This document shows positions 1 to 64,000 of a DNA stretch of 64,000 nucleotides, one piece after another. The DNA lies in assembly GCA_947486785.1 (NCBI GenBank), contig CANKUU010000014.1, positions 1 through 64,000 on the forward strand, read 5' to 3'. The notes beneath the pieces were generated by a model. The model was not told where the DNA came from. It ran no database searches and saw only the letters and a list, made by a program, of their open reading frames with translations. The first letter of the stretch is position 1. Every line of letters begins with the position of its first letter. The position numbers and the translations under genes are program-made. The stretch comes from an uncultured Flavobacteriaceae bacterium (GTDB lineage Bacteria; Bacteroidota; Bacteroidia; Flavobacteriales; Flavobacteriaceae).

Positions 1-12
1 AAAAAGACGTAA

Positions 13-252
13 AAAAACTCAAAAGAGCAAAATCAGAAACCAAGTCAAAATCATGCACCCTTTTGCAATGGTCTTACATTATTCATATCGAAAATAAAAA
101 CGAAAATACAAACAAGTCGATACTTTAAAAAGTATCCCTTTGAGCAAATTAAAGCGGTAACAAAATGGAAAACAGCGCAGATTGGATTGTTAGAAAAACA
201 AGTTGGTAGCGTTGATTACGCCCCTTTTAATGGTGAAAGTTTATCGCTATAG
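13..252 (+). other. Open frame without start, possible coding remnant at window edge
   Basis: A frame without ATG is open from 13 to a TAG at 250-252 (79 codons). It reads like protein near its end (for example YPFEQIKAVTKWKTAQIGLL), but a stop at 10-12 interrupts it, and an adjacent frame is open from 2 to about 94. This could be the frameshifted tail of a gene or mobile element lying to the left. I do not recognise the family. Two related quasi-palindromes follow immediately. Confidence 0.25.
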
Positions 253-254
253 CG

Positions 255-295
255 CACGGTCTGAACCGAAATAGGTAGGCACGGTTAGAACCGTG
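255..295. repeat. Paired quasi-palindromes CACGGTnnGAACCG
   Basis: CACGGTCTGAACCG (255-268) and CACGGTTAGAACCG (280-293) match at 12 of 14 bases with an 11-base spacer. The two halves can also pair with one another as a stem (255-260 with 290-295, 264-268 with 282-286) around a 3x3 internal loop. No T-run follows on either strand, so this is not an ordinary terminator. It may be the end of a mobile element or a binding site. Confidence 0.45.
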
Positions 296-353
296 GTATC
301 CACTCATCACTAAGAAACTAAAGTAACTGCAATGGAATCACAGTATTTTATCC

Positions 354-1463
354 TTATTTACCCACTAAACTTATCTTATCTATCAAAACTTTGGCACCAA
401 CTACTCTAGGCGGGCTTATAGTTAAATTCAAATGTTTTACATTTACATTGCTATTGTCATAGTCAGAAGAAACATAGTATTCTTTTGTGAAATGTACCCA
501 TGATTCGGATGCTGTTTGAGGTAAATTTTCGCCATTATCTATTAACACAAATCCACTCTGATTATCTTGAATACGCAACCAAAAAGAAGCCTCGCCGTCA
601 GAAATATAATAAAACGACAACTCTAACCGCTGGCCTGCAGAAATAGTATTAGGAGCTATTTGATCTTTTTGTCGCATATACAAACCACAATTTCCATCTA
701 TACTAACCCTTGTTATTTGATAGGAATTATTTCCGTCATAAGCAGCACTAGTATTCAATTCAGACTCATTATTAGGACATCCATAAAAATCCCAGAATTC
801 ACTACCATGAGTTTCAAAACTTCCATTCTTAATAAAATTTATGTTATCTGTTTTTTGATTAGCAAGATTACTACCTCCCAATTTTCCAGTATCATTCAAA
901 ATAAAGACCCTATAATAGTAATCCGTATTTGCCAATAAATCAACATCATTATAAGAAGTAATAGAAATATCAGTAGAAACAAAAATAAGTTCTCCAGTAG
1001 TTTCATCTAATCCTGGAGAAGTATGCCTGTATACCTTGTACTCTCTGAAATCTGAGTCCATGGAGGCGTTCCAATTTAAAGAAATTGAAGATTCTGAATG
1101 ATTTATGATTGAGAGAAAAACAGGATTAGGTAAAACTAGATTTTCCAAACTAGTATCTTCCTGAACATATATATCATAGCTTTTTTCACTAAAAGATTGA
1201 CCACTTTCTGACGAAAATGTTTTATTGATCTTTAATGAATGTTCACCTGAGGGAACATTTCCAATTAAAAAATTTCCTCTTTCATCTGTTGTCGATGTAT
1301 AATTTACGATATCATCAATAGAAACTGTCACATTAATAATGGGTAAACCTTCTGTAGAAACCTTACCACTTATAGAGTATAAGTCCGTTGACATAGTCTC
1401 TTTATTGTTGCTACAGCTCAAAATCAAAAATGGTAATACTAAAAGTACAACTATTTGTTTCAT
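354..1463 (-). CDS. Lipoprotein with carboxypeptidase-regulatory-like, FN3-like and C-terminal jelly-roll-like domains
   Basis: This 369-residue protein has a lipoprotein signal peptide with lipobox LILSC (lipidated Cys17). Residues about 28-105 look like a carboxypeptidase-regulatory/CNA-B type beta domain (SISGKVSTEGLPI start). Residues 110-205 resemble a fibronectin type III domain (SISLNWNASMDSDFREYKVYR). The remainder, starting FIKNGSFE, resembles a carbohydrate-binding jelly roll of the CBM4/9 kind. It is therefore probably an exported envelope lipoprotein that binds a glycan; no catalytic motif is visible. It lies downstream of the polysaccharide genes on the same strand, separated from the glycosyltransferase by 381 bases, so it may be transcribed separately. 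The export call is solid; the binding role is inferred from domain shape only. Confidence 0.8.
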   Translation of the reverse strand: MKQIVVLLVLPFLILSCSNNKETMSTDLYSISGKVSTEGLPIINVTVSIDDIVNYTSTTDERGNFLIGNVPSGEHSLKINKTFSSESGQSFSEKSYDIYVQEDTSLENLVLPNPVFLSIINHSESSISLNWNASMDSDFREYKVYRHTSPGLDETTGELIFVSTDISITSYNDVDLLANTDYYYRVFILNDTGKLGGSNLANQKTDNINFIKNGSFETHGSEFWDFYGCPNNESELNTSAAYDGNNSYQITRVSIDGNCGLYMRQKDQIAPNTISAGQRLELSFYYISDGEASFWLRIQDNQSGFVLIDNGENLPQTASESWVHFTKEYYVSSDYDNSNVNVKHLNLTISPPRVVGAKVLIDKISLVGK

Positions 1464-1844
1464 TTTATTTTATTTTATAAGTTCATTATACGCTCTAACC
1501 GTCCATAACTACAATCACAATATAAACAATCTTATACTAAAAAGGAGTTTCCCAAAGAAGAGTTTACTTATTTTTAAAAGAATAGAAATTCCTGTTTAAA
1601 ACGAATATTTCTTATGAAAATTATATTTACATAACCTCAATTTTTGGGAATTACTTAACTGTATCTTGCAAAGTTAGAACTTTGTTAATAACAATTACGA
1701 TGCTAAGGATAATCAACGTACTTCATTAAAGTGATTCTTTTTAAGCAAAACTTAAACAACAGATAATACAGAAAAAATATATAACCACCTACATAGCAAG
1801 GTATTATAAAATTCGAAGTAACCTTTTAATCTATATACCCTTAG
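1464..1844. other. Intergenic gap, no gene seen
   Basis: This 381-base AT-rich gap lies between the lipoprotein and the glycosyltransferase. I see no open frame with a credible product, no tRNA and no clear T-tailed hairpin. It presumably holds the lipoprotein promoter, but no good TAnnTTTG box was found on the minus strand. Confidence 0.5.
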
Positions 1845-2972
1845 CTATTTTTCAATAAACTTGCTGTTTAAAAGCTTAGTATAGAACTTTAGTAGTTTTT
1901 TTTCCTCCAAAGACCAATTAAACTTATCAATAATTGCCGCCTTACCTCTCATGCCCATTTCCTTCGCAAGTTTTTTGTCATTTACCAACATCTGAATTGC
2001 TTTACCTATTTCTTCTGGTCGATTAGGGTCTACAAACAACGCGCAATTTGTTTCATCAATTAAGTCATGCCAATATTCAAAATCGGAGGCTATAACTGGT
2101 ATTCCTGCGGCCATATACTCAAACATTTTTACAGGAATACTCTTTAAATAACTAACTGTTGGTTTTAACACCACCAACCCTGCTACAGCACTTTGAAGTA
2201 TTTTATTAACATTATCTCTACTTAAATAACCCAATTCTTTTACATTACGCCATCCTTCACTTTTTATTACACCATCCCTTAGGTTACTACTCTCAAAATT
2301 ACCTCCTAAAAGAAGTTTAATATCTGTAGTATATTGCATTGCGTCAACCATATTAGCAATACCTCTTATCTCAGATATAGCGCCAACGTAACAAACAACA
2401 TCTTCCTTTTTTGTCCAATCTAATTTACCCATTTCAAACTCCTTTATAACAGGAAAATTACGAACCTCAATAACATTATCATTACTTTCTAAAAATCGAT
2501 TTTTTATTTCAGGTGTTACTGTAATTATACCAGCAATCTTTGAAACAACTTTCCTTTCATAGCGTTCTAGTACTTTAGAAATAATATTTCGTAAAAAAAA
2601 TGGAATATAAGGCTTATTCATCAATTGATTCGGAAAATCTTCATGTGAATCATAAATCACCTTTTTTTTATGCTTGACCAGTTCAGAACAAATTTGTAGA
2701 AGTTCAGGATCATGAAAATGATATACATCAGCGTCCAATTCAATTGCTTTTTTTAAAATTTTTTTTGAATAAAAAAATACTCTTGATAATCTGTTTGCAG
2801 GTTTTCCAATATCAAAGATTTTCACCCCATCATTTTCTTCATATCCTCTTCCATCGGCAACTAATAAACTGACATTATATCCATTTCTTACTAACCCTCT
2901 ACATTCTTTAACAAAAACACGAGTGTCGTATCGCGGATGTACTGATGTTAAATGGCAAACTTTAAAATTCAT
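1845..2972 (-). CDS. Glycosyltransferase family 4
   Basis: A 375-residue GT-B fold glycosyltransferase that would transfer a sugar from a nucleotide donor to the lipid-linked repeat unit at the cytoplasmic face of the inner membrane. The N-terminal acceptor half starts KVCHLTSVHPRYDTRVF and contains HFHDPE (about 85-90). The C-terminal donor half shows YVGAISEIRGI (195-205) and the GT4 signature around residues 279-297 (PVKMFEYMAAGIPVIASD), including a Glu of the EX7E motif. Length is normal for GT4. It is the only glycosyltransferase in this part of the polysaccharide locus. Sugar and linkage cannot be read from the sequence. A 133-base gap separates it from the polymerase gene upstream. Confidence 0.93.
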   Translation of the reverse strand: MNFKVCHLTSVHPRYDTRVFVKECRGLVRNGYNVSLLVADGRGYEENDGVKIFDIGKPANRLSRVFFYSKKILKKAIELDADVYHFHDPELLQICSELVKHKKKVIYDSHEDFPNQLMNKPYIPFFLRNIISKVLERYERKVVSKIAGIITVTPEIKNRFLESNDNVIEVRNFPVIKEFEMGKLDWTKKEDVVCYVGAISEIRGIANMVDAMQYTTDIKLLLGGNFESSNLRDGVIKSEGWRNVKELGYLSRDNVNKILQSAVAGLVVLKPTVSYLKSIPVKMFEYMAAGIPVIASDFEYWHDLIDETNCALFVDPNRPEEIGKAIQMLVNDKKLAKEMGMRGKAAIIDKFNWSLEEKKLLKFYTKLLNSKFIEK

Positions 2973-3105
2973 AACCGTGTTAATTATTATTTTGTAATAT
3001 CCTATTTACCCCAAAATTTAAACCTTTATAGAAAAGCTATCTTTAAATTAGAGTATCTTTTTAAGCCTTCGATTACTAGATATAAATAAAGTTATACAAT
3101 CAAAC

Positions 3106-4356
3106 TTAAATCTTTTTTTTTAGCAAAAAAACTGATATAATTAGTAATGCAATTGCTCCATGTGTAAGAAAAACGGTAAAAACAGACGAACTGATAAACG
3201 AAAATATGACTAATACAAACAGTCCCATGTATTTAGAAGGTATTCGTAAACTATTTAAAACAGCAAAATAGGTCGCAACTAAAAAACTATTAAACAACAC
3301 TCCCCAAGTACCTGCATTCATATATCCTTCAGAGATTAATCCATTATTTGCCGCCATACTCGGTCGATTAAAATAAGCCGCACCAATTAAATTTACATGT
3401 GGCACATCATAAGGATATTCGATAAAACGTTTCAAAATTGACCCTGACCAAAACAACGGTTTTTCTTCAAAAAAGTCGAGATAACTAATATCCAGTAATG
3501 AAGGTAAGAAGTGAATTCTACGAAAAGTAAGAATCCAAGGATAATCGATATTAACAACAGATAGCATTAAAAACAATACAATAAAAACATTAGAGTATTT
3601 GATAATTATTTTCACCGACTGTGCATAACTCCACTTGTAAAACGCAAATACCACTATTAAACCTCCATATACGCTTTTATGGGCGCCAAACAAATAGAAC
3701 AACACCAAATAAAAAACTCCTAATAGTAACAATATTTTATTTTTCAACTCTAAGGAAAAAAGAATAATCAATGGAATTATTATTTTAGTAAATACTGAAT
3801 ATGTATATCCAAAATAAGCATTTGACAGGGCACCCATCTTAGTGCGTGTCTCATATACATCTATCAATAAAAGGTTTTTTAAGTTAATGTGTGGACCGTA
3901 TACTAAAAGATAGGGTATAGTGCCAATTATCAAAATACCCAAAAGTAAATACAACGCTTGTTTTTTATTAAAAACCGGTACATTATTAAAGTTAAGTCTA
4001 ATCTTTGTAAAAAGTAATAGTGCCCAAAACAATACTTGATGATACAAAAGTAACTTTATAGGATACATATTTGCTGAAGTAAAGGCAATTAACGATGGTA
4101 TCGTAAGTAATGCAAAAAATAAGGATAAAACGAGGAATGATAATTGCTTACTATTGCCTTTAGTTAACCAATATAAATTTATCGAAAAAATAAAAATAGC
4201 AATGAGGCATCTATCCAATGAAAAATCAAAAAAAGTATCATTCAAACTTGCAATATAATTCCAGTAGAAATATGTCTTAATTTTATAATGATACAGCAGC
4301 AGCAGCAGAAAAAAATAGCCTATGAAATAATGTTTTATGTAAAGTTTTAATTTCAT
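3106..4356 (-). CDS. Wzy-like oligosaccharide repeat-unit polymerase (multipass membrane protein)
   Basis: A 416-residue, very hydrophobic protein with roughly ten to twelve membrane segments and a larger polar loop around residues 255-340 (RRIHFLPSLLDISYLDFFEEKP, then FNRPSMAANNGLISEGYMNAGTWG). Polymerases of surface polysaccharides have this plan: many helices, one large periplasmic loop, weak sequence conservation. The motif NGLISEGYMNAGTWGVLFNS, with its E-G-Y-x-N-x-G core, recurs in Wzy/EpsG-like polymerases. It probably links flipped repeat units in the periplasm. Only four bases separate it from the ligase-like gene upstream, so the two are co-transcribed. Assignment rests on topology and context. 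Confidence 0.75.
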   Translation of the reverse strand: MKLKLYIKHYFIGYFFLLLLLYHYKIKTYFYWNYIASLNDTFFDFSLDRCLIAIFIFSINLYWLTKGNSKQLSFLVLSLFFALLTIPSLIAFTSANMYPIKLLLYHQVLFWALLLFTKIRLNFNNVPVFNKKQALYLLLGILIIGTIPYLLVYGPHINLKNLLLIDVYETRTKMGALSNAYFGYTYSVFTKIIIPLIILFSLELKNKILLLLGVFYLVLFYLFGAHKSVYGGLIVVFAFYKWSYAQSVKIIIKYSNVFIVLFLMLSVVNIDYPWILTFRRIHFLPSLLDISYLDFFEEKPLFWSGSILKRFIEYPYDVPHVNLIGAAYFNRPSMAANNGLISEGYMNAGTWGVLFNSFLVATYFAVLNSLRIPSKYMGLFVLVIFSFISSSVFTVFLTHGAIALLIISVFLLKKKI

Positions 4357-4360
4357 AAAC

Positions 4361-5596
4361 TTAGTTCGTGCTTTTAGAATTAGTTAATACAAAACACGTT
4401 ATAAAAGCAAAAAAAGAGACACCAGAAAAACGATTAAAAATACTCTCAAAAAGTGAATTAATGAAAAGTACCATAACTAATGATAGTATAAAGCCCCCGA
4501 AATAAGTGTCTTTAACGCCGGCTCTAAACAAAGTAAAAAACAATAGACTCAAAACCAGCAACCCAATAATACCATTTTCTAACCATGTCTGTAACCACAA
4601 GTTATGCGCATTATAAGATTCTTTAAGTGGATATATATATTCCTTTTGTTTATACTTTTCATTTAATTTCTCCTGTGTTTCACCTACACCATACCCAATA
4701 AAGGATTCTTCTTTTAGTAATGCTGTGGCTGCACTCCAGGTAAGCAAACGTGTTTTAAAACCGTAGCGTCCGTTTTTGTCTATGGTCAAACCCTCATTAG
4801 TGATTTTTCGTATACTGTCACTAGTTCTAGGATTCAACCAAACGAAAACACCAATACACATAGTTGCCACAAGCAAGGTAATCCATTTTCTTTGTGTAGA
4901 AATCTTAAGCGTGCAAATTCTTAAAAAAAGAATAGCACATGCAGCAATAACTGCTGCCTTATTGGAGATAAAAAATAACAATAGAAAGAAAAAAAATCCC
5001 AAAAACAACCTTATTTTTCTAGGAAACAGATCTTCTCTAAAAATCACTATTGCCATAGCTACAGTAACATACAACGCAAAATATACCGTTTGATGAAAGA
5101 TAGAAAAGAAACTGCCAAAAAAGTAATTACCCCCATATAATATAGATTCAATAGCTCCTTTTCCCTCAAGTACATTTGGAGCAAAAACCCAGACACCTTG
5201 TTTAATAGTTATTGAACGACACGTTGCAACGATGAAACATAATACCGCTGAGAAAATTACGCCATAAACCAAGGCTACAAACATATTCTTCCTTTGAAAA
5301 TCTGAGTATTTTTGTAAATAAAAAATGAGAGGAAAAATCAAAAAAGACAATTTAGTCTCTAAAAAACCAAAAGAAACTGTTCCTGATGTTACAAGACCAA
5401 TGGCATAGGTTGCATAAAACAAAGGCAATAGCCATAGGGATCTATTATTTTTAACTTCTTCCTTATCAAAATTAAGGACAGAAAGAAACGCCCATAAAAT
5501 AATGGCTAAGGTGGCTATCTTTTGATGAAAAGGTATTAAAAAAGCGTATAGTAGGGCACCATAATAATATCCTTCTTTAAAAATTGGCTTTTGCAT
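4361..5596 (-). CDS. O-antigen ligase-like membrane protein (Wzy_C family)
   Basis: A 411-residue protein with about twelve membrane segments. The signature of the O-antigen ligase/polymerase family is clear in the C-terminal half: FIGYGVGETQ followed by a polar stretch, then YNAHNLWLQTWLENGIIGLL, including the conserved His of the periplasmic loop. Members join completed polysaccharide to a lipid or protein acceptor, or act as polymerases. A separate Wzy-like protein follows, so a ligase role is the simpler reading, but the two roles could be swapped. It is coupled to the downstream gene (four-base gap) and follows the AsnB-family gene by 32 bases. Confidence 0.83.
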   Translation of the reverse strand: MQKPIFKEGYYYGALLYAFLIPFHQKIATLAIILWAFLSVLNFDKEEVKNNRSLWLLPLFYATYAIGLVTSGTVSFGFLETKLSFLIFPLIFYLQKYSDFQRKNMFVALVYGVIFSAVLCFIVATCRSITIKQGVWVFAPNVLEGKGAIESILYGGNYFFGSFFSIFHQTVYFALYVTVAMAIVIFREDLFPRKIRLFLGFFFFLLLFFISNKAAVIAACAILFLRICTLKISTQRKWITLLVATMCIGVFVWLNPRTSDSIRKITNEGLTIDKNGRYGFKTRLLTWSAATALLKEESFIGYGVGETQEKLNEKYKQKEYIYPLKESYNAHNLWLQTWLENGIIGLLVLSLLFFTLFRAGVKDTYFGGFILSLVMVLFINSLFESIFNRFSGVSFFAFITCFVLTNSKSTN

Positions 5597-5628
5597 AATT
5601 TAAAAATTAAGGCAACTTCATAACAGAA

Positions 5629-7437
5629 CTAGAAATTTACATTAAATTTTTGCGACCATAGCGCAATATTGAACAACTTCCATAAGGCCAAATCATCTAT
5701 GCTTTCATTTAGCATATTCACATCAACAAATTCATTAATAAAGGGGGATTTCTTTATTGTAGTTAAAAGTTCCTTTTTATCAGAAAGCCAAGTTTTTGTT
5801 GGGGCTTCAAACCCGAATTTATTTCTGCGCCAAACGATTTCATTTGGCAACAGTCCTTTAGCTGATTTTCGCAATATAAACTTAGACCAACCAGCTCTCA
5901 TTTTGTAAGAGAAAGGGAGCGAATAGGCTAATTCCACTACCTTATAATCTACGAAAGGCACTCTAGTCTCAATAGAAAAATGCATGGAATTACGATCTTC
6001 ATATTTTAAAAGCTTTTGCATTTGAATCTTAGTAATTTCAAACTCTTGAAGCGTATGAATATCTTTATTTGCATTTGCAATTTCTCTTAATAAGGGTTTA
6101 TTAATAAACTTTTTAAAAGGTTCCTTTATGTACGAATATCTTTTTAACTGTCTTGCCGCTCGTATTCCCGCATTATTAAAGTAAATATTATACAATAACA
6201 CATCTTTCAAGGAAAGTTTTGAATTTTTAGCAATTTTAATAGCGCTCCCTATTTTCTTAAAAATATTTGGCTGCTGATTTATAAAAGCACTGTAGTAGCG
6301 CTCATAACCTAACAAGGTTTCATCGCCGCCTTGACCATCTAAAAGCACCGTACAACCCTCCTCCTTTGCTTTTTTCATTACAAAATACGCCATAATAATT
6401 GAAGGACTACCAAAGGGCTCTTCTTGAGCCTCTATAACCCGATCTATTGCTGCTAAAAAATCATTTTTGGATGGCTCTGTTATTTTCCAATCTAAGTTGG
6501 CCGATTCTACAACCATCTTTGCAAAAGCAGACTCATCATTCTTCTTTTCGACTGATTTTGCAGTAATTGCAGTAAATTGATCTCCGCTTTGATCCTTATA
6601 AGGCTTTGAGGCGGTGGCGGCAATATAAGAACTATCCATTCCTCCACTCAAACAAGTACCTACCTTTACATCAGACCTAAGTCTTATTCCTATTGCTTCA
6701 TTTAAAGTTTTTCGAAATAATACTAGTGCGTCATCAAAAGATAGTTTTTCTAATTCTTTATTTGGCTTAAGTTGGTAATACTTTTCAATTTGATAAGATC
6801 CTTTTATCGTATTGAAAATTAAATTATGCCCAGGTTCCAATGACATAACACCTTCGAAAAAAGTATTTTCATTGTGATGGTGGTAACCCAGATATAAAAA
6901 ATCGAACAAGATTTGTTTATTTACTTTTCTTTCTTTTACTTGAGTAAGCAATTGTCTAATTTCCGAACCGAAAAAAAAAGAATTCTGGGTTTCGTGATAA
7001 TAAAAAGGCTTAATTCCAAAACGATCTCTACTTATAAATATTTTGTTGTTGCCTTTATCATAGATAGCAAAAGCCCACATTCCATTAAACTTTTGAACAC
7101 AATCCTCTCCCCAATATTGATACGCTTTTAAAATAACTTCTGTATCTGTTTGAGTATTAAAAATAATTCCATTTTCTTCAAGCTCTTTTCTAATTTCAAT
7201 ATAATTGTAAATTTCACCATTAAAAGTGATAACAAGATTATCTTTCTCCATAGGCTGATGACCTGCTTCGCTTAAATCAATAATAGCAAGTCTTCTGTGA
7301 CCTAAGCCTATATTCTCATCCAGATAATGTCCTTCGCCGTCAGGACCTCGATGCTTTATTACATCGGTCATTTTTTTAACATCCGCCAAATCAACAGTAA
7401 CTTTGTTTTTATGAATAATACCTGCTACTCCGCACAT
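5629..7437 (-). CDS. asnB: AsnB-family glutamine-dependent amidotransferase (asparagine synthase-like)
   Basis: A 602-residue, full-length class II amidotransferase. Met removal would expose the nucleophile Cys2 (MCGVAGI). The glutaminase domain shows RGPDGEG (30-36), FNGEIYNY (72-79) and SRDRFGIKPFYY. The synthase domain has the PP-loop SGGMDS (264-269) for ATP. The family makes asparagine from aspartate and glutamine, but AsnB-like enzymes inside polysaccharide loci can amidate a uronic acid carboxylate (WbpS of Pseudomonas aeruginosa O6 is the usual example). Embedded among Wzx/Wzy genes and near WbpB/WbpD-type genes, a sugar amidotransferase role is plausible. Catalytic capability is evident; the substrate is not. 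Confidence 0.9.
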   Translation of the reverse strand: MCGVAGIIHKNKVTVDLADVKKMTDVIKHRGPDGEGHYLDENIGLGHRRLAIIDLSEAGHQPMEKDNLVITFNGEIYNYIEIRKELEENGIIFNTQTDTEVILKAYQYWGEDCVQKFNGMWAFAIYDKGNNKIFISRDRFGIKPFYYHETQNSFFFGSEIRQLLTQVKERKVNKQILFDFLYLGYHHHNENTFFEGVMSLEPGHNLIFNTIKGSYQIEKYYQLKPNKELEKLSFDDALVLFRKTLNEAIGIRLRSDVKVGTCLSGGMDSSYIAATASKPYKDQSGDQFTAITAKSVEKKNDESAFAKMVVESANLDWKITEPSKNDFLAAIDRVIEAQEEPFGSPSIIMAYFVMKKAKEEGCTVLLDGQGGDETLLGYERYYSAFINQQPNIFKKIGSAIKIAKNSKLSLKDVLLYNIYFNNAGIRAARQLKRYSYIKEPFKKFINKPLLREIANANKDIHTLQEFEITKIQMQKLLKYEDRNSMHFSIETRVPFVDYKVVELAYSLPFSYKMRAGWSKFILRKSAKGLLPNEIVWRRNKFGFEAPTKTWLSDKKELLTTIKKSPFINEFVDVNMLNESIDDLALWKLFNIALWSQKFNVNF

Positions 7438-7598
7438 ATTTTGTTTGTTTTAATGTATTGCTGTTCAATAATAAAAAGTTTTTAAGAAAGTGAACTATTT
7501 AAAAGCTCCTGTTTATTCGACAGTTACACAATTCTTTGTTCTTTTTATATCACGATACTAATTTTATTTTTTGCAGTTTATTCTTAAACAAAATCATT

Positions 7599-8936
7599 TT
7601 ACATATTTAACTCTTCTATTAAACGCTCATACATATTTACATATTTATAAAAGTCAGGATGAAATAAATTATTATTGTGCCAAAGTAATGAAAAGTTACC
7701 CTCATACTTCTTGGTGACCTCTATGACAGATTTAACTTGTTTAAAAATGATTGAAGGATTTAAATCATTATCAACAATGGCTATATCCATTACATGAAGT
7801 GTATCTTCCTTAAGTTTTAGTTTTTCTCTTGTTTTAACATTGAATACAGAATACCTGTAACAACTTCCTGTTCTGAATCCTATGAATTTCTCAAAACCCA
7901 TACTTCCATCAATCTCTAAGCCAATATCTTCCCAATATTGCCATGTTTCAGGAACTTGAAATCTTAAATAATGTTGTCGACCTTCCTTGATAGATAATCC
8001 CGTTACTTCCTCCAATCTATTCTTTTCTTTTATTAACATTTTTTTATCAATATAAGAATTATAGGATGGATGGATGCCTATTATGTGTTTTCTACTTTTT
8101 ATTTCCTCATAAGCTCTGTTTGCTTTTTTACTATTATAATTATATCTAACATCATATTCACCCAATAATCCAGGAATAAAATAGAATCGAGATATTATCC
8201 TACTTTTTTCAGAAATATTCATCAAATAATCAATCGTGTCATAATTATCTTTACAACCCAACACATAAATACCAAGAATATCAGCAAATGTTCTTATAAG
8301 TGATCGAATACTTTTTCTCCGAAATATATCACCGCCTATTGCCCTAACTATTTTTATTAATGAATCATACCTAGCTAAACTGTCAATATCATGACTAATA
8401 AGCGGCTCAAATTTTCGTGGTTTTTGCTTAACTTTAATTTTACACCTTTGAAACAAAGACAATAAGAATGCCGCATACTCGTTGACTAAAGGCCTATGAA
8501 CCAAATCATTTTTAACAACCCAAGACTTCTCTTCTGGAAACCTATCAAACTGATCTTTTTCAACCTCTACAACCTCTTCCCATCTTGTTAACATAAAAAA
8601 TGCGGATGCGAAAATATCAGCTCCACAATAAACACCAGAATTTTCAATGATTAACTTATCGTTTCCAAAAGGAAATGATATAGAATCTCTGCCCATATCT
8701 ATAGATTGAAATCCTTTTGGAAGATATTTACTTCTCATATAGGAACCTTCAATATTTGAAAAAAAGCAATCATTAATTACAATTACCGTAGTACTATCTG
8801 AATGCGTAATTTGATAATCTTTATTTTTTGATGCAACTATATGGTACTCTTCAACACCAATAAATTCAGAAAACAAAGTTTCTACGATATATTTTTTTTC
8901 TTTAAAAAAAGGAGACCCTATATGAATATTAAACAT
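7599..8936 (-). CDS. Polysaccharide deacetylase-like protein (DUF7033 type)
   Basis: A 445-residue cytoplasmic-looking protein without a signal peptide. The C-terminal half is a NodB-like barrel: SHDIDS (181-186) supplies the His-Asp pair of motif 1 and IHPS (288-291) resembles the metal-binding H-x-x-S/T motif 2. LLWHNNNLFHPDFY near the end is typical of this group. The N-terminal 170 residues match the extra domain seen in deacetylase-like proteins of Bacteroidota polysaccharide loci. It could N- or O-deacetylate a sugar precursor or glycan, but activity is unproven in this subgroup. It lies between the SDR gene and the AsnB-family gene, with gaps of 120 and 161 bases. Confidence 0.75.
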   Translation of the reverse strand: MFNIHIGSPFFKEKKYIVETLFSEFIGVEEYHIVASKNKDYQITHSDSTTVIVINDCFFSNIEGSYMRSKYLPKGFQSIDMGRDSISFPFGNDKLIIENSGVYCGADIFASAFFMLTRWEEVVEVEKDQFDRFPEEKSWVVKNDLVHRPLVNEYAAFLLSLFQRCKIKVKQKPRKFEPLISHDIDSLARYDSLIKIVRAIGGDIFRRKSIRSLIRTFADILGIYVLGCKDNYDTIDYLMNISEKSRIISRFYFIPGLLGEYDVRYNYNSKKANRAYEEIKSRKHIIGIHPSYNSYIDKKMLIKEKNRLEEVTGLSIKEGRQHYLRFQVPETWQYWEDIGLEIDGSMGFEKFIGFRTGSCYRYSVFNVKTREKLKLKEDTLHVMDIAIVDNDLNPSIIFKQVKSVIEVTKKYEGNFSLLWHNNNLFHPDFYKYVNMYERLIEELNM

Positions 8937-9056
8937 TTACGAAAAAATTTATACGATGCCATATGTGCTGATTAGTCCGACACCAAAAGTAACTCATGAA
9001 ACAATCTTTAGTTATTATAGTTTTAAACAAAAATATCACACTTTTTAACCTAATAA

Positions 9057-9812
9057 TTACTGAATAGAATATCCACCATCAATTTTTATATTTTGCCCTG
9101 TTATCCATTTTGAATCATCTGACAATAAAAAAAGTACCGTCGGGACAACATCTTCTATCTGACCTATTCCCAAAGGGTGCATTTCTTCAATTTGCTTAAC
9201 GTTCTCATCTGAGAGCTGTGAAAATAGTTTTTTAGTCATTGGTGTTGCCACAACCCCTGGAGACACGGCATTTACCCTAATTTTTCGTTTTGCCAACTCT
9301 AGCGATGCAGAATTAACAACCCCCAAAACAGCAGATTTAGTAGCACAATAACCCACTTTTCCTGGCTGACCCAATTCTCCCATTACAGAAGAAAAAAACA
9401 CAACGCTAGAATTGTCCTTGCTAAACTTTTTCTTTGAAAAAATTCGTAATAGCTCTATCCCAGAAAAGAGATTAAGATTAAATAGAGATTTTATTTTATC
9501 TCCTTTATACAAACTTAGAGGAACTGTTTCCTCTTTTCCTGCACAGAGTACAAGTCCATCTAGTTTTTCTTGCGCTACCGAGTTATTCTGAAACAACCCT
9601 TCAATACCATCTATATTATTAAGATCGTAGGGTAAAAACAAAAACTTATTATCTTCAAAAGACAAATCACTTACCTTGCTCTCATCTCTTCCTATTCCTA
9701 TAACCCTAGCTCCTTGAGACAATAAAGCAATACAAATTCCTTTTCCAATACCTGAAGTTGCCCCGGTAACGAGAATGTTCTTGCCTTTTAAGTCATTCTT
9801 TTTCATTGCCAT
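9057..9812 (-). CDS. SDR-family oxidoreductase, probably FabG-like 3-ketoacyl reductase
   Basis: A 251-residue classical short-chain dehydrogenase. The cofactor motif TGATSGIG is at 16-23, with a following GIGRDE that favours NADP. The catalytic set is Asn114, Ser141/142, Tyr155 and Lys159 (YCATK). SPGVVATPM and the C-terminal SKWITGQNIKIDGGYS are typical of FabG-like enzymes. Its position 29 bases downstream of an acyl carrier protein gene and next to a ketoacyl synthase III suggests that it reduces a 3-ketoacyl-ACP to a 3-hydroxyacyl-ACP for sugar acylation. A direct role on a nucleotide sugar is the alternative. The ATG at 9812 and the third codon (9806) are both possible starts. Confidence 0.9.
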   Translation of the reverse strand: MAMKKNDLKGKNILVTGATSGIGKGICIALLSQGARVIGIGRDESKVSDLSFEDNKFLFLPYDLNNIDGIEGLFQNNSVAQEKLDGLVLCAGKEETVPLSLYKGDKIKSLFNLNLFSGIELLRIFSKKKFSKDNSSVVFFSSVMGELGQPGKVGYCATKSAVLGVVNSASLELAKRKIRVNAVSPGVVATPMTKKLFSQLSDENVKQIEEMHPLGIGQIEDVVPTVLFLLSDDSKWITGQNIKIDGGYSIQ

Positions 9813-9841
9813 ATAGCATTCTGAATTTTTACGTATCTGAT

Positions 9842-10072
9842 TTAAGAAAACTTGTCAACACCAATTTTATCTATAAGAGACTCAAATGTTGTTAATTTGG
9901 CAATATCTTCAGCATTCAAACTAACCTCAAATTTTTCTGAAACGAAACCAATTAGCACCATCATACCCATAGAATCCCATTCATCTAATTCTTGGAAATT
10001 TGTTTCTGCTGTTACTGTTGTTTCTATTTCCATTTCTTCTGCCAACTCGGCAATAAATTCTTCTTTTGTCAT
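9842..10072 (-). CDS. Dedicated acyl carrier protein
   Basis: A 76-residue acidic protein with the phosphopantetheine attachment motif DEWDSMG; the Ser in D-S-M is the attachment site (D-S-L is the commonest form, D-S-M is well tolerated). Length and helical pattern fit an ACP. It is not in the usual fab cluster but sits between a ketoacyl synthase III (nine bases upstream) and an SDR, so it is probably a specialised carrier that holds a short acyl chain for transfer to an amino sugar. Confidence 0.92.
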   Translation of the reverse strand: MTKEEFIAELAEEMEIETTVTAETNFQELDEWDSMGMMVLIGFVSEKFEVSLNAEDIAKLTTFESLIDKIGVDKFS

Positions 10073-10081
10073 ATTTTAAAA

Positions 10082-11089
10082 TTATAAAGCATTACTGATT
10101 TTTATTAAACCTCCAGACCATGACAGCCCCACTCCGAAACCAACCAAAATAATATCTTCTGATTTGTTGATATTCTGAGAATATTGTTTTAAAGCAATAG
10201 GTATGGTGTTAGACACCGTATTCCCACCATCTTTTAAATTAATATAAAATTTTTCTTCTGTGATTTTTAATCGTTTTCGCATAAAATTAAGCATAAAAGC
10301 ATTGGCTTGATGAAATATGAACTGCGAAATACTCTCTTTATCTATAAAGTTCTTTGCCAAAATTTCTTTTGTGAAATTTGGAATTACACTAGAGGTAAAA
10401 TTAAAAACCTCTGGTCCATTCATATATAAATGATTATCGGTATACTTATTGTCTGTACCGTATTCTTTGACTAAACAATTTTTGTCATATTTATGTTTGC
10501 TTGCTCCATTTTTTACAATCAACTTATCATAGCCACTTCCATCTGTTCCAAACACAAAATTTCCAATATTATCTTCTTCAGACTCAACAATCAATGTTGC
10601 AGTTGCTGCATCACCAAATATTGATCTATTCGTTCGGTCTCCGGGGTGTATAAATTTAGAATACGTCTCTGTAGTAACCAACAGAACATTTTTAGCCTGT
10701 TTTGATTCAATAAGCGCTTTTCCCATACTTAAACCGTAGGTGTAACCAGAACAGCCCAAATTAAAATCTAAAGCCCCAATACCTTTCCTTAAACCCAGTT
10801 CATCTTGAAGAATACAAGCAGTCGTAGGCAGCAAATACTCAGGACTTTGAGTACAATATAAAATATAGTCGATTTGATTTTTATCTACTCCTCTTTCAAA
10901 AAGTTTTAATGACGCAGCACGCGCCAAATTAAAACCCGTCTCGTTATTTTTTACAATATATCTGGCATAAATACCGACTTTTTTTTCAAAATTCAGAAAA
11001 TCATAATCAGGGAATTCCTTTTTCAAATCCTGATTAGTTACTTTTGTTTCAGGAAAACAATACTCAATCGCAGAAATTTTACATCCCAT
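10082..11089 (-). CDS. 3-oxoacyl-ACP synthase III family protein (FabH-like)
   Basis: A 335-residue thiolase-fold condensing enzyme with the complete Cys-His-Asn triad of the KAS III family: Cys113 in NLGCSGYTYGL, His260 in FIFHQANAF and Asn290 in DGGNTVSNTIP. GDAATATLI (159-167) is another family motif. It would condense an acyl-CoA starter with malonyl-ACP to give a 3-ketoacyl-ACP. The gene is nine bases upstream of the ACP gene and ten bases downstream of an AAC(3)-like acyltransferase gene. In this setting it probably makes the short 3-keto chain that becomes an N-acyl group on a sugar, rather than serving general fatty acid synthesis. Confidence 0.92.
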   Translation of the reverse strand: MGCKISAIEYCFPETKVTNQDLKKEFPDYDFLNFEKKVGIYARYIVKNNETGFNLARAASLKLFERGVDKNQIDYILYCTQSPEYLLPTTACILQDELGLRKGIGALDFNLGCSGYTYGLSMGKALIESKQAKNVLLVTTETYSKFIHPGDRTNRSIFGDAATATLIVESEEDNIGNFVFGTDGSGYDKLIVKNGASKHKYDKNCLVKEYGTDNKYTDNHLYMNGPEVFNFTSSVIPNFTKEILAKNFIDKESISQFIFHQANAFMLNFMRKRLKITEEKFYINLKDGGNTVSNTIPIALKQYSQNINKSEDIILVGFGVGLSWSGGLIKISNAL

Positions 11090-11099
11090 AATCTAGTTT

Positions 11100-11966
11100 T
11101 TACTTTTTTAACTTATCAATTATTTTTAACAAAAAAAATGGTAACGTTTTTAAACCATCTATGTAAAAATTCCCATAACAATCAATGCAATATTTGTTTG
11201 CACATTGAATCATTTTTCTATTATTTTTTAATTCTTTTTTAACTATGTCATAGCATTTTTTTCCATCCATAATTGCACTTTGAGCATTTCCTACATAGCT
11301 AAAATCGATTTCATTTTGTATAACAAGTGGTCCTATAAGTTTATGTCCTCCTTTTGAACAACCCCCGTAATCATTAACAGTAAATAGTTCGATTTTATTT
11401 TCTTCGGTTTTATAGTATGTTTGAAATAAACCTTTATTAGGCATTTTTAAAGTATAACCAAGCTGCTCCTGTGCATAGTGAATTGCCTGTGGTGCATTTT
11501 TATTATCCAAAGTGCCAATCATTACAAATTTTCCCCCCCTTTTTATTATCTCACCAACTACCGAGTAACTCATTGATTTATGATTATGTGATTCGAAAAT
11601 TTCTGCTATAGAACTCCCTAATCCCACATATGAATTTGTTGGATGCTTACTGCGAAATGCAATATCTTTTTTTACCAAAAAACTAGGTAATGCTCCACTT
11701 GTTGTTGGAGCAAATCGATCAAACAAAATTTTTTTGTCTTTTCTAAATCTAAAAAAAGTTTTAGTAAAAGAAGGTAATATAATTCCTCCTTTGTCTCCAA
11801 CTATCTCCATTAAAATTTCAATCCATAATTTTAAGGTTTCTTTTCGACTCTTATAAAAAAAACCAACCTTAAATACATCGATACTTATAAAAAGTAAGTC
11901 CCCTTTTTTAATACCAAGTTCAATTAAGTCTTTTTTTAGACTATCTTTTGTAACTTCTGATTTCAT
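11100..11966 (-). CDS. AAC(3)-fold N-acyltransferase, probably acting on an amino sugar
   Basis: A 288-residue member of the aminoglycoside 3-N-acetyltransferase (AAC(3)/YokD) family. Visible signatures are KGGIILPSFT, SKHPTNSYVGLGS and the following FVMIGT. Family members move an acyl group from a thioester to an amine. AntD of anthrose biosynthesis is, to my knowledge, a nucleotide-sugar N-acyltransferase of this fold using a 3-hydroxybutyryl donor, so the neighbouring KAS III, ACP and SDR strongly suggest the same kind of job here. A true antibiotic-resistance role is unlikely given the context. The gene ends ten bases before KAS III and abuts the flippase gene stop without spacing. Confidence 0.85.
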   Translation of the reverse strand: MKSEVTKDSLKKDLIELGIKKGDLLFISIDVFKVGFFYKSRKETLKLWIEILMEIVGDKGGIILPSFTKTFFRFRKDKKILFDRFAPTTSGALPSFLVKKDIAFRSKHPTNSYVGLGSSIAEIFESHNHKSMSYSVVGEIIKRGGKFVMIGTLDNKNAPQAIHYAQEQLGYTLKMPNKGLFQTYYKTEENKIELFTVNDYGGCSKGGHKLIGPLVIQNEIDFSYVGNAQSAIMDGKKCYDIVKKELKNNRKMIQCANKYCIDCYGNFYIDGLKTLPFFLLKIIDKLKK

Positions 11967-13241
11967 TTAAAAAAAATTCAATTTTTTATATCCTGCCGCA
12001 GCTCTATATTGTAACAAAGTATGCAATATATAATAGACAACATAGGTTGTGGTATATAATTTTATTGATAAAACATAATCTAATTTTATATATCCAATAT
12101 AGATTGCTAGGATAGAAAAAACAGCTCTGAATATTTGCAAAATCATATCACTCCGTTGACTCTTATTGAAAACAATTGTATAGGACATAGGAGTTGATAA
12201 AAAATTTGAAAATATTGAAAAAGACAAATATTTAGTAATCGTACCTGCTATTAGCCATTCATCCCCGAAAACAAAACTAAACAATGCCTCACTAAAAAAA
12301 AACAACATCAAAAATGGAACAATTCCAATTAAAAACAACCTTTTAAAAGTTTTCACGAACAATTCTTCGCAATTCCCATGTAACACATAGTTTTCAGCTG
12401 CTTTTTGCCTATAGACTTCTTCAATTGCCCTTGCGATCATATCTACCATACCACCTGTTATTCTTTGTGAAAGGGCATAACATCCGGCAATTGAAGCACC
12501 AAAATATGAAGTAAATAAAATTACTGGAGCATTTGAAGCTACAGTACCTGTAAAAGTAGCGAACATAAGATATTTTGGATATTCCTTATAATGCTTGAGC
12601 AAAACTATGGATCTTTTCTTATTAAAATCATCTACTTTCAATGATACTTTACTTTTAAGATAAAAAAAGTTTAAAAGCTGCCCAATAATTGTCCCAAAAA
12701 TAAGGCCATTTATTTTGGTTGTAACACCAATAAACAAGGATGAAAGCGTTACAGAAGTACTCGACATTACTTTTGAAGTGCTTTTCTCTTTATACATTTT
12801 TTTTCTATTCAACCAATACGATAATATTGAAACATTTGATATAAAAAAAACGGAAAAAGGAAGAAAAAACAACCACTCCTTAATATCCCTATTACCCATT
12901 AGAAAGGCAATTTTCGAATTAAATAAAACAACAATAATTAGTAAAATAAAACAATAGAAAACAGTAAAAATAAATGATGATACCGCAAGATTTTTTGCGT
13001 CATTGTCGTATTTCGGCTCAATTATCGATAAATCATAGCGCCCAGTAGCAAAAACTGCCAAAATTGCACTCATTCCTGTATATACACCAAGCAGTCCAAA
13101 ATCTTCAGTCGTAAATACTCTAGTTAAAACAGGGCTTAAAATTAAAGGAATTGCCTGAGCTATGGCAAATCCAGAAACTAAGGTTACTACATTCTTAAGA
13201 AAATCTGATGAGGAAAATTTATTGATAAGTTTATTCAACAT
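11967..13241 (-). CDS. Wzx-type polysaccharide flippase (MATE/MOP superfamily)
   Basis: A 424-residue integral membrane protein with about twelve predicted helices. The start region, VTLVSGFAIAQAIPLILSPVLTR with FTTEDFGLLG just after, is characteristic of lipopolysaccharide flippases (polysaccharide_synt family). It would move undecaprenyl-linked repeat units from the cytoplasm to the periplasm for the Wzy-like polymerase. I start it at the ATG at 13241; the frame is open two codons further to a TTG at 13247. It lies eight bases after the stop of the WbpB-like gene, and its own stop abuts the next gene, so it is part of the operon. Confidence 0.9.
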   Translation of the reverse strand: MLNKLINKFSSSDFLKNVVTLVSGFAIAQAIPLILSPVLTRVFTTEDFGLLGVYTGMSAILAVFATGRYDLSIIEPKYDNDAKNLAVSSFIFTVFYCFILLIIVVLFNSKIAFLMGNRDIKEWLFFLPFSVFFISNVSILSYWLNRKKMYKEKSTSKVMSSTSVTLSSLFIGVTTKINGLIFGTIIGQLLNFFYLKSKVSLKVDDFNKKRSIVLLKHYKEYPKYLMFATFTGTVASNAPVILFTSYFGASIAGCYALSQRITGGMVDMIARAIEEVYRQKAAENYVLHGNCEELFVKTFKRLFLIGIVPFLMLFFFSEALFSFVFGDEWLIAGTITKYLSFSIFSNFLSTPMSYTIVFNKSQRSDMILQIFRAVFSILAIYIGYIKLDYVLSIKLYTTTYVVYYILHTLLQYRAAAGYKKLNFF

Positions 13242-13249
13242 ATTCAATC

Positions 13250-14802
<1,553 letters not shown>

Positions 14803-14815
14803 ATAAATTTTAGTT

Positions 14816-15589
14816 TCATTCAAGAACACTATTCTTAGGTCTTCTTGCTAAAGTACGATAATTTTTAGCCCTTTGAAGAAAGACGGTGGTACGCAAGTTA
14901 TTTTCTTCTAAAATACGTTCTGCAAAACCATACCATGTCATTGCTTTACCATCGGTAAAATGGTGAACACCATATTTTTTTGTTGTTAAATTAATTAGCC
15001 TCAAAATGTAGGCTGCTAAGTTATTTGCATTTGTAGGGCAACCCGTTTGGTCATCTGCAATTTGTAAGTCTTCTCCATTATTTGCCTTGCTGAGTATCGT
15101 TTTGTAAAAATTTTTACCAAATTCTGAGTATAACCATGAGGTTCTAATAATACAATACTGCTTTAAAATTTGTTGTATGTATTGCTCTCCCAGTAACTTA
15201 GATTTTCCGTACACATTAATGGGGTTTGTATCATCGGTAATACAGTACGGTGTTACCTTCTCCCCATCAAAAACATAATCTGTAGAGACATGGATTAAAG
15301 TTACATTTTTTAATAAACAAGCATTTGCTAATAGTTTAACCCCTTCTGCATTAACCTCATAAGCAATTTCTGGTGTTTTCTCTGCTTGCTCTACATTTGT
15401 ATATGCTGCACAATTTATACAATATTCAAAGTTATTAGCAGCAAATACCTCAGCAATTTGTTCGGCGTTGGTAATATCTAAGGATTTTGAATTATAATAT
15501 ACAAATTGGTATTCTTTGGTGTTCTTTGCAATTTTTTGAATGCACTTACCGAGTTGCCCATCTGCTCCTGTAACTAAGATATTTCTCAT
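14816..15589 (-). CDS. rfbD: dTDP-4-dehydrorhamnose reductase, C-terminally short
   Basis: A 257-residue SDR-extended reductase for the last step to dTDP-L-rhamnose. It has the cofactor motif TGADGQLGK, the catalytic STDYVFDG and YGKSKLLGE motifs and a C-terminal substrate region ending RRPKNSVLE. Family members usually have about 285-300 residues and continue after SVL with a D-x-S/T-K-I/L motif and roughly 25-30 more residues. Here a stop follows directly, while the next codons in the +1 frame read NETKI, as expected of the missing tail. The ATG overlaps the rmlC stop by four bases. Activity may survive, since catalytic residues are intact, but the end is unusual. Confidence 0.9.
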   Translation of the reverse strand: MRNILVTGADGQLGKCIQKIAKNTKEYQFVYYNSKSLDITNAEQIAEVFAANNFEYCINCAAYTNVEQAEKTPEIAYEVNAEGVKLLANACLLKNVTLIHVSTDYVFDGEKVTPYCITDDTNPINVYGKSKLLGEQYIQQILKQYCIIRTSWLYSEFGKNFYKTILSKANNGEDLQIADDQTGCPTNANNLAAYILRLINLTTKKYGVHHFTDGKAMTWYGFAERILEENNLRTTVFLQRAKNYRTLARRPKNSVLE

Positions 15590-16131
15590 GAAAACAGTTC
15601 TTTAAAAGTGGGGAGAACTGCGTCTTTTTCTGAAAGTAATATATCTGAAGCAGGTAACTGCCAATCTATTTGCAGGGTCTCATCATTCCATAAAATGCCA
15701 TTTTCAGCAGGTTTGTGGTAATATGCATCACATTTATAAACAAAAGTGGCTTGCTCAGATAAGGTTAAAAAACCGTGAGCCATACCTTTTGGTATAAAAA
15801 GAGATCTATTGTTTTCTTCAGACAAATGTATTTTAAAATACTGACCAAAAGTGTTGCTCTCTGGGCGCAGGTCTACAGCAACATCTAAAACTTCACCTTT
15901 AACCACACGTACCCATTTTGACTGAGCAAAGTCGCCTTCTTGAAAATGAAGCCCCCTTAGCACTCCCTTTTTTGAAATAGATTGATTGTCTTGAACAAAG
16001 TCTATGTCTTGCCCTATGGCTTGCTCAAATTTTTTCTTGTGATAAGATTCAAAAAACAAACCTCTTTCGTCATCAAAAATTTGGAACTCAACTATAAAAC
16101 ATCCTTCTAAATTAGTTTCTGTAATTTTCAA
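15586..16131 (-). CDS. rfbC: dTDP-4-dehydrorhamnose 3,5-epimerase
   Basis: A 181-residue cupin epimerase that converts dTDP-4-keto-6-deoxyglucose to dTDP-4-keto-rhamnose. The catalytic His lies in VLRGLHFQ (about 58-65). QSKWVRVVKGEVLDVAVDLR and FIPKGMAHGFLTLSE are family signatures, and ILWNDETLQIDW is the usual C-terminal motif. Length is standard. The best start is a TTG at 16131 giving MKITETNLEGCFIVE, which aligns with the family start; no ATG lies nearby. It is 30 bases downstream of rmlA and overlaps rmlD by four bases. Confidence 0.95.
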   Translation of the reverse strand: MKITETNLEGCFIVEFQIFDDERGLFFESYHKKKFEQAIGQDIDFVQDNQSISKKGVLRGLHFQEGDFAQSKWVRVVKGEVLDVAVDLRPESNTFGQYFKIHLSEENNRSLFIPKGMAHGFLTLSEQATFVYKCDAYYHKPAENGILWNDETLQIDWQLPASDILLSEKDAVLPTFKELFS

Positions 16132-16161
16132 AACTTACTGCTATTTTCTGTATTATAAATC

Positions 16162-17016
16162 TTAAAGCATCATTAAATACTTACCATAACCACTTTTCAA
16201 TAAGGGTTTTGCCAATAGCTGAAGCTGGTCTTTGCTAATATAACCCATATCATAGGCAACTTCTTCAATAGCACCTACTTTAAGGCCTTGTCGCTCTTGA
16301 ATTACCTCTACTAATTTTGCGGCTTGCATTAGCGAACTAAAAGTACCCGTATCAAGCCAAGCCGTTCCTCTATCTAAAATACGCACCTGTAAGTTGCCTC
16401 TTTCTAGATAAACACGGTTAATATCAGTTATTTCTAACTCTCCACGTTCACTAGGGCTAATATGTTTTGCAATTTCAACCACGTCGTTATCGTAGAAATA
16501 AATACCTGGAACCGCAAAATTTGATTTCGGATGAGTTGGTTTCTCTTCAATAGATATTGCATTTCCATCCTCATTAAATTCTACAACTCCATATCTTTCA
16601 GGGTCTTGTACATGATAACCATATATTACCCCACCCTCTGGGTTATTATTTTTTTGCAGTAGCTTTGCCAAGCCAGATCCGTAAAATATATTATCCCCTA
16701 AAATAAGAGCTACTTTATCTTTACCAATAAAAGATGCTCCAATAATAAAAGCCTCTGCCAATCCGTTAGGATTCTTCTGTATTGCAAACTGAAAATTGCA
16801 GCCTAGTTGTGAACCATCTCCTAATAGTTTCTTAAATAACGGAGCATCTTGAGCGGTAGTTATAAACAATATTTCTTGAATGCCTGAAGACATTAAAGTT
16901 GCCAATGGATAATAAATCATTGGCTTATCATAAATTGGCATTAGTTGTTTACTAATCGCATAGGTTATAGGGTGCAGCCTTGTTCCTGATCCTCCGGCAA
17001 GTATGATTCCTTTCAT
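16162..17016 (-). CDS. rfbA: Glucose-1-phosphate thymidylyltransferase
   Basis: A 284-residue nucleotidyltransferase joining dTTP and glucose-1-phosphate. The signature [14 protein letters not shown] is at residues 3-16, with [15 protein letters not shown] after it. [11 protein letters not shown] holds the metal-binding Asp, and [19 protein letters not shown] and [10 protein letters not shown] are further family motifs. Length is normal for the short RmlA type. It lies one base after the rmlB stop, so translation is probably coupled. Confidence 0.97.
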
Positions 17017-17017
17017 A

Positions 17018-18052
17018 TTATACTTTTAGGTATTTTTTTAGGTACCATGTAATGGTTTTAATAATGCCAGATTCAAAATTTTCATCTGGTTTCCAACCTA
17101 ACTCATTACTTATTTTGGTTGCGTCTATAGCATATCTATAGTCGTGACCTAAACGATCATTTACGAAGGTAATTTGATGTGTATAACTTCCCTCTGACTT
17201 AGGTTGTAACTCGTCTAAAAGGCTACATATTCTTCTCGCAATAAACAGATTATTATATTCGTTATTGCCCCCAATAGCATAGGTTTCACCAGCACGACCT
17301 TCTTTAAAAACTGATGAAATACCTTTACAATGATCTAAAACATATAGCCAATCTCGAATATTGGTTCCGTCACCATAAATTGGAATTGACTCTCCTAACA
17401 AAGCTTTTCGAATAATAGTAGGTATCAACTTTTCATCATGTTGCTTTGGCCCGTAATTGTTTGAGCAGTTACTTGTAACTACGTTTAATCCGTAGGTATG
17501 AAAGTAGCTTCTGACCAACATATCTGAAGAGGCTTTTGACGCACTATAAGGGCTATTTGGAGCATATGGGGTTGTTTCTGTGAAAAAACCTTCGCTACCT
17601 AAGCTACCATATACCTCATCGGTTGATACATGATGAAAACGAGCAAGCTCAAAACCTTTAATAACTTTATTTGATGCATCTAACCAATGTCTTTTTGCTG
17701 CTTCTAGTAAAACAAAGGTTCCTTCAATATTTGTTTTTATAAAACTATCAGGCTTTTCTATCGAATTATCGACGTGTGATTCTGCTGCAAAATGTATGAT
17801 GCCTTTAAAATTATACCGTTGAAACAATTTATCTACCAATTGGGCATCACAGATATCTCCTTTTACGAAATGGTACCGTTCATTTGCGGTTAGTTCCTCT
17901 AAATTAGATAACTCACCTGCATATGTTAATAGATCAAGATTAACTATTTGAATGTCTGGATTATCGGCTAAAAAATAGGGTACAAAGTTACTGCCAATAA
18001 AGCCGGCGCCTCCAGTTACTAATATAGTATTATCGTCTGAGTTTATACTCAT
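17018..18052 (-). CDS. rfbB: dTDP-glucose 4,6-dehydratase
   Basis: A 344-residue extended SDR that makes dTDP-4-keto-6-deoxyglucose. The NAD motif TGGAGFIGS, the catalytic [12 protein letters not shown] (Thr-Asp-Glu) and YSASKASSD (Tyr-Lys) are all present, as are [14 protein letters not shown] and the sugar-binding [12 protein letters not shown]. Length is normal. The ATG overlaps the stop of the wzz-like gene in an ATGA, typical of translational coupling. Its product can feed rhamnose or, via other enzymes, amino-deoxy sugars that the acyl module could decorate. Confidence 0.97.
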
Positions 18053-19065
18053 GCTTTGAGTCTTTTAGATCTTCGCTCTAAATATTGAAAAAAGGATATT
18101 AATAAATATCCAAAAATGAGTAAGCTTGGAATTAAAAAATAAGTTTGATTAAAAAATGACTTCTTAACGACTTGGTTATCACCAAAATTTTGAATAGTTA
18201 GTATATCTGTTTGCTGTGCTAATTCTAGCTCTTTCTCTTCTATTTCTTTTAACAAATTATTTTTCATTTCAAACAAAGATGGCAAATTTAAAGCGCTCTC
18301 TTTTTCAATAATAACAGCACTCGACGAAGATTTTTCTTTATTCATTATGAGGGATTTTGAATAATTTTTTATCAGATCATCTATTTGAAATATTATCGCC
18401 TTATTTTTTTCAATTCTAGACTTTGCATTGACTATGTAAACTGATTTTAAATCTTGAAAATATTCATTCTTATTAATATAATTCATCATTTTTTCAGCAA
18501 TCTTTGGTCCCTTAGTGCCATCGTTATAACTAAACGTAATCTTGTAGTTCACTATGCTTTTTTCTGACAACTCTGATCGCAAAATATCTATAACAAAACT
18601 TTCGTCCTTAAAATTTTTGAGCAAATCAAGATATTCAATTTCATTTAGTAGCTCGTTTTCTGCTTTATCTGCTACTTCATCTTCAATTGCATTTATCTCA
18701 ATTTTAAAACCCTTTAAATCTTCTACGGCAACGTCCATTTTTTCGAAAAAAGAAGGATTCAGTTCCTTCAAATTTGCATCTATCTCACTAACCACTTCGT
18801 ATACATAGTTCTTGCTTTCAAAATTAGGTCGTACAATAACCTCTGTCTTTTGCTTTTTTGATACTATTTGCGACAAACCATAGCTAATAGCCAAACCTAT
18901 AATTAGTAAGCCTATCAATTTTAAAATTCTCTTTCGAATATAAATATATACTCGAAGTAGTAAATTACCTATTTTATCAATTCCTTTAGAAATTAGCTTA
19001 AAAAGCTGCGCTAAATCAATCTCATCTGATTGTTGGTTTGGATTGGGTTGTATTTGTTCTGCCAT
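18049..19065 (-). CDS. Wzz-like polysaccharide chain-length protein
   Basis: A 338-residue inner-membrane protein with a cytoplasmic N-terminus (IDLAQLFKLISKGIDK), a first membrane helix near residues 50-67 (LIGLLIIGLAISYGLSQIV), a large periplasmic, coiled-coil-prone domain, and a second helix near 312-328 (TYFLIPSLLIFGYLLISFF). This two-helix plan is that of Wzz co-polymerases, which set chain length together with Wzy. There is no tyrosine kinase domain, unlike the Wzc type. The gene directly follows the stop of the DUF6909-type gene and overlaps rmlB by four bases. Confidence 0.82.
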   Translation of the reverse strand: MAEQIQPNPNQQSDEIDLAQLFKLISKGIDKIGNLLLRVYIYIRKRILKLIGLLIIGLAISYGLSQIVSKKQKTEVIVRPNFESKNYVYEVVSEIDANLKELNPSFFEKMDVAVEDLKGFKIEINAIEDEVADKAENELLNEIEYLDLLKNFKDESFVIDILRSELSEKSIVNYKITFSYNDGTKGPKIAEKMMNYINKNEYFQDLKSVYIVNAKSRIEKNKAIIFQIDDLIKNYSKSLIMNKEKSSSSAVIIEKESALNLPSLFEMKNNLLKEIEEKELELAQQTDILTIQNFGDNQVVKKSFFNQTYFLIPSLLIFGYLLISFFQYLERRSKRLKA

Positions 19066-20754
19066 CTACTGTAGATTAAAAATTTGTGATATTATTTTTT
19101 CAGTAATTAAGTAAGTTGGTTTAACACCAGTTGTGCCTAAACCACCAGAAGCTAAGGTGCTTCCTGTTTTTAAAGGATTGTCTGATGCGTAGTATGCATA
19201 GCGCACTTTTACATCGCTACGAATACTCTTTCTAATTTTTGACGCTGCTTGTATTGCTTTTTGATAGTGCACCCCTTCCATTTCTAAACCAATAACATTC
19301 CAGGTTGATTGGTGAAAAAACTTTAAAATATCTTTATTCTGTAATGATGTTCCTAAAACAGTCACCATTGTACCTTGAAAAACTTCTAACCCGTGACCTT
19401 CAAAATCAGATTTACTTAATTCGTTTTTAAAAGGATAGTTATCTGCTGTTCCTTCAAATATATGGGCAGATGGTATCATTATATCTCCTTTTTCCCCTTC
19501 TAAAATACCCGCTTTGCCCATAATGGAAATAGAAGCGATATTTAAATAACTTGTTCCTTTGTCTTTTTCTTCAAAAGGTTTTAGCAACTCATCTATAGTC
19601 TCGTATGCCTGCTCGCCAAAAGCATAATCCATAACAAATATAACTGGTTTTTCTTTAATTGCTATATCGTCATTAAGGTTATAACAACAGGCATCAACCC
19701 CCATCTTTGCGGTATCAAATATTTGTACGTCTATGTTTGTTCCTGAGGTATCATCGATGGCGATCATTCCATTCTCCATAGCTGCTAACTCAACTTTTCT
19801 GCGCAAATCTTTATTACCAGATGAGCTTAAAGCTTCGTATATATCTAAAGAAGTGCTATCTGGAAAATCATTCTTTAAAGCCTTGCGAGCAAATAATGAA
19901 TTCATAACACTATGCATATTTGCGCTTATAATGTGAATAGGGCGATTAAGAAGCTTATTCTTTTGCAAAACAAGCTTAATAGATTCTGCCCAACGTTCGC
20001 CATGAATATGATGCCCTAAACGTTCGCGCAGTTGCGTGCTAAATGTTATTACTCTCTTTTTGCCTGTAACCTCTTCTTCAATAGCCAATTTACCAAGCCA
20101 CCAAATAATCTTTAAAAAGCGCTCAGGATTTTCTGTTGTTGCAAATTTTTGATGTACTTGTAACAACTCGTTAAAACTGCGTCCAAGAATATTTGCGGTG
20201 TGTATTAAAGCTACTTCTCTTTCTGCTTGGCTAAGCTCGTTCTTTTGAACGGCAATTTCTAGTTTCGACCAATCGCGAATGGTTTTGTTAGTATCTTGAA
20301 TAAGTACACGCTTACAAATTTTTTCAGACTCAATAAAAAGAAACGTTAGGTGTGTAAGAATATCATAAATATCTGAACGCCCTCGAGTAATCTCGATATT
20401 CATTTGTTCATCATCAATACGATAACAATTACGTCTTCTTTTTGGAGGAATAATTGGCTCCATATGAGAATTGATATAACCTTCATCTGATGTAAAATTG
20501 ATATAACGGCACTGCTCTATACCCTCTGGTAATCGTTCTAAAACGTAGATAAGTCCATTAAATTCGGCTTTATCTTCAGCAACCGTACCATAAATCTCAG
20601 GTCGCAATTCAAGAAGTGCGTTTTTAAGCGATTCGCCCGAAACACCAGTAGGCTTGTAAAAACCTCTGTTAAATAAATGACGCATAGTTACATATAAACG
20701 CTCGATTGCGTTTGTTGATTCTTGCGCACGTGTTGTTATACTTGTATTGCTCAT
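19066..20754 (-). CDS. DUF6909-type protein with a nucleoside-phosphorylase-like C-terminal half
   Basis: A 562-residue soluble protein from the ATG at 20754; the frame runs back to a TTG at 20766. I recognise it as the Bacteroidota family DUF6909, of unknown function. The C-terminal part resembles the purine nucleoside phosphorylase/MTA nucleosidase fold: GDIMIPSAHIFEGTADN, then VLGTSL, then NVIGLEMEGVHY (the family's E-M-E-G region, about residues 490-494) and VRYAYYASDNP in place of the usual R-x-I-S-D. The N-terminal half (GRSDIYDILTHLTFLFIESEKI) is helical. It is the first gene of the polysaccharide operon and abuts wzz. A TAATTTTG box at 20768-20775 could be its -7 element, giving a leader of only a few bases. 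Confidence 0.72.
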   Translation of the reverse strand: MSNTSITTRAQESTNAIERLYVTMRHLFNRGFYKPTGVSGESLKNALLELRPEIYGTVAEDKAEFNGLIYVLERLPEGIEQCRYINFTSDEGYINSHMEPIIPPKRRRNCYRIDDEQMNIEITRGRSDIYDILTHLTFLFIESEKICKRVLIQDTNKTIRDWSKLEIAVQKNELSQAEREVALIHTANILGRSFNELLQVHQKFATTENPERFLKIIWWLGKLAIEEEVTGKKRVITFSTQLRERLGHHIHGERWAESIKLVLQKNKLLNRPIHIISANMHSVMNSLFARKALKNDFPDSTSLDIYEALSSSGNKDLRRKVELAAMENGMIAIDDTSGTNIDVQIFDTAKMGVDACCYNLNDDIAIKEKPVIFVMDYAFGEQAYETIDELLKPFEEKDKGTSYLNIASISIMGKAGILEGEKGDIMIPSAHIFEGTADNYPFKNELSKSDFEGHGLEVFQGTMVTVLGTSLQNKDILKFFHQSTWNVIGLEMEGVHYQKAIQAASKIRKSIRSDVKVRYAYYASDNPLKTGSTLASGGLGTTGVKPTYLITEKIISQIFNLQ

Positions 20755-20766
20755 AAAAGTTTTCAA

Positions 20767-21190
20767 ACAAAATTACAATATTAAAAGAACATCTGTTATT
20801 TAAATAGCTATTCGGTGTTAAGCCTTGCTATAAGCTTTTATGTATGCGATACATTGTATTTACTATGACTATAAACTAACTCTTTCGCTGCTAAATTGCA
20901 TTTCCTACTAAGGCCGAATTAGCATGATGTATAAACACCAAAAATAACTAGTACCCCTACTGATTTAATTGCATAGGGTTACTACAAGGGTTAAGCTATA
21001 ATTGATTCGTATTATTTTTGGGCTGTTTTTTACTGACAGATTGGATTTTATAACTTTTTAAGGGTGCAAAAACTAAAATTGATAGCTAAATTTAAAAATA
21101 TTGCCTGTTAGCACAAATAGTTAAAAAGATACCCTAAACCCATTCATGGTAGCAAGCTCAAAATTATTTTTTTACTCGACTATTGCTGAT
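20767..21190. other. Intergenic gap upstream of the polysaccharide operon
   Basis: A 424-base AT-rich gap between the GH3-like gene (which ends here) and the DUF6909-type gene (which starts here). Apart from the TAATTTTG -7-like box next to the DUF6909 start, I see no gene, RNA or strong terminator hairpin. Confidence 0.5.
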
Positions 21191-22687
21191 TTAGACTCTA
21201 AAGTGCCATAGCTTGTTCACCACTTTTCTGTCATTAGATAATCGTTGTACTTTGTTTTGCCCTCCCAGTTTTCCTACAGATTTCATGTATTCTTTAAAAC
21301 CGCCTTTTTTTATTTTTCTGATTTTTAAGGTTTGTAGTATTTTACCCGCTATCAAATCAAAATAGTAGCTGTTTTGTTGTTGAAGTGAAGTATCAATTAT
21401 TTCTATAAATTTATTTAGATCAGATGGTTCTTTTTCAAATTCGATAAACCATTCATGAAAGGGTAAATCATCGTCTTTAGGGGTAATTTGGGGTGCTACT
21501 GTAAATTCATTTACTTCTGCATCAGTTTCTGCTATGGCTTGTTGCATGGCGTGCTCAACTTCTTTTGCAATAACATGTTCACCAAAAGCAGATATAAAAT
21601 GTTTAATGCGACCTGAGACTATAATTTTAAATGGTTTTAACGAAATAAACTGAATGGTATCTCCAAGATTATAAGCCCACAAGCCCGCATTAGTAGAAAT
21701 AATCATTACATAATTTACATGTAGCTCAACATCTTTTAAAGTAAGTCGTTCTGCCTGTTCATCATAAAATTTATCTGCTCGTACAAACTCATAAAAAATA
21801 CCTGAATTTAGCAACAGCAGCATTCCACGTTCATTTTGAGTATTCTGAAATGCAAAAAAACCTTCACTTGCAGGAAAAAGTTCAATACTATCTACTTTTC
21901 TTCCGATAAGCCTTTCAAACTTTGAACGATATGGCTCGTAATTTACACCGCCATAGATAAACAATTGAAAGTTTCTAAATAACTCGCCTACCGGCTTTCC
22001 ACTGCGATCTTTGAGTTTTTCAAAATACATTTGAACCCATGACGGTATGCCTGCAATAACAGTCATGTCCTCATTTATAGTTTCTTCCACTATTGAATTT
22101 ACCTTGGTTTCCCAATCTTCAATACAGTTGGTTTTCCAGGATGGTAAACGGTTTTTTTGAAGATATTTCGGCACATAATGAGCAGATATGCCCGACAAAC
22201 GACCCAACTTAATTCCGTTTTTCTCTTGCATCTCTGGACTACCTTGCAAGAATATCATTTTACCTGAAACAAAATTGACGTTTCCCGTTTCATGAATGTA
22301 ATTAAGAATAGCGTTTCTTGAAGCTTCTATTTGATATTTTATAGATTCCGCAGTAATAGGTATATATTTAGCACCAGAGGTTGTACCTGAAGTTTTTGCA
22401 AAATATAAAGGCTTACCTACCCATAAGATATCTTCTTTACCTTCAACAACTTGTTCCACATATGGCTTTAAGGCTTCATAATCGCGTATAGGTACGTTTT
22501 TTACAAAATCATGATGTGTTTGTATTTCTGAGAACTTATGGTCTACACCAAACTGCGTAGTAGCAGCCTTACGTATTAGATTTTTAAAAACTATCTCTTG
22601 GGTTTCAAAAGGCTTATTAACCCATTTTGCTGTCTTTGCAGCAATACGTTTTGCGAAAATTTTGGCTCCTATTGACTTTAATGACAT
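21191..22687 (-). CDS. GH3-family acyl-adenylating enzyme (auxin-responsive GH3-like)
   Basis: A 498-residue member of the GH3 branch of the ANL adenylating superfamily. The nucleotide-binding TSGTTSGAKYIP motif is at about 105-116, and GGVNYEPYRSKFERLIG, ELFPASEGFFAFQ and the C-terminal LKIRKIKKGGFKEYMKS are clear GH3 signatures. Plant relatives conjugate amino acids to hormone carboxylates; bacterial members are common in Bacteroidota but, as far as I know, without an assigned substrate. The gene is five bases downstream of the M23 peptidase gene, so the two form an operon, which hints at an envelope or lipid-related role but does not prove one. Confidence 0.88.
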   Translation of the reverse strand: MSLKSIGAKIFAKRIAAKTAKWVNKPFETQEIVFKNLIRKAATTQFGVDHKFSEIQTHHDFVKNVPIRDYEALKPYVEQVVEGKEDILWVGKPLYFAKTSGTTSGAKYIPITAESIKYQIEASRNAILNYIHETGNVNFVSGKMIFLQGSPEMQEKNGIKLGRLSGISAHYVPKYLQKNRLPSWKTNCIEDWETKVNSIVEETINEDMTVIAGIPSWVQMYFEKLKDRSGKPVGELFRNFQLFIYGGVNYEPYRSKFERLIGRKVDSIELFPASEGFFAFQNTQNERGMLLLLNSGIFYEFVRADKFYDEQAERLTLKDVELHVNYVMIISTNAGLWAYNLGDTIQFISLKPFKIIVSGRIKHFISAFGEHVIAKEVEHAMQQAIAETDAEVNEFTVAPQITPKDDDLPFHEWFIEFEKEPSDLNKFIEIIDTSLQQQNSYYFDLIAGKILQTLKIRKIKKGGFKEYMKSVGKLGGQNKVQRLSNDRKVVNKLWHFRV

Positions 22688-22692
22688 ACTCT

Positions 22693-23562
22693 TTAGTTAA
22701 AATCAATAAAATCTAAGGGGTTCGTAGGTTTCCCTTTATCCCAAAGTTCGAAATGAAGGTGCGGCCCTGTTGTAAATTCACCAGTATTACCAACCGAAGC
22801 AATAACTTCTCCTGCTCGCACAATATCTCCTTGCTTTTTACTTAGTGAACCATTATGCTTGTATACACTTATAAAGCCAAAATCATGCTCTAAGATAATT
22901 ACATGCCCCGTATCCGCCGTCCATTCCGCAAAAATTACCATGCCATTGGCAACTGCCTTTACAGGTGTATCTCTAGAGGCAACAACGTCTACTGCATAAT
23001 GCCTTTCACGAGCGTTGTATTTTTGAGTAACTGTACCACTTATTGGCGGAAAAAGAACGATGTCGGTTTTAATGATATTTTTTTCGAACAAGTTATATTT
23101 ATCCTCTAAGGCAACCTCTGCCCGAAGTAAAGAATCTTGCTTTATAGGAGTAAGATCTATAGTTGAGGCATCTAACTTAAATTGCTCTCGTAAAGAGTCT
23201 CTATTTACTTCGTTATTTTCAATATCACCGGAAAGAACTTTTCGAATATTATCTAAATACCGATTGGTATTATAAAGCACGCGTACCAAAGAATCTGTTT
23301 GATACGTTAATTCTGTAGCTTGCTTTTTTAATGCTGTTGATGAGTAGCCTGGTATATATTCTCGTAACGGGGTAAATGCAATTAACAGCGTTGTTAAACC
23401 AATAAGACCAATAATACAAAGCGAGCCTGTTACAAATACATTTAATCTGCTTAACTTAAATGATATTTTTTCTTCAAAAGTACTTTCATTCAAAATTACC
23501 AAGCGATACTTATGCAGTAACTTCTTTTTAATTTCTTTCCTCTTTTTTACCTTTTTGGCCAT
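22693..23562 (-). CDS. M23 family (LytM-type) peptidoglycan endopeptidase, membrane-anchored
   Basis: A 289-residue type II membrane protein. The positively charged N-terminus (MAKKVKKRKEIKKK) is followed by one membrane helix (about residues 50-70), a coiled-coil-like linker and a C-terminal LytM domain. Zinc ligands are visible in ERHYAVDVVA (H and D) and GPHLHFELW (H-x-H), with HDFGFISVYKHN between. It should cut peptide cross-links in the periplasm or activate amidases. I start it at the ATG at 23562: the upstream TTG at 23571 overlaps a TATCTTTG promoter-like box (minus strand, 23569-23576), which implies a very short leader. Confidence 0.92.
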   Translation of the reverse strand: MAKKVKKRKEIKKKLLHKYRLVILNESTFEEKISFKLSRLNVFVTGSLCIIGLIGLTTLLIAFTPLREYIPGYSSTALKKQATELTYQTDSLVRVLYNTNRYLDNIRKVLSGDIENNEVNRDSLREQFKLDASTIDLTPIKQDSLLRAEVALEDKYNLFEKNIIKTDIVLFPPISGTVTQKYNARERHYAVDVVASRDTPVKAVANGMVIFAEWTADTGHVIILEHDFGFISVYKHNGSLSKKQGDIVRAGEVIASVGNTGEFTTGPHLHFELWDKGKPTNPLDFIDFN

Positions 23563-23732
23563 AGAATACAAAGATAAGGTAACAAATTAATTTTGTTTAA
23601 ATTCTTCCAAATTTAATAGTTCTTGCTAAACAATGCTGTTTTATTTACTTTCTAAAAAACTGAATTGGTTAAATTATATTCTAAAATTTAAGGCTTAGGC
23701 GGCTAATTGGCACATTTCAATACTTTTTTTAG

Positions 23733-23740
23733 TACCTTTG
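23733..23740 (+). promoter_or_regulatory. -7 box TACCTTTG upstream of tatA
   Basis: TACCTTTG matches the Bacteroidota -7 consensus TAnnTTTG and ends 22 bases before the tatA ATG. A TTG at 23707-23709 could serve as -33 element, although the spacing of 23 bases is long. Confidence 0.5.
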
Positions 23741-23762
23741 ATTTACTTTAAAACTTAATTTT

Positions 23763-23945
23763 ATGATAATGTTACATACCTTTTTAGCCATTGGAGCTCC
23801 TCAAATTATTTTAGTAGTTGTGGTTGTACTTCTTCTTTTCGGAGGTAAAAAAATACCTGAATTAATGAGAGGTTTGGGTAGTGGTATCAAAGAATTTAAG
23901 GATGCCTCTAAAGATGAAGAGCAATTAGATCAAAAAAAAGATTAA
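23763..23945 (+). CDS. tatA: Twin-arginine translocase subunit TatA/TatE
   Basis: A 60-residue protein with an N-terminal membrane helix (about 12-27, [16 protein letters not shown]), the conserved [20 protein letters not shown] hinge and amphipathic helix, and a short acidic-basic tail. It forms the pore of the Tat system for folded proteins in the inner membrane. ATG at 23763 or the third codon at 23769 may be used; both give a normal TatA. It is a single-gene unit with its own promoter and a strong terminator. Confidence 0.95.
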
Positions 23946-23970
23946 ACCAATAGTTTTAATTATAGTTGAA

Positions 23971-24003
23971 GACCCTAAATATAAATTAGGGTCTTTTTTT
24001 TAT
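23971..24003 (+). terminator. Rho-independent terminator of tatA
   Basis: An 8-bp stem GACCCTAA (23971-23978) pairs with TTAGGGTC (23986-23993) around a 7-base loop, followed by a run of Ts to about 24003. Confidence 0.9.
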
Positions 24004-24355
24004 TCAAATTTTTTTAAAACAAAATATCCTTATCAAATCAATTATATCGGTTAACAACTAATTGCTGGGTTAAAGCGCAATAATAGCTCAGAAGAATTAG
24101 TACTCATTTCACCTACGGTATTTCCACAAGTTTACTTTATACGAAACATTAAATTTAGACGTTATGTATCAACAAGATATACTTTTGATGCTAAACTAGA
24201 CTGCTAATTCAACTAAAAATATGTCTAATATTCTGCATTAAAAATGCAACCTTTAATGAAAAAAGTGATCAAAATACATAAATAACAAAAGACGAAATTT
24301 TAGTTCCTTATGGTATACTAAATAGCTTCAAATCTATTTTTCCAATAACTTAATT
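24004..24355. other. Intergenic gap before the OmpA-family gene
   Basis: About 350 AT-rich bases between the tatA terminator and the OmpA-family ATG. No coding frame, RNA gene or good TAnnTTTG box was seen, although the promoter of the following gene must lie here. Confidence 0.5.
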
Positions 24356-26884
24356 ATGAAGAAAATAATTACCACCTACTTCTTGCTAGCAGCTCTTGGC
24401 CTTCAGGCCCAAGACAACGCTGATATTGTACTTAGCCCACACAATTCACATGCTATAATGGATAGTAGTGCAGCACAAAACACTATTACCCCCAGCAACG
24501 ATAAACGTTTTGAAGAGGCTGCTGAAAAGAACGAAATTCCTTATCGCTATTTTGATAATATTAAAGACACAGAAAACGGTTTTTATATTATTACTGGCGT
24601 ATTCAATGAAGGTTCAAGTTTAAAGAAGGCTTTAAAAAAATTAAAGAAGAGTGGCTTTGATGCAAATACCGTATATGACGAAGAAAATACCTTACATTAT
24701 GTTTATTGTCAAAAATACGATAACGGTCTTGACGCTGTTCAGGCCTGTGTAGTAGGTTTTGATGATATTGAAAAAAATGAATTATGGATTTTAAATGTTA
24801 GAAATGAAGCAGCAACTGAAACGCAAGCTTTAGTTAACAATAAAGTTGATTCTTTAAATTCATTTGAAGAAAACAACAACCAGATCGAACCCGCAGAGCA
24901 AACAAGAACCGTTTCTGCTAGAAATGAAAAAAATACAGACAAAAAATTGTCTCACAAAAAAAATAACACTCACCCTTCAGGAGCTTCAGTTAGACTCATT
25001 GATGAAGCAAATTCTTATTTTGATCGAATGTGGTATGCCGAAGCAGCAGAAGTTTACGAAAAAATATTAGCAAAAGGAGAGAAAAATTATACGTTTGACG
25101 TTATTCAAAAAGCTGCCGATTCATACTACTACAACACAAATATGATAAAAGCCTATGAGTGGTATGATGTATTGTATAATAAGTATGGCAAAGAAATGTC
25201 TACTGACAATGTATTTAAATATGCGCATGCTTTAAAAGGAAAAGGTAAATATGGAAAATCAAAAAAGATAATGCGTCTCTATAAAAAGAAGATGGAGTCT
25301 GAAGAAATTGAAAATATAGACGATATTGAACCACTTCAAACCGAAGCCATTCTTGATGAAATTTTAAAAACAAATAGCGATATTGGAATTAAAAACTTGG
25401 CAATTAACTCTAAATTTTCTGATTTTGCTCCAGTTCTTTTAGATTCAACTCAACTTGTTTTTGCCTCGGCTCAAGACTCTTCCCAATTCTTAAACAAAAA
25501 ATACAAATGGAATGACCAACCGTATCTTGATTTGTTTGTAGCAAAAATTAATGCAGAATCAAAAGAAGTTAAAGACGCTGTAAAATTCTCTAAACAGATT
25601 AATACAAAATACCATGAAGCTTCGGTAGCATTCTCTCCGGATAATGAAACCATGTTCTTTACCAGAAATAATTATGGTAAAAAATTAAGACGTGATAATA
25701 ATGGCGTTAACCATTTAAAAATTTACAGGTCTACTAAAGTTGATGGTGAATGGACCGAGGCTGTTGAAGTACCTTTTAATAGTGATGATTATTCTACAGG
25801 GCATCCGGCAATAAGCCCTGATGGTAAAAAATTATACTTTGTTTCTGATATGCCAGGAACTATCGGACTCACAGATATTTTTGTTGTAGATATTCTTGGG
25901 AATAATACCTTTTCTGAACCAAAAAATTTAGGGCCAGAAATTAACACAGAACGAAAAGAAATGTTTCCTTTTATCAATAACAATAAATTATACTTTTCAT
26001 CTGACGGACATACGGGCCTAGGTGGGCTTGATATATTTGAAGCAGAATATTCTGAAGAAGAAGGTTTTCAAAAAGCTACCAATTTAGGTAAGCCCTTTAA
26101 TAGCAATAAAGACGATTTTTCTTTTATTATTGACGAAGAAAAGCAAAAAGGTTATTTTGCATCAAACAGGATTGATGGAAAAGGTGATGACGATATTTAC
26201 TCTTTTGAACGCTTAGAGCCAGAAAAGGTAACTATAAATGCTATTGCTGGCGTAGTAACTGAACTAGCTACAGGAGATGTGATGCCGCAACAACTAGTAG
26301 AACTTTTAGATGAAAATGGTATTAAGCTAAAAGAGATGTTAAGTGAAGAAGATGGGAGTTTTATTTTTGAAGACCTTGAAGCAAATAAAAAATACACCAT
26401 AAAAGCAAATAGAGAACAATACTTTGAAAATATTCAAGAAGTTTCTACTGCTGACCGTGACACCACAAATGTAATAGTAGCTATGAAGCGACTAAAAGAA
26501 ATGATTGCCATAGAAGACGGTATCAAAAAATTAAAAACTGAAATGATTCATTTTGATTTTGATAAATCAAAAATAAGACCAGATGCTGCAGCCGAACTTG
26601 ATAAGCTTATAGAGGTAATGATAGAATATCCTAAAATGGTTATTAAAATTGAATCTCATACCGATTCTAGAGGAAATAACGCCTATAACAAATACTTATC
26701 TGACAAAAGAGCAAAATCTACAAGAAACTATATTATTTCAAAAGGTATTTCTGCAGATCGTATACAAAGTGCTATTGGCTATGGTGAAGAAAGACTCCTA
26801 AACAATTGTGATGGAAGCATTAACTGTACAGAAAATGAGCACTATCTAAATAGACGTTCAGAGTTTATAGTAGTAAGCATGTAA
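24356..26884 (+). CDS. OmpA-family envelope protein with SPOR-like, TPR, PD40 and regulatory-like domains (PorE-like)
   Basis: An 842-residue exported protein. A signal peptide (1-18, ending LGLQA) is followed by a SPOR-like module (74-149, GFYIITGVF to ELWILNV), TPR-type helices (about 215-300), a PD40/WD40-like propeller (about 345-625, with repeated SPDGKKLYFVSD-type strands), a carboxypeptidase-regulatory-like domain (about 640-710) and an OmpA domain (about 735-840, FDFDKSKIRPDA, SHTDSRGNNAYN, LSDKRA) that should bind peptidoglycan. TPR, propeller, CRD and OmpA in this order is the plan of PorE, a type IX secretion component, and of its many Flavobacteria paralogues. The SPOR-like module is also found in the PorP/SprF-like protein at 48893-50977. 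It is transcribed alone and ends with a terminator. Confidence 0.9.
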   Translation: MKKIITTYFLLAALGLQAQDNADIVLSPHNSHAIMDSSAAQNTITPSNDKRFEEAAEKNEIPYRYFDNIKDTENGFYIITGVFNEGSSLKKALKKLKKSGFDANTVYDEENTLHYVYCQKYDNGLDAVQACVVGFDDIEKNELWILNVRNEAATETQALVNNKVDSLNSFEENNNQIEPAEQTRTVSARNEKNTDKKLSHKKNNTHPSGASVRLIDEANSYFDRMWYAEAAEVYEKILAKGEKNYTFDVIQKAADSYYYNTNMIKAYEWYDVLYNKYGKEMSTDNVFKYAHALKGKGKYGKSKKIMRLYKKKMESEEIENIDDIEPLQTEAILDEILKTNSDIGIKNLAINSKFSDFAPVLLDSTQLVFASAQDSSQFLNKKYKWNDQPYLDLFVAKINAESKEVKDAVKFSKQINTKYHEASVAFSPDNETMFFTRNNYGKKLRRDNNGVNHLKIYRSTKVDGEWTEAVEVPFNSDDYSTGHPAISPDGKKLYFVSDMPGTIGLTDIFVVDILGNNTFSEPKNLGPEINTERKEMFPFINNNKLYFSSDGHTGLGGLDIFEAEYSEEEGFQKATNLGKPFNSNKDDFSFIIDEEKQKGYFASNRIDGKGDDDIYSFERLEPEKVTINAIAGVVTELATGDVMPQQLVELLDENGIKLKEMLSEEDGSFIFEDLEANKKYTIKANREQYFENIQEVSTADRDTTNVIVAMKRLKEMIAIEDGIKKLKTEMIHFDFDKSKIRPDAAAELDKLIEVMIEYPKMVIKIESHTDSRGNNAYNKYLSDKRAKSTRNYIISKGISADRIQSAIGYGEERLLNNCDGSINCTENEHYLNRRSEFIVVSM

Positions 26885-26906
26885 AAAGAAACAACAACCA
26901 ATTTTT

Positions 26907-26950
26907 CAAAAGTCTGATACACAAATGCTGTATTGGGCTTTTGTTTTTTT
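26907..26950 (+). terminator. Terminator of the OmpA-family gene
   Basis: A long hairpin pairs CAAAAG (26907-26912) with CTTTTG (26938-26943), and the arms continue inward for about nine more pairs including G-U pairs. A T run to 26950 follows. Confidence 0.85.
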
Positions 26951-27252
26951 AAAAGTATTTAAATTGATAAATTACCGGTTACTGGTAAGCGCTGAAAACG
27001 CTAGATTGTTTGTGGTAGTTTTACTCTTATACACTACTACTAAATAGCCTTTAAATGCTTAAGTTATTATAGGCGAGGTTTTAGCACTTTTTAGTAGGTA
27101 TCTTCTAAATAAAGCCAAATTTTCAAAGATATTTTTACATTACTATGTTCACCACATTTTTCATCTAATTGACAACAAACCTCAAGATAGAAAATACGTA
27201 AATCAAAGATTATTAGTTATATATAAACCTACATTAAAAAATACCAAATCTT
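26951..27252. other. Intergenic gap before the small membrane protein gene
   Basis: About 300 AT-rich bases after the OmpA-family terminator. I find no coding frame or RNA gene; it presumably holds the promoter of the small gene that follows. Confidence 0.4.
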
Positions 27253-27420
27253 TTGAAAAACCTACTAATCATTAAGTATAAGCATCTAGAAGCTTTTAAA
27301 AAATTGAGTGTTTTATTTGCTCAGATAAGTTCGAAAACGTTTTCTTGGATCTGCTTTGTGATTACCTTAGTTATGCTTTATTTAATTGTTTTTAGATTTT
27401 TGTCTGAATTCTTAAAATAG
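27253..27420 (+). CDS. Small single-helix membrane protein (DUF6747-like)
   Basis: A 55-residue frame from a TTG at 27253 to TAG at 27420. It starts KNLLIIKYKHLEAFKKLSVL, an amphipathic basic half, and continues with TFSWICFVITLVMLYLIVFR, a single membrane helix, then a short tail. The pattern of an N-terminal helix with EAF, an F-S-W motif and one membrane segment resembles a small Flavobacteriaceae family that I remember as DUF6747, from memory only. A T-tailed hairpin follows 29 bases after the stop, which supports a real transcription unit. No neighbour suggests its function. Confidence 0.6.
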   Translation: MKNLLIIKYKHLEAFKKLSVLFAQISSKTFSWICFVITLVMLYLIVFRFLSEFLK

Positions 27421-27449
27421 TAGCATATACCAAACCAACCTTTTTAAGG

Positions 27450-27478
27450 CCCTGATCATAATTCGTCAGGGTTTTTTT
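27450..27478 (+). terminator. Terminator after the small membrane protein gene
   Basis: CCCTGA (27450-27455) pairs with TCAGGG (27466-27471) around a ten-base loop, followed by seven Ts (27472-27478). Confidence 0.85.
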
Positions 27479-27678
27479 GTGTAGTAACAGTATTGCTTTA
27501 AAATAAAACTACAAAAAAAGTGAAGCAATTGCCTTAAAAGATATTTTTAGACGATTTTAGCGCTGTTTTCTTTTGAGCAAGCGAATTGTATATAAAAAAC
27601 AATTACGCTTAATTTGAGCCATTACAAAGAAAAATAGAGCGGATTTAATCGAAGTTTAAAAACCAACAAGGGGCAGTT

Positions 27679-28665
27679 CTACTTTAAAAATTTAATGGTT
27701 TTCAAAATCGCCTCAAGTCGAAACATATGATCTCGTTTATTCGTTGCTGGTGCAAATGCAAAACCTTCAATCACTAATTTTCTATCGTTTTCAACATCAT
27801 CAATGATATAGGTTAGAAAAGGACCTGCCATTGGATAGTTCTTAATATCCCAAATACCTCTAACTTCAATAGCTTTTTTTCCTGCAATTTCAGTTTGAAA
27901 AACTGATGGTGAAAAGGCAGGTTCTGTGCGCATATGGGTTATTTTGTTTGGTACGTCTGGGCCAGGAATGTGCATTGCCCCTATCGAATCTCTCATCTTT
28001 ACGATATCTCTTACTAAGGTAGAATCTGTTGAAAGACTATTTAAAGGCATTTGGTAGGTAATAATGTTCATATTTCCATTTTGAATAACTCGATCTATCC
28101 AAACAAAATTATCTTTTTCTACACCAACCGTATAAATCGACGGCACACTCATAGAGATATTAAATTTTTCTTCGAGAACTTTCTCTTTGTTTAAAGAAAT
28201 TAAGAGTCTTTTTTGGGTTTCTTTTAATTCAACACTCTTAAAAGTTTTAATCGCCTTATCTGCTGTTGCATCAATTCCTGCAATAAGCTCTTCTGTTGTA
28301 GCCCCTTTTACAACCACCATATTTTGAGGGGTGGCATAAACATCACTTTTTAAACCTGCCTTAGCTACTGAATCTTTTTCAACATAAACGATAGCCCTTG
28401 TCTTTTGCAAGGCGCCAGTAAATATTTTAGGTGGTATATGATTTAAAGTAAATATTGATTCTTCCCAAGTAAGCCCGATAGCCATGGCTGCATATTTTTC
28501 TCGAACCTTATCGCCTACCTCACCTTTCCACAACTCCGAATCCATAACTACTGTTACTTGATTTACGGCGCCAATAGAGCTAGGTAGGTAGCTTTGCTTT
28601 TTACTTTCGTTGCAAGAAATAAATACTAGTGAAATAAAAAGAAATGCAATTTTAAAAGACTTCAT
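27679..28665 (-). CDS. DUF4837 family lipoprotein
   Basis: A 328-residue protein from the ATG at 28665, with a signal peptide ending in lipobox VFISC (MKSFKIAFLFISLVFISC); the frame extends to a GTG at 28695 but this would spoil the signal. The body matches DUF4837, a Bacteroidota-specific family: NQVTVVMDSELWKGEVGD near the start, a central SVPSIYTVGVEKDNFVWIDR and the repeat-like second half ending RLEAILKTIKF. Function is unknown; it is expected in the envelope. It lies 16 bases downstream of a LysM transglycosylase gene, so a cell-wall role is possible. Confidence 0.85.
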   Translation of the reverse strand: MKSFKIAFLFISLVFISCNESKKQSYLPSSIGAVNQVTVVMDSELWKGEVGDKVREKYAAMAIGLTWEESIFTLNHIPPKIFTGALQKTRAIVYVEKDSVAKAGLKSDVYATPQNMVVVKGATTEELIAGIDATADKAIKTFKSVELKETQKRLLISLNKEKVLEEKFNISMSVPSIYTVGVEKDNFVWIDRVIQNGNMNIITYQMPLNSLSTDSTLVRDIVKMRDSIGAMHIPGPDVPNKITHMRTEPAFSPSVFQTEIAGKKAIEVRGIWDIKNYPMAGPFLTYIIDDVENDRKLVIEGFAFAPATNKRDHMFRLEAILKTIKFLK

Positions 28666-28681
28666 AGTGGTTTTATTTTTG

Positions 28682-30325
28682 TTATGAACAATCACACAAT
28701 TTTAATCTTGTGCCTGGTTTTAAATTATTACCACTAATACCGTTCCATTTTCGTAATTTTTCAATAGTAACTCCAGGATATTTTTTAGAAATCGTCCAAA
28801 GTGAGTCGCCACTGCGAACTATATGCACTTTTTCATTGTGTGATGAATTATTTACTGTTTTTTGCTTAGCAGCAACAGGCACGTTTCTCGATCCTCTTGG
28901 GTAAATGGTTAAGCGTTGCCCAACTCGCAAATTATTACTTCGTAAACCGTTCCAATTTTTAATTTGACTTACTCGAACACCGTATCGTTTCGCTATTTTA
29001 CCTAAAAAATCACCACTTCTAACTCTATACCTAATTCTATTGTTTTGAGCTGCTTTTACTAGAGCTGGCAAAGGACTTTCTTTGCTTTTCAATTCTTTTT
29101 CTACATGGGCATAAATAGCCTCTTCATTAGCTACAAACTTACCCATAACATCTCGTGGCAATCGTAGCGCGTAATTTTTACCCTTCACAAAAGGTATCAC
29201 TTTTAATTTGTACGATGGGTTTAGAACCGTAAGTTCTTCTTTGGTAATACCTAAAAGCTCAGAAATTTGATCGAAGGTGATTAAGCTTTTTATACGAACT
29301 GTATCTGTTTTAAAATAAGGCCGTTCTACTTTTTTGCCTTTGAGGCCGAGTTCTTCTGCATATTCGAAAATATACATAGTTGCTAAAAATGCGGGTACAT
29401 AGCCAGCTGTTTCTCTAGGAAGATTGCGTCTAATATTCCAATAATTAGTATATCCGCCAGATCGTCTTATGGCTTTATTTACATTACCTGGCCCTGAGTT
29501 ATAGGCGGCAAGAGCCAAATCCCAATCATTAAAAATCCTATAAACTCTATTTAAATATTCGCATGCGGCACGGGTTGATTTAATAGGGTCGCTACGCTCA
29601 TCAACATAACTATTTACCTCAAGGCCATGTTCTTTGCCTGTACTATACATAAACTGCCAAAGACCTGTTGCGCCTACTCGCGACCTAGCTTTCGGGTTTA
29701 ATGCAGATTCTACAATAGACAAATACTTCATCTCAAGAGGTATGTCATGCTTGTCAAATTCTTGCTCGAAAAGTGGAAAATAAAATTGACTTACCGTTAG
29801 CATGCGCTCCATTAAATCACGCTTTCGCGTTAAAAATGATTTAATAACAGCTTCTAATGACTTATTGTAGACCACATTAAAAGGCGTCTTTTGATTCAAT
29901 TTAGCCAAACGCATTTTTAGCGTATCTGTATTTATTTCTACTTGAACAAGATCTTCTTCTATCTTTAAAGTTGAAATCTCTTCATATATTTCATCAGATA
30001 AGGGCGCTGCATCAAATAGCTCTTTCATCCAAATACTATCATACTTCGCAGCTACGGAATTGTCCACTAGGTTGTACGCTCCGTTATCGCCTTGCTTAAT
30101 ATGAACGAAAGGATTATCATTTAAACTCATGGAATCTTCCATGCTTTCAATAATTTGTATCCCTTTAAGATCAAGAGCAGTAGTATCTATAGAAACCTCT
30201 TTTTCTTTAATTATTTTGATCGTATCTCGCTGTATTGATATGCTATCATTCTCTTGGGCAAGAATAGGAAAGCAAAAAATAAGTGCTACAAAAAAAGGGG
30301 CATTAATAGGTTTTATAAAATTCAT
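28682..30325 (-). CDS. MltD-like lytic transglycosylase with two LysM domains
   Basis: A 547-residue exported protein from the ATG at 30325 (MNFIKPINAPFFVALIFCF... ending ILAQ); the frame continues upstream to a GTG at 30406, which would hide the signal peptide. The SLT catalytic domain shows SIVESALNPKARSRVGATGL with the catalytic Glu, WQFMYSTGKEHGL and LALAAYNSGPGNVNKAI. Two LysM modules close the protein, YRVRSGDFLGKIAKRYGV and HIVRSGDSLWTISKKYPGV, for peptidoglycan binding. It cleaves glycan strands with 1,6-anhydro ring formation during wall turnover. It is 118 bases downstream of pgk and 16 bases upstream of the DUF4837 gene. Confidence 0.93.
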   Translation of the reverse strand: MNFIKPINAPFFVALIFCFPILAQENDSISIQRDTIKIIKEKEVSIDTTALDLKGIQIIESMEDSMSLNDNPFVHIKQGDNGAYNLVDNSVAAKYDSIWMKELFDAAPLSDEIYEEISTLKIEEDLVQVEINTDTLKMRLAKLNQKTPFNVVYNKSLEAVIKSFLTRKRDLMERMLTVSQFYFPLFEQEFDKHDIPLEMKYLSIVESALNPKARSRVGATGLWQFMYSTGKEHGLEVNSYVDERSDPIKSTRAACEYLNRVYRIFNDWDLALAAYNSGPGNVNKAIRRSGGYTNYWNIRRNLPRETAGYVPAFLATMYIFEYAEELGLKGKKVERPYFKTDTVRIKSLITFDQISELLGITKEELTVLNPSYKLKVIPFVKGKNYALRLPRDVMGKFVANEEAIYAHVEKELKSKESPLPALVKAAQNNRIRYRVRSGDFLGKIAKRYGVRVSQIKNWNGLRSNNLRVGQRLTIYPRGSRNVPVAAKQKTVNNSSHNEKVHIVRSGDSLWTISKKYPGVTIEKLRKWNGISGNNLKPGTRLKLCDCS

Positions 30326-30442
30326 AAAAAGAATTATAGGTCTATGGATTCGAACGAAAATGCAATTTTTTTCTGAAAAAATAAAATTCGCAAGTGTTAA
30401 ACCCACCTAAACATGTGTTAGTCTTCGTCTACTAAAAGTAAA

Positions 30443-31636
30443 TTATACTGCTAATATTGCTGTAATTCCTGGTAGGTTTTTTCCTTCTAAACTTTCTAAC
30501 ATTGCGCCACCCCCTGTAGACACATAACTTACCTTATTTTGAAAACCAAACTGTTTTACGGCAGCTACCGAATCACCTCCACCAACAAGAGAAAAAGCAC
30601 CTGCTTGTGTTGATTCGTCGATGTAGTTACCTACTGCTATAGTGCCATTTGAAAAACTTTCTATTTCAAAAACCCCTATTGGGCCATTCCACAAGATGGT
30701 TTTACTTTTTAAAATAACCTCTTTAAAGTTTGCTAAGGTTTTAGGGCCAGCATCTAAACCTTGCCATCCTTCTGGAATTTTATTTGAATCAACTACTTGG
30801 GTTTTTGCATCATTACTAAAATTATCTGCCGCAATAACATCTACAGGTAGGTGTATTTGCACTCCTTTTTCTTCGGCTTTTTTTAAGATATCTAATGCTA
30901 AAGGCATCTTATCATCCTCACAAATCGAGTTTCCTATTTGTCCCCCATTCGCTTTTACAAAAGTATACGTCATTCCACCTCCAATAATTAAATGATCAAC
31001 TTTATCTAAAATATTCTCAATAATTGTAATCTTAGAAGATACTTTTGCCCCACCTAAAATAGCAAGTACGGGCTTTTCCCCTGTTTGCATCACTTTCGCT
31101 ATAGCATCAATTTCTTTTGCCAATAAATATCCGAAACATTTATTTTCTCCAAAATACTGTGCTACTACGGTGGTAGATGCGTGGGCTCTGTGTGCGGTTC
31201 CAAAGGCATCATTAATATAAATATCTCCTAGTTTTGAAAGTTGTTTGGCAAAATCTATATCCCCGTTAGTTTCTTCATTATAGAAACGTAAATTTTCTAG
31301 AAGCAATACCTCACCTGGCAGTAATTCGGCAGCTGCCTTTTCAACTTGTTCGCCAACGCAATCGGCGATAAATTTAACTTCTACTCCAATGATTTCTGAT
31401 GCGGTTCTACAAATATGCTCCAACGAGAAATCACTATTTTTAACTCCTTTAGGTCTACCCAAATGGCTCATTAAAATTGCACTTCCACCGTCTTCAAGAA
31501 TTTTAATAATAGAAGGTTTAGCAGCTTCAATACGATTGGTGTCTGTAACCTTAAAATTTTCATCTAATGGCACATTAAAATCAACACGAATTAATGCTTT
31601 TTTATTTTCAAAATTAAAGTCTTCTATAGTCTTCAT
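30443..31636 (-). CDS. pgk: Phosphoglycerate kinase
   Basis: A 397-residue glycolytic kinase transferring phosphate from 1,3-bisphosphoglycerate to ADP. The N-terminal RVDFNVPLD and HLGRPKG (substrate site), [28 protein letters not shown] and the C-terminal [16 protein letters not shown] and [14 protein letters not shown] are all standard. Length is normal. A strong promoter with both -33 and -7 elements lies about 100 bases upstream, and the transcript may continue into the transglycosylase and DUF4837 genes. Confidence 0.98.
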
Positions 31637-31741
31637 TATTATCTATTATTTAGGTGTGTGTAATGTTAAAGCTTGATACCTTACGTAATGTGAAATTGTG
31701 TAATAGTAAAAAAAGATGATTCGTATTTTTTAAACGAAATA

Positions 31742-31770
31742 CAAAAATATACTATTTTATGTAAAACAAA
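31742..31770 (-). promoter_or_regulatory. Consensus Bacteroidota promoter of pgk
   Basis: On the minus strand TTTG (31767-31770) and TATTTTTG (31742-31749) are separated by exactly 17 bases, close to the known -33/-7 arrangement. Transcription would start near 31735, giving a leader of about 100 bases before the pgk ATG. Confidence 0.7.
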
Positions 31771-31912
31771 ATTATAGTTTAAGAATTAGAAACAAGGCTT
31801 AAGTATCACCAAATATTTGGATATTTTTTCTAGTAAATTGACTGTTTTAGCGACCACATTCACATAAGTAGGCTTATAAATAATTTACATTTGAATATCT
31901 TATATTTGACCC

Positions 31913-33076
31913 ATGTTGTTTAATGATGTTTTAGGACTTACCCATATAAAAAATCACCTAATCTCTAGTGCAGACGCAGGTAGAGTGCCACATGCTCAAT
32001 TATTTGTTGGGCCAGAAGGTTGCGGCACCTTACCAATGGCTATTGCTTATATTCAGTATTTGGTTTGTGCAAATTACAATGGAGAAAACAAAGAAGGCGA
32101 GCAAGCATGTAATTTAAAGTTTAATAATTTTTCGCACCCCGATCTGCATTTTGCCTTTCCGGTCGCTGGCTCAGATTCTAAAAAAAGACCTTTTACTAGC
32201 AAAAATTTTATGCCTGAGTGGCGTCAATTTTTACAAGAACAGCCTTATGGCAATTTGTATGATTGGTATAGTGCCATTGGGATAGAAAAAAAACAAGGTC
32301 AAATAAGTGTACATGAAGCGGCAGAAGTACTTAAAAAACTTTTTTTAAAATCTTATGAAGGAAGTTACAAAGTAATGCTTATTTGGATGGCAGAAAAAAT
32401 GAATATTTCGGCTTCAAACAAACTACTAAAACTTATTGAAGAGCCTCCAGAAAAAACAATTTTCATTTTAATTGCAGAGGATGAAGAGCAAATATTACAA
32501 ACTATACGATCTAGATGTCAAATATTAACTTTTCCACCCTTATCTGAAGAATCAATTACCAACGGTCTCATAAAAAGGGGCCTATCGCGAGACGAAGCTT
32601 TAACCATAGCTCATGAAGCTAATGGAAACTTCAACAAAGCATTAGATCTAATGAACAAAGATTCTGAGGATTTAGTTTTTGAAAAATGGTTTGTGCAATT
32701 GGTTCGAAACGCATTTAAAGCTAAAGGAAATAAAGGGGCCATTCTTTTACTTACTGAATGGAGCGATAAAATTTCGCAAACAGGTAGAGAAACTCAAAAG
32801 AAGTTTCTATTCTACTGCATCAAAGTAATACGGCAGGCTATGTTGATCAATTATAATGTAAAAGATTTAGCTTTTATGAAAATTGAAGCAGACAATTTTC
32901 ATTTTGATAAATTTGCGCGATTCATTCATGAAAACAATGTTTTAACGATAGTAAAAGAATTAGAAGATGCGATATACCATGTAGAGCGCAATGGTAATCC
33001 TAAAATTATTTTTACTGATTTATCCATAAAACTTACACGGCTTATTCATAAAAAAGCCACAAACACATCTTCATAA
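31913..33076 (+). CDS. holB: DNA polymerase III delta-prime subunit
   Basis: A 387-residue clamp-loader subunit. VLGLTHIKNHLISSADAGR and VPHAQLFVGPEGCGTLPMA form the start of the AAA+ domain; the P-loop reads GPEGCGTL without the usual lysine, as expected for the non-hydrolysing delta-prime. KVMLIWMAEKMN, SNKLLKLIEEPPEKTIFI and TIRSRCQIL (SRC motif) are conserved. Of the four zinc cysteines only some are visible. The segment with HFAFPVAGSDSKK is typical of Bacteroidota HolB. A TATATTTG box at 31901-31908 ends only four bases before the ATG, so the transcript may be almost leaderless. The DoxX-family gene follows by 31 bases. Confidence 0.92.
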   Translation: MLFNDVLGLTHIKNHLISSADAGRVPHAQLFVGPEGCGTLPMAIAYIQYLVCANYNGENKEGEQACNLKFNNFSHPDLHFAFPVAGSDSKKRPFTSKNFMPEWRQFLQEQPYGNLYDWYSAIGIEKKQGQISVHEAAEVLKKLFLKSYEGSYKVMLIWMAEKMNISASNKLLKLIEEPPEKTIFILIAEDEEQILQTIRSRCQILTFPPLSEESITNGLIKRGLSRDEALTIAHEANGNFNKALDLMNKDSEDLVFEKWFVQLVRNAFKAKGNKGAILLLTEWSDKISQTGRETQKKFLFYCIKVIRQAMLINYNVKDLAFMKIEADNFHFDKFARFIHENNVLTIVKELEDAIYHVERNGNPKIIFTDLSIKLTRLIHKKATNTSS

Positions 33077-33107
33077 AAAGAACAAGCAACCCTTTAAATA
33101 AAGCCTC

Positions 33108-33506
33108 ATGAGTACTATACCAAACTTTGCGACAGAGTTATTACTCTCAATTTTTCTTGTAATTACATTTTTACAAAGTGGAATAGATAAAATAACGGAT
33201 TGGGAGGGAAATGTCTCTTGGCTAAAAGGCCACTTTAAAGAAACTCCCCTTAAAAACATGGTACCATTACTGTTACTAGTAATACTTATCACAGAGGTAA
33301 TCTCAGGTCTGCTATGTGCCATCGGCATCTATCAAATACTCGTTAACCAGAATACAGATATCTCCTTCTATGGTGCTATTTTATCTTGTATTACGCTATT
33401 AATGTTATTGTTTGGTCAAAGAATAGCAAAAGATTATGAAGGAGCAAAAACGATTGTAATCTATTTTATTCCTGCCATTTTTCTGGTTTTTCTATTAAAA
33501 GGCTAG
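33108..33506 (+). CDS. DoxX family small membrane protein
   Basis: A 132-residue protein with four membrane helices. ELLLSIFLVITFLQSGIDKI and TEVISGLLCAIGIYQIL match the DoxX/SURF4-like family, whose members are often linked to redox or quinone metabolism but mostly uncharacterised. It follows holB by 31 bases in the same direction and probably shares its transcript. The convergent OmpH-like gene starts its 3' end 81 bases beyond, with a hairpin between. Confidence 0.82.
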   Translation: MSTIPNFATELLLSIFLVITFLQSGIDKITDWEGNVSWLKGHFKETPLKNMVPLLLLVILITEVISGLLCAIGIYQILVNQNTDISFYGAILSCITLLMLLFGQRIAKDYEGAKTIVIYFIPAIFLVFLLKG

Positions 33507-33532
33507 GGTTAATAACAGCCTTTAAAACATAA

Positions 33533-33558
33533 GAAGCCCAAGACATAGCTTGGGCTTC
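33533..33558. terminator. Hairpin between convergent genes, probable bidirectional terminator
   Basis: A perfect 10-bp stem, GAAGCCCAAG (33533-33542) with CTTGGGCTTC (33549-33558), has a six-base loop. Flanks are AT-rich but no strong T run follows on either strand. Position between convergent genes supports a terminator. Confidence 0.65.
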
Positions 33559-33587
33559 TCATAAAAGTACTAAAAACGTCTTTAGCG

Positions 33588-34097
33588 CTACTTTTTGTAT
33601 TTATCATTAAGCGCTTTTACAATTTCACTTGTTAAATCGTTTGCCTCATTACCGTATAAAACGCTACCGCCATCGCCACCTCCTAAAATATAATCGTAGC
33701 TATTAGCTTTACCGTAGTCTTTAATTTCCTTTTTTACCAAGTTAACAATGCTATCTAATTCAACTTGAGATTCAGACCTTAGTACCTGCTCTTGTTGTTG
33801 TAACATTTGACCTAACTGCTGTGCTCTTTGTTGAATACCAGCGTATTCTTCTTGCGCCTTAGATTCTTTCATTTTTTGTGCTTTCATTTGAAATGCTTGC
33901 ATCTCAATTTGAAAAGCTTGGCTTATACTGTCTTTCTTCTTGGTGAACGATGAGTTCTTATCCTCATATCTACTATCGAAATCAATTTTTTCTTGATAGT
34001 CCTCCATCAATTTTACATTGTCTACGTATCCAATTTTTTGCTGTTTTTGACAAGATACTACGAGCAATACAATTGCTGCAAAAATAAAATTTTTCAT
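33588..34097 (-). CDS. OmpH/Skp family periplasmic chaperone-like lipoprotein
   Basis: A 169-residue protein with a lipoprotein-type signal (LLVVSCQKQQ, Cys16) and a long Gln/Glu/Lys-rich coiled coil (about 45-120), then a C-terminal strand-forming part. KIGYVDNVKLMEDYQE at the mature start is the OmpH/Skp signature. Skp-like proteins hold unfolded outer-membrane proteins in the periplasm; a lipid anchor is a variation found in Bacteroidota. It is downstream of the methyltransferase gene by about 300 bases and has a possible -7 box of its own. Confidence 0.85.
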   Translation of the reverse strand: MKNFIFAAIVLLVVSCQKQQKIGYVDNVKLMEDYQEKIDFDSRYEDKNSSFTKKKDSISQAFQIEMQAFQMKAQKMKESKAQEEYAGIQQRAQQLGQMLQQQEQVLRSESQVELDSIVNLVKKEIKDYGKANSYDYILGGGDGGSVLYGNEANDLTSEIVKALNDKYKK

Positions 34098-34151
34098 AAT
34101 TCTTTCGTTAAAATAACATTTACTTATTTAAGACTTTTGTTTTAAGTCGAG

Positions 34152-34159
34152 CAAAAATA
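34152..34159 (-). promoter_or_regulatory. -7 box TATTTTTG upstream of the OmpH-like gene
   Basis: On the minus strand TATTTTTG matches TAnnTTTG 55 bases upstream of the ATG. No well-spaced -33 TTG was found, so confidence is modest. The remainder of 34098-34395 shows no gene. Confidence 0.4.
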
Positions 34160-34395
34160 GCAAAAGCATTTTTTAATTCTATTAAAAACTTTGCAATCTT
34201 AAAGCTACGCATATTAGACCTGACAAATGAGCTTAAAAGGCTTTATAGACGAAATTTATTAAAACTACTTCAATAAATCAGAATAATCTATTGAATTTAA
34301 CCTCCATAAATTGCTTAATTTAAAGCCAAGCAAAAATTTAATGCCATTATATTGCCAAGTTGCTAAAAATGGCTCACAGGCCTTTAAATGCAGTT

Positions 34396-35250
34396 TTAGC
34401 CCTTTTTTAAGATGTAAATATGCGAAGAATACTCTTTGCTTCGTAATCCTACAAGGTTAGACCACAAGCCAACAAAAAATGGTCTTACATAACTTTGTTT
34501 ATTGGTTTTATATGTTTCGGAAAGTAAAGACACATAAAAAGAGTCGAAAACCATTGGTTTCGTCTGTATCAGTTTTACTCCATTTTTCAAAAATAACCTT
34601 TCAATGGAAGTTTTTGAAAAATGCCACAGATGCCTTGGCACGTCATAAGCCGCCCAATGCTCTTTATAAAATGCCGCATCAAAAGATTTAAAATTTGGCA
34701 CTGCAATAATTAAAAGGCCCTGATCTTCTAGATGGTAACATAAGTTCGCAATTTGGTCGTCCAAATTTGGCAAGTGCTCCAACACATGCCACAAGGTAAT
34801 TACATTATACTTCGTTTCTGGAAGCAATTTCATATCTTCAATAAGATCGACGCCCTTTTCTTTTGCCCGAACTCTTGCTTCTAAATTTGGCTCTACACCA
34901 GAAATAACCCAATCCTTCTTTTTTGCGTATTTTAAAAAATCACCCGTACCTGCCCCAATATCCAAGATGGTTTTTGCCCCACTAGAATACTTAGTTATCA
35001 ATGCCATTTTTCTTCGAATACTATACCTTTTAACCCATTGATAAATTTTATCCACCAATGATTTATTAGAATCATTATGAGAAATATAATTTTCACTTTT
35101 ATAATATTCCTTTAAATTTTTAGGCTGTGGATGTGTAACCAACATATCTAATTCATGATCATAAACAAGTTTAAAATCTTCTTTAGAAGTAGAAAAATCT
35201 TTTGTTACTAAGTAGGGTCTCATTTCGATGTTCGCTGGCTGAATATTCAT
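34396..35250 (-). CDS. Class I SAM-dependent methyltransferase
   Basis: A 284-residue methyltransferase. SAM motif I is ILDIGAGTGDFLKYA (about 94-108), with the acidic residue of motif II in SGVEPN and the pattern ITLWHVLEHLPN typical of the Methyltransf_23 group. A ~75-residue N-terminal extension and the C-terminal MPKHLW-like PRHLWHFSKTSIERLF are shared by relatives acting on lipids, quinones or glycans. The substrate cannot be told. It lies about 540 bases downstream of mnmG, an arrangement I recall from other Flavobacteriaceae. Confidence 0.88.
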   Translation of the reverse strand: MNIQPANIEMRPYLVTKDFSTSKEDFKLVYDHELDMLVTHPQPKNLKEYYKSENYISHNDSNKSLVDKIYQWVKRYSIRRKMALITKYSSGAKTILDIGAGTGDFLKYAKKKDWVISGVEPNLEARVRAKEKGVDLIEDMKLLPETKYNVITLWHVLEHLPNLDDQIANLCYHLEDQGLLIIAVPNFKSFDAAFYKEHWAAYDVPRHLWHFSKTSIERLFLKNGVKLIQTKPMVFDSFYVSLLSETYKTNKQSYVRPFFVGLWSNLVGLRSKEYSSHIYILKKG

Positions 35251-35764
35251 TTATATCGAGGTCGCTAAGATAGTTTATATGCGCATTCTTTAAAAGTGCC
35301 TTATCCTTTTAGCAACCATTATTTTTCGTAGAACTTTAATTGATTGTTTAAATTTAAGACTAACAGTACCATAGTTTATTCACCTTTTAAAACGAAGGTA
35401 AATTTTATTCAAAGGTACGCTTAGCCAACTAGTAAAACCAAACAACGGAATGAATAAAATGTTTTAGAACGCATATTTACGCGAGAGACTACCCTGTTAT
35501 CCTTTGTAAAAACAAATAGTTTAATTGTTTTCGATTTACTTGGTACTAGCTGCAAATTTTATAGCCAGCTGGGTTTTACAATTTATGGTAAATAAAAATT
35601 CAAAATGTTTTATAATTCGTTTAAAACTGCTTCTCTTAATCTCCATAGTTTTAAAAAAATCTCAACCTATAGCTGGCCAAACATAAAATAACCCAAGGTG
35701 CATAACCACTACTACTTGAAGAATAAAAAAATAAAAAGGCAATATTTTTTGGCGCTGAGCGTTC
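35251..35764. other. Intergenic gap next to parS
   Basis: About 510 AT-rich bases without a credible gene. Two TTATCC hexamers (near 35309 and 35494) are too poor to call DnaA boxes. The gap ends at the parS-like palindrome. Confidence 0.5.
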
Positions 35765-35786
35765 TAGTGTTCCACGTGGAACACTA
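35765..35786. promoter_or_regulatory. parS-like ParB-binding site, copy 1
   Basis: A perfect 22-bp palindrome whose 16-bp core TGTTCCACGTGGAACA (35768-35783) matches the widespread bacterial parS consensus. It lies six bases beyond the mnmG stop codon in noncoding DNA. The known role is loading of ParB and partition of the chromosome origin region. Confidence 0.82.
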
Positions 35787-35791
35787 ACCTG

Positions 35792-37660
35792 CTACCTTCC
35801 TAAAAACACCAATAGCACGCTTATGTCCGACGGAGAAACACCGCTTATTCTAGATGCTTGAGCAATAGTTACAGGACGAATAGCTGAGAACTTTTCGCGC
35901 GCTTCATAAGACAATGATTTCAATTTAGAATAATCAAAATTTTGAGGAATCTTAACATCCTCTAGCCGATGTAGCTTATCCGCATTATTCTTTTCTTTTG
36001 CTATATAACCTGAGTACTTTACCTGAACCTCCGCCTGTTCTAGAACCTCCCTATCTAAGCAATGTTCTTCTACATATGAAGCTACTGCCTCTAATTTCAG
36101 CATATGATTCATAGTGACCTTTGGTCTTGAAAAAGGTTTTACGAGCTTGTCTGATTGAGACACCAAAGCAGAGCCTAAATCCTCTAAAATGGGATTTATA
36201 TCCTTTGGCAAAACGCTCGTTTCTTTAAAAAATTTAACAAATGCAGAAGACTTATTCCGTTTATTCTCCATTCTTTTCAAGCGCTCTACATCCGCCAAAC
36301 CAATTTCATAACCCTTAGGAGTTAATCTCAAATCTGCATTATCTTGACGCAATAAGGTTCTATATTCCGCTCTAGATGTAAACATCCTATAAGGCTCCTC
36401 TGTACCTTTAGTTATCAAATCATCAATTAAAACACCAATATACGCTTCGTCTCTTTTTAAAATAAATGGATCCTTTTCCTGCACCTTTAGGTGCGCATTT
36501 ATACCGGCCATTAAGCCTTGAGAAGCGGCCTCTTCATAACCTGTAGTTCCGTTAATTTGGCCAGCAAAATACAAACCATCTACTAACTTAGTTTCTAAAG
36601 TATGTTTTAATTGTGTTGGTGGAAAGTAGTCATATTCGATAGCATAGCCTGGCCTAAAAAACTTCACCTGCTCAAAGCCCACAACAGAACGTAAGGCTTT
36701 AAATTGTATATCCTCTGGCAATGAGGTAGAAAAACCGTTAACATATACCTCCACCGTATTCCAGCCCTCTGGCTCCACAAACAGCTGATGACTATCCTTG
36801 TCGGCAAATCGGTTAATTTTATCCTCAATAGAAGGGCAATACCGTGGCCCTATACTCTTAATTCTTCCATTAAACATAGGAGACCGATCAAAACCCTCTT
36901 TTAGCAAATCGTGAACTTTAGCACTCGTATGCGACATATGGCAATCGCGTTGTTTAGTAAGCGCCTTTGTTTTCGTATACGAAAATTTCTCAGGAACTTC
37001 GTCGCCCGGTTGCACAATCATTTTAGAGAAATCCAATGAACGTCCGTCAACCCTAGGGGGCGTCCCTGTCTTCATCCTTCCACTTTGAAACCCTAAGTCA
37101 ACTAACTGCTCTGTAATTCCGGTGGATCCCTTTTCTCCGGCCCTTCCACCACCGAAATGCTTTTCACCAATATGAATAAGTCCATTTAAAAAAGTTCCGT
37201 TCGTTAACACTACCGACTTCCCTTGTATTTCTAAACCTAAGGAGGTTATAACTCCATGAACCTTTTGATTTTTCACCAGTAAGCCTCGCACCATTTCTTG
37301 ATAAAAATCACAATTAGGGGTGCGCTCTAGCGCTAATCTCCACTCCTCGGCAAAACGCATACGATCACTCTGAGCTCGTGGGCTCCACATCGCAGGCCCC
37401 TTAGACTTATTAAGCATTTTAAACTGAATAGCAGACTTGTCGGTTATAATACCGCTATACCCGCCTAAGGCATCAATCTCTCTTACGATTTGACCTTTTG
37501 CGATGCCGCCCATGGCCGGGTTGCACGACATCTGACCAATGGTTTGCAGGTTCATTGTAATTAGTAAGGTTTTAGAACCCATATTGGCAGCAGCGGCAGC
37601 AGCCTCTGCTCCTGCATGCCCGCCACCTACAACTATAACATCATATATTTTATCAAACAT
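35792..37660 (-). CDS. mnmG: tRNA uridine-5-carboxymethylaminomethyl modification enzyme MnmG (GidA)
   Basis: A 622-residue FAD enzyme that, with MnmE, modifies U34 of several tRNAs. The FAD motif VVGGGHAGAEAA starts at residue 11. SCNPAMGGIAKGQIVREIDA, MWSPRAQSDR, GRSLDFSKM, GINGTTGYEEAA-type segment (FAGQINGTTGYEEAASQGL) and the C-terminal GYIAKEKNNADKL and ISGVSPSDISVLLV are all expected. Length is normal. parS-like palindromes lie just after its stop and 38 bases before its start, fitting the frequent origin-proximal place of gidA. Confidence 0.98.
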   Translation of the reverse strand: MFDKIYDVIVVGGGHAGAEAAAAAANMGSKTLLITMNLQTIGQMSCNPAMGGIAKGQIVREIDALGGYSGIITDKSAIQFKMLNKSKGPAMWSPRAQSDRMRFAEEWRLALERTPNCDFYQEMVRGLLVKNQKVHGVITSLGLEIQGKSVVLTNGTFLNGLIHIGEKHFGGGRAGEKGSTGITEQLVDLGFQSGRMKTGTPPRVDGRSLDFSKMIVQPGDEVPEKFSYTKTKALTKQRDCHMSHTSAKVHDLLKEGFDRSPMFNGRIKSIGPRYCPSIEDKINRFADKDSHQLFVEPEGWNTVEVYVNGFSTSLPEDIQFKALRSVVGFEQVKFFRPGYAIEYDYFPPTQLKHTLETKLVDGLYFAGQINGTTGYEEAASQGLMAGINAHLKVQEKDPFILKRDEAYIGVLIDDLITKGTEEPYRMFTSRAEYRTLLRQDNADLRLTPKGYEIGLADVERLKRMENKRNKSSAFVKFFKETSVLPKDINPILEDLGSALVSQSDKLVKPFSRPKVTMNHMLKLEAVASYVEEHCLDREVLEQAEVQVKYSGYIAKEKNNADKLHRLEDVKIPQNFDYSKLKSLSYEAREKFSAIRPVTIAQASRISGVSPSDISVLLVFLGR

Positions 37661-37694
37661 AATCTACAGCAACTTACTATTTTCTTAAAATTTC

Positions 37695-38114
37695 CTATTG
37701 TTCCACGTGGAACAAATTCATTTTTTCATCCTCCTTAGCCCGCATTTTGGCTGCCTCGCTATTACTTTTGTCTTTATAGCCCATTAAGTGTAAAACACCA
37801 TGAACCATAACCCGCCGAAGTTCGTTATCGAAAGCGACACCAAAAGTAACTGCGTTCTCCCGAACACGCTCAACAGAAATATAAATATCACCTGATATAC
37901 TAGTTCCTTCCGTATAATCAAATGTAATAATATCCGTATAGGTATTGTGATTCAAATAATTTTGATTGATCTGTAACAAATAATCATCATCACAAAATAT
38001 ATAATTAATTTCACCCTGATTATATAGCTCTCCTTTAAGAACACTAGCCAACCAAATTGAATAAATATTTTCGTTAACTATTTGAAAGTCAACTATATAA
38101 TTATAATTAATCAT
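37695..38114 (-). CDS. ybeY: Endoribonuclease YbeY (rRNA maturation)
   Basis: A 139-residue zinc RNase from the ATG at 38114; three codons upstream a TTG (38123) keeps the frame open. The metal motif appears as HGVLHLMGYKDKS, close to the family H-G-x-L-H-L-x-G-Y-x-H but with the last His not in its usual place, as in other Flavobacteria. TDIITFDYTEG and GDIYISVERV are further family segments. The protein matures 16S rRNA and takes part in ribosome quality control. The ATG overlaps the DUF4175 stop by eight bases. Its final codons (FHVEQ) are spelled by the second parS-like palindrome. Confidence 0.93.
   Translation of the reverse strand: MINYNYIVDFQIVNENIYSIWLASVLKGELYNQGEINYIFCDDDYLLQINQNYLNHNTYTDIITFDYTEGTSISGDIYISVERVRENAVTFGVAFDNELRRVMVHGVLHLMGYKDKSNSEAAKMRAKEDEKMNLFHVEQ
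37698..37715. promoter_or_regulatory. parS-like ParB-binding site, copy 2, inside the ybeY stop region
   Basis: A perfect 18-bp palindrome with the same 16-bp core TGTTCCACGTGGAACA (37699-37714), 1931 bases from copy 1. It overlaps the last codons of ybeY, so here the DNA site constrains the protein end. Confidence 0.82.
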
Positions 38115-41100
38115 TGTTTTCAAAATATTCCTTTACCTTATTCTGATAACCAGGCTGTAAAGGTAAAGCTTGATAATTCAAAATCTCCGTATGAATCTGA
38201 TATTTTTCAAGACTTGCCGGCCTATCCGTATTAGGTGCATCATAGGTTTGCATATTCGTAGTACTTTCGCGCTCACTCATCTTCCCTTGTTTAAGGGCTG
38301 CATCCTTTAATTTTATAAGCTCATAAGTAATCGTATTTAACTTAGATTTACTCCGATTTGTAATGCCGTTTTCAATCAGTTCATTTTCGAATTCCTCCAT
38401 TTGACGAATCAACTTCTCCGCCAAATTTCTGTCATCAGCGTTAATCATGTTGGCTAATTGTTTCTCTAAGGTGTTTCGGATTTGTTGCTGTTCTTTATAA
38501 ATCTCATAGATCTCTTTCAATTCCTGCTCACCTAAACCTTCAGACCCTCCACTCTTATTGCCATCCTTACCAATACCCCCATTTCCATCAGATTTTCCGC
38601 CATTATTGCCCGAACCAGATCCTTCTTTTTTACCCTGCCTATTACCCTTTCCAGAGCCCTCACCTTCGCCTTGTTTTCCTTTTTGACCATTTCCTGAACC
38701 TTCACCTTCACCCTGTTTTCCTTTCTGACCATTTCCCTGCTCGCCGTTTTCCGGTTTCGATTTTCCACCGCCCTTGCCGTTTAACCTGTCCTTAAGCTCC
38801 TGCTGGCTTTTAATAATAGTTGGCAGCTGAAACCCACCTTGTTCACCCTCTCCCTCACCAGCTTGCATACTCTGCTGCATATTTTCCAATATATTAGCCA
38901 AGAAATCGGACAAACTGTTACTGGCTGTTAAGACGTATTTTTGATAACCTACCCCTTGGTATATTTGGTTTTCAGCTATCGCCTCTAGTGCCTTATCATT
39001 ATTGTAATATACCTCTGCAATTTGCTCATTAACAAACTCAGAAAGCTCAGCGCGACGTAACGACAATGAAAATAAACTGTCATCAATATGTTCAAACAAC
39101 TTTCGTAATTCTTGTTGCTGGCGAATGCTAGTAGCATATTCTGTGTAATTCTGCTTTGCGCTGCCAAGCTCCTCGTATAAAGATTCTTGTTTAAAAGAAA
39201 AAGTAACAAGGTTATCTAGTATTTGTCGTAACATACTTGCGTCTTCGGTTACGGTACTGCCACCAGCAGCTGACGCAGATTTTTGTAGCGACTGACTCAT
39301 CTCCTTTAGTTTCTGAGCTGCCGAACGCTGCCTGTTCTTAGCATCTTTAGCACTCGTCTGCTTCTGTGACTCTTTACCTAATTTGTCCGCTTGTTCATGT
39401 TTCTCTATTTCCTCAAGCGCTTTTTCTTGATCTTCCTTAACCGAATCTTCTTTTGCTTTATTAGAAGAAAGTTCTAAGGGCCGCTTTAGCGATTTATTAT
39501 CCTTAATAAGCTCCTCTAAATCTTTTGTTAACTGATCAAACTTTTTATTTAGATTTTCTTGATCCAATTTAGATATTGTATCCTCCAAATCTTTTTCTGC
39601 CAGCTTTTGCTGCTCCTCAGCAATGTGCTCTAAATCTTTAGCAAGTTGTGAAGCCTTTTCCCGAACATAATAAGCTTTTGTAAGTTCTACCAACTGCTCT
39701 AGATTACGCTCGCTACTTTGCTGTTTCTTTGCAATTTCATCTAATCGCTTAGTTAACTCCTCTTTATTAATTTTATCTGCGATCTTATTTAATTCATTTA
39801 ACAGCTTTTGATTTTTACGCGCCTTAAGTTCTTGACGCTCTAACCTTTCTTTTAACAGCTTGTTGGCTAAGTTATCTGATTCACTCTTTTCAAGATTATC
39901 CTTGAGTTGACGCGTAAATTTTTGCATTAACTGCTCTTGTTGCTCTTGCTTTTGCAAATACTCCTTTACCTGACTATAATCGTTAAAATTTAGTTTGCCT
40001 TTCTCCTTTTGATTTTTACTTAACTCCTTTAAGTTTTCCTTTTGCTCTTTAAATTTCACTAAAGATTTGTCTACATTTTTAATGATCGCCTGTTGCTTAT
40101 CCAACACACTATTTTTCAATTGGTTCTTATCTAGCAGTGCAGCGCTAAAACTATCGCTACGGGATACTTTACCACCGTTTATGGCGTCATTATCAATTGC
40201 CTCGAAGTAAAAACTATACGATTTGCCACTATCCAATTTAAGACCCGTGGGAAAAGTATAATAAAATTGCTTGAAGTTTAAATTAGGGCGATGAAGGGTA
40301 ACAACTTGTTTATCATTAGGTTGCTCATCTGCAAAACAAACGACTCGAATATGACTAACCGCATAATCATCTGCCGCTATGCCCACATAATACGAGGTAT
40401 TTAAATTAAGAGAGTCTAAAACTTGTTCCACCTTTATGGAAGGTGAGGCATCCTTTATGACCTGAAAACGATAGGATAATTTTTCGTACTCCTGTACACT
40501 AAGGTTTGAGGTGCTAATTTGATAATCCATATCCGAAAAAACGGTGGTGACAAATTTAAACCGATCGTTATTTTTAGTGAACGAAACTACCGAATCATTA
40601 CTACTAAAAGCAATAGTATCCGCATCTTTTGCTAAAATATCAACGGAGATTTTTGTACCCTCTAGCACTACTGCATTACCCGTACTCTTTATCAATTCTT
40701 TGCCTCGTTTTGTATACGGTGGGTACTCTAAGACCATTTCAAAATTCTGAATAACCGGCGTTTTTAACGCCTGAAGCTCATACTGCCTAGATACCACATC
40801 ATTGGCGGCGAAATAGAACTGTGTAGTCCGTAATGGAGGAGTAAAGGTGTATTGGTAAACCCCCTTTGTTTGTTGTAATGCATAAGATTTACCCTCTACG
40901 ACAATAGCGATGTCTTGAGGGCGAACTTTTCCTTCTGTAATTACCTGAATGGTTACCGATTCAGAATCGAGTACTTCCAAATCTGTGGTAATCAGCTTAA
41001 ATGAAAAAGGCGCTGGAGGCTCGTAAGCGACGTCATAATTTACGACCCTATTAAAAGAACTAAAAAATTCATTAATATTTCCACTAGACCATATCACCAA

Positions 41101-41589
41101 AATTAATAGGGCAGGTATAACCAAATACCTCAGATACTTTAAGTTCTCTTTAAAATCTACAGCCTTTGTAAACGCTATAGTACTTAAATTATCTGAACGC
41201 TGTTTGATGCTTGCCAACAACAACTCTGATTGGTTGGCATCTTCACTTAAATCTAAGAGGTTTAATAATTTATCGCCAACCTCAGGAAAATGCTTTCCAA
41301 TCAAAACAGAAGCCTCTTTGTTAGTGATGCCCTTTTTAAGTTTTAACAAGTAAAACAGCGGGCGCACTATGTAACGAAAAAGTAAATAGGCTTCTAAAGC
41401 CAAACCTAATAAAAACAGAAGTAAACGCCCTGTACTACTAAGCCATAGCCAATACTCAACACTTAAAACGGCAATTAACAATAAAACTCCAAATGCTAGA
41501 AATAACAAAACGCCTCCTAGCAGTACTTTTGTGTAGTACTTTTTACTGAAGACTTCTAGCTTTACGAGTATGTGATTAAAACTATTCAA
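38107..41589 (-). CDS. DUF4175 family large membrane-anchored coiled-coil protein
   Basis: A 1160-residue protein. Three hydrophobic helices lie in the first ~170 residues (about 22-42, 50-68, 152-168). A beta-rich region (about 190-480) follows, with PPAPFSFKLITTDLEVLDSE and MVLEYPPYTKRG, then a very long charged coiled coil (about 500-760), then a glycine/lysine/glutamate-rich low-complexity part (about 945-1030) and a short C-terminal helix region. This layout is DUF4175, conserved in Bacteroidota and of unknown role, probably a scaffold in the inner membrane facing the periplasm. The start is a TTG at 41589; no better ATG is near. ybeY and mnmG follow in the same direction. Confidence 0.88.
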   Translation of the reverse strand: MNSFNHILVKLEVFSKKYYTKVLLGGVLLFLAFGVLLLIAVLSVEYWLWLSSTGRLLLFLLGLALEAYLLFRYIVRPLFYLLKLKKGITNKEASVLIGKHFPEVGDKLLNLLDLSEDANQSELLLASIKQRSDNLSTIAFTKAVDFKENLKYLRYLVIPALLILVIWSSGNINEFFSSFNRVVNYDVAYEPPAPFSFKLITTDLEVLDSESVTIQVITEGKVRPQDIAIVVEGKSYALQQTKGVYQYTFTPPLRTTQFYFAANDVVSRQYELQALKTPVIQNFEMVLEYPPYTKRGKELIKSTGNAVVLEGTKISVDILAKDADTIAFSSNDSVVSFTKNNDRFKFVTTVFSDMDYQISTSNLSVQEYEKLSYRFQVIKDASPSIKVEQVLDSLNLNTSYYVGIAADDYAVSHIRVVCFADEQPNDKQVVTLHRPNLNFKQFYYTFPTGLKLDSGKSYSFYFEAIDNDAINGGKVSRSDSFSAALLDKNQLKNSVLDKQQAIIKNVDKSLVKFKEQKENLKELSKNQKEKGKLNFNDYSQVKEYLQKQEQQEQLMQKFTRQLKDNLEKSESDNLANKLLKERLERQELKARKNQKLLNELNKIADKINKEELTKRLDEIAKKQQSSERNLEQLVELTKAYYVREKASQLAKDLEHIAEEQQKLAEKDLEDTISKLDQENLNKKFDQLTKDLEELIKDNKSLKRPLELSSNKAKEDSVKEDQEKALEEIEKHEQADKLGKESQKQTSAKDAKNRQRSAAQKLKEMSQSLQKSASAAGGSTVTEDASMLRQILDNLVTFSFKQESLYEELGSAKQNYTEYATSIRQQQELRKLFEHIDDSLFSLSLRRAELSEFVNEQIAEVYYNNDKALEAIAENQIYQGVGYQKYVLTASNSLSDFLANILENMQQSMQAGEGEGEQGGFQLPTIIKSQQELKDRLNGKGGGKSKPENGEQGNGQKGKQGEGEGSGNGQKGKQGEGEGSGKGNRQGKKEGSGSGNNGGKSDGNGGIGKDGNKSGGSEGLGEQELKEIYEIYKEQQQIRNTLEKQLANMINADDRNLAEKLIRQMEEFENELIENGITNRSKSKLNTITYELIKLKDAALKQGKMSERESTTNMQTYDAPNTDRPASLEKYQIHTEILNYQALPLQPGYQNKVKEYFENND
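38651..38734. repeat. Two 42-bp tandem repeats in the DUF4175 gene
   Basis: Copies at 38651-38692 and 38693-38734 encode NGQKGKQGEGEGSG twice within the glycine-rich region of the DUF4175 protein. The copies differ by a few mostly silent bases. In-frame unit length means copy number can change without a frameshift. Confidence 0.85.
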
Positions 41590-41959
41590 TGTATAAATCT
41601 ATTGGTGACAAGGTACTTAATATCACAAATTTAAGCATCAAATATTTGTTATGACACTTATGCTAGGGGTTTTAAAATACCTATCGGAACAAAAACCTGT
41701 ATCCGTACCTATGAAAAACCAATAGTATGGCTATTTTAGGCATCGTAAATTAATGGAAAGTTCCTTCATATGCTATATACCGAAACGAGAAACACTTTGC
41801 AGTATATTCGGTTTAACCAAAAGCAAACACCCCATTTAATGACAACAAAAAAAATTATTACCTCATATAAGCGTATGCTTGCGCTAGTAACAAAATTACC
41901 TTTACCAATATTAACTATAAGCGCAGTCTTTGTAAAACCCATTGGCTTTATGTAATTCG
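41590..41959. other. Divergent promoter gap between DUF4175 and gltX
   Basis: About 370 bases between divergent genes. Short open frames on both strands (41766-42026 minus, 41770-41955 plus) overlap one another and look like chance. No RNA gene seen. It must contain both promoters; the gltX one is listed separately. Confidence 0.5.
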
Positions 41960-41967
41960 TATCTTTG
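41960..41967 (+). promoter_or_regulatory. -7 box TATCTTTG upstream of gltX
   Basis: TATCTTTG matches TAnnTTTG and ends 19 bases before the ATG at 41987. It lies downstream of the alternative TTG start at 41942, which supports the ATG as the true start. Confidence 0.6.
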
Positions 41968-41986
41968 TTGCCTAAATCCAAAAAAC

Positions 41987-43492
41987 ATGAATAAGAAAAT
42001 ACGTGTTCGTTTTGCGCCAAGCCCAACAGGTCCTCTTCATATTGGAGGAGTACGCACGGCGTTATTCAATTATTTGTTTGCTAAAAAACACGGTGGCGAT
42101 TTCATCTTAAGAATTGAAGATACTGATCAGCGACGTTATGTTGAAGGGGCCGAACAATATATTATTGAAGCCTTAAATTGGTGCGGTATGGCCTTTGATG
42201 AAGGTCCAGGAACAGATGGGGCTTACGGGCCTTATAGACAAAGTGAACGAAAGCACCTATACAAAGCCTACGCAGATGAACTTATTGCAAAAGGTAAAGC
42301 ATATTATGCATTTGATACGGCAGAAAACCTCGATTTTCACAGAAAAGATCACGAATTAAAAGGGAAAACATTTATCTATAATTGGCATAATCGCTTAAAA
42401 CTGAATAATTCTTTATCCCTTTCAACTGCAGAAGTACAACAGAAACTGATAGACAAAGAAGATTACGTTATTCGTTTTAAGTGCGAACAAAACCAAAAAT
42501 TAATCTTGAATGACAGCATACGCGGTGAAATGCATATTGACACCTCCACTTTAGACGATAAAGTTCTATTTAAAAGTGATGGTATGCCCACTTATCATTT
42601 AGCCAATATAGTAGACGATCATCTGATGAAAATCACCCATGTTATTCGAGGTGAAGAATGGTTACCTTCTTTAGCCTTACACCAATTGCTATATAATGCC
42701 TTCGGCTGGGATGCCCCAGAGTTTGCACACCTTCCATTACTATTAAAACCTGTTGGAAAAGGCAAACTAAGTAAGCGCGATGGAGAAAAACTAGGGTTTC
42801 CGGTATTTCCGTTAGCATGGGAAAACTCAGCGGGATATAAAGAGGAAGGCTATTTTTCAGAAACAGTAATCAACTTTTTGGCCTTGTTAGGGTGGAATCC
42901 TGGTACCGAACAAGAACTCTTTAGTCTTAAAGAACTGATCAATGAGTTTAGCTTAGCACGGGTAAATAAGTCCGGTGCACGTTTCGACCCTGATAAAACC
43001 AAATGGTATAATCATCAGTATTTACAAAAAAAATCAGATTCAGAATTGGCCTCTTTATTTAAGGAAGAAATTAAAACTAAAAATTTAGGTCCCATAAAAA
43101 AAAATGAAGACTACCTCAAACGGGTAGTTGGCTTAACAAAAGAACGTGCCAATTTTGTATCAGAGTTCTGGAACCTATCTAGCTATTTCTTTGTTGCCCC
43201 ATCCTCTTACAACGAAAAGGCTCTAAAAAAACAATGGAAAGAGGGTACTGCCAACATAATGAACCAATTGGTATATTTACTTGAAACCATTACAGATTTC
43301 TCCTCAGAAAATGTTGAAAAGTTAGTAAAATTATGGATTAGCGATAAAGAGCTCTCTTTTGGAAAAGTGATGCCTCCTCTTCGTTTAGTTATTGTTGGCG
43401 ATATGAAAGGTCCACATATTTTTGACATACTCGCGATGATTGGCAAAGAAGAAAGTATTGCACGTATTAAAAAAGCAATAAGCACCTTGTAA
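41987..43492 (+). CDS. gltX: Glutamate--tRNA ligase
   Basis: A 501-residue class I aminoacyl-tRNA synthetase from the ATG at 41987 (MNKKIRVRFAPSPTGPLHIG). The HIGH motif is HIGG and the KMSKS motif is KLSKRDG; RGEEWLPSLALHQLLY and FPVFPL segments are standard for GluRS. A longer frame begins at a TTG (41942), but a promoter box lies between the two starts. GlnRS is also encoded in the window (glnS), so this GluRS need not mischarge tRNA-Gln. The SPFH-protein gene follows by 73 bases in the same direction. Confidence 0.97.
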   Translation: MNKKIRVRFAPSPTGPLHIGGVRTALFNYLFAKKHGGDFILRIEDTDQRRYVEGAEQYIIEALNWCGMAFDEGPGTDGAYGPYRQSERKHLYKAYADELIAKGKAYYAFDTAENLDFHRKDHELKGKTFIYNWHNRLKLNNSLSLSTAEVQQKLIDKEDYVIRFKCEQNQKLILNDSIRGEMHIDTSTLDDKVLFKSDGMPTYHLANIVDDHLMKITHVIRGEEWLPSLALHQLLYNAFGWDAPEFAHLPLLLKPVGKGKLSKRDGEKLGFPVFPLAWENSAGYKEEGYFSETVINFLALLGWNPGTEQELFSLKELINEFSLARVNKSGARFDPDKTKWYNHQYLQKKSDSELASLFKEEIKTKNLGPIKKNEDYLKRVVGLTKERANFVSEFWNLSSYFFVAPSSYNEKALKKQWKEGTANIMNQLVYLLETITDFSSENVEKLVKLWISDKELSFGKVMPPLRLVIVGDMKGPHIFDILAMIGKEESIARIKKAISTL

Positions 43493-43565
43493 CAAATACC
43501 ACTATTCTGCTACCAATACATAAATGATTACGTATATTTAGTTATTAACCATAAAACCAATACCT

Positions 43566-44486
43566 ATGACCATCTTAATTCCAATTATTTTCTTCACCAT
43601 TTTCATTTGTATCTCTGCATTGTTCATTGTTAAACAACAAACAGCAGTAATTATTGAGCGTTTTGGCAAGTTTCATAGTATTAGACAATCTGGTTTACAC
43701 GTAAAAATTCCACTAGTAGATCGTATTTCTGGACGTTTAAGTCTTAAAATTCAGCAGTTAGATGTTATCGTTGAAACTAAAACTAAAGATGATGTATTTG
43801 TACGCCTAAAAATTTCAGTACAATACAAAGTAATTAAAAACAAGGTATATGATGCCTTTTACAAGTTAGATTATCCTCATGACCAAATTACATCATACGT
43901 TTTTGATGTCGTACGTGCTGAAGTGCCAAAAATGATTCTTGATGACGTCTTTTTAAAGAAAGATGATATTGCAATTGCTGTAAAACGTGAGCTCAATGAA
44001 GCAATGATGGATTATGGCTATGATATTATCAAAACCCTAGTAACTGATATTGACCCAGATGCTCAAGTAAAAGAGGCTATGAATCGCATTAACGCTTCGG
44101 AAAGAGAAAAAATTGCAGCGCAGTTTGAAGGGGATGCTGCTCGAATTTTGATTGTTGAAAAAGCAAAAGCAGAGGCAGAGAGTAAAAGGCTTCAAGGCCA
44201 AGGAATTGCAGATCAAAGAAGAGAAATTGCTAGAGGATTAGAAGAATCTGTAGAGGTGTTAAACAAAGTAGGTATTAATTCGCAAGAAGCATCTGCCTTA
44301 ATTGTAGTGACTCAACACTATGACACTTTACAATCTATTGGACAAGAAACAAATAGTAATTTAATTTTACTTCCAAATTCTCCACAAGCTGGTAGTCAAA
44401 TGTTGAATGATATGGTAGCAAGCTTTACAGCTAGTAACCAAATTGGGGAGGCAATGCGAAAGGCTAAGCCCAAAAAGAGTTCATAG
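43566..44486 (+). CDS. SPFH/band 7 membrane protein (stomatin/QmcA-like)
   Basis: A 306-residue protein with an N-terminal membrane helix (2-22, ILIPIIFFTIFICISALFIV), an SPFH domain (about 25-190: QQTAVIIERFGKFHSIRQSG, LSLKIQQLDVIVETKTKDDV, DVVRAEVPKMILDDVFLKK) and a coiled-coil tail (about 190-245, ASEREKIAAQFEGDAARILI with many Ala/Glu/Lys residues). Such proteins form large membrane-bound rings or scaffolds in lipid microdomains and often interact with FtsH-type proteases. No NfeD-type partner is adjacent. A strong terminator ends the gltX-SPFH unit. Confidence 0.93.
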   Translation: MTILIPIIFFTIFICISALFIVKQQTAVIIERFGKFHSIRQSGLHVKIPLVDRISGRLSLKIQQLDVIVETKTKDDVFVRLKISVQYKVIKNKVYDAFYKLDYPHDQITSYVFDVVRAEVPKMILDDVFLKKDDIAIAVKRELNEAMMDYGYDIIKTLVTDIDPDAQVKEAMNRINASEREKIAAQFEGDAARILIVEKAKAEAESKRLQGQGIADQRREIARGLEESVEVLNKVGINSQEASALIVVTQHYDTLQSIGQETNSNLILLPNSPQAGSQMLNDMVASFTASNQIGEAMRKAKPKKSS

Positions 44487-44503
44487 CGTTCCATAAAATA
44501 TCT

Positions 44504-44538
44504 AAAAACCCGATACATAGCCATGTATCGGGTTTTTT
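44504..44538 (+). terminator. Terminator after the SPFH gene
   Basis: CCCGATACAT (44509-44518) pairs with ATGTATCGGG (44523-44532) around loop AGCC; flanking As and Ts extend the stem, and a T run ends at 44538. Confidence 0.92.
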
Positions 44539-44697
44539 ATTTCAATAAAGCTAAAAGCTTATTCCTGTTCGCGCCTAATCGCGTGGGCACTATATTATAC
44601 CATTACAATCAAAAAATGTCTCTAAAACGGCTTATTTAAAACCATTTTCAATAGAAAATACCAATTGATATATTTTAAAATATAGGTAACTTCTATA

Positions 44698-46380
44698 CTA
44701 TTGTTTGCTACTAATTTTTGCCCAAGAATCTCGTAAGCCAACCGTTCTATTAAAAACTAGCTTCGTAGCAGTTGTATCAGGATCGACACAGAAATAGCCC
44801 ATTCGTTGAAACTGAACCTGATCACCAATTTGTGCTTTCTTTAGACTTGGTTCTAAATATCCTGTTATAACTTCAAGCGAACTTGGATTCACAAATTCCA
44901 TAAAATCTTTTTCTTTATGAGTATCAGGACTTTCATCTGTAAACAAACGATCATATAACCGTACCTCTGCTTCCACAGCATGGGATACCGAAACCCAATG
45001 CAAAGTTCCTTTTACCTTTCTTAAGCTTTCCTCTGAACCACTACCACTTTTACTCTTAGGATCATAAGTACACTGTACCTCAATGATGTTACCGTCTTTA
45101 TCTTTTGTACAACTCTCTGCTTTAATTATATAGGCATTTTTTAAGCGTACCTCGCCACCTAGTTTAAGACGAAAAAACTTCTTATTGGCTTCCTCCTTAA
45201 AATCAGCCTTTTCGATATAAATCTCCTTTGAAAAAGGAACCTTTCTGTAACCAGCGTCTTCATTACCTGGGTTATTTTCTGCATCTAACCATTCCTCTCC
45301 ATCCGGATAGTTTGTAATCACCACTTTCAGGGGATCTAAAACACCCATAACTCTCGGTGCTACCTTGTTTAGATGATCGCGTACTTGAAATTCTAGTAAT
45401 GAAACGTCAATTAGGTTGTCTCGTTTACCAATACCAATGGTATCCGCAAAATTCCGAATAGCTTCAGGGGAGTAACCTCTTCTTCGTAAACCAGAAATGG
45501 TTGGCATTCGTGGATCGTCCCAACTATCTACTATACCCTCTTCCACCAATCTGGCAAGTTTTCTTTTACTAACCACGGTATGGCTAAGATTTCTTCTTGC
45601 AAATTCGCGCTGTTTAGGACGTACCTTATTTGTTTCTACCACCTGATTTAAAAACCAATCGTATAATTCGCGATGCATAGCAAACTCTAGTGTACACAAC
45701 GAGTGTGATACCTGTTCAATATAATCACTTTCACCATGCGTCCAATCGTACATTGGATAAATACACCAATCAGTATTTGTTCGATGATGTGCTTTATGTA
45801 GTACGCGATACATAATTGGGTCTCGCATTAACATATTTGAAGAGCTCATATCTATCTTTGCTCTAAGCGCATGTTTGCCTTCTTGAAACTTACCCATCTT
45901 CATATCTTGAAAGAGCTCTAAGTTTTCTGCTACAGAACGATTTCGAAAAGGACTCTCAACCCCTGGTTCAGTAGGAGTTCCTTTTTGAGCGGCCATTTCT
46001 TCTGCAGATTGGCTATCTACATAAGCCTTACCATTCTTTATAAGCACAAGCGCCCAGTCATACAACTGTTGAAAGTAATCTGAAGCATACCTTTCGGTAT
46101 CCCACTTATATCCTAACCATTCAACGTCTCTTTTTATAGCGTCTACAAACTCCTGTTCTTCTTTATCGGGGTTGGTATCGTCAAATCTCAGGTTTACAGG
46201 TGCATTATAACGCAAACCCAAACCAAAATTTAAACATATTGAGCTCGCATGGCCGATATGTAAATATCCATTTGGCTCTGGTGGAAATCGAAAGCGCAAA
46301 GCGCGCTGTGGAAAACCATTTTTTAAATCTTCTTCAATTATATGTTCCAAAAAATTTAATGGCCTACTAGAATCGCTCAT
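44698..46380 (-). CDS. glnS: Glutamine--tRNA ligase
   Basis: A 560-residue synthetase from the ATG at 46380 (MSDSSRPLNFLEHIIEEDL). FPPEPNGYLHIGHASSICLN contains the HIGH motif, VVSKRKLARLV the KMSKS-like motif, and DWCIYPMYDWTHGESDYIEQ is diagnostic of GlnRS. The C-terminal beta-barrel region includes RFFCVD-type FQRMGYFCVDPD. GlnRS is scattered among bacteria and its presence indicates direct charging of tRNA-Gln. The frame extends upstream to a TTG at 46437, but a -7 box lies between. Confidence 0.97.
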   Translation of the reverse strand: MSDSSRPLNFLEHIIEEDLKNGFPQRALRFRFPPEPNGYLHIGHASSICLNFGLGLRYNAPVNLRFDDTNPDKEEQEFVDAIKRDVEWLGYKWDTERYASDYFQQLYDWALVLIKNGKAYVDSQSAEEMAAQKGTPTEPGVESPFRNRSVAENLELFQDMKMGKFQEGKHALRAKIDMSSSNMLMRDPIMYRVLHKAHHRTNTDWCIYPMYDWTHGESDYIEQVSHSLCTLEFAMHRELYDWFLNQVVETNKVRPKQREFARRNLSHTVVSKRKLARLVEEGIVDSWDDPRMPTISGLRRRGYSPEAIRNFADTIGIGKRDNLIDVSLLEFQVRDHLNKVAPRVMGVLDPLKVVITNYPDGEEWLDAENNPGNEDAGYRKVPFSKEIYIEKADFKEEANKKFFRLKLGGEVRLKNAYIIKAESCTKDKDGNIIEVQCTYDPKSKSGSGSEESLRKVKGTLHWVSVSHAVEAEVRLYDRLFTDESPDTHKEKDFMEFVNPSSLEVITGYLEPSLKKAQIGDQVQFQRMGYFCVDPDTTATKLVFNRTVGLRDSWAKISSKQ

Positions 46381-46400
46381 ACTCTCTAATTTTAGGTCAA

Positions 46401-46408
46401 CAAAGGTA
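46401..46408 (-). promoter_or_regulatory. -7 box TACCTTTG upstream of glnS
   Basis: On the minus strand TACCTTTG matches TAnnTTTG 20 bases before the ATG at 46380. It would exclude the TTG start at 46437. No well-spaced -33 element is obvious. Confidence 0.5.
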
Positions 46409-46637
46409 GCTAAATTGTCAGAATTAGCTACTAACAATTAAAGCTAGCATACAAATAAAGCCGTTTTACAACAGGTTTTTAATACGATACAACAATAAAT
46501 TTTTACTACTAATAATTTAAAACATCTTTGTTTGTGAATACTTGTTTAGCTGGTATTTTTCTAAAATTGAGTTAAAAAAACTCACTTTTAAAAACACGAG
46601 TAACGATTTCAAAGGGCGTTCCCAACATAAAATATTT

Positions 46638-48887
46638 ATGCAATTAACTATAAAATCGAACATGCGATTACTGCTGATGATCTTTATGCTACTAGGCTTT
46701 AGTGAGCTTTCAGCACAGATTATTATGAACCCCCCAGAGCCATACGACCCTCCAGGAGGCGGAAATACTGCTTTTACAGCTATATGTGCTGGACTAGATG
46801 AAGGCTCGGGACCGTTTAACTCTTACGATATTGAAGTGTCTTGGGCTGGAAGTTTACCAAACTCCAATAACGTGTTTATTTTAGAGCTTTCAGATGCAAA
46901 TGGCAGTTTTGATAACCCTATTGAATTAGCAAGAACAAGCACAGAAAACGCAAATACTGCCAAAAAATTCGTGCAAAATTTCTCAATTCCAACCAATTTG
47001 AGAGGAAATAATTTTAAATTTCGCTCGCGATCAACTAATCCAGAAACCGAAGCCATTTCGACGAATACTTATGATGTTTACTATATGTCAATAACAAATA
47101 CAGGATTAAATATTAGCGAACTAGGCGATGGTAACCCACCGGGTAGTATTTGTAGTGCCGATCCAGTTACCTTACAAGTAGACAACATTACTAATCCAGA
47201 ATCGTATAAGTACAGATGGACTAGATCAGGTACAGCACTTAGCGAAACTAGCTATAGAATTACCGCCGATACTAGCGGTTCTTATCAAGTACAAATTGAT
47301 TACGGTTCTTGTAGTAACAATGCTAATACGGACTCAAACTTTGTGAATGTTACTATTGGCGCTAGTGGTACAGGTGTAAATATCGTTACCCCTAGTAACA
47401 CCTCTTTATGTGCTGGGCAAACTGTTGATTTAAGGGTAGAAATGCCAGATAATTCAGCATCATATCAATGGTTTAAAGGTGCAACCGCTGTAGGTACAGG
47501 AACTTCTTATACCGTTGACGGAGGAATGCCAGGTTTCGAAGGAAGCTATACTGTAGAAATATCTGGTACCGGTGCTTGTACAGAACGATCCGCTCCAGTA
47601 AACATCACTAGTGGTGGTAGTTTTAATGTTACTAGAACCAACCCTGAAAATGTAGTTGTATTTAGCTCGCAATCGCAAACATTAAGCGTAAGTACCAATG
47701 CTACATCACCAACTTATGAATGGTTTAGAAATGGAACATCTATAGGTAACAACAGCGCATCACTAGAAATTACACAAGCAGGAACCTACTATGCACAAGT
47801 AACCTCAGGTGGAGCATGTGTTTTAACCATAAATTCAGAATCGACTAATGCCGTTACCCCATCTTCTTTTGAAATTAAAATTGACTATGACGGTAACTAC
47901 GTACCTTGCGAAAATACTAGCATAGCCTTAGAAATTTCTGAAATTAACGCCATTGGCGATGACGGATCTAAAACTAATGTAACCGCACAGTTAGAAGACT
48001 CATTTAACTACCAATGGAAATTAAATGGCAACAATGTCGAAGGGGCTACAGATGAAAATATTACCATTTCCGATGCAACCGCAGAAGGCAGCTACACCGT
48101 TGATGGTTCTTTAGACACTTACAATGCAAGCTCTAACGCGCTTTCTGTAAAACTATTAACTAGTGAAACGGTTAGCATAACCAGTACTGGAACTATATTT
48201 TGCAGTAGTGAAGAAGCCTTAACTATTAGCACCGATACCGACCTAAGTACAGAAACATTTAGTTGGTTTAAAGATGGCGAACGTTTGGACGTGACTACCG
48301 AAACACTTGTTGTAAACGGTGTGGGAACATACCAATTGGTACTAGACAAAAATGGCTGTGACTTACGCTCGAATGAAATTATCATTAGCGGCTTAGATCC
48401 TGATCTAATAAGTCTTGATGTTGAGGGCGATATTATTTTTCCAAAAGGCGGATCGATAACCGTTACGGCAACTGGTGGTACTTCCTATATATGGGCAGAC
48501 GCTGATGGCAACGTACTTAGTACCACAGATAGTATGCAATTTACTGAAGAAGGAACCTTTACCTTAACCGCAAACATAGATAATTGTCAAATAACTAAAG
48601 AGCTTACCGCGATGTATTTAGACACTTTTAAAGTACCTAATGTTATTACCCCAAATGGTGATGGCTCAAATGACCAATGGGTAATACCAAACTCTTACTC
48701 GAATAAAGCTGATGTAAACGTAATAATATATACGCAAAACGGTGTTGAATTAATGAACGAAACCAGTTATCAAAACAACTGGCCAGGAGCTTCAGTATCG
48801 TTTCCAAAACAAAATATGGTATTTTACTATGTCATTAAAAATGCCACTGAAACATTAAAACAAGGAACCATTACCGTCATTCGATAA
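46638..48887 (+). CDS. Ig-like surface protein with type B (gliding-motility-associated) C-terminal sorting domain
   Basis: A 749-residue exported protein. I start it at the ATG at 46638; the ATG at 46662 is also possible, and both precede the hydrophobic signal MRLLLMIFMLLGFSELSAQ. Several Ig/PKD-like units follow, each with a spaced Cys pair and a Y-x-W core (SYKYRWTRSG, ASYQWFKGA, PTYEWFRNGTS, FNYQWKLNGN, ETFSWFKDGE). The last ~80 residues (VPNVITPNGDGSNDQWVIP ... MVFYYVIKN ... GTITVIR) are a CHU_C/type B domain that directs secretion through the type IX system. A PorP/SprF-like gene follows five bases later, the usual partner. It is probably an adhesin or matrix protein. Confidence 0.9.
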   Translation: MQLTIKSNMRLLLMIFMLLGFSELSAQIIMNPPEPYDPPGGGNTAFTAICAGLDEGSGPFNSYDIEVSWAGSLPNSNNVFILELSDANGSFDNPIELARTSTENANTAKKFVQNFSIPTNLRGNNFKFRSRSTNPETEAISTNTYDVYYMSITNTGLNISELGDGNPPGSICSADPVTLQVDNITNPESYKYRWTRSGTALSETSYRITADTSGSYQVQIDYGSCSNNANTDSNFVNVTIGASGTGVNIVTPSNTSLCAGQTVDLRVEMPDNSASYQWFKGATAVGTGTSYTVDGGMPGFEGSYTVEISGTGACTERSAPVNITSGGSFNVTRTNPENVVVFSSQSQTLSVSTNATSPTYEWFRNGTSIGNNSASLEITQAGTYYAQVTSGGACVLTINSESTNAVTPSSFEIKIDYDGNYVPCENTSIALEISEINAIGDDGSKTNVTAQLEDSFNYQWKLNGNNVEGATDENITISDATAEGSYTVDGSLDTYNASSNALSVKLLTSETVSITSTGTIFCSSEEALTISTDTDLSTETFSWFKDGERLDVTTETLVVNGVGTYQLVLDKNGCDLRSNEIIISGLDPDLISLDVEGDIIFPKGGSITVTATGGTSYIWADADGNVLSTTDSMQFTEEGTFTLTANIDNCQITKELTAMYLDTFKVPNVITPNGDGSNDQWVIPNSYSNKADVNVIIYTQNGVELMNETSYQNNWPGASVSFPKQNMVFYYVIKNATETLKQGTITVIR

Positions 48888-48892
48888 TAGCC

Positions 48893-50977
48893 ATGAAGTT
48901 GAAAAACATCTTATCACTAATATTTGCTTTCTTATCATTAACTATGGTTAATGCTCAAGAAGCAGACCCTATTTTACCCTTAAAAATAGCGCCTCAAAAT
49001 TTACTAAAATTTAATAGGTTTTTAATTAACCCTACCTTTACAACAGTAAGAGAAAACAACTCTTATATCAACTTTTTACATCGTAATCAATCTCTTGAAT
49101 TTGACAATAACGACCAAACCTATTTTGCAAGTTATAGCGGTAGAATTGGAGATCGAAATGGTTTAGGTCTTAGTCTATACTCGCAACAAAAAGGCCTTTT
49201 ATCTAATATTGGCATCATGGCAAATTATGCCTATGGCATTCGGCTAAGTCCAAAGAGTAATTTTACCTTTGGTGCTAACCTTGCGTATTACAACACAGGG
49301 TATGACAGAAATAGAGCAAACCAAATAGACCCTAACGATCCATTATTAAATGGCACCATTGATAGCAATGTACTTTCTTTTCAACCGGGCTTTAATATTT
49401 CTTTTGGTAGTTTTGATTTTGGCGCATACGCCGAAAACCTTCTTGATTACAACATAAAAACAAGCAAACAGCTTACTCAATTTGATAACAAAACCTATTC
49501 TGGACATTTACAATATACCCATGAGTTTAAAAATGGTGATGGTCTTTTAGAAAACGCACGATTAATGCCACTAGCTCGAGTACGTTTAAACGCCCAAGAT
49601 TCGCCCTTAACAGAAGATAGCAGTAACATAAGCTATGGAGGTAGTTTAATAGTAGATATTCCCAAATTAGGATGGCTGCAGGGTGGTTATGACTCTTTCT
49701 ATGGTGCCTCGGCGGGTGCAGGGTTTAATTTAAATAAACGACTTTCACTAGGCTACACTATGGAAAAAGGCATCGGTAGCGATTTAAATAATTTGGGGCT
49801 AACCCATGAAATTTCATTTGCCTATTCTTTCTCACCTAACTTAACCGAGGACCGTGTTATGTTAGAAAACCAAGAGGAAGAGCTTGTTGAAAATGAACCA
49901 CAAGTACCCGAAGACCTAGCCAGTAATGACGAGCTTGAAAAGCTAAAGAAAAAGCTTGAAGAAAATGACAAAGTGCTCGCAGAACTAATGTTTCGTCAAG
50001 ATTCTTTAGAGAAAAATAGGGTAACTGATTTAGAGCGTCGCTTTCAAATGGTTATGAGAATGGTTAAAAATGAAACCAATGGCCAACGCCCAGACCTTGA
50101 AAAAAGAGCTGAAGAGCTATTTCTTAAAGGTACCGATAACGAAACTGCAGTTGCTCGTAATTCGACAAATGAACAAGATTATACCAGTCGTGATATAAAT
50201 ATTCCATCGGCGCCGGGCAAAACCACCAACTCAAGACCTAGCCAAGCGATAGCGCAAGACAATACACAACCCTCTTCTTACAGCAAACCAAAAAACAGAG
50301 CAGCTATTAAAAGTAGAAAGTTTAAAAATCTAGAAGGTGTTTCTAATGGATACTATGTGGTTGCAAATGTATATGGTGGCAGTAAATACATGAATAAATT
50401 TATGAACAAACTGCGCAATAAGGGTATCGAATCTGATTATATTGATAATCCAAATACTGGTTTAAAATATGTTTATTTAGACAAATTTGATACCTGGGAG
50501 GAAGCCGCCGATGCTTACCAATCAAGTTTAAACGGTACCTATGATGATGCCCTATGGATAATGAATGTTGATAACAGATACACTAATGATAAGTATGCTA
50601 CCAATGTTGATGAACTTAACAGAAAATCTACCAAGTATGCTGCAGAAAAAACTACTACTAATACCATAGCTAAAGATAGGCTAGCACCGCAAGAAAATAG
50701 AACAAGAAAATTTAATCTTGACGGTATTGGTGAAGGTTTCTACATTATTGCGAATGTATTTGCGAACCCAAAAAATGCAAATAAATTTGTAAAACTTTTA
50801 AACTCTATTGGCCTTAATGCAAGTTATTTTATTAACCCCGAAAATAACTGGAGATATGTATACCTAAAGAAACATGAAACCTGGAATAACGCTCTTATCT
50901 CATATTATTCTAAACTCAACGATTCCTACGATGATAAAATGTGGATTATGAGAGTAAACCCCAATGTTTTAACCTAA
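48893..50977 (+). CDS. PorP/SprF-like outer-membrane protein with two C-terminal SPOR-like modules
   Basis: A 694-residue protein. After the signal peptide (ending MVNAQEADP), residues about 25-320 form a PorP/SprF-type beta barrel (FNRFLINPTFTTVRENN, GLGLSLYSQQKGLLSNIG, LSFQPGFNISFGSFDFGAYA, SLGYTMEKG). An acidic coiled coil (about 335-400) follows, then a linker, then two SPOR-like modules (about 485-562, GYYVVANVYGG to DALWIMNV; about 611-690, GFYIIANVFAN to KMWIMRV). Typical PorP/SprF proteins are only about 300-350 residues, so the second half is an addition. SprF-like proteins help export and anchor type B domain proteins; the gene pairs with the adhesin gene five bases upstream. Confidence 0.88.
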   Translation: MKLKNILSLIFAFLSLTMVNAQEADPILPLKIAPQNLLKFNRFLINPTFTTVRENNSYINFLHRNQSLEFDNNDQTYFASYSGRIGDRNGLGLSLYSQQKGLLSNIGIMANYAYGIRLSPKSNFTFGANLAYYNTGYDRNRANQIDPNDPLLNGTIDSNVLSFQPGFNISFGSFDFGAYAENLLDYNIKTSKQLTQFDNKTYSGHLQYTHEFKNGDGLLENARLMPLARVRLNAQDSPLTEDSSNISYGGSLIVDIPKLGWLQGGYDSFYGASAGAGFNLNKRLSLGYTMEKGIGSDLNNLGLTHEISFAYSFSPNLTEDRVMLENQEEELVENEPQVPEDLASNDELEKLKKKLEENDKVLAELMFRQDSLEKNRVTDLERRFQMVMRMVKNETNGQRPDLEKRAEELFLKGTDNETAVARNSTNEQDYTSRDINIPSAPGKTTNSRPSQAIAQDNTQPSSYSKPKNRAAIKSRKFKNLEGVSNGYYVVANVYGGSKYMNKFMNKLRNKGIESDYIDNPNTGLKYVYLDKFDTWEEAADAYQSSLNGTYDDALWIMNVDNRYTNDKYATNVDELNRKSTKYAAEKTTTNTIAKDRLAPQENRTRKFNLDGIGEGFYIIANVFANPKNANKFVKLLNSIGLNASYFINPENNWRYVYLKKHETWNNALISYYSKLNDSYDDKMWIMRVNPNVLT

Positions 50978-53479
50978 AGTGTGTTTACTAATAATGTTAA
51001 ACCCTTAAGAGGTTAATAGTCTTAACAGACCCTCTAAATAAGATAAACATCTTTGTTAAGTTCATCTTATTCTCTGTTGTAAAAAAAATCTGTTTCCCGT
51101 AATTTCATTAGCCACAAAACTTTTTATGTTTTACTACGCTTCACTGGTCGCTAAGCCTTCAAAAAATTCGTAACTAGCCAACAAAAAAGTATGGCATTTT
51201 TATGCTAATCTATAGGGTACTCATGTACTAAAACATGCTTTTCTATTAAATTAAAAAGCATTTCCTCCTTTAAAATTTCACCTCATAAAACTAAAATAGT
51301 TTGTAAAAGAGACCAAAAGTTTCAAGCGCATTTATTGCATACAAAACCTAAAAAATAAATATTTTAAATCATAAAGTATACCTCTATAATTCTACAAAAA
51401 ATATTCTTTTTTATTTAAACTAATCCCATTTTTACCAACCGTAAAGTACTATTATTCTAATTACGAAAATTCTTATAACACGTACCTGAGCACAATGCTT
51501 TTTTAAATTGCATTATATTCTTATACACGAAATAATGAATACTAAAATTTGTTGGGTATTGTACCCCATCTTTCTTAAAAAAATTCAATTCTTTAAGAAA
51601 TGCTAAACCCAAATAAAAATTGAAAAGATGCTATTAAAATCCTCGTGTTGTTTGTTCTATTATCTTGTTCTTTCAATTGATGCCCCCATTAAAACAGACC
51701 TCGATATCATCTTTATAACTAAAACCTGTATTTTAATGTAAGATAAAACCATTATCAAAACTAAAATCTTCATCACGTTAATACTTCATATTTCAACCTA
51801 GTTTCTATTTTATGTAAAGTTCTTCAGCAACTGAGATCATTTCCTAAAATTTTTAAAATTAAACGAAAGATGGGCTACTGGCGCAGAAAAAAAGCAAAGC
51901 CAAAAGCGTACTACTTAATTTCATTATAGTGCAATATAAATTGAACTAACGATAACTACTCAAGAAAACAAAGCTTACTACATATTAGTTTTATCATAAT
52001 AAGCATCAATAATAATAACCAAAACTTACGAAACAAATTAATGGCTTTGGTATAATAATTATAAAACAGTAGCTTCTCATTTTTGTTAAAAAGCTAGCCT
52101 TCTGTTTTTTAATAATAGAGCACCAGTACTACAACTAAAAATAACAACAAATTATAACTACCTGTTTAGCCTTATGTATAGGATAGAGATTAATAACTCA
52201 TAAAATATTCGTTGTAGTACCTCAACATATAAACCAATAGCCTATCAAAAAAAAAGCAATTTTCAGAAACCCGCTACTCGTACAACGCATAGCAAAATCT
52301 ATTAATTTGCCCAATATCGAACACCATACCATAAATGAAATAATCCTAAATGCTCGAAATAGTATAAAAACAGTAAAACCCTAATATCAATAATATATAA
52401 CAGGTTTTACATTTCTTTAGCTAAAACTGCAGCATACTACAAGTACTACAACACCAATTTAAATTTTAGATTTACCCAAAATCTTAGCTTAAGCTACAAG
52501 CTTTGCAGCTGTAAAAAACACTTTTACAAAAAGTAATAATCTTAAATGATCTCCTCATTTTTTACCACAAATAAAACCTTATTATAATCGTTTAAGCTAA
52601 TTAAGAAGCGAATCATAAGGTTAAAAATTCATGTATTTGTAGGGTAAAATATACCAAACACCGTTGTATTCATAGCAATATACCGATGCTAAATAATTAT
52701 TTCAAAGCTATTATACCCCAGTTTTAATACAAATTCTAAAATAACAAACCTTTTTTAATAACAAGAATGAAAACCAAATGCTATTTAGTATCTAAAAGAT
52801 TAAGATGATAAGGTGTTCTTGCTTTTTACAACTCGTCATTTACTTGCAAAAGAACCGTAATTATTTTGGTAGATCTAAACCAATAGTAACATCTTAACAG
52901 GGTAGCAAATAGTTAAGAAAATTGAGTGCTATTTTAAGGACTAAAATAATTGAAATACGATATTTCTCGTTACTAGATAACCCAATTTTACCAACATTAT
53001 TTTCTGAAACCTAGAAAAATATAAGTGAAAATTGAAATTTTTATGCAGCTATATTTTTCATTAACAAAAAAAAATGAAGCGCAATTTAAAACAGGTTTTT
53101 TATAAAAATTGAAGTAAAATATGACCCTATTTTCAACGAAGATTTAAGCTAAATATTACCACACTATTAGATCAAAATTATGCCGTTTTATCTTAAAAAC
53201 GAAACCCTTTAAGAGCGATTACGATTGGCAGAAATTAGAGTTCTGTAACCAAATATTTGGATAAAACTGGACAAAAATATTTGGTGAAAGGTTTCAATTA
53301 AAACGAAAAATAAGTTTAAACCCACTCAAATTTCACTTTTCACAACAAAAAAAGAGCGTGCTACAACATAAAATTCTAGGCCTTATTGAAATGTTTAATA
53401 TTTGTTTGTATTAGATGTCCCAAATAGATTTTTTCAAATTTATTCTGAACTGATAGATAACTAAAAAATAATTATCGCT
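50978..53479. other. 2.5-kb AT-rich stretch without genes
   Basis: No open frame of 60 codons or more occurs on either strand over about 2500 bases, and I recognised no tRNA, rRNA or insertion sequence. One T-tailed hairpin (52066-52110) and an inverted repeat ACCAAATATTT (53248-53258) / AAATATTTGGT (53275-53285) are the only structures noted. The stretch must hold the promoter of the adhesin gene and may include a long leader, a small RNA or decayed genes. Confidence 0.7.
52066..52110 (+). terminator. T-tailed hairpin inside the gene-free stretch
   Basis: ACAG (52066-52069) and TAGCTT (52070-52075) pair with AAGCTA (52091-52096) and CTGT (52102-52105), leaving a five-base bulge on the 3' arm; six Ts overlap the end. 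It resembles a terminator although no gene precedes it, so it might end a small RNA. Confidence 0.35.
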
Positions 53480-53512
53480 ATGGAGGTAATAGCGAAAACC
53501 TACTCTAACTAA
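53475..53512 (+). promoter_or_regulatory. Leader hairpin and 10-codon minicistron before the giant adhesin
   Basis: TCGCTAT (53475-53481) pairs with ATAGCGA (53489-53495) and places GGAGGTA in the loop. A tiny frame ATG (53480) to TAA (53510-53512), encoding MEVIAKTYSN, ends two bases before the adhesin ATG. Both could affect translation of the large gene; chance is not excluded. Confidence 0.35.
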
Positions 53513-53514
53513 TC

Positions 53515-56500
53515 ATGTCAAAATATACTAAAATAAATTTAACTCTTTTTTGTCTCTTTATAAGTTATATAGGCTTTTCTCAAGAGCTTAAACCATTTGA
53601 AATTCGATACCAAAACAACCTAAAAGGAGAACTTACTTTTATTTCAAATCAAATTTTGAACAGAGATGGGGGTACACCTACTACAACACCACAACACCCG
53701 TACAATAATTTATCAACAGATTCTAGCAATGATCCTGAAACGGGTGGCAGGTATAATACCAACAATGCAAAGAACATGCAGTATGTGCGTGTTGACAACT
53801 CACCTGGTATATTTAGCTCTAGTTCTAGTATATTAAGCCTTCAAGAATCAAACTGCAATAAAATAAGTTACGCTGGGTTATACTGGTCTGCCTACTACCC
53901 TAGTGCTACCGGAAATGGCACACTAACAAGCCAAAATACGGTGCCCATTGGTGAAGGACGACAAGATGATTTTAACACAGTAAAACTAAAGATTCCGGGC
54001 AATAATAGCTATTCAGATATTACCGCAGACGAAATAATATATGATGGCTTTAATAGTACAAATAGTAGTATAAGAAAAGCTAGCCCTTATCTGTGCTACG
54101 CTGATGTAACTTCTTTGCTACAATCGCTTGAAAACCCAACAGGGGAGTACACCGTTGCTAATGTAAGAGCAACAACAGGTATGATAGCTAGTGGTGGTGC
54201 TGCCGGTTGGACCATGGTAATTGTTTATGAAAACCCAAACTTAACCAGTAAACAAATTACAACTTTTGATGGTTTTGGGTTTTCCAATCGCCACAACACG
54301 CTTAACATAAACTATAGTGGTTTTAAAACTATTCCTACAGGTCATGTAAATGCAAAAATTGGATCAGCCGCTTTAGAGGGAGATTTTAGACTTACGGGAG
54401 ATTATATGAGTATTAAGGCCGCCAGCAAAACTGACTTTACTCAGATAAGTAACGCATTAAACCCAAAAACCAACTTTTTTAACAGTAGTATTACGCTTAA
54501 CGGAGCGTATTTACCTGGCAGAACACCAAGTAGCAAAAATACCTTAAGCTGGGATACTGACCTTCTTCAATTAAACAACCCCTCTAACTCGGTATTAGGA
54601 AATAATGAAACCTCTGCCACATTTAGATTTGGTTCTGTTGGTGATGGGTATGCACCCTTTTTTAATTCTTTATCTATTGAAATAATTGAACCAGAGATAC
54701 TTCTTGAAAAGAGAGTAGAAGATATTTCAGGTACTGATATTACAGATATGGGTGTGGGTCTAGGTCAAACGATTGACTATGTTTTAACCTTTAAAAATAG
54801 AGGCAATGACGATGCTACCAATTACACCATTAAAGATATACTACCCAATAATGTAACACTAGATGAAAGCAATTTTGTTTTACCTGCGGGAGTAACATAT
54901 ACCTATACACCAGCTACAAGAACTGTATTATTTACCATACCTGATAATCTAGTTGAGGTTGGAGATACCAAGCAAAGTATTCGAATGCGCGTTAAAGTAT
55001 CAGAAAATTGTTATGATTTTACAGACGCTTGCGCTAACAAAATCTCAAATATAGCATATTCTACCTATCAAGGGGTTACGAATGACAATCAAATATCAGA
55101 TGACCCTAGTGTAAGCAAATTTGACGAATGTATTACTACATCAGGTTCAACTAACTTTATAACAGACGACTTAGAAAACTGCAGTTTTGAAAGAACAGTA
55201 CAGTTATGTGGTACTAATGTAGTCTTAAATGCAGGTGATAACTTTGACTCTTATAGATGGGTACGTGATACCAATAATAATAATGTTATTGATAATACAG
55301 ACATCGTGATGAATGACGGTGACCCTGACAATGATCCGAGCACCCTTATCGTGTCTGAAGAAGGTACTTATATTGTTGATAAAGTAATTGCGAACCCTTG
55401 TTCGAGCTCTAAAGAAAGAATGGTTGTTGAACGTTTTGGTTCAAATACAGTAGACCCCATTGTTAACTATTTCAACACCGTAAATAATGACACAAACCCT
55501 TCTAATAACATTGAAGGCGAAATTGTAACCTGTAGCATAGATGGTGATGAACTTACAAAAATATTTTTATGTGGCGCTTCTGATTCGCAGATTATTAAAA
55601 CCAATATTACAGACGCCCAAACTATCGTTTGGGAAAAATTAGATGAAACAAGTTGCACAGAATCAGCAAACGATTGTGCGAATAAAAACGCTAGCTGTAC
55701 TTGGAATCAAGTCGCTACAGGAAGTACTTACAATGTAAATAATGAAGGAAAATACCGCTTAGTAGTCACCTACCAAAATGGCTGTTTTAACCGTTTTTAT
55801 TTTGAAGCATATCAGAACCTATTAGAAATAAAGCATACTAAAAAAGATCTCATTTGTACTTCTGATGGAGAAATACGCATTACCAATTTAGGAACCAATT
55901 ATGGTTTTCAATTAATAGACATCACCAACAATAGTATTTTAGTGCCTTATAGCGCTAATAACGGCCCTGTTTTTACCATAACTACTAGCGGGCAATATCG
56001 TGTAGATGTAACTCAATTAGATAACGATGGAAACCCCTTAGCTAATGCCTGTGAATTTAGTACTAGCGAAATAGGAATTCGAGAAAGAGAATACACAGTT
56101 AACATAACAACAACACCACAAAATTGTAACGATCAAGGTAAAATAAAAGTAGATATTTTAAATGTAGAACCCAACTATAACTACTATTTACGCAAAACTG
56201 ATGGTACTCTTATTGATGATCAACTTGCCGAAACCAACAACACCCATACTTTTAATGTAAATGCAGGTGATTATACTATTGAGGCTACTACTGTTGACGG
56301 TTGTACATATACCGAAAATATTACTGTAGAAAGAACTCCTGACCCCACCATTTCTGCTACTTTAACCAATAATATTGGCTGTTCTGCTGGGTATATTACG
56401 GTAACTGGAGCTGGTGGTTTTCCGAACCCCGATTACAGTTTTGCTATTTGGAGCAAAAACGGCACTAATTTATATACCAATATATCAGATATACCAGCCA

Positions 56501-59500
56501 ATGCATACCAAAGTGAAACAGCATTTTCGTTTGGTTGGAGAGACACGGATAATGATGGAGTTGATGAATATTTTCCTGATGAAGAAGGTACCTATACCTT
56601 TGTTTTAGTAGATGCAAACGATTGTTTTGCCATTTCTAATCCTGTAACCATTTCAGATAATGGCGCTATGACCGTTTCTATAAATGAAGACAGACCTTCT
56701 AGCTGTAGTGGAACTGCTGATGCTGCAATTACCATAACGCCATCTGGTGGGCTAACGCCTTATTCTTATACCGTAAATGATGGTACTACAACTAAAACGC
56801 AAAGTTCAGGTACTTTTGTTGGTTTAAATTCAGGCCCGATAAATATTGAAGTTACCGATAGCTCTGGATGTACTGTAAAATTAAAATATGATATTAGCGA
56901 ACCGCTACCTTTATCTGCATCGGTTGGAGTATCTAGAGATGCCACCTGTGACCCTAATGGCGCAGAGGTGCGTGTTACCAATGTTAACGGAGGAGTAGCC
57001 CCATATGAATATAGTTTTGATGGTGGCAGCACCTATGGTTCATCAAGTGTAGCTACGCTAAACCCTGGTGATTATACTGTACTTGTTAAAGATGCAAACG
57101 ATTGTAGTTATTCTATGAGTGTGACTGTAGAAAACAGACCTACACCACCAGAGGTTACGTTAACACCCGAAGTTAGCTATGACTGTAATGGTTCAGCGAT
57201 AATTACTGCCACCCCTAATATTAACACGTACACTTATAATTTTTCATTGGATGGGGTTTTAAATACACCACCAACAAGCAATGTGTTCACCAATGTAGCA
57301 CCAGGCACCTACACGGTTCGTACCACGTATACAGCTCAAGAAAACCCATCTCCGAGTTTATTATTAAGCGAAGATTTTGGCAGCGGTAGCACTATTCCAA
57401 ACCCAAATACGGTAGGATATTTTTATGAAGATCAATTTGACAATACCTCCCCTAGTGGTGCACCAAATGATAGTGGAAAAGCTATTAATGATTACGAATA
57501 TGCTGTAACGAGCCATATAGAGGCTCCATTCAGACCCTGGTACAACTCTAATGGCGGAGTAAAAGACCACACTAGCAATGGTAATCAAGCAGATGGTCGC
57601 TTTTTGGTAATTAATATCGGCGCACCAGAGGTGGGGCAAATTATATATCAAAAAACAATCAATGATATTATTCCTAACCGTCCTTTAGATATTTCTTTGT
57701 GGTTATTTAATTTAATTAGTTCGAGCCGAAATCTTGTTCCCCCTGATTTAAATATTGAGCTTCGCGATATTACTACAGGGGCCATAATTGCAACGAATAA
57801 TACAGGTCTTGTGCCTAATAATGAGCAATGGAATAATTACACGCTTTCATTAGACCCCGAATCTTATACTAGTTTAAATTTAGTAATTACCACCAAGCAA
57901 AGCGAGACTAGTGGCAACGATGTTGTAATTGATGATATTACAGTATATCAACAACCAGAAATTTGCTGGCAGTATGTAGATACACCTGTAACCGTAGTAG
58001 CAGGCAAGAAGTTTGAAGCTACTGGTATTACTTCTTCCAATATAAGTTGTAATGGCGATAGCAATGCTACTATTACTTTTGAAGTAGAAAATTTTAATGC
58101 CTCTGAGGGTTTTGACTATTCTGTAGATAACGGTACAACCTATATTCACTCCACATCGTCACCAGTTACTACGGCAGCAATTTTTGGTGCCGGCACACAC
58201 ACTATAATAGTTAGAAAAGCCGATGAAGTTTCATGTACAAGCTCATTTAGTACAACTATTACAGAACCTTCAGCATTAGTTGCAAGTGCGACAATTACAA
58301 GTCAAATAAGCTGTACAAACGGCGGTGCAACAATTACAGCAAGCGCAACAGGCGGATTGCCAGGTTATAACTACCAGTTAGAAGACAACTCTGGTAACGT
58401 CATTGGCTCATATGATTTTGCTACAAATGGCTCTAATACTGTTTTTAATGGTTTAGCTAGCGGATCGTATATTGTTCGTGTAAGAGATGATAACTCATGT
58501 GAAGATGCTATTGATACAGCATTAACCATAGCAGCAATAAACAATATCGTTTTTACAGCTACACCAACCGTATGTTATTCGGGTGAAAATGATGCTAGTA
58601 TTGCTATAAATGTTACTAGTGGCAATGGTGATTACACTTTTAGCCTTAATGGGCAACCTTGGGTAACGCCTTCACCCTCAAATGCCACAACGCACACCTT
58701 TACTAATTTAGCAAACGGTACGTATACCGTTAATGTTAGTGATGGTTCGGCTTGTACTGGTGTTGCGCAAACTATAACTATTAACCCCAAATTAACCGTT
58801 ACTGCAACGGCAGATAAAATAAGTGCGTGTGCTACTAATTCTGAAATTAATATTAACGCTCAAGGTGGAGACACTAACTACGTTTATGCAGTAGTAACTA
58901 CTAATACTACTGTTACGGATGGAGACTTTAATTCTACTAACCCCGTTACGGGATTATCGGAGGGCACTTATGATGTGTATGTGCGCGATAATAGCGGTAA
59001 TACTGGGTACTGCTCAGCAATGTATAGTATTACGTTAGTTAAAGATGACCCCATTGTAACAAGCGAAACAACTACCGATGTAACTTGTAATAATAATGCA
59101 GATGGCAGTATTTCTATTACGGTTAACTCAGGCGGTGAAGGCCCTTTTGTGTATAGTATTGATAACGGAGCAACTTACGCAACTAGCGGCAATTTTATAA
59201 ACCTAGCCGCAGGTAACTATCAAGTGAAAGTAAAAGATGCTAATAATTGCGAAACTGTCGCTAAAACAATAGAAATAAAACAACCAAATGCCCTAGTTGC
59301 ATTTGCCGCGGTAACCTCACTAGCTTCATGTAACCCAAATAAAGGTGCCGAAGTAAGAATTACAAACCCAAGCGGAGGTACCCCAACATACGAGTACAGT
59401 TTTAATAACGGTATATCTTTTGGAACCTCTCCAATAAGTAACCTACCATCGGGCGATCATACCTTGATAATAAGAGATGCAAATCTATGTACTTTTGAAA

Positions 59501-62500
59501 TGCAATTAACTGTTGAGGCCAGTCCAACAGCTCCAACATTTACAACATCCACCACCTATGATTGTAATGGTATAGGTACCATTACGGTAACAGCAGATAG
59601 TAATGAGTTTGATTATACCTACGCTATAGACGGCACACCAAATACACCAGCAACCTCAAATGTTTTTGAAAATGTTAGTTTAGGTTCGCATACTATAACC
59701 GTAAATTATAACCGAAATGGTAACATACCAAATAGCTTACTACTTTTAGAAGATTTTGGAAGTGGTGCCCCAACTAGTATTTCAGAAATAGATCCAAGAT
59801 TTTGTTTTGAGCCACAAGATGGTAGCCCAAGCAGCTGTCCACAATTTGGAACAGATACTCATATTCAAGATGGAGAATACTCTGTTGCGCATACCATTGT
59901 AAACCCATACGGATGGCGCGTACCTAATGAACAATCAGGAGACCCTTTAGGTAGATATTTAGCGATTAATATAGGTGGTGTAGCAGGCAACAATGGAATT
60001 ATATACGCCAAAAGAAATATTGAAGTTATTCCAAACACCAACATAGTAATTTCATTAGATGCCTTTAATTTAAAGTTTAATGGACCAACTAGTATAGATG
60101 CTGATTTTGATATTCAGTTAGTTGACCCTTCTGGTAACGTTATTGCAAGTCTTACTACTGGCCACCTTCCTAAAAACCAAAATGAGGATGATTGGAAAAC
60201 CTACACGGTAAGCTTAAATCCGGGTGCAGCAACTAACTTAGATATCGTAATTCGTACAAACAATACAAGTCAGAGCGGAAATGATGCTGTACTAGATAAT
60301 TTAACTGCTTACCAAGCTCCGCAACAATGTTCAAGTAGCGATACTTTTAGTGTTGTAGTAGAAGATGGTCATGCATTTGAAGCATCAATTACTGCTTTTA
60401 GCAATTTGATGTGTAATGCTGACGATTCTGGCTCAATTACTATAAACGCTAAAAACTATGGCTTAGAAGGTTATGAATATAGTTTGGATGGTACCACATT
60501 TGTTGGGCCTTTTATGGCTGAAAAACAAATTACTGGTTTAGCTGCGGGAGCGCATAATATAACGGTTCGTAGTGTAGATAACCCAGTTGCCAATTGTACT
60601 ACTACCTTAAGTAAAACATTAACTGAGCCGGCAACTGTTGAAGCTGCCGCAAGTATCACCGAAGAATTTAAATGTCTTAACTCGGGTGCCACAATTACAG
60701 CAAGTGCAACTGGGGGTACACCAACCTATCAATATCAACTAGAAGATAACCTTGGCACTATAATTACCGCCTATCAAAGCGCAACACAATTTACAAATCT
60801 TCCGGTTGGTGAATATATTGTTAGAGTAAAAGATTCAAATTCTTGTTCAGATCCAATTGACAGCGCAATTACTGTGGTTGCGCCAACCAACCCCACTTTT
60901 ACTACTACTGCAACAGCTTGCTATTCTGGTGAAAACGATGGTTCTATTGTAGTTAACGTAAGCTCAATACCTGGTAATGGTGGTTTTCAGTTTCGCCTTA
61001 ATAGTGGTACTTGGATGACACCAACCCCTGCAACGGCCACAAGCTATACCTTTTCTAATCTTGCTAATGGAACATATACCATAGATGTAAGAGATGCTTA
61101 TGGTTGTAATGGTACGCAACAAACTGTAACATTAAATCCGAATTTACATGCCTCTATAGCTATTGACAATATTAGCAGTTGTGCTGATGGTACTATTACA
61201 GTAACTGCATCAGGCGGCGATGGTAATTTTGCATACGCTTATGTATCTAAAGGAACAGCGGTAAGTGCTACTGATTTTGTAAACTCAAATACCTATTCGG
61301 TAACTGCAGGAAACGAAGGTGACTACGATGTTTACGTTTGGGATAATAACGGCACCAACCCACATTGTGAGTATAAAGAAACGGTAACCGTTCCTCTTGC
61401 AAATACAACAGCCTATACAGCAACACCTACCGACCCAGCTTGTCATGACGGTGTTGGCTCTATTGAAGTTAACATAAGCTCAGGAGACATCCCTTTCACC
61501 ATTGAGCTTATTGATCTAGATCATTCTGGCGGATCAAATCAAACGAAAACCAATGTAATTGTAAATTCACAAACCTTTTTTAACTTATCGCCTGGTAACT
61601 ATACTATAAAAGTTACAGATTTTAATGGTTGTATACTTGAAAAAACTCCGGTAACAATAAATAATCCTGAAGAGTTAACAGCAACAATAAAACCAATACT
61701 TCCTGCTGATTGTACAAGTACCGATCCTTTAGATTACGGTTTTAAATTTGAAAACTATCCAACATCATATCCAGCCGGAACAACTATTGAGTTTAGTGAC
61801 GATGGTGGGTCTACGTGGTCTACTTCTGATACATTTTTAAGCCATTTATCAGGCTCTAGTGTGCACCCTTCTATGCGAACCGTAATTGGGGGTGTAGAAA
61901 TTTGTAGAATAGATTTTCCTAGATATATAATTCCTTTTCCGTTAGATGATTTAGATATAAGCATATCTACTGTAGTAGTTGCGTGTAACGAATTACAAGT
62001 TACTGTAAAAGGTACAAAAGGCGTACCTTCATACGAATACGCCTATACTGATGATCCTTCTACTTTTGATATTAGTACGGCCTCTTGGACTAGTCCTCTT
62101 CTTGGATCTTATGTATGGGAAGATCTTATACCAGGCAGAACCTATATTTTTTATGTTAGAGATAATTCTGGTTGTGTGCGACAAAGTAATGTTAATGTTA
62201 ATGATATTACGACAAACCCGCTTGAAATTACCGCAACCTATGAACCCTCATGTTCTGGTGCTAACGATGCCGAAATTACATATACCATTACCGATACCGA
62301 TAGTACAAGCCACCCAAGCATGAAATGGGAGTTTTATAATGCCAATACTGGTGTTTTATTACAGACCAATGCTGGTTACCCATCCGCAATAGCAGCTGCT
62401 TCAACTATTAGCATTAGTGGCTTGTCTGCTGGAGAATATTATATTGTAGTGACCGAAGTAGATGCTTCAGGTACAGATGCTTGTGTTTCTGGTAGCGAAA

Positions 62501-64000
62501 ATTTATTAATTGAAGAACTAGATCCTATAACTGCTACTTTAAGCAAGGTGAGCGATATTAAATGTAATGCCCCTGGTGTAATAGCCATTCAAAACATTCA
62601 TGGTGGTGGCGGTACCTTTACGTATACTGTAACTGGACCTTCTCCTTTCGCAACAATCACGGCAACATCAGACAACCCTATTTCTATACCTGCAAACTCA
62701 CCCGCAGGAGATTATAATATTACCATTACCGACCAATATGGTTGTTTTACCGATTTAGGTTCAGTTAACTTAGAACTAGCGCAAAACCCAACAATAGATT
62801 CTATAGCTGTTGAAAACTGTGGCACTCCAACAAAACTTACGATTAATGCAACTAGCACCGCGGCAAAAATTCTATATTCAATAGATGGCGGTACTACTTA
62901 TGTTGACAATGGAGGAGTATTTAATAACCTTGCTGCAAATACGTATGCTATTTCAATTATAGACAGTAACGGATGTGTAGATACAGATAGCGTTACCATT
63001 CATTCCACATTACAAGCTAATGCAAGGCTAACAAAGTTAATAGATTGTTCTGCGTCAAGTGAAGCTGAAATTACTATTAATGTTGTTTCTGGATCGAGCA
63101 ACTATGACTATCAAATTACGAATAGTGCTGGTACTGTAGTAACAAGAGCTATATTGCCTAGCAATCCTTTTGTATACAAAGCTGCAACTGCAGATGACTA
63201 CACAGTTACCATTTTTGACAACAATACCTCAGGACCAGAATGTAATGTAGAAATTTCAGTAAATGTTCCTGCTGCAGTACTGCCATCATTTACAGAAACT
63301 CATGTAAATACCACATGTAATGGTTCTTCGGAGGGCAGTATAACTTTAAAAGATGTAACCAATGGGGTTCATCCTTTAACCTATACCATTTCGCCAAACG
63401 CAGGTACTTTCAATTCGGCAACAAATACCTTTGAAAACCTGCCTACAGGCACCTATACGGTAACTGGTACAGGAACCAATGGTTGTACTTCTGATAAAAC
63501 CGGAATTGTAATCAGCGAGCCAGCTGCAATTAATGTTCCTGCTGCTACTGTAGTCGAATTTGGTTGTGTATCTGGTAATAACCAAAACAATGCTAGTATT
63601 ACTATTGATAATGCCTCAATTACAGGTGGAAGCGGCACTTATGTTCGTTATGAGTTTATTAATGATCAGGGTACTGCTGCGGTAGGCGACGATGTTATTG
63701 TGCAAACTGGATCTAGTACTAGTTATTTAGAAACTAATACTGATGGCGGAAGCTACACGATTAAAGTATATGATGACAAGGGCTGTATTGGTACTGCAAA
63801 TGCTACTATTAAACCTTACGTTCGTATTTCAGATGCCGTAGTTACTATAACAAAAAATGTTACGTGTAACCCAGGTGATGATGCAGAAATAAAAGTTGAT
63901 GTTACTACTATGCCTGCTTCAGGTTCGGTAGATTTATCTTACGCTGTTGAAGGGGTTGATAATACGTATAACGCACCAAATCAACCTACAAACACTTTTG
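53515..64000 (+). CDS. SprB-like giant gliding adhesin, 3' end beyond the window
   Basis: A single open frame of at least 3495 codons that runs off the right edge. It starts MSKYTKINLTLFCLFISYIG with a signal peptide ending GFS before QELKPFEIRYQ. Residues ~25-395 form an N-terminal beta domain (KISYAGLYWSAYYPSAT, AAGWTMVIVYENPN). A DUF11-like repeat follows (~400-500, ILLEKRVEDISG, DYVLTFKNRGNDDATNY), then an Ig-like part. From ~residue 780 about 27 SprB-type repeats of ~80 residues follow, each opened by a Cys-Asn-like motif (TCNNNADGSISI, TCNGSSEGSITL). Two jelly-roll-like inserts begin LLSEDFGSGS and LLLEDFGSGA. SprB is the mobile surface adhesin of Flavobacterium gliding, exported by the type IX system; a type B C-terminal domain and an sprF-like gene would be expected to the right. 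Confidence 0.88.
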   Translation, partial: MSKYTKINLTLFCLFISYIGFSQELKPFEIRYQNNLKGELTFISNQILNRDGGTPTTTPQHPYNNLSTDSSNDPETGGRYNTNNAKNMQYVRVDNSPGIFSSSSSILSLQESNCNKISYAGLYWSAYYPSATGNGTLTSQNTVPIGEGRQDDFNTVKLKIPGNNSYSDITADEIIYDGFNSTNSSIRKASPYLCYADVTSLLQSLENPTGEYTVANVRATTGMIASGGAAGWTMVIVYENPNLTSKQITTFDGFGFSNRHNTLNINYSGFKTIPTGHVNAKIGSAALEGDFRLTGDYMSIKAASKTDFTQISNALNPKTNFFNSSITLNGAYLPGRTPSSKNTLSWDTDLLQLNNPSNSVLGNNETSATFRFGSVGDGYAPFFNSLSIEIIEPEILLEKRVEDISGTDITDMGVGLGQTIDYVLTFKNRGNDDATNYTIKDILPNNVTLDESNFVLPAGVTYTYTPATRTVLFTIPDNLVEVGDTKQSIRMRVKVSENCYDFTDACANKISNIAYSTYQGVTNDNQISDDPSVSKFDECITTSGSTNFITDDLENCSFERTVQLCGTNVVLNAGDNFDSYRWVRDTNNNNVIDNTDIVMNDGDPDNDPSTLIVSEEGTYIVDKVIANPCSSSKERMVVERFGSNTVDPIVNYFNTVNNDTNPSNNIEGEIVTCSIDGDELTKIFLCGASDSQIIKTNITDAQTIVWEKLDETSCTESANDCANKNASCTWNQVATGSTYNVNNEGKYRLVVTYQNGCFNRFYFEAYQNLLEIKHTKKDLICTSDGEIRITNLGTNYGFQLIDITNNSILVPYSANNGPVFTITTSGQYRVDVTQLDNDGNPLANACEFSTSEIGIREREYTVNITTTPQNCNDQGKIKVDILNVEPNYNYYLRKTDGTLIDDQLAETNNTHTFNVNAGDYTIEATTVDGCTYTENITVERTPDPTISATLTNNIGCSAGYITVTGAGGFPNPDYSFAIWSKNGTNLYTNISDIPANAYQSETAFSFGWRDTDNDGVDEYFPDEEGTYTFVLVDANDCFAISNPVTISDNGAMTVSINEDRPSSCSGTADAAITITPSGGLTPYSYTVNDGTTTKTQSSGTFVGLNSGPINIEVTDSSGCTVKLKYDISEPLPLSASVGVSRDATCDPNGAEVRVTNVNGGVAPYEYSFDGGSTYGSSSVATLNPGDYTVLVKDANDCSYSMSVTVENRPTPPEVTLTPEVSYDCNGSAIITATPNINTYTYNFSLDGVLNTPPTSNVFTNVAPGTYTVRTTYTAQENPSPSLLLSEDFGSGSTIPNPNTVGYFYEDQFDNTSPSGAPNDSGKAINDYEYAVTSHIEAPFRPWYNSNGGVKDHTSNGNQADGRFLVINIGAPEVGQIIYQKTINDIIPNRPLDISLWLFNLISSSRNLVPPDLNIELRDITTGAIIATNNTGLVPNNEQWNNYTLSLDPESYTSLNLVITTKQSETSGNDVVIDDITVYQQPEICWQYVDTPVTVVAGKKFEATGITSSNISCNGDSNATITFEVENFNASEGFDYSVDNGTTYIHSTSSPVTTAAIFGAGTHTIIVRKADEVSCTSSFSTTITEPSALVASATITSQISCTNGGATITASATGGLPGYNYQLEDNSGNVIGSYDFATNGSNTVFNGLASGSYIVRVRDDNSCEDAIDTALTIAAINNIVFTATPTVCYSGENDASIAINVTSGNGDYTFSLNGQPWVTPSPSNATTHTFTNLANGTYTVNVSDGSACTGVAQTITINPKLTVTATADKISACATNSEININAQGGDTNYVYAVVTTNTTVTDGDFNSTNPVTGLSEGTYDVYVRDNSGNTGYCSAMYSITLVKDDPIVTSETTTDVTCNNNADGSISITVNSGGEGPFVYSIDNGATYATSGNFINLAAGNYQVKVKDANNCETVAKTIEIKQPNALVAFAAVTSLASCNPNKGAEVRITNPSGGTPTYEYSFNNGISFGTSPISNLPSGDHTLIIRDANLCTFEMQLTVEASPTAPTFTTSTTYDCNGIGTITVTADSNEFDYTYAIDGTPNTPATSNVFENVSLGSHTITVNYNRNGNIPNSLLLLEDFGSGAPTSISEIDPRFCFEPQDGSPSSCPQFGTDTHIQDGEYSVAHTIVNPYGWRVPNEQSGDPLGRYLAINIGGVAGNNGIIYAKRNIEVIPNTNIVISLDAFNLKFNGPTSIDADFDIQLVDPSGNVIASLTTGHLPKNQNEDDWKTYTVSLNPGAATNLDIVIRTNNTSQSGNDAVLDNLTAYQAPQQCSSSDTFSVVVEDGHAFEASITAFSNLMCNADDSGSITINAKNYGLEGYEYSLDGTTFVGPFMAEKQITGLAAGAHNITVRSVDNPVANCTTTLSKTLTEPATVEAAASITEEFKCLNSGATITASATGGTPTYQYQLEDNLGTIITAYQSATQFTNLPVGEYIVRVKDSNSCSDPIDSAITVVAPTNPTFTTTATACYSGENDGSIVVNVSSIPGNGGFQFRLNSGTWMTPTPATATSYTFSNLANGTYTIDVRDAYGCNGTQQTVTLNPNLHASIAIDNISSCADGTITVTASGGDGNFAYAYVSKGTAVSATDFVNSNTYSVTAGNEGDYDVYVWDNNGTNPHCEYKETVTVPLANTTAYTATPTDPACHDGVGSIEVNISSGDIPFTIELIDLDHSGGSNQTKTNVIVNSQTFFNLSPGNYTIKVTDFNGCILEKTPVTINNPEELTATIKPILPADCTSTDPLDYGFKFENYPTSYPAGTTIEFSDDGGSTWSTSDTFLSHLSGSSVHPSMRTVIGGVEICRIDFPRYIIPFPLDDLDISISTVVVACNELQVTVKGTKGVPSYEYAYTDDPSTFDISTASWTSPLLGSYVWEDLIPGRTYIFYVRDNSGCVRQSNVNVNDITTNPLEITATYEPSCSGANDAEITYTITDTDSTSHPSMKWEFYNANTGVLLQTNAGYPSAIAAASTISISGLSAGEYYIVVTEVDASGTDACVSGSENLLIEELDPITATLSKVSDIKCNAPGVIAIQNIHGGGGTFTYTVTGPSPFATITATSDNPISIPANSPAGDYNITITDQYGCFTDLGSVNLELAQNPTIDSIAVENCGTPTKLTINATSTAAKILYSIDGGTTYVDNGGVFNNLAANTYAISIIDSNGCVDTDSVTIHSTLQANARLTKLIDCSASSEAEITINVVSGSSNYDYQITNSAGTVVTRAILPSNPFVYKAATADDYTVTIFDNNTSGPECNVEISVNVPAAVLPSFTETHVNTTCNGSSEGSITLKDVTNGVHPLTYTISPNAGTFNSATNTFENLPTGTYTVTGTGTNGCTSDKTGIVISEPAAINVPAATVVEFGCVSGNNQNNASITIDNASITGGSGTYVRYEFINDQGTAAVGDDVIVQTGSSTSYLETNTDGGSYTIKVYDDKGCIGTANATIKPYVRISDAVVTITKNVTCNPGDDAEIKVDVTTMPASGSVDLSYAVEGVDNTYNAPNQPTNTF
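56899..59280 (+). repeat. Super-module A of the SprB-like adhesin (794 residues)
   Basis: Begins EPLPLSASVGV. It holds seven SprB-type units (Cys codons at 56947, 57184, 58048, 58312, 58573, 58828, 59086) with a ~200-residue jelly-roll-like insert (57361 to about 57980) after the second unit. The same order recurs in module B exactly 2382 bases later. Confidence 0.85.
59281..61662 (+). repeat. Super-module B of the SprB-like adhesin (794 residues)
   Basis: Begins QPNALVAFAAV. Matching Cys codons at 59329, 59563, 60412, 60673, 60919, 61180 and 61441 lie 2346-2382 bases after those in module A, and the insert begins LLLEDFGSGA (59740). At 61663 a third start-like motif NPEELTA appears, again 2382 bases on, but the following sequence soon diverges. 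Confidence 0.85.

Follow-up and report, generated by a model that had tools for sequence, protein, structure and literature searches.

A polysaccharide locus of an uncultured Flavobacteriaceae bacterium carries an acyl carrier protein cassette with an apparently exchanged AAC(3)-type acyltransferase

Four open reading frames lie head to tail on the minus strand of the window (the 64,000-nucleotide stretch of DNA from an uncultured Flavobacteriaceae bacterium that was analysed as a whole), between positions 9057 and 11966 and with gaps of 29, 9 and 10 bases. They encode a FabG-like 3-oxoacyl-ACP reductase of the SDR type (251 aa, 9057–9812; adh_short_C2, 3e-44), a dedicated acyl carrier protein (76 aa, 9842–10072; PP-binding, 2.7e-6), a wfpC-like starter synthase of the KAS III type (335 aa, 10082–11089; ACP_syn_III/ACP_syn_III_C, 1.7e-22/5e-23) and an AAC(3)-fold (Antibiotic_NAT) N-acyltransferase (288 aa, 11100–11966; PF02522, 6.4e-16). 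The Pfam matches of all four proteins exceed curated cut-offs and agree with the list of open reading frames, confirming the arrangement described by a previous sequence-only reading. That reading had also proposed an intact Cys113-His260-Asn290 triad in the KAS III; these residues were found as described and are invariant when aligned with two relatives. The ACP carries an attachment motif, DSM (Ser34), and the catalytic residues of the SDR (Ser141-142, Tyr155 and Lys159) are intact. The genome has three further KAS III-like genes, to which the KAS III of the module is 28–31% identical, and the AAC(3)-like gene is present as a single copy in 3.57 Mb. As the only AAC(3) gene thus adjoins a divergent KAS, and as KAS-ACP-SDR linkage recurs in many genomes, the linkage of the module is not a matter of chance.

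The module is embedded in a minus-strand locus with the order wzc-like, rmlB, rmlA, rmlC, rmlD, WlbB/WbpD-type acetyltransferase, WbpB, Wzx, AAC(3), KAS III, ACP, SDR, VimE-like, AsnB/WbpS-like, Wzy_C membrane protein, a further membrane protein and GT4. Its placement in a Wzx/Wzy locus, as proposed earlier, is supported by Pfam matches of a Wzx-type flippase (11967–13247; PF13440, 1e-18; PF01943, 1e-11) and of a Wzy_C protein, either polymerase or ligase (4361–5596; PF04932, 7e-18). The dTDP-rhamnose genes rmlD, rmlC, rmlA and rmlB (14816–18052), recognized from their translations, have rml counterparts in related loci. They are accompanied by a left-handed beta-helix 3-N-acetyltransferase of the WlbB/WbpD type (14224–14829; PDB 3mqg, 215 bits, 7e-63) and by WbpB, a UDP-GlcNAcA 3-dehydrogenase (13250–14209; PDB 3oa2, 404 bits, 3.5e-120). 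On the other side of the module are a VimE-like putative deacetylase (DUF7033; 7599–8936), predicted to free the acceptor amine, and an AsnB/WbpS-like amidotransferase (5629–7437), a predicted uronamide maker that scores above cut-off for TIGR01536 (477 bits) and below it for TIGR03108 eps_aminotran_1 (373 bits). A hydrophobic protein without a Pfam match occupies a Wzy-like place (3106–4356), followed by a GT4-family glycosyltransferase (1845–2972). The first base of the window is also that of contig C14, and the locus is therefore cut off at this end. The start of C14 and the end of contig C25 have no more in common than a short inverted similarity, so that their contiguity is at most a possibility.

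The VimE-like protein matches NF053580 over nearly its full length (1.7e-46), scoring 159 bits against a cut-off of 440, and it keeps the motifs SHDID181, GIHPS287, RQH320 and WHN419; a sequence search of the PDB gave no match to it. A second DUF7033 gene on contig C3 was considered as a T9SS linking-sugar locus and rejected, its catalytic motifs being lost and its context being radC/HAD. Elsewhere in the genome are a WbpE-like gene (contig C17; 307 bits to 3nyu) and a TviB-like UDP-GlcNAc C6-dehydrogenase (contig C6; 548 bits, just under the cut-off of 592). By similarity, then, the enzymes for UDP-GlcNAc3NAcA all appear to be present. A search of the genome with TIGR03019, a model of a VimA-related family that is not specific for VimA, gave no match at E 0.01. 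The sequence-only reading had passed over the deacetylase, WbpB, WbpD and AsnB-type genes of the locus, as well as the change of acyltransferase described below. These genes suggest a source for the acceptor amine.

We then considered the identity of the acyltransferase. A profile of six AAC(3) sequences matched the solved structures of AAC(3), YokD, BA2930 and FrbF (1e-24 to 1e-20), and in this comparison His163 of the window protein falls at the position of the BA2930 catalytic His. Foldseek retrieved AAC(3), FrbF and YokD structures with a probability of 1.00; the query was a low-confidence model (pLDDT 53) that served for fold assignment only. The protein passes the Pfam cut-off of the PF02522 superfamily with the catalytic His present, and it falls far below that for aminoglycoside-resistance AAC(3) (NF033082, 48 bits against 270 required). 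Just past the catalytic His it reads HYAQE where relatives have Hxx(E)D, a feature that counts against our preferred explanation. At 1e-15, no close relative other than the window protein itself was found in 396 genomes of the family, and a pattern scan of genome contigs returned none. A class-wide search identified 25 remote AAC(3) genes, the majority with a VimE homologue alongside. They lie mainly in a radC-linked wecB-DUF7033-AAC3-CE4 cluster and, because this context differs from that of the window, the pairing lends weak support. A literature search on AAC(3)-type transferases with an ACP cassette, or on AntD, found nothing usable.

To place the donor genes, an alignment of the KAS was scanned against 84,980 species genomes, giving at least 80 loci. 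The best KAS relative among the matches listed is 72% identical to the window protein, and ACP, SDR or both adjoin the KAS in most of these loci. A KAS-ACP-KAS2-SDR-PglD layout is found in Lacinutrix, Flavobacterium and Chryseobacterium, in some cases with a PglE-type transaminase close by, and cassettes with one KAS are found in Sphingobacterium and Olivibacter. In pseudaminic-acid-type clusters a PseH-type GNAT adjoins KAS-ACP (L067 and L087); these two loci and L092 have KAS and ACP with no SDR adjacent. The linkage of KAS, ACP and SDR is thus conserved across many genomes, and that of the cassette with AAC(3) across several. By contrast, the suggestion that an ACP-dedicated pathway of this kind would be unusual finds no support: the donor half of the module is widespread in Bacteroidota, and such a pathway was already proposed in 2019 for Flavobacterium psychrophilum. 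There, wfpC-G comprise two KAS, an ACP, a reductase and a PglD-type enzyme, and the O-antigen carries a 3,5-dihydroxyhexanoyl group known from chemistry and NMR. Cisar et al. proposed its synthesis by a type II fatty-acid-like route and its transfer from the dedicated ACP (PMC6519341).

Comparison with the nearest relatives indicates what distinguishes the window. A Lacinutrix cassette (L071) has the order KAS-ACP-KAS2-SDR-PglD-PglE, and its KAS, ACP and SDR are 72%, 67% and 67% identical to those of the window. In a KAS tree the window is sister to the Lacinutrix KAS (100/94), and both fall inside a clade of 17 rows (100/100), 12 of which are PglD cassettes. Given the well supported branches of this tree, the AAC(3) label must have changed four times or more. 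Relative to its sister, the window lacks the second KAS and has an AAC(3)-type enzyme in place of PglD. Judged from gene content and this tree, ACYLTRANSFERASE appears swapped, and the window is best described as a wfp-type acyl-donor cassette with its putative acyltransferase exchanged. Other AAC(3) cassettes were found in another genome (L069 in G177), in Oceanihabitans (L119), in Galbibacter (L148) and in three Bacteroidales genomes (L092, L096 and L097), and a KAS-less one in a further genome (L056 in G447). The order in L096, CE4-AAC3-KAS-ACP-KAS2-SDR, is near that of the window.

The exchange of acyltransferase is accompanied by a difference in neighbouring genes. In 8 of the 8 AAC(3) cassettes found, a deacetylase gene of the same strand lies no more than 4.5 kb away (VimE-like in the window and of the CE4 type in the remainder), a count that is partly circular in that the CE4 profile was built mostly from genes beside AAC(3). 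None of 28 PglD or PseH cassettes (24 and 4, respectively) has a deacetylase nearby. Among the other cassettes one was seen in 2 of 48 by profile, or in 4 of 48 when a motif check, independent of the profile but crude, was included. The association between AAC(3) and deacetylase gave 1e-8 in a Fisher test, and 5e-6 with the AAC(3) cases collapsed to five lineages. The CE4 assignment is based on a borderline Pfam match, the motifs T(F/L)DYE, LHxHPHW and YRAGG, and Foldseek similarity to CE4 deacetylases; the profile had no PDB match by sequence. In a ninth AAC(3) case, from Prevotella (L133), the KAS and the AAC(3) gene are 5 kb apart, and the locus showed no deacetylase. A PglE-type transaminase is near 12 of the 24 PglD cassettes. 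Most simply, the acceptor amine would be supplied by transamination in cassettes of the PglD kind and by deacetylation in those of the AAC(3) kind.

Strong relatives of VimE in two other Flavobacteriaceae genomes show what else can stand at this place. One of them (G011) shares a scaffold with the window, consisting of rmlBACD, WbpD (74%), WbpB (89%), VimE and GT4 (57%). The position of AAC(3)-KAS-ACP-SDR is taken there by genes for a PGA_cap protein, a protein weakly matching ATP-grasp enzymes (E 0.0016) and a hexapeptide transferase. In the other (G286; WbpB 74%, WbpD 71%), a GNAT adjoins the VimE homologue. VimE of Porphyromonas gingivalis is proposed to free a 2-amine, which VimA would load with an amino acid (PMC7468200). 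As TIGR03019 has no match here, the four-gene module would stand in the place of VimA. As a tentative generalization, in which we have less than even confidence, the amine freed by the deacetylase in Wbp/Vim-like pathways may be an exchangeable slot, served by an aminoacyl transferase, a GNAT, an ATP-grasp-type enzyme or ACP/KAS/SDR with AAC(3); the sugar might be 2-N-(3-hydroxybutyryl)-3-N-acetyl-glucuronamide, for example, and as a general rule AAC(3)-type transferases might follow deacetylases, and PglD-type ones transaminases.

From the identities, motifs and linkage of these genes, the kinship of the cassette and the change of its acyltransferase, we infer a pathway in its reactions, chain length, acceptor and order of steps. 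KAS III would condense acetyl-CoA with malonyl on the dedicated ACP to acetoacetyl-ACP, which the SDR would reduce to 3-hydroxybutyryl-ACP. A C4 chain is expected because the second KAS, the chain extender in relatives with the C6 layout, is missing here. WbpA and WbpE, both encoded elsewhere in the genome, would together with WbpB and WbpD provide UDP-GlcNAc3NAcA. The VimE-like enzyme would strip an acetyl group from it, probably the 2-N one, and the AAC(3)-fold enzyme would move the hydroxyacyl group from ACP to the freed amine. The AsnB/WbpS-like enzyme may convert the uronate to a uronamide, so that the predicted product is 2-N-(3-hydroxybutyryl)-3-N-acetyl-glucuronamide in a Wzx/Wzy polysaccharide. 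We consider this scheme, a wfp-type cassette whose exchanged acyltransferase delivers 3-hydroxybutyryl to an amine freed by the VimE-like enzyme on UDP-GlcNAc3NAcA, somewhat more probable than its negation. The acceptor position is its weakest step. The sequence-only reading, in which KAS III and SDR make an ACP-bound 3-hydroxyacyl donor for AAC(3) transfer to an amino sugar, persists as the best one; the conserved linkage favours it, and the chain and the acceptor stay conjectural.

Alternatives differ from this scheme in the acyl group, the amine or the sugar. The AAC(3) enzyme might move a different acyl group, whether longer (a single KAS acting twice), branched or 3-oxo. KAS III enzymes differ in starter use, and starter specificity is not readable from their sequence; the existence of cassettes in which no SDR adjoins KAS and ACP (see above) also speaks for this reading. 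However, the SDR of the module has its catalytic residues in place, and relatives with the C6 layout possess a second KAS. We regard a different acyl group as less likely than not. Alternatively, the same donor cassette could serve an amine set by a transaminase: the 3-amine from WbpE, or else the 4-amine of a dTDP-4-amino-6-deoxyhexose. The WbpE-like gene on C17 would provide for the former. For the latter, contig C25, on which the locus may continue, encodes a WecE-type transaminase close to purD. The PglD-type relatives of this cassette use substrates produced by transaminases (PMC6519341). Yet each amine has a candidate partner of its own, the WbpD-type acetyltransferase of the locus for the 3-amine and a formyltransferase adjoining the WecE gene for the 4-amine. 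An amine from transamination would also leave the VimE-like gene without a role, and it is deacetylases, rather than PglE, that accompany AAC(3) cassettes. We regard this source of the amine as unlikely.

The set of WbpB, WbpD, VimE-like and WbpS-like genes resembles the Wbp/Vim pathway (PMC7468200) closely enough to raise the question of whether the sugar is one that links T9SS cargo, as in P. gingivalis. In the linking sugars known so far, an amine is contributed by an amino acid (Ser, Gly or Ala; PMC7468200, PMC11969387), but a hydroxyacyl group brings none, and the whole genome yielded no VimA-related gene by TIGR03019. We set this possibility aside on these two grounds and consider it highly improbable. 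The preferred scheme, with an amine freed by deacetylation and a hydroxybutyryl group delivered from the ACP, brings together three fields that are usually separate: type II fatty-acid-like cassettes for antigen decoration, the deacetylate-reacylate pathway of Wbp/Vim, and AAC(3)-fold proteins. The acyl-donor cassette is real, well conserved and known in kind, and what is new is the combination of transferase and predicted acceptor chemistry. If the scheme is true, a number of Bacteroidota "aminoglycoside acetyltransferase" genes would encode enzymes that build glycans, and the acyl groups decorating surface glycans could be predicted from the content of a cassette, with the number of KAS giving chain length and the transferase type giving acceptor chemistry. 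Aminoglycoside resistance is the label that AAC(3)-fold proteins bear in databases.

Compared with the AAC(3)-fold acyltransferases FrbF, BA2930 and YokD, the window protein has the fold, the RSxHP motif and the catalytic His in common, but it is remote from them in sequence and its apparent donor is acyl-ACP from the adjacent cassette. AntD of anthrose biosynthesis is another acyltransferase with an AAC(3)-like fold, to which it may bear a likeness. With wfpC-wfpG of F. psychrophilum the window shares a dedicated ACP, KAS, 3-oxoacyl-ACP reductase and N-acyltransferase in a Wzx/Wzy locus. This link is one of gene layout: the wfp layout recurs in L071–L079, the clade in which the window KAS is nested. 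Unlike wfpC-wfpG, the window has one KAS and no second one in the locus (as in the Sphingobacterium cassettes), its transferase is of the AAC(3) fold rather than a PglD homologue, and a VimE-like putative deacetylase would take the part of PglE/PglF in supplying the acceptor amine. With the Wbp/Vim pathway of P. gingivalis A-LPS (PMC7468200) it has WbpB and WbpD in common and, as candidates, the VimE-like and AsnB/WbpS-like genes, whereas WbpA and WbpE lie outside the locus and the KAS/ACP/SDR/AAC(3) cassette stands where VimA would be expected. Common to that pathway and to the one proposed here is the logic of deacetylating an amino sugar and then reacylating it.

The truncated end of the window's locus carries a gene for a lipoprotein-like protein with CarboxypepD_reg, fn3 and CBM_4_9 domains (354-1463). 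We found a short inverted similarity between window bases 1-200 and the end of C25 (L026), another contig of the same genome, so placed that it lies at both contig ends. On C25, purD adjoins polysaccharide genes, an arrangement shared with the syntenic locus of the Flavobacteriaceae genome G011. Together, these observations suggest that a repeat separates the window's part of the polysaccharide locus from a further part on C25. An N-formyltransferase gene next to that of a WecE-type dTDP-4-amino-6-deoxyhexose transaminase (L026:6274-8393) perhaps belongs to this locus.

A radC-linked wecB-DUF7033-AAC(3)-CE4 deacetylase-FemAB/GNAT-like cluster was seen in several remote Bacteroidota genomes (L053, L054, L055, L062). 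Its counterpart in the window genome, on contig C3 (L008:13744-16473), is reduced to radC-DUF7033-HAD, and the DUF7033 catalytic motifs are lost in this remnant.

Stand-alone CE4-AAC(3)-KAS-ACP cassettes were located at L092 and L097:~9992-13205 and, accompanied by KAS2 and SDR, at L096:8041-13273; the neighbours of all three look like housekeeping genes, not a polysaccharide locus. Among Flavobacterium cassettes of KAS-ACP-KAS2-SDR-PglD layout, a gene of ~360 aa, Rieske-oxygenase-like by eye, lies between KAS2 and SDR (L072:12305-13390), and equivalents occupy the same interval in L073-L075 and L077. This candidate Rieske-oxygenase-like protein may add a hydroxyl to the acyl group.

KAS and ACP genes are also inserted in two pseudaminic-acid-type clusters (L067:15779-19628 and L087:10001-13498), each with a PseH-type GNAT alongside and without an adjacent SDR. 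This gene content suggests a nonulosonic acid bearing a 3-oxo- or 3-hydroxybutyryl group.
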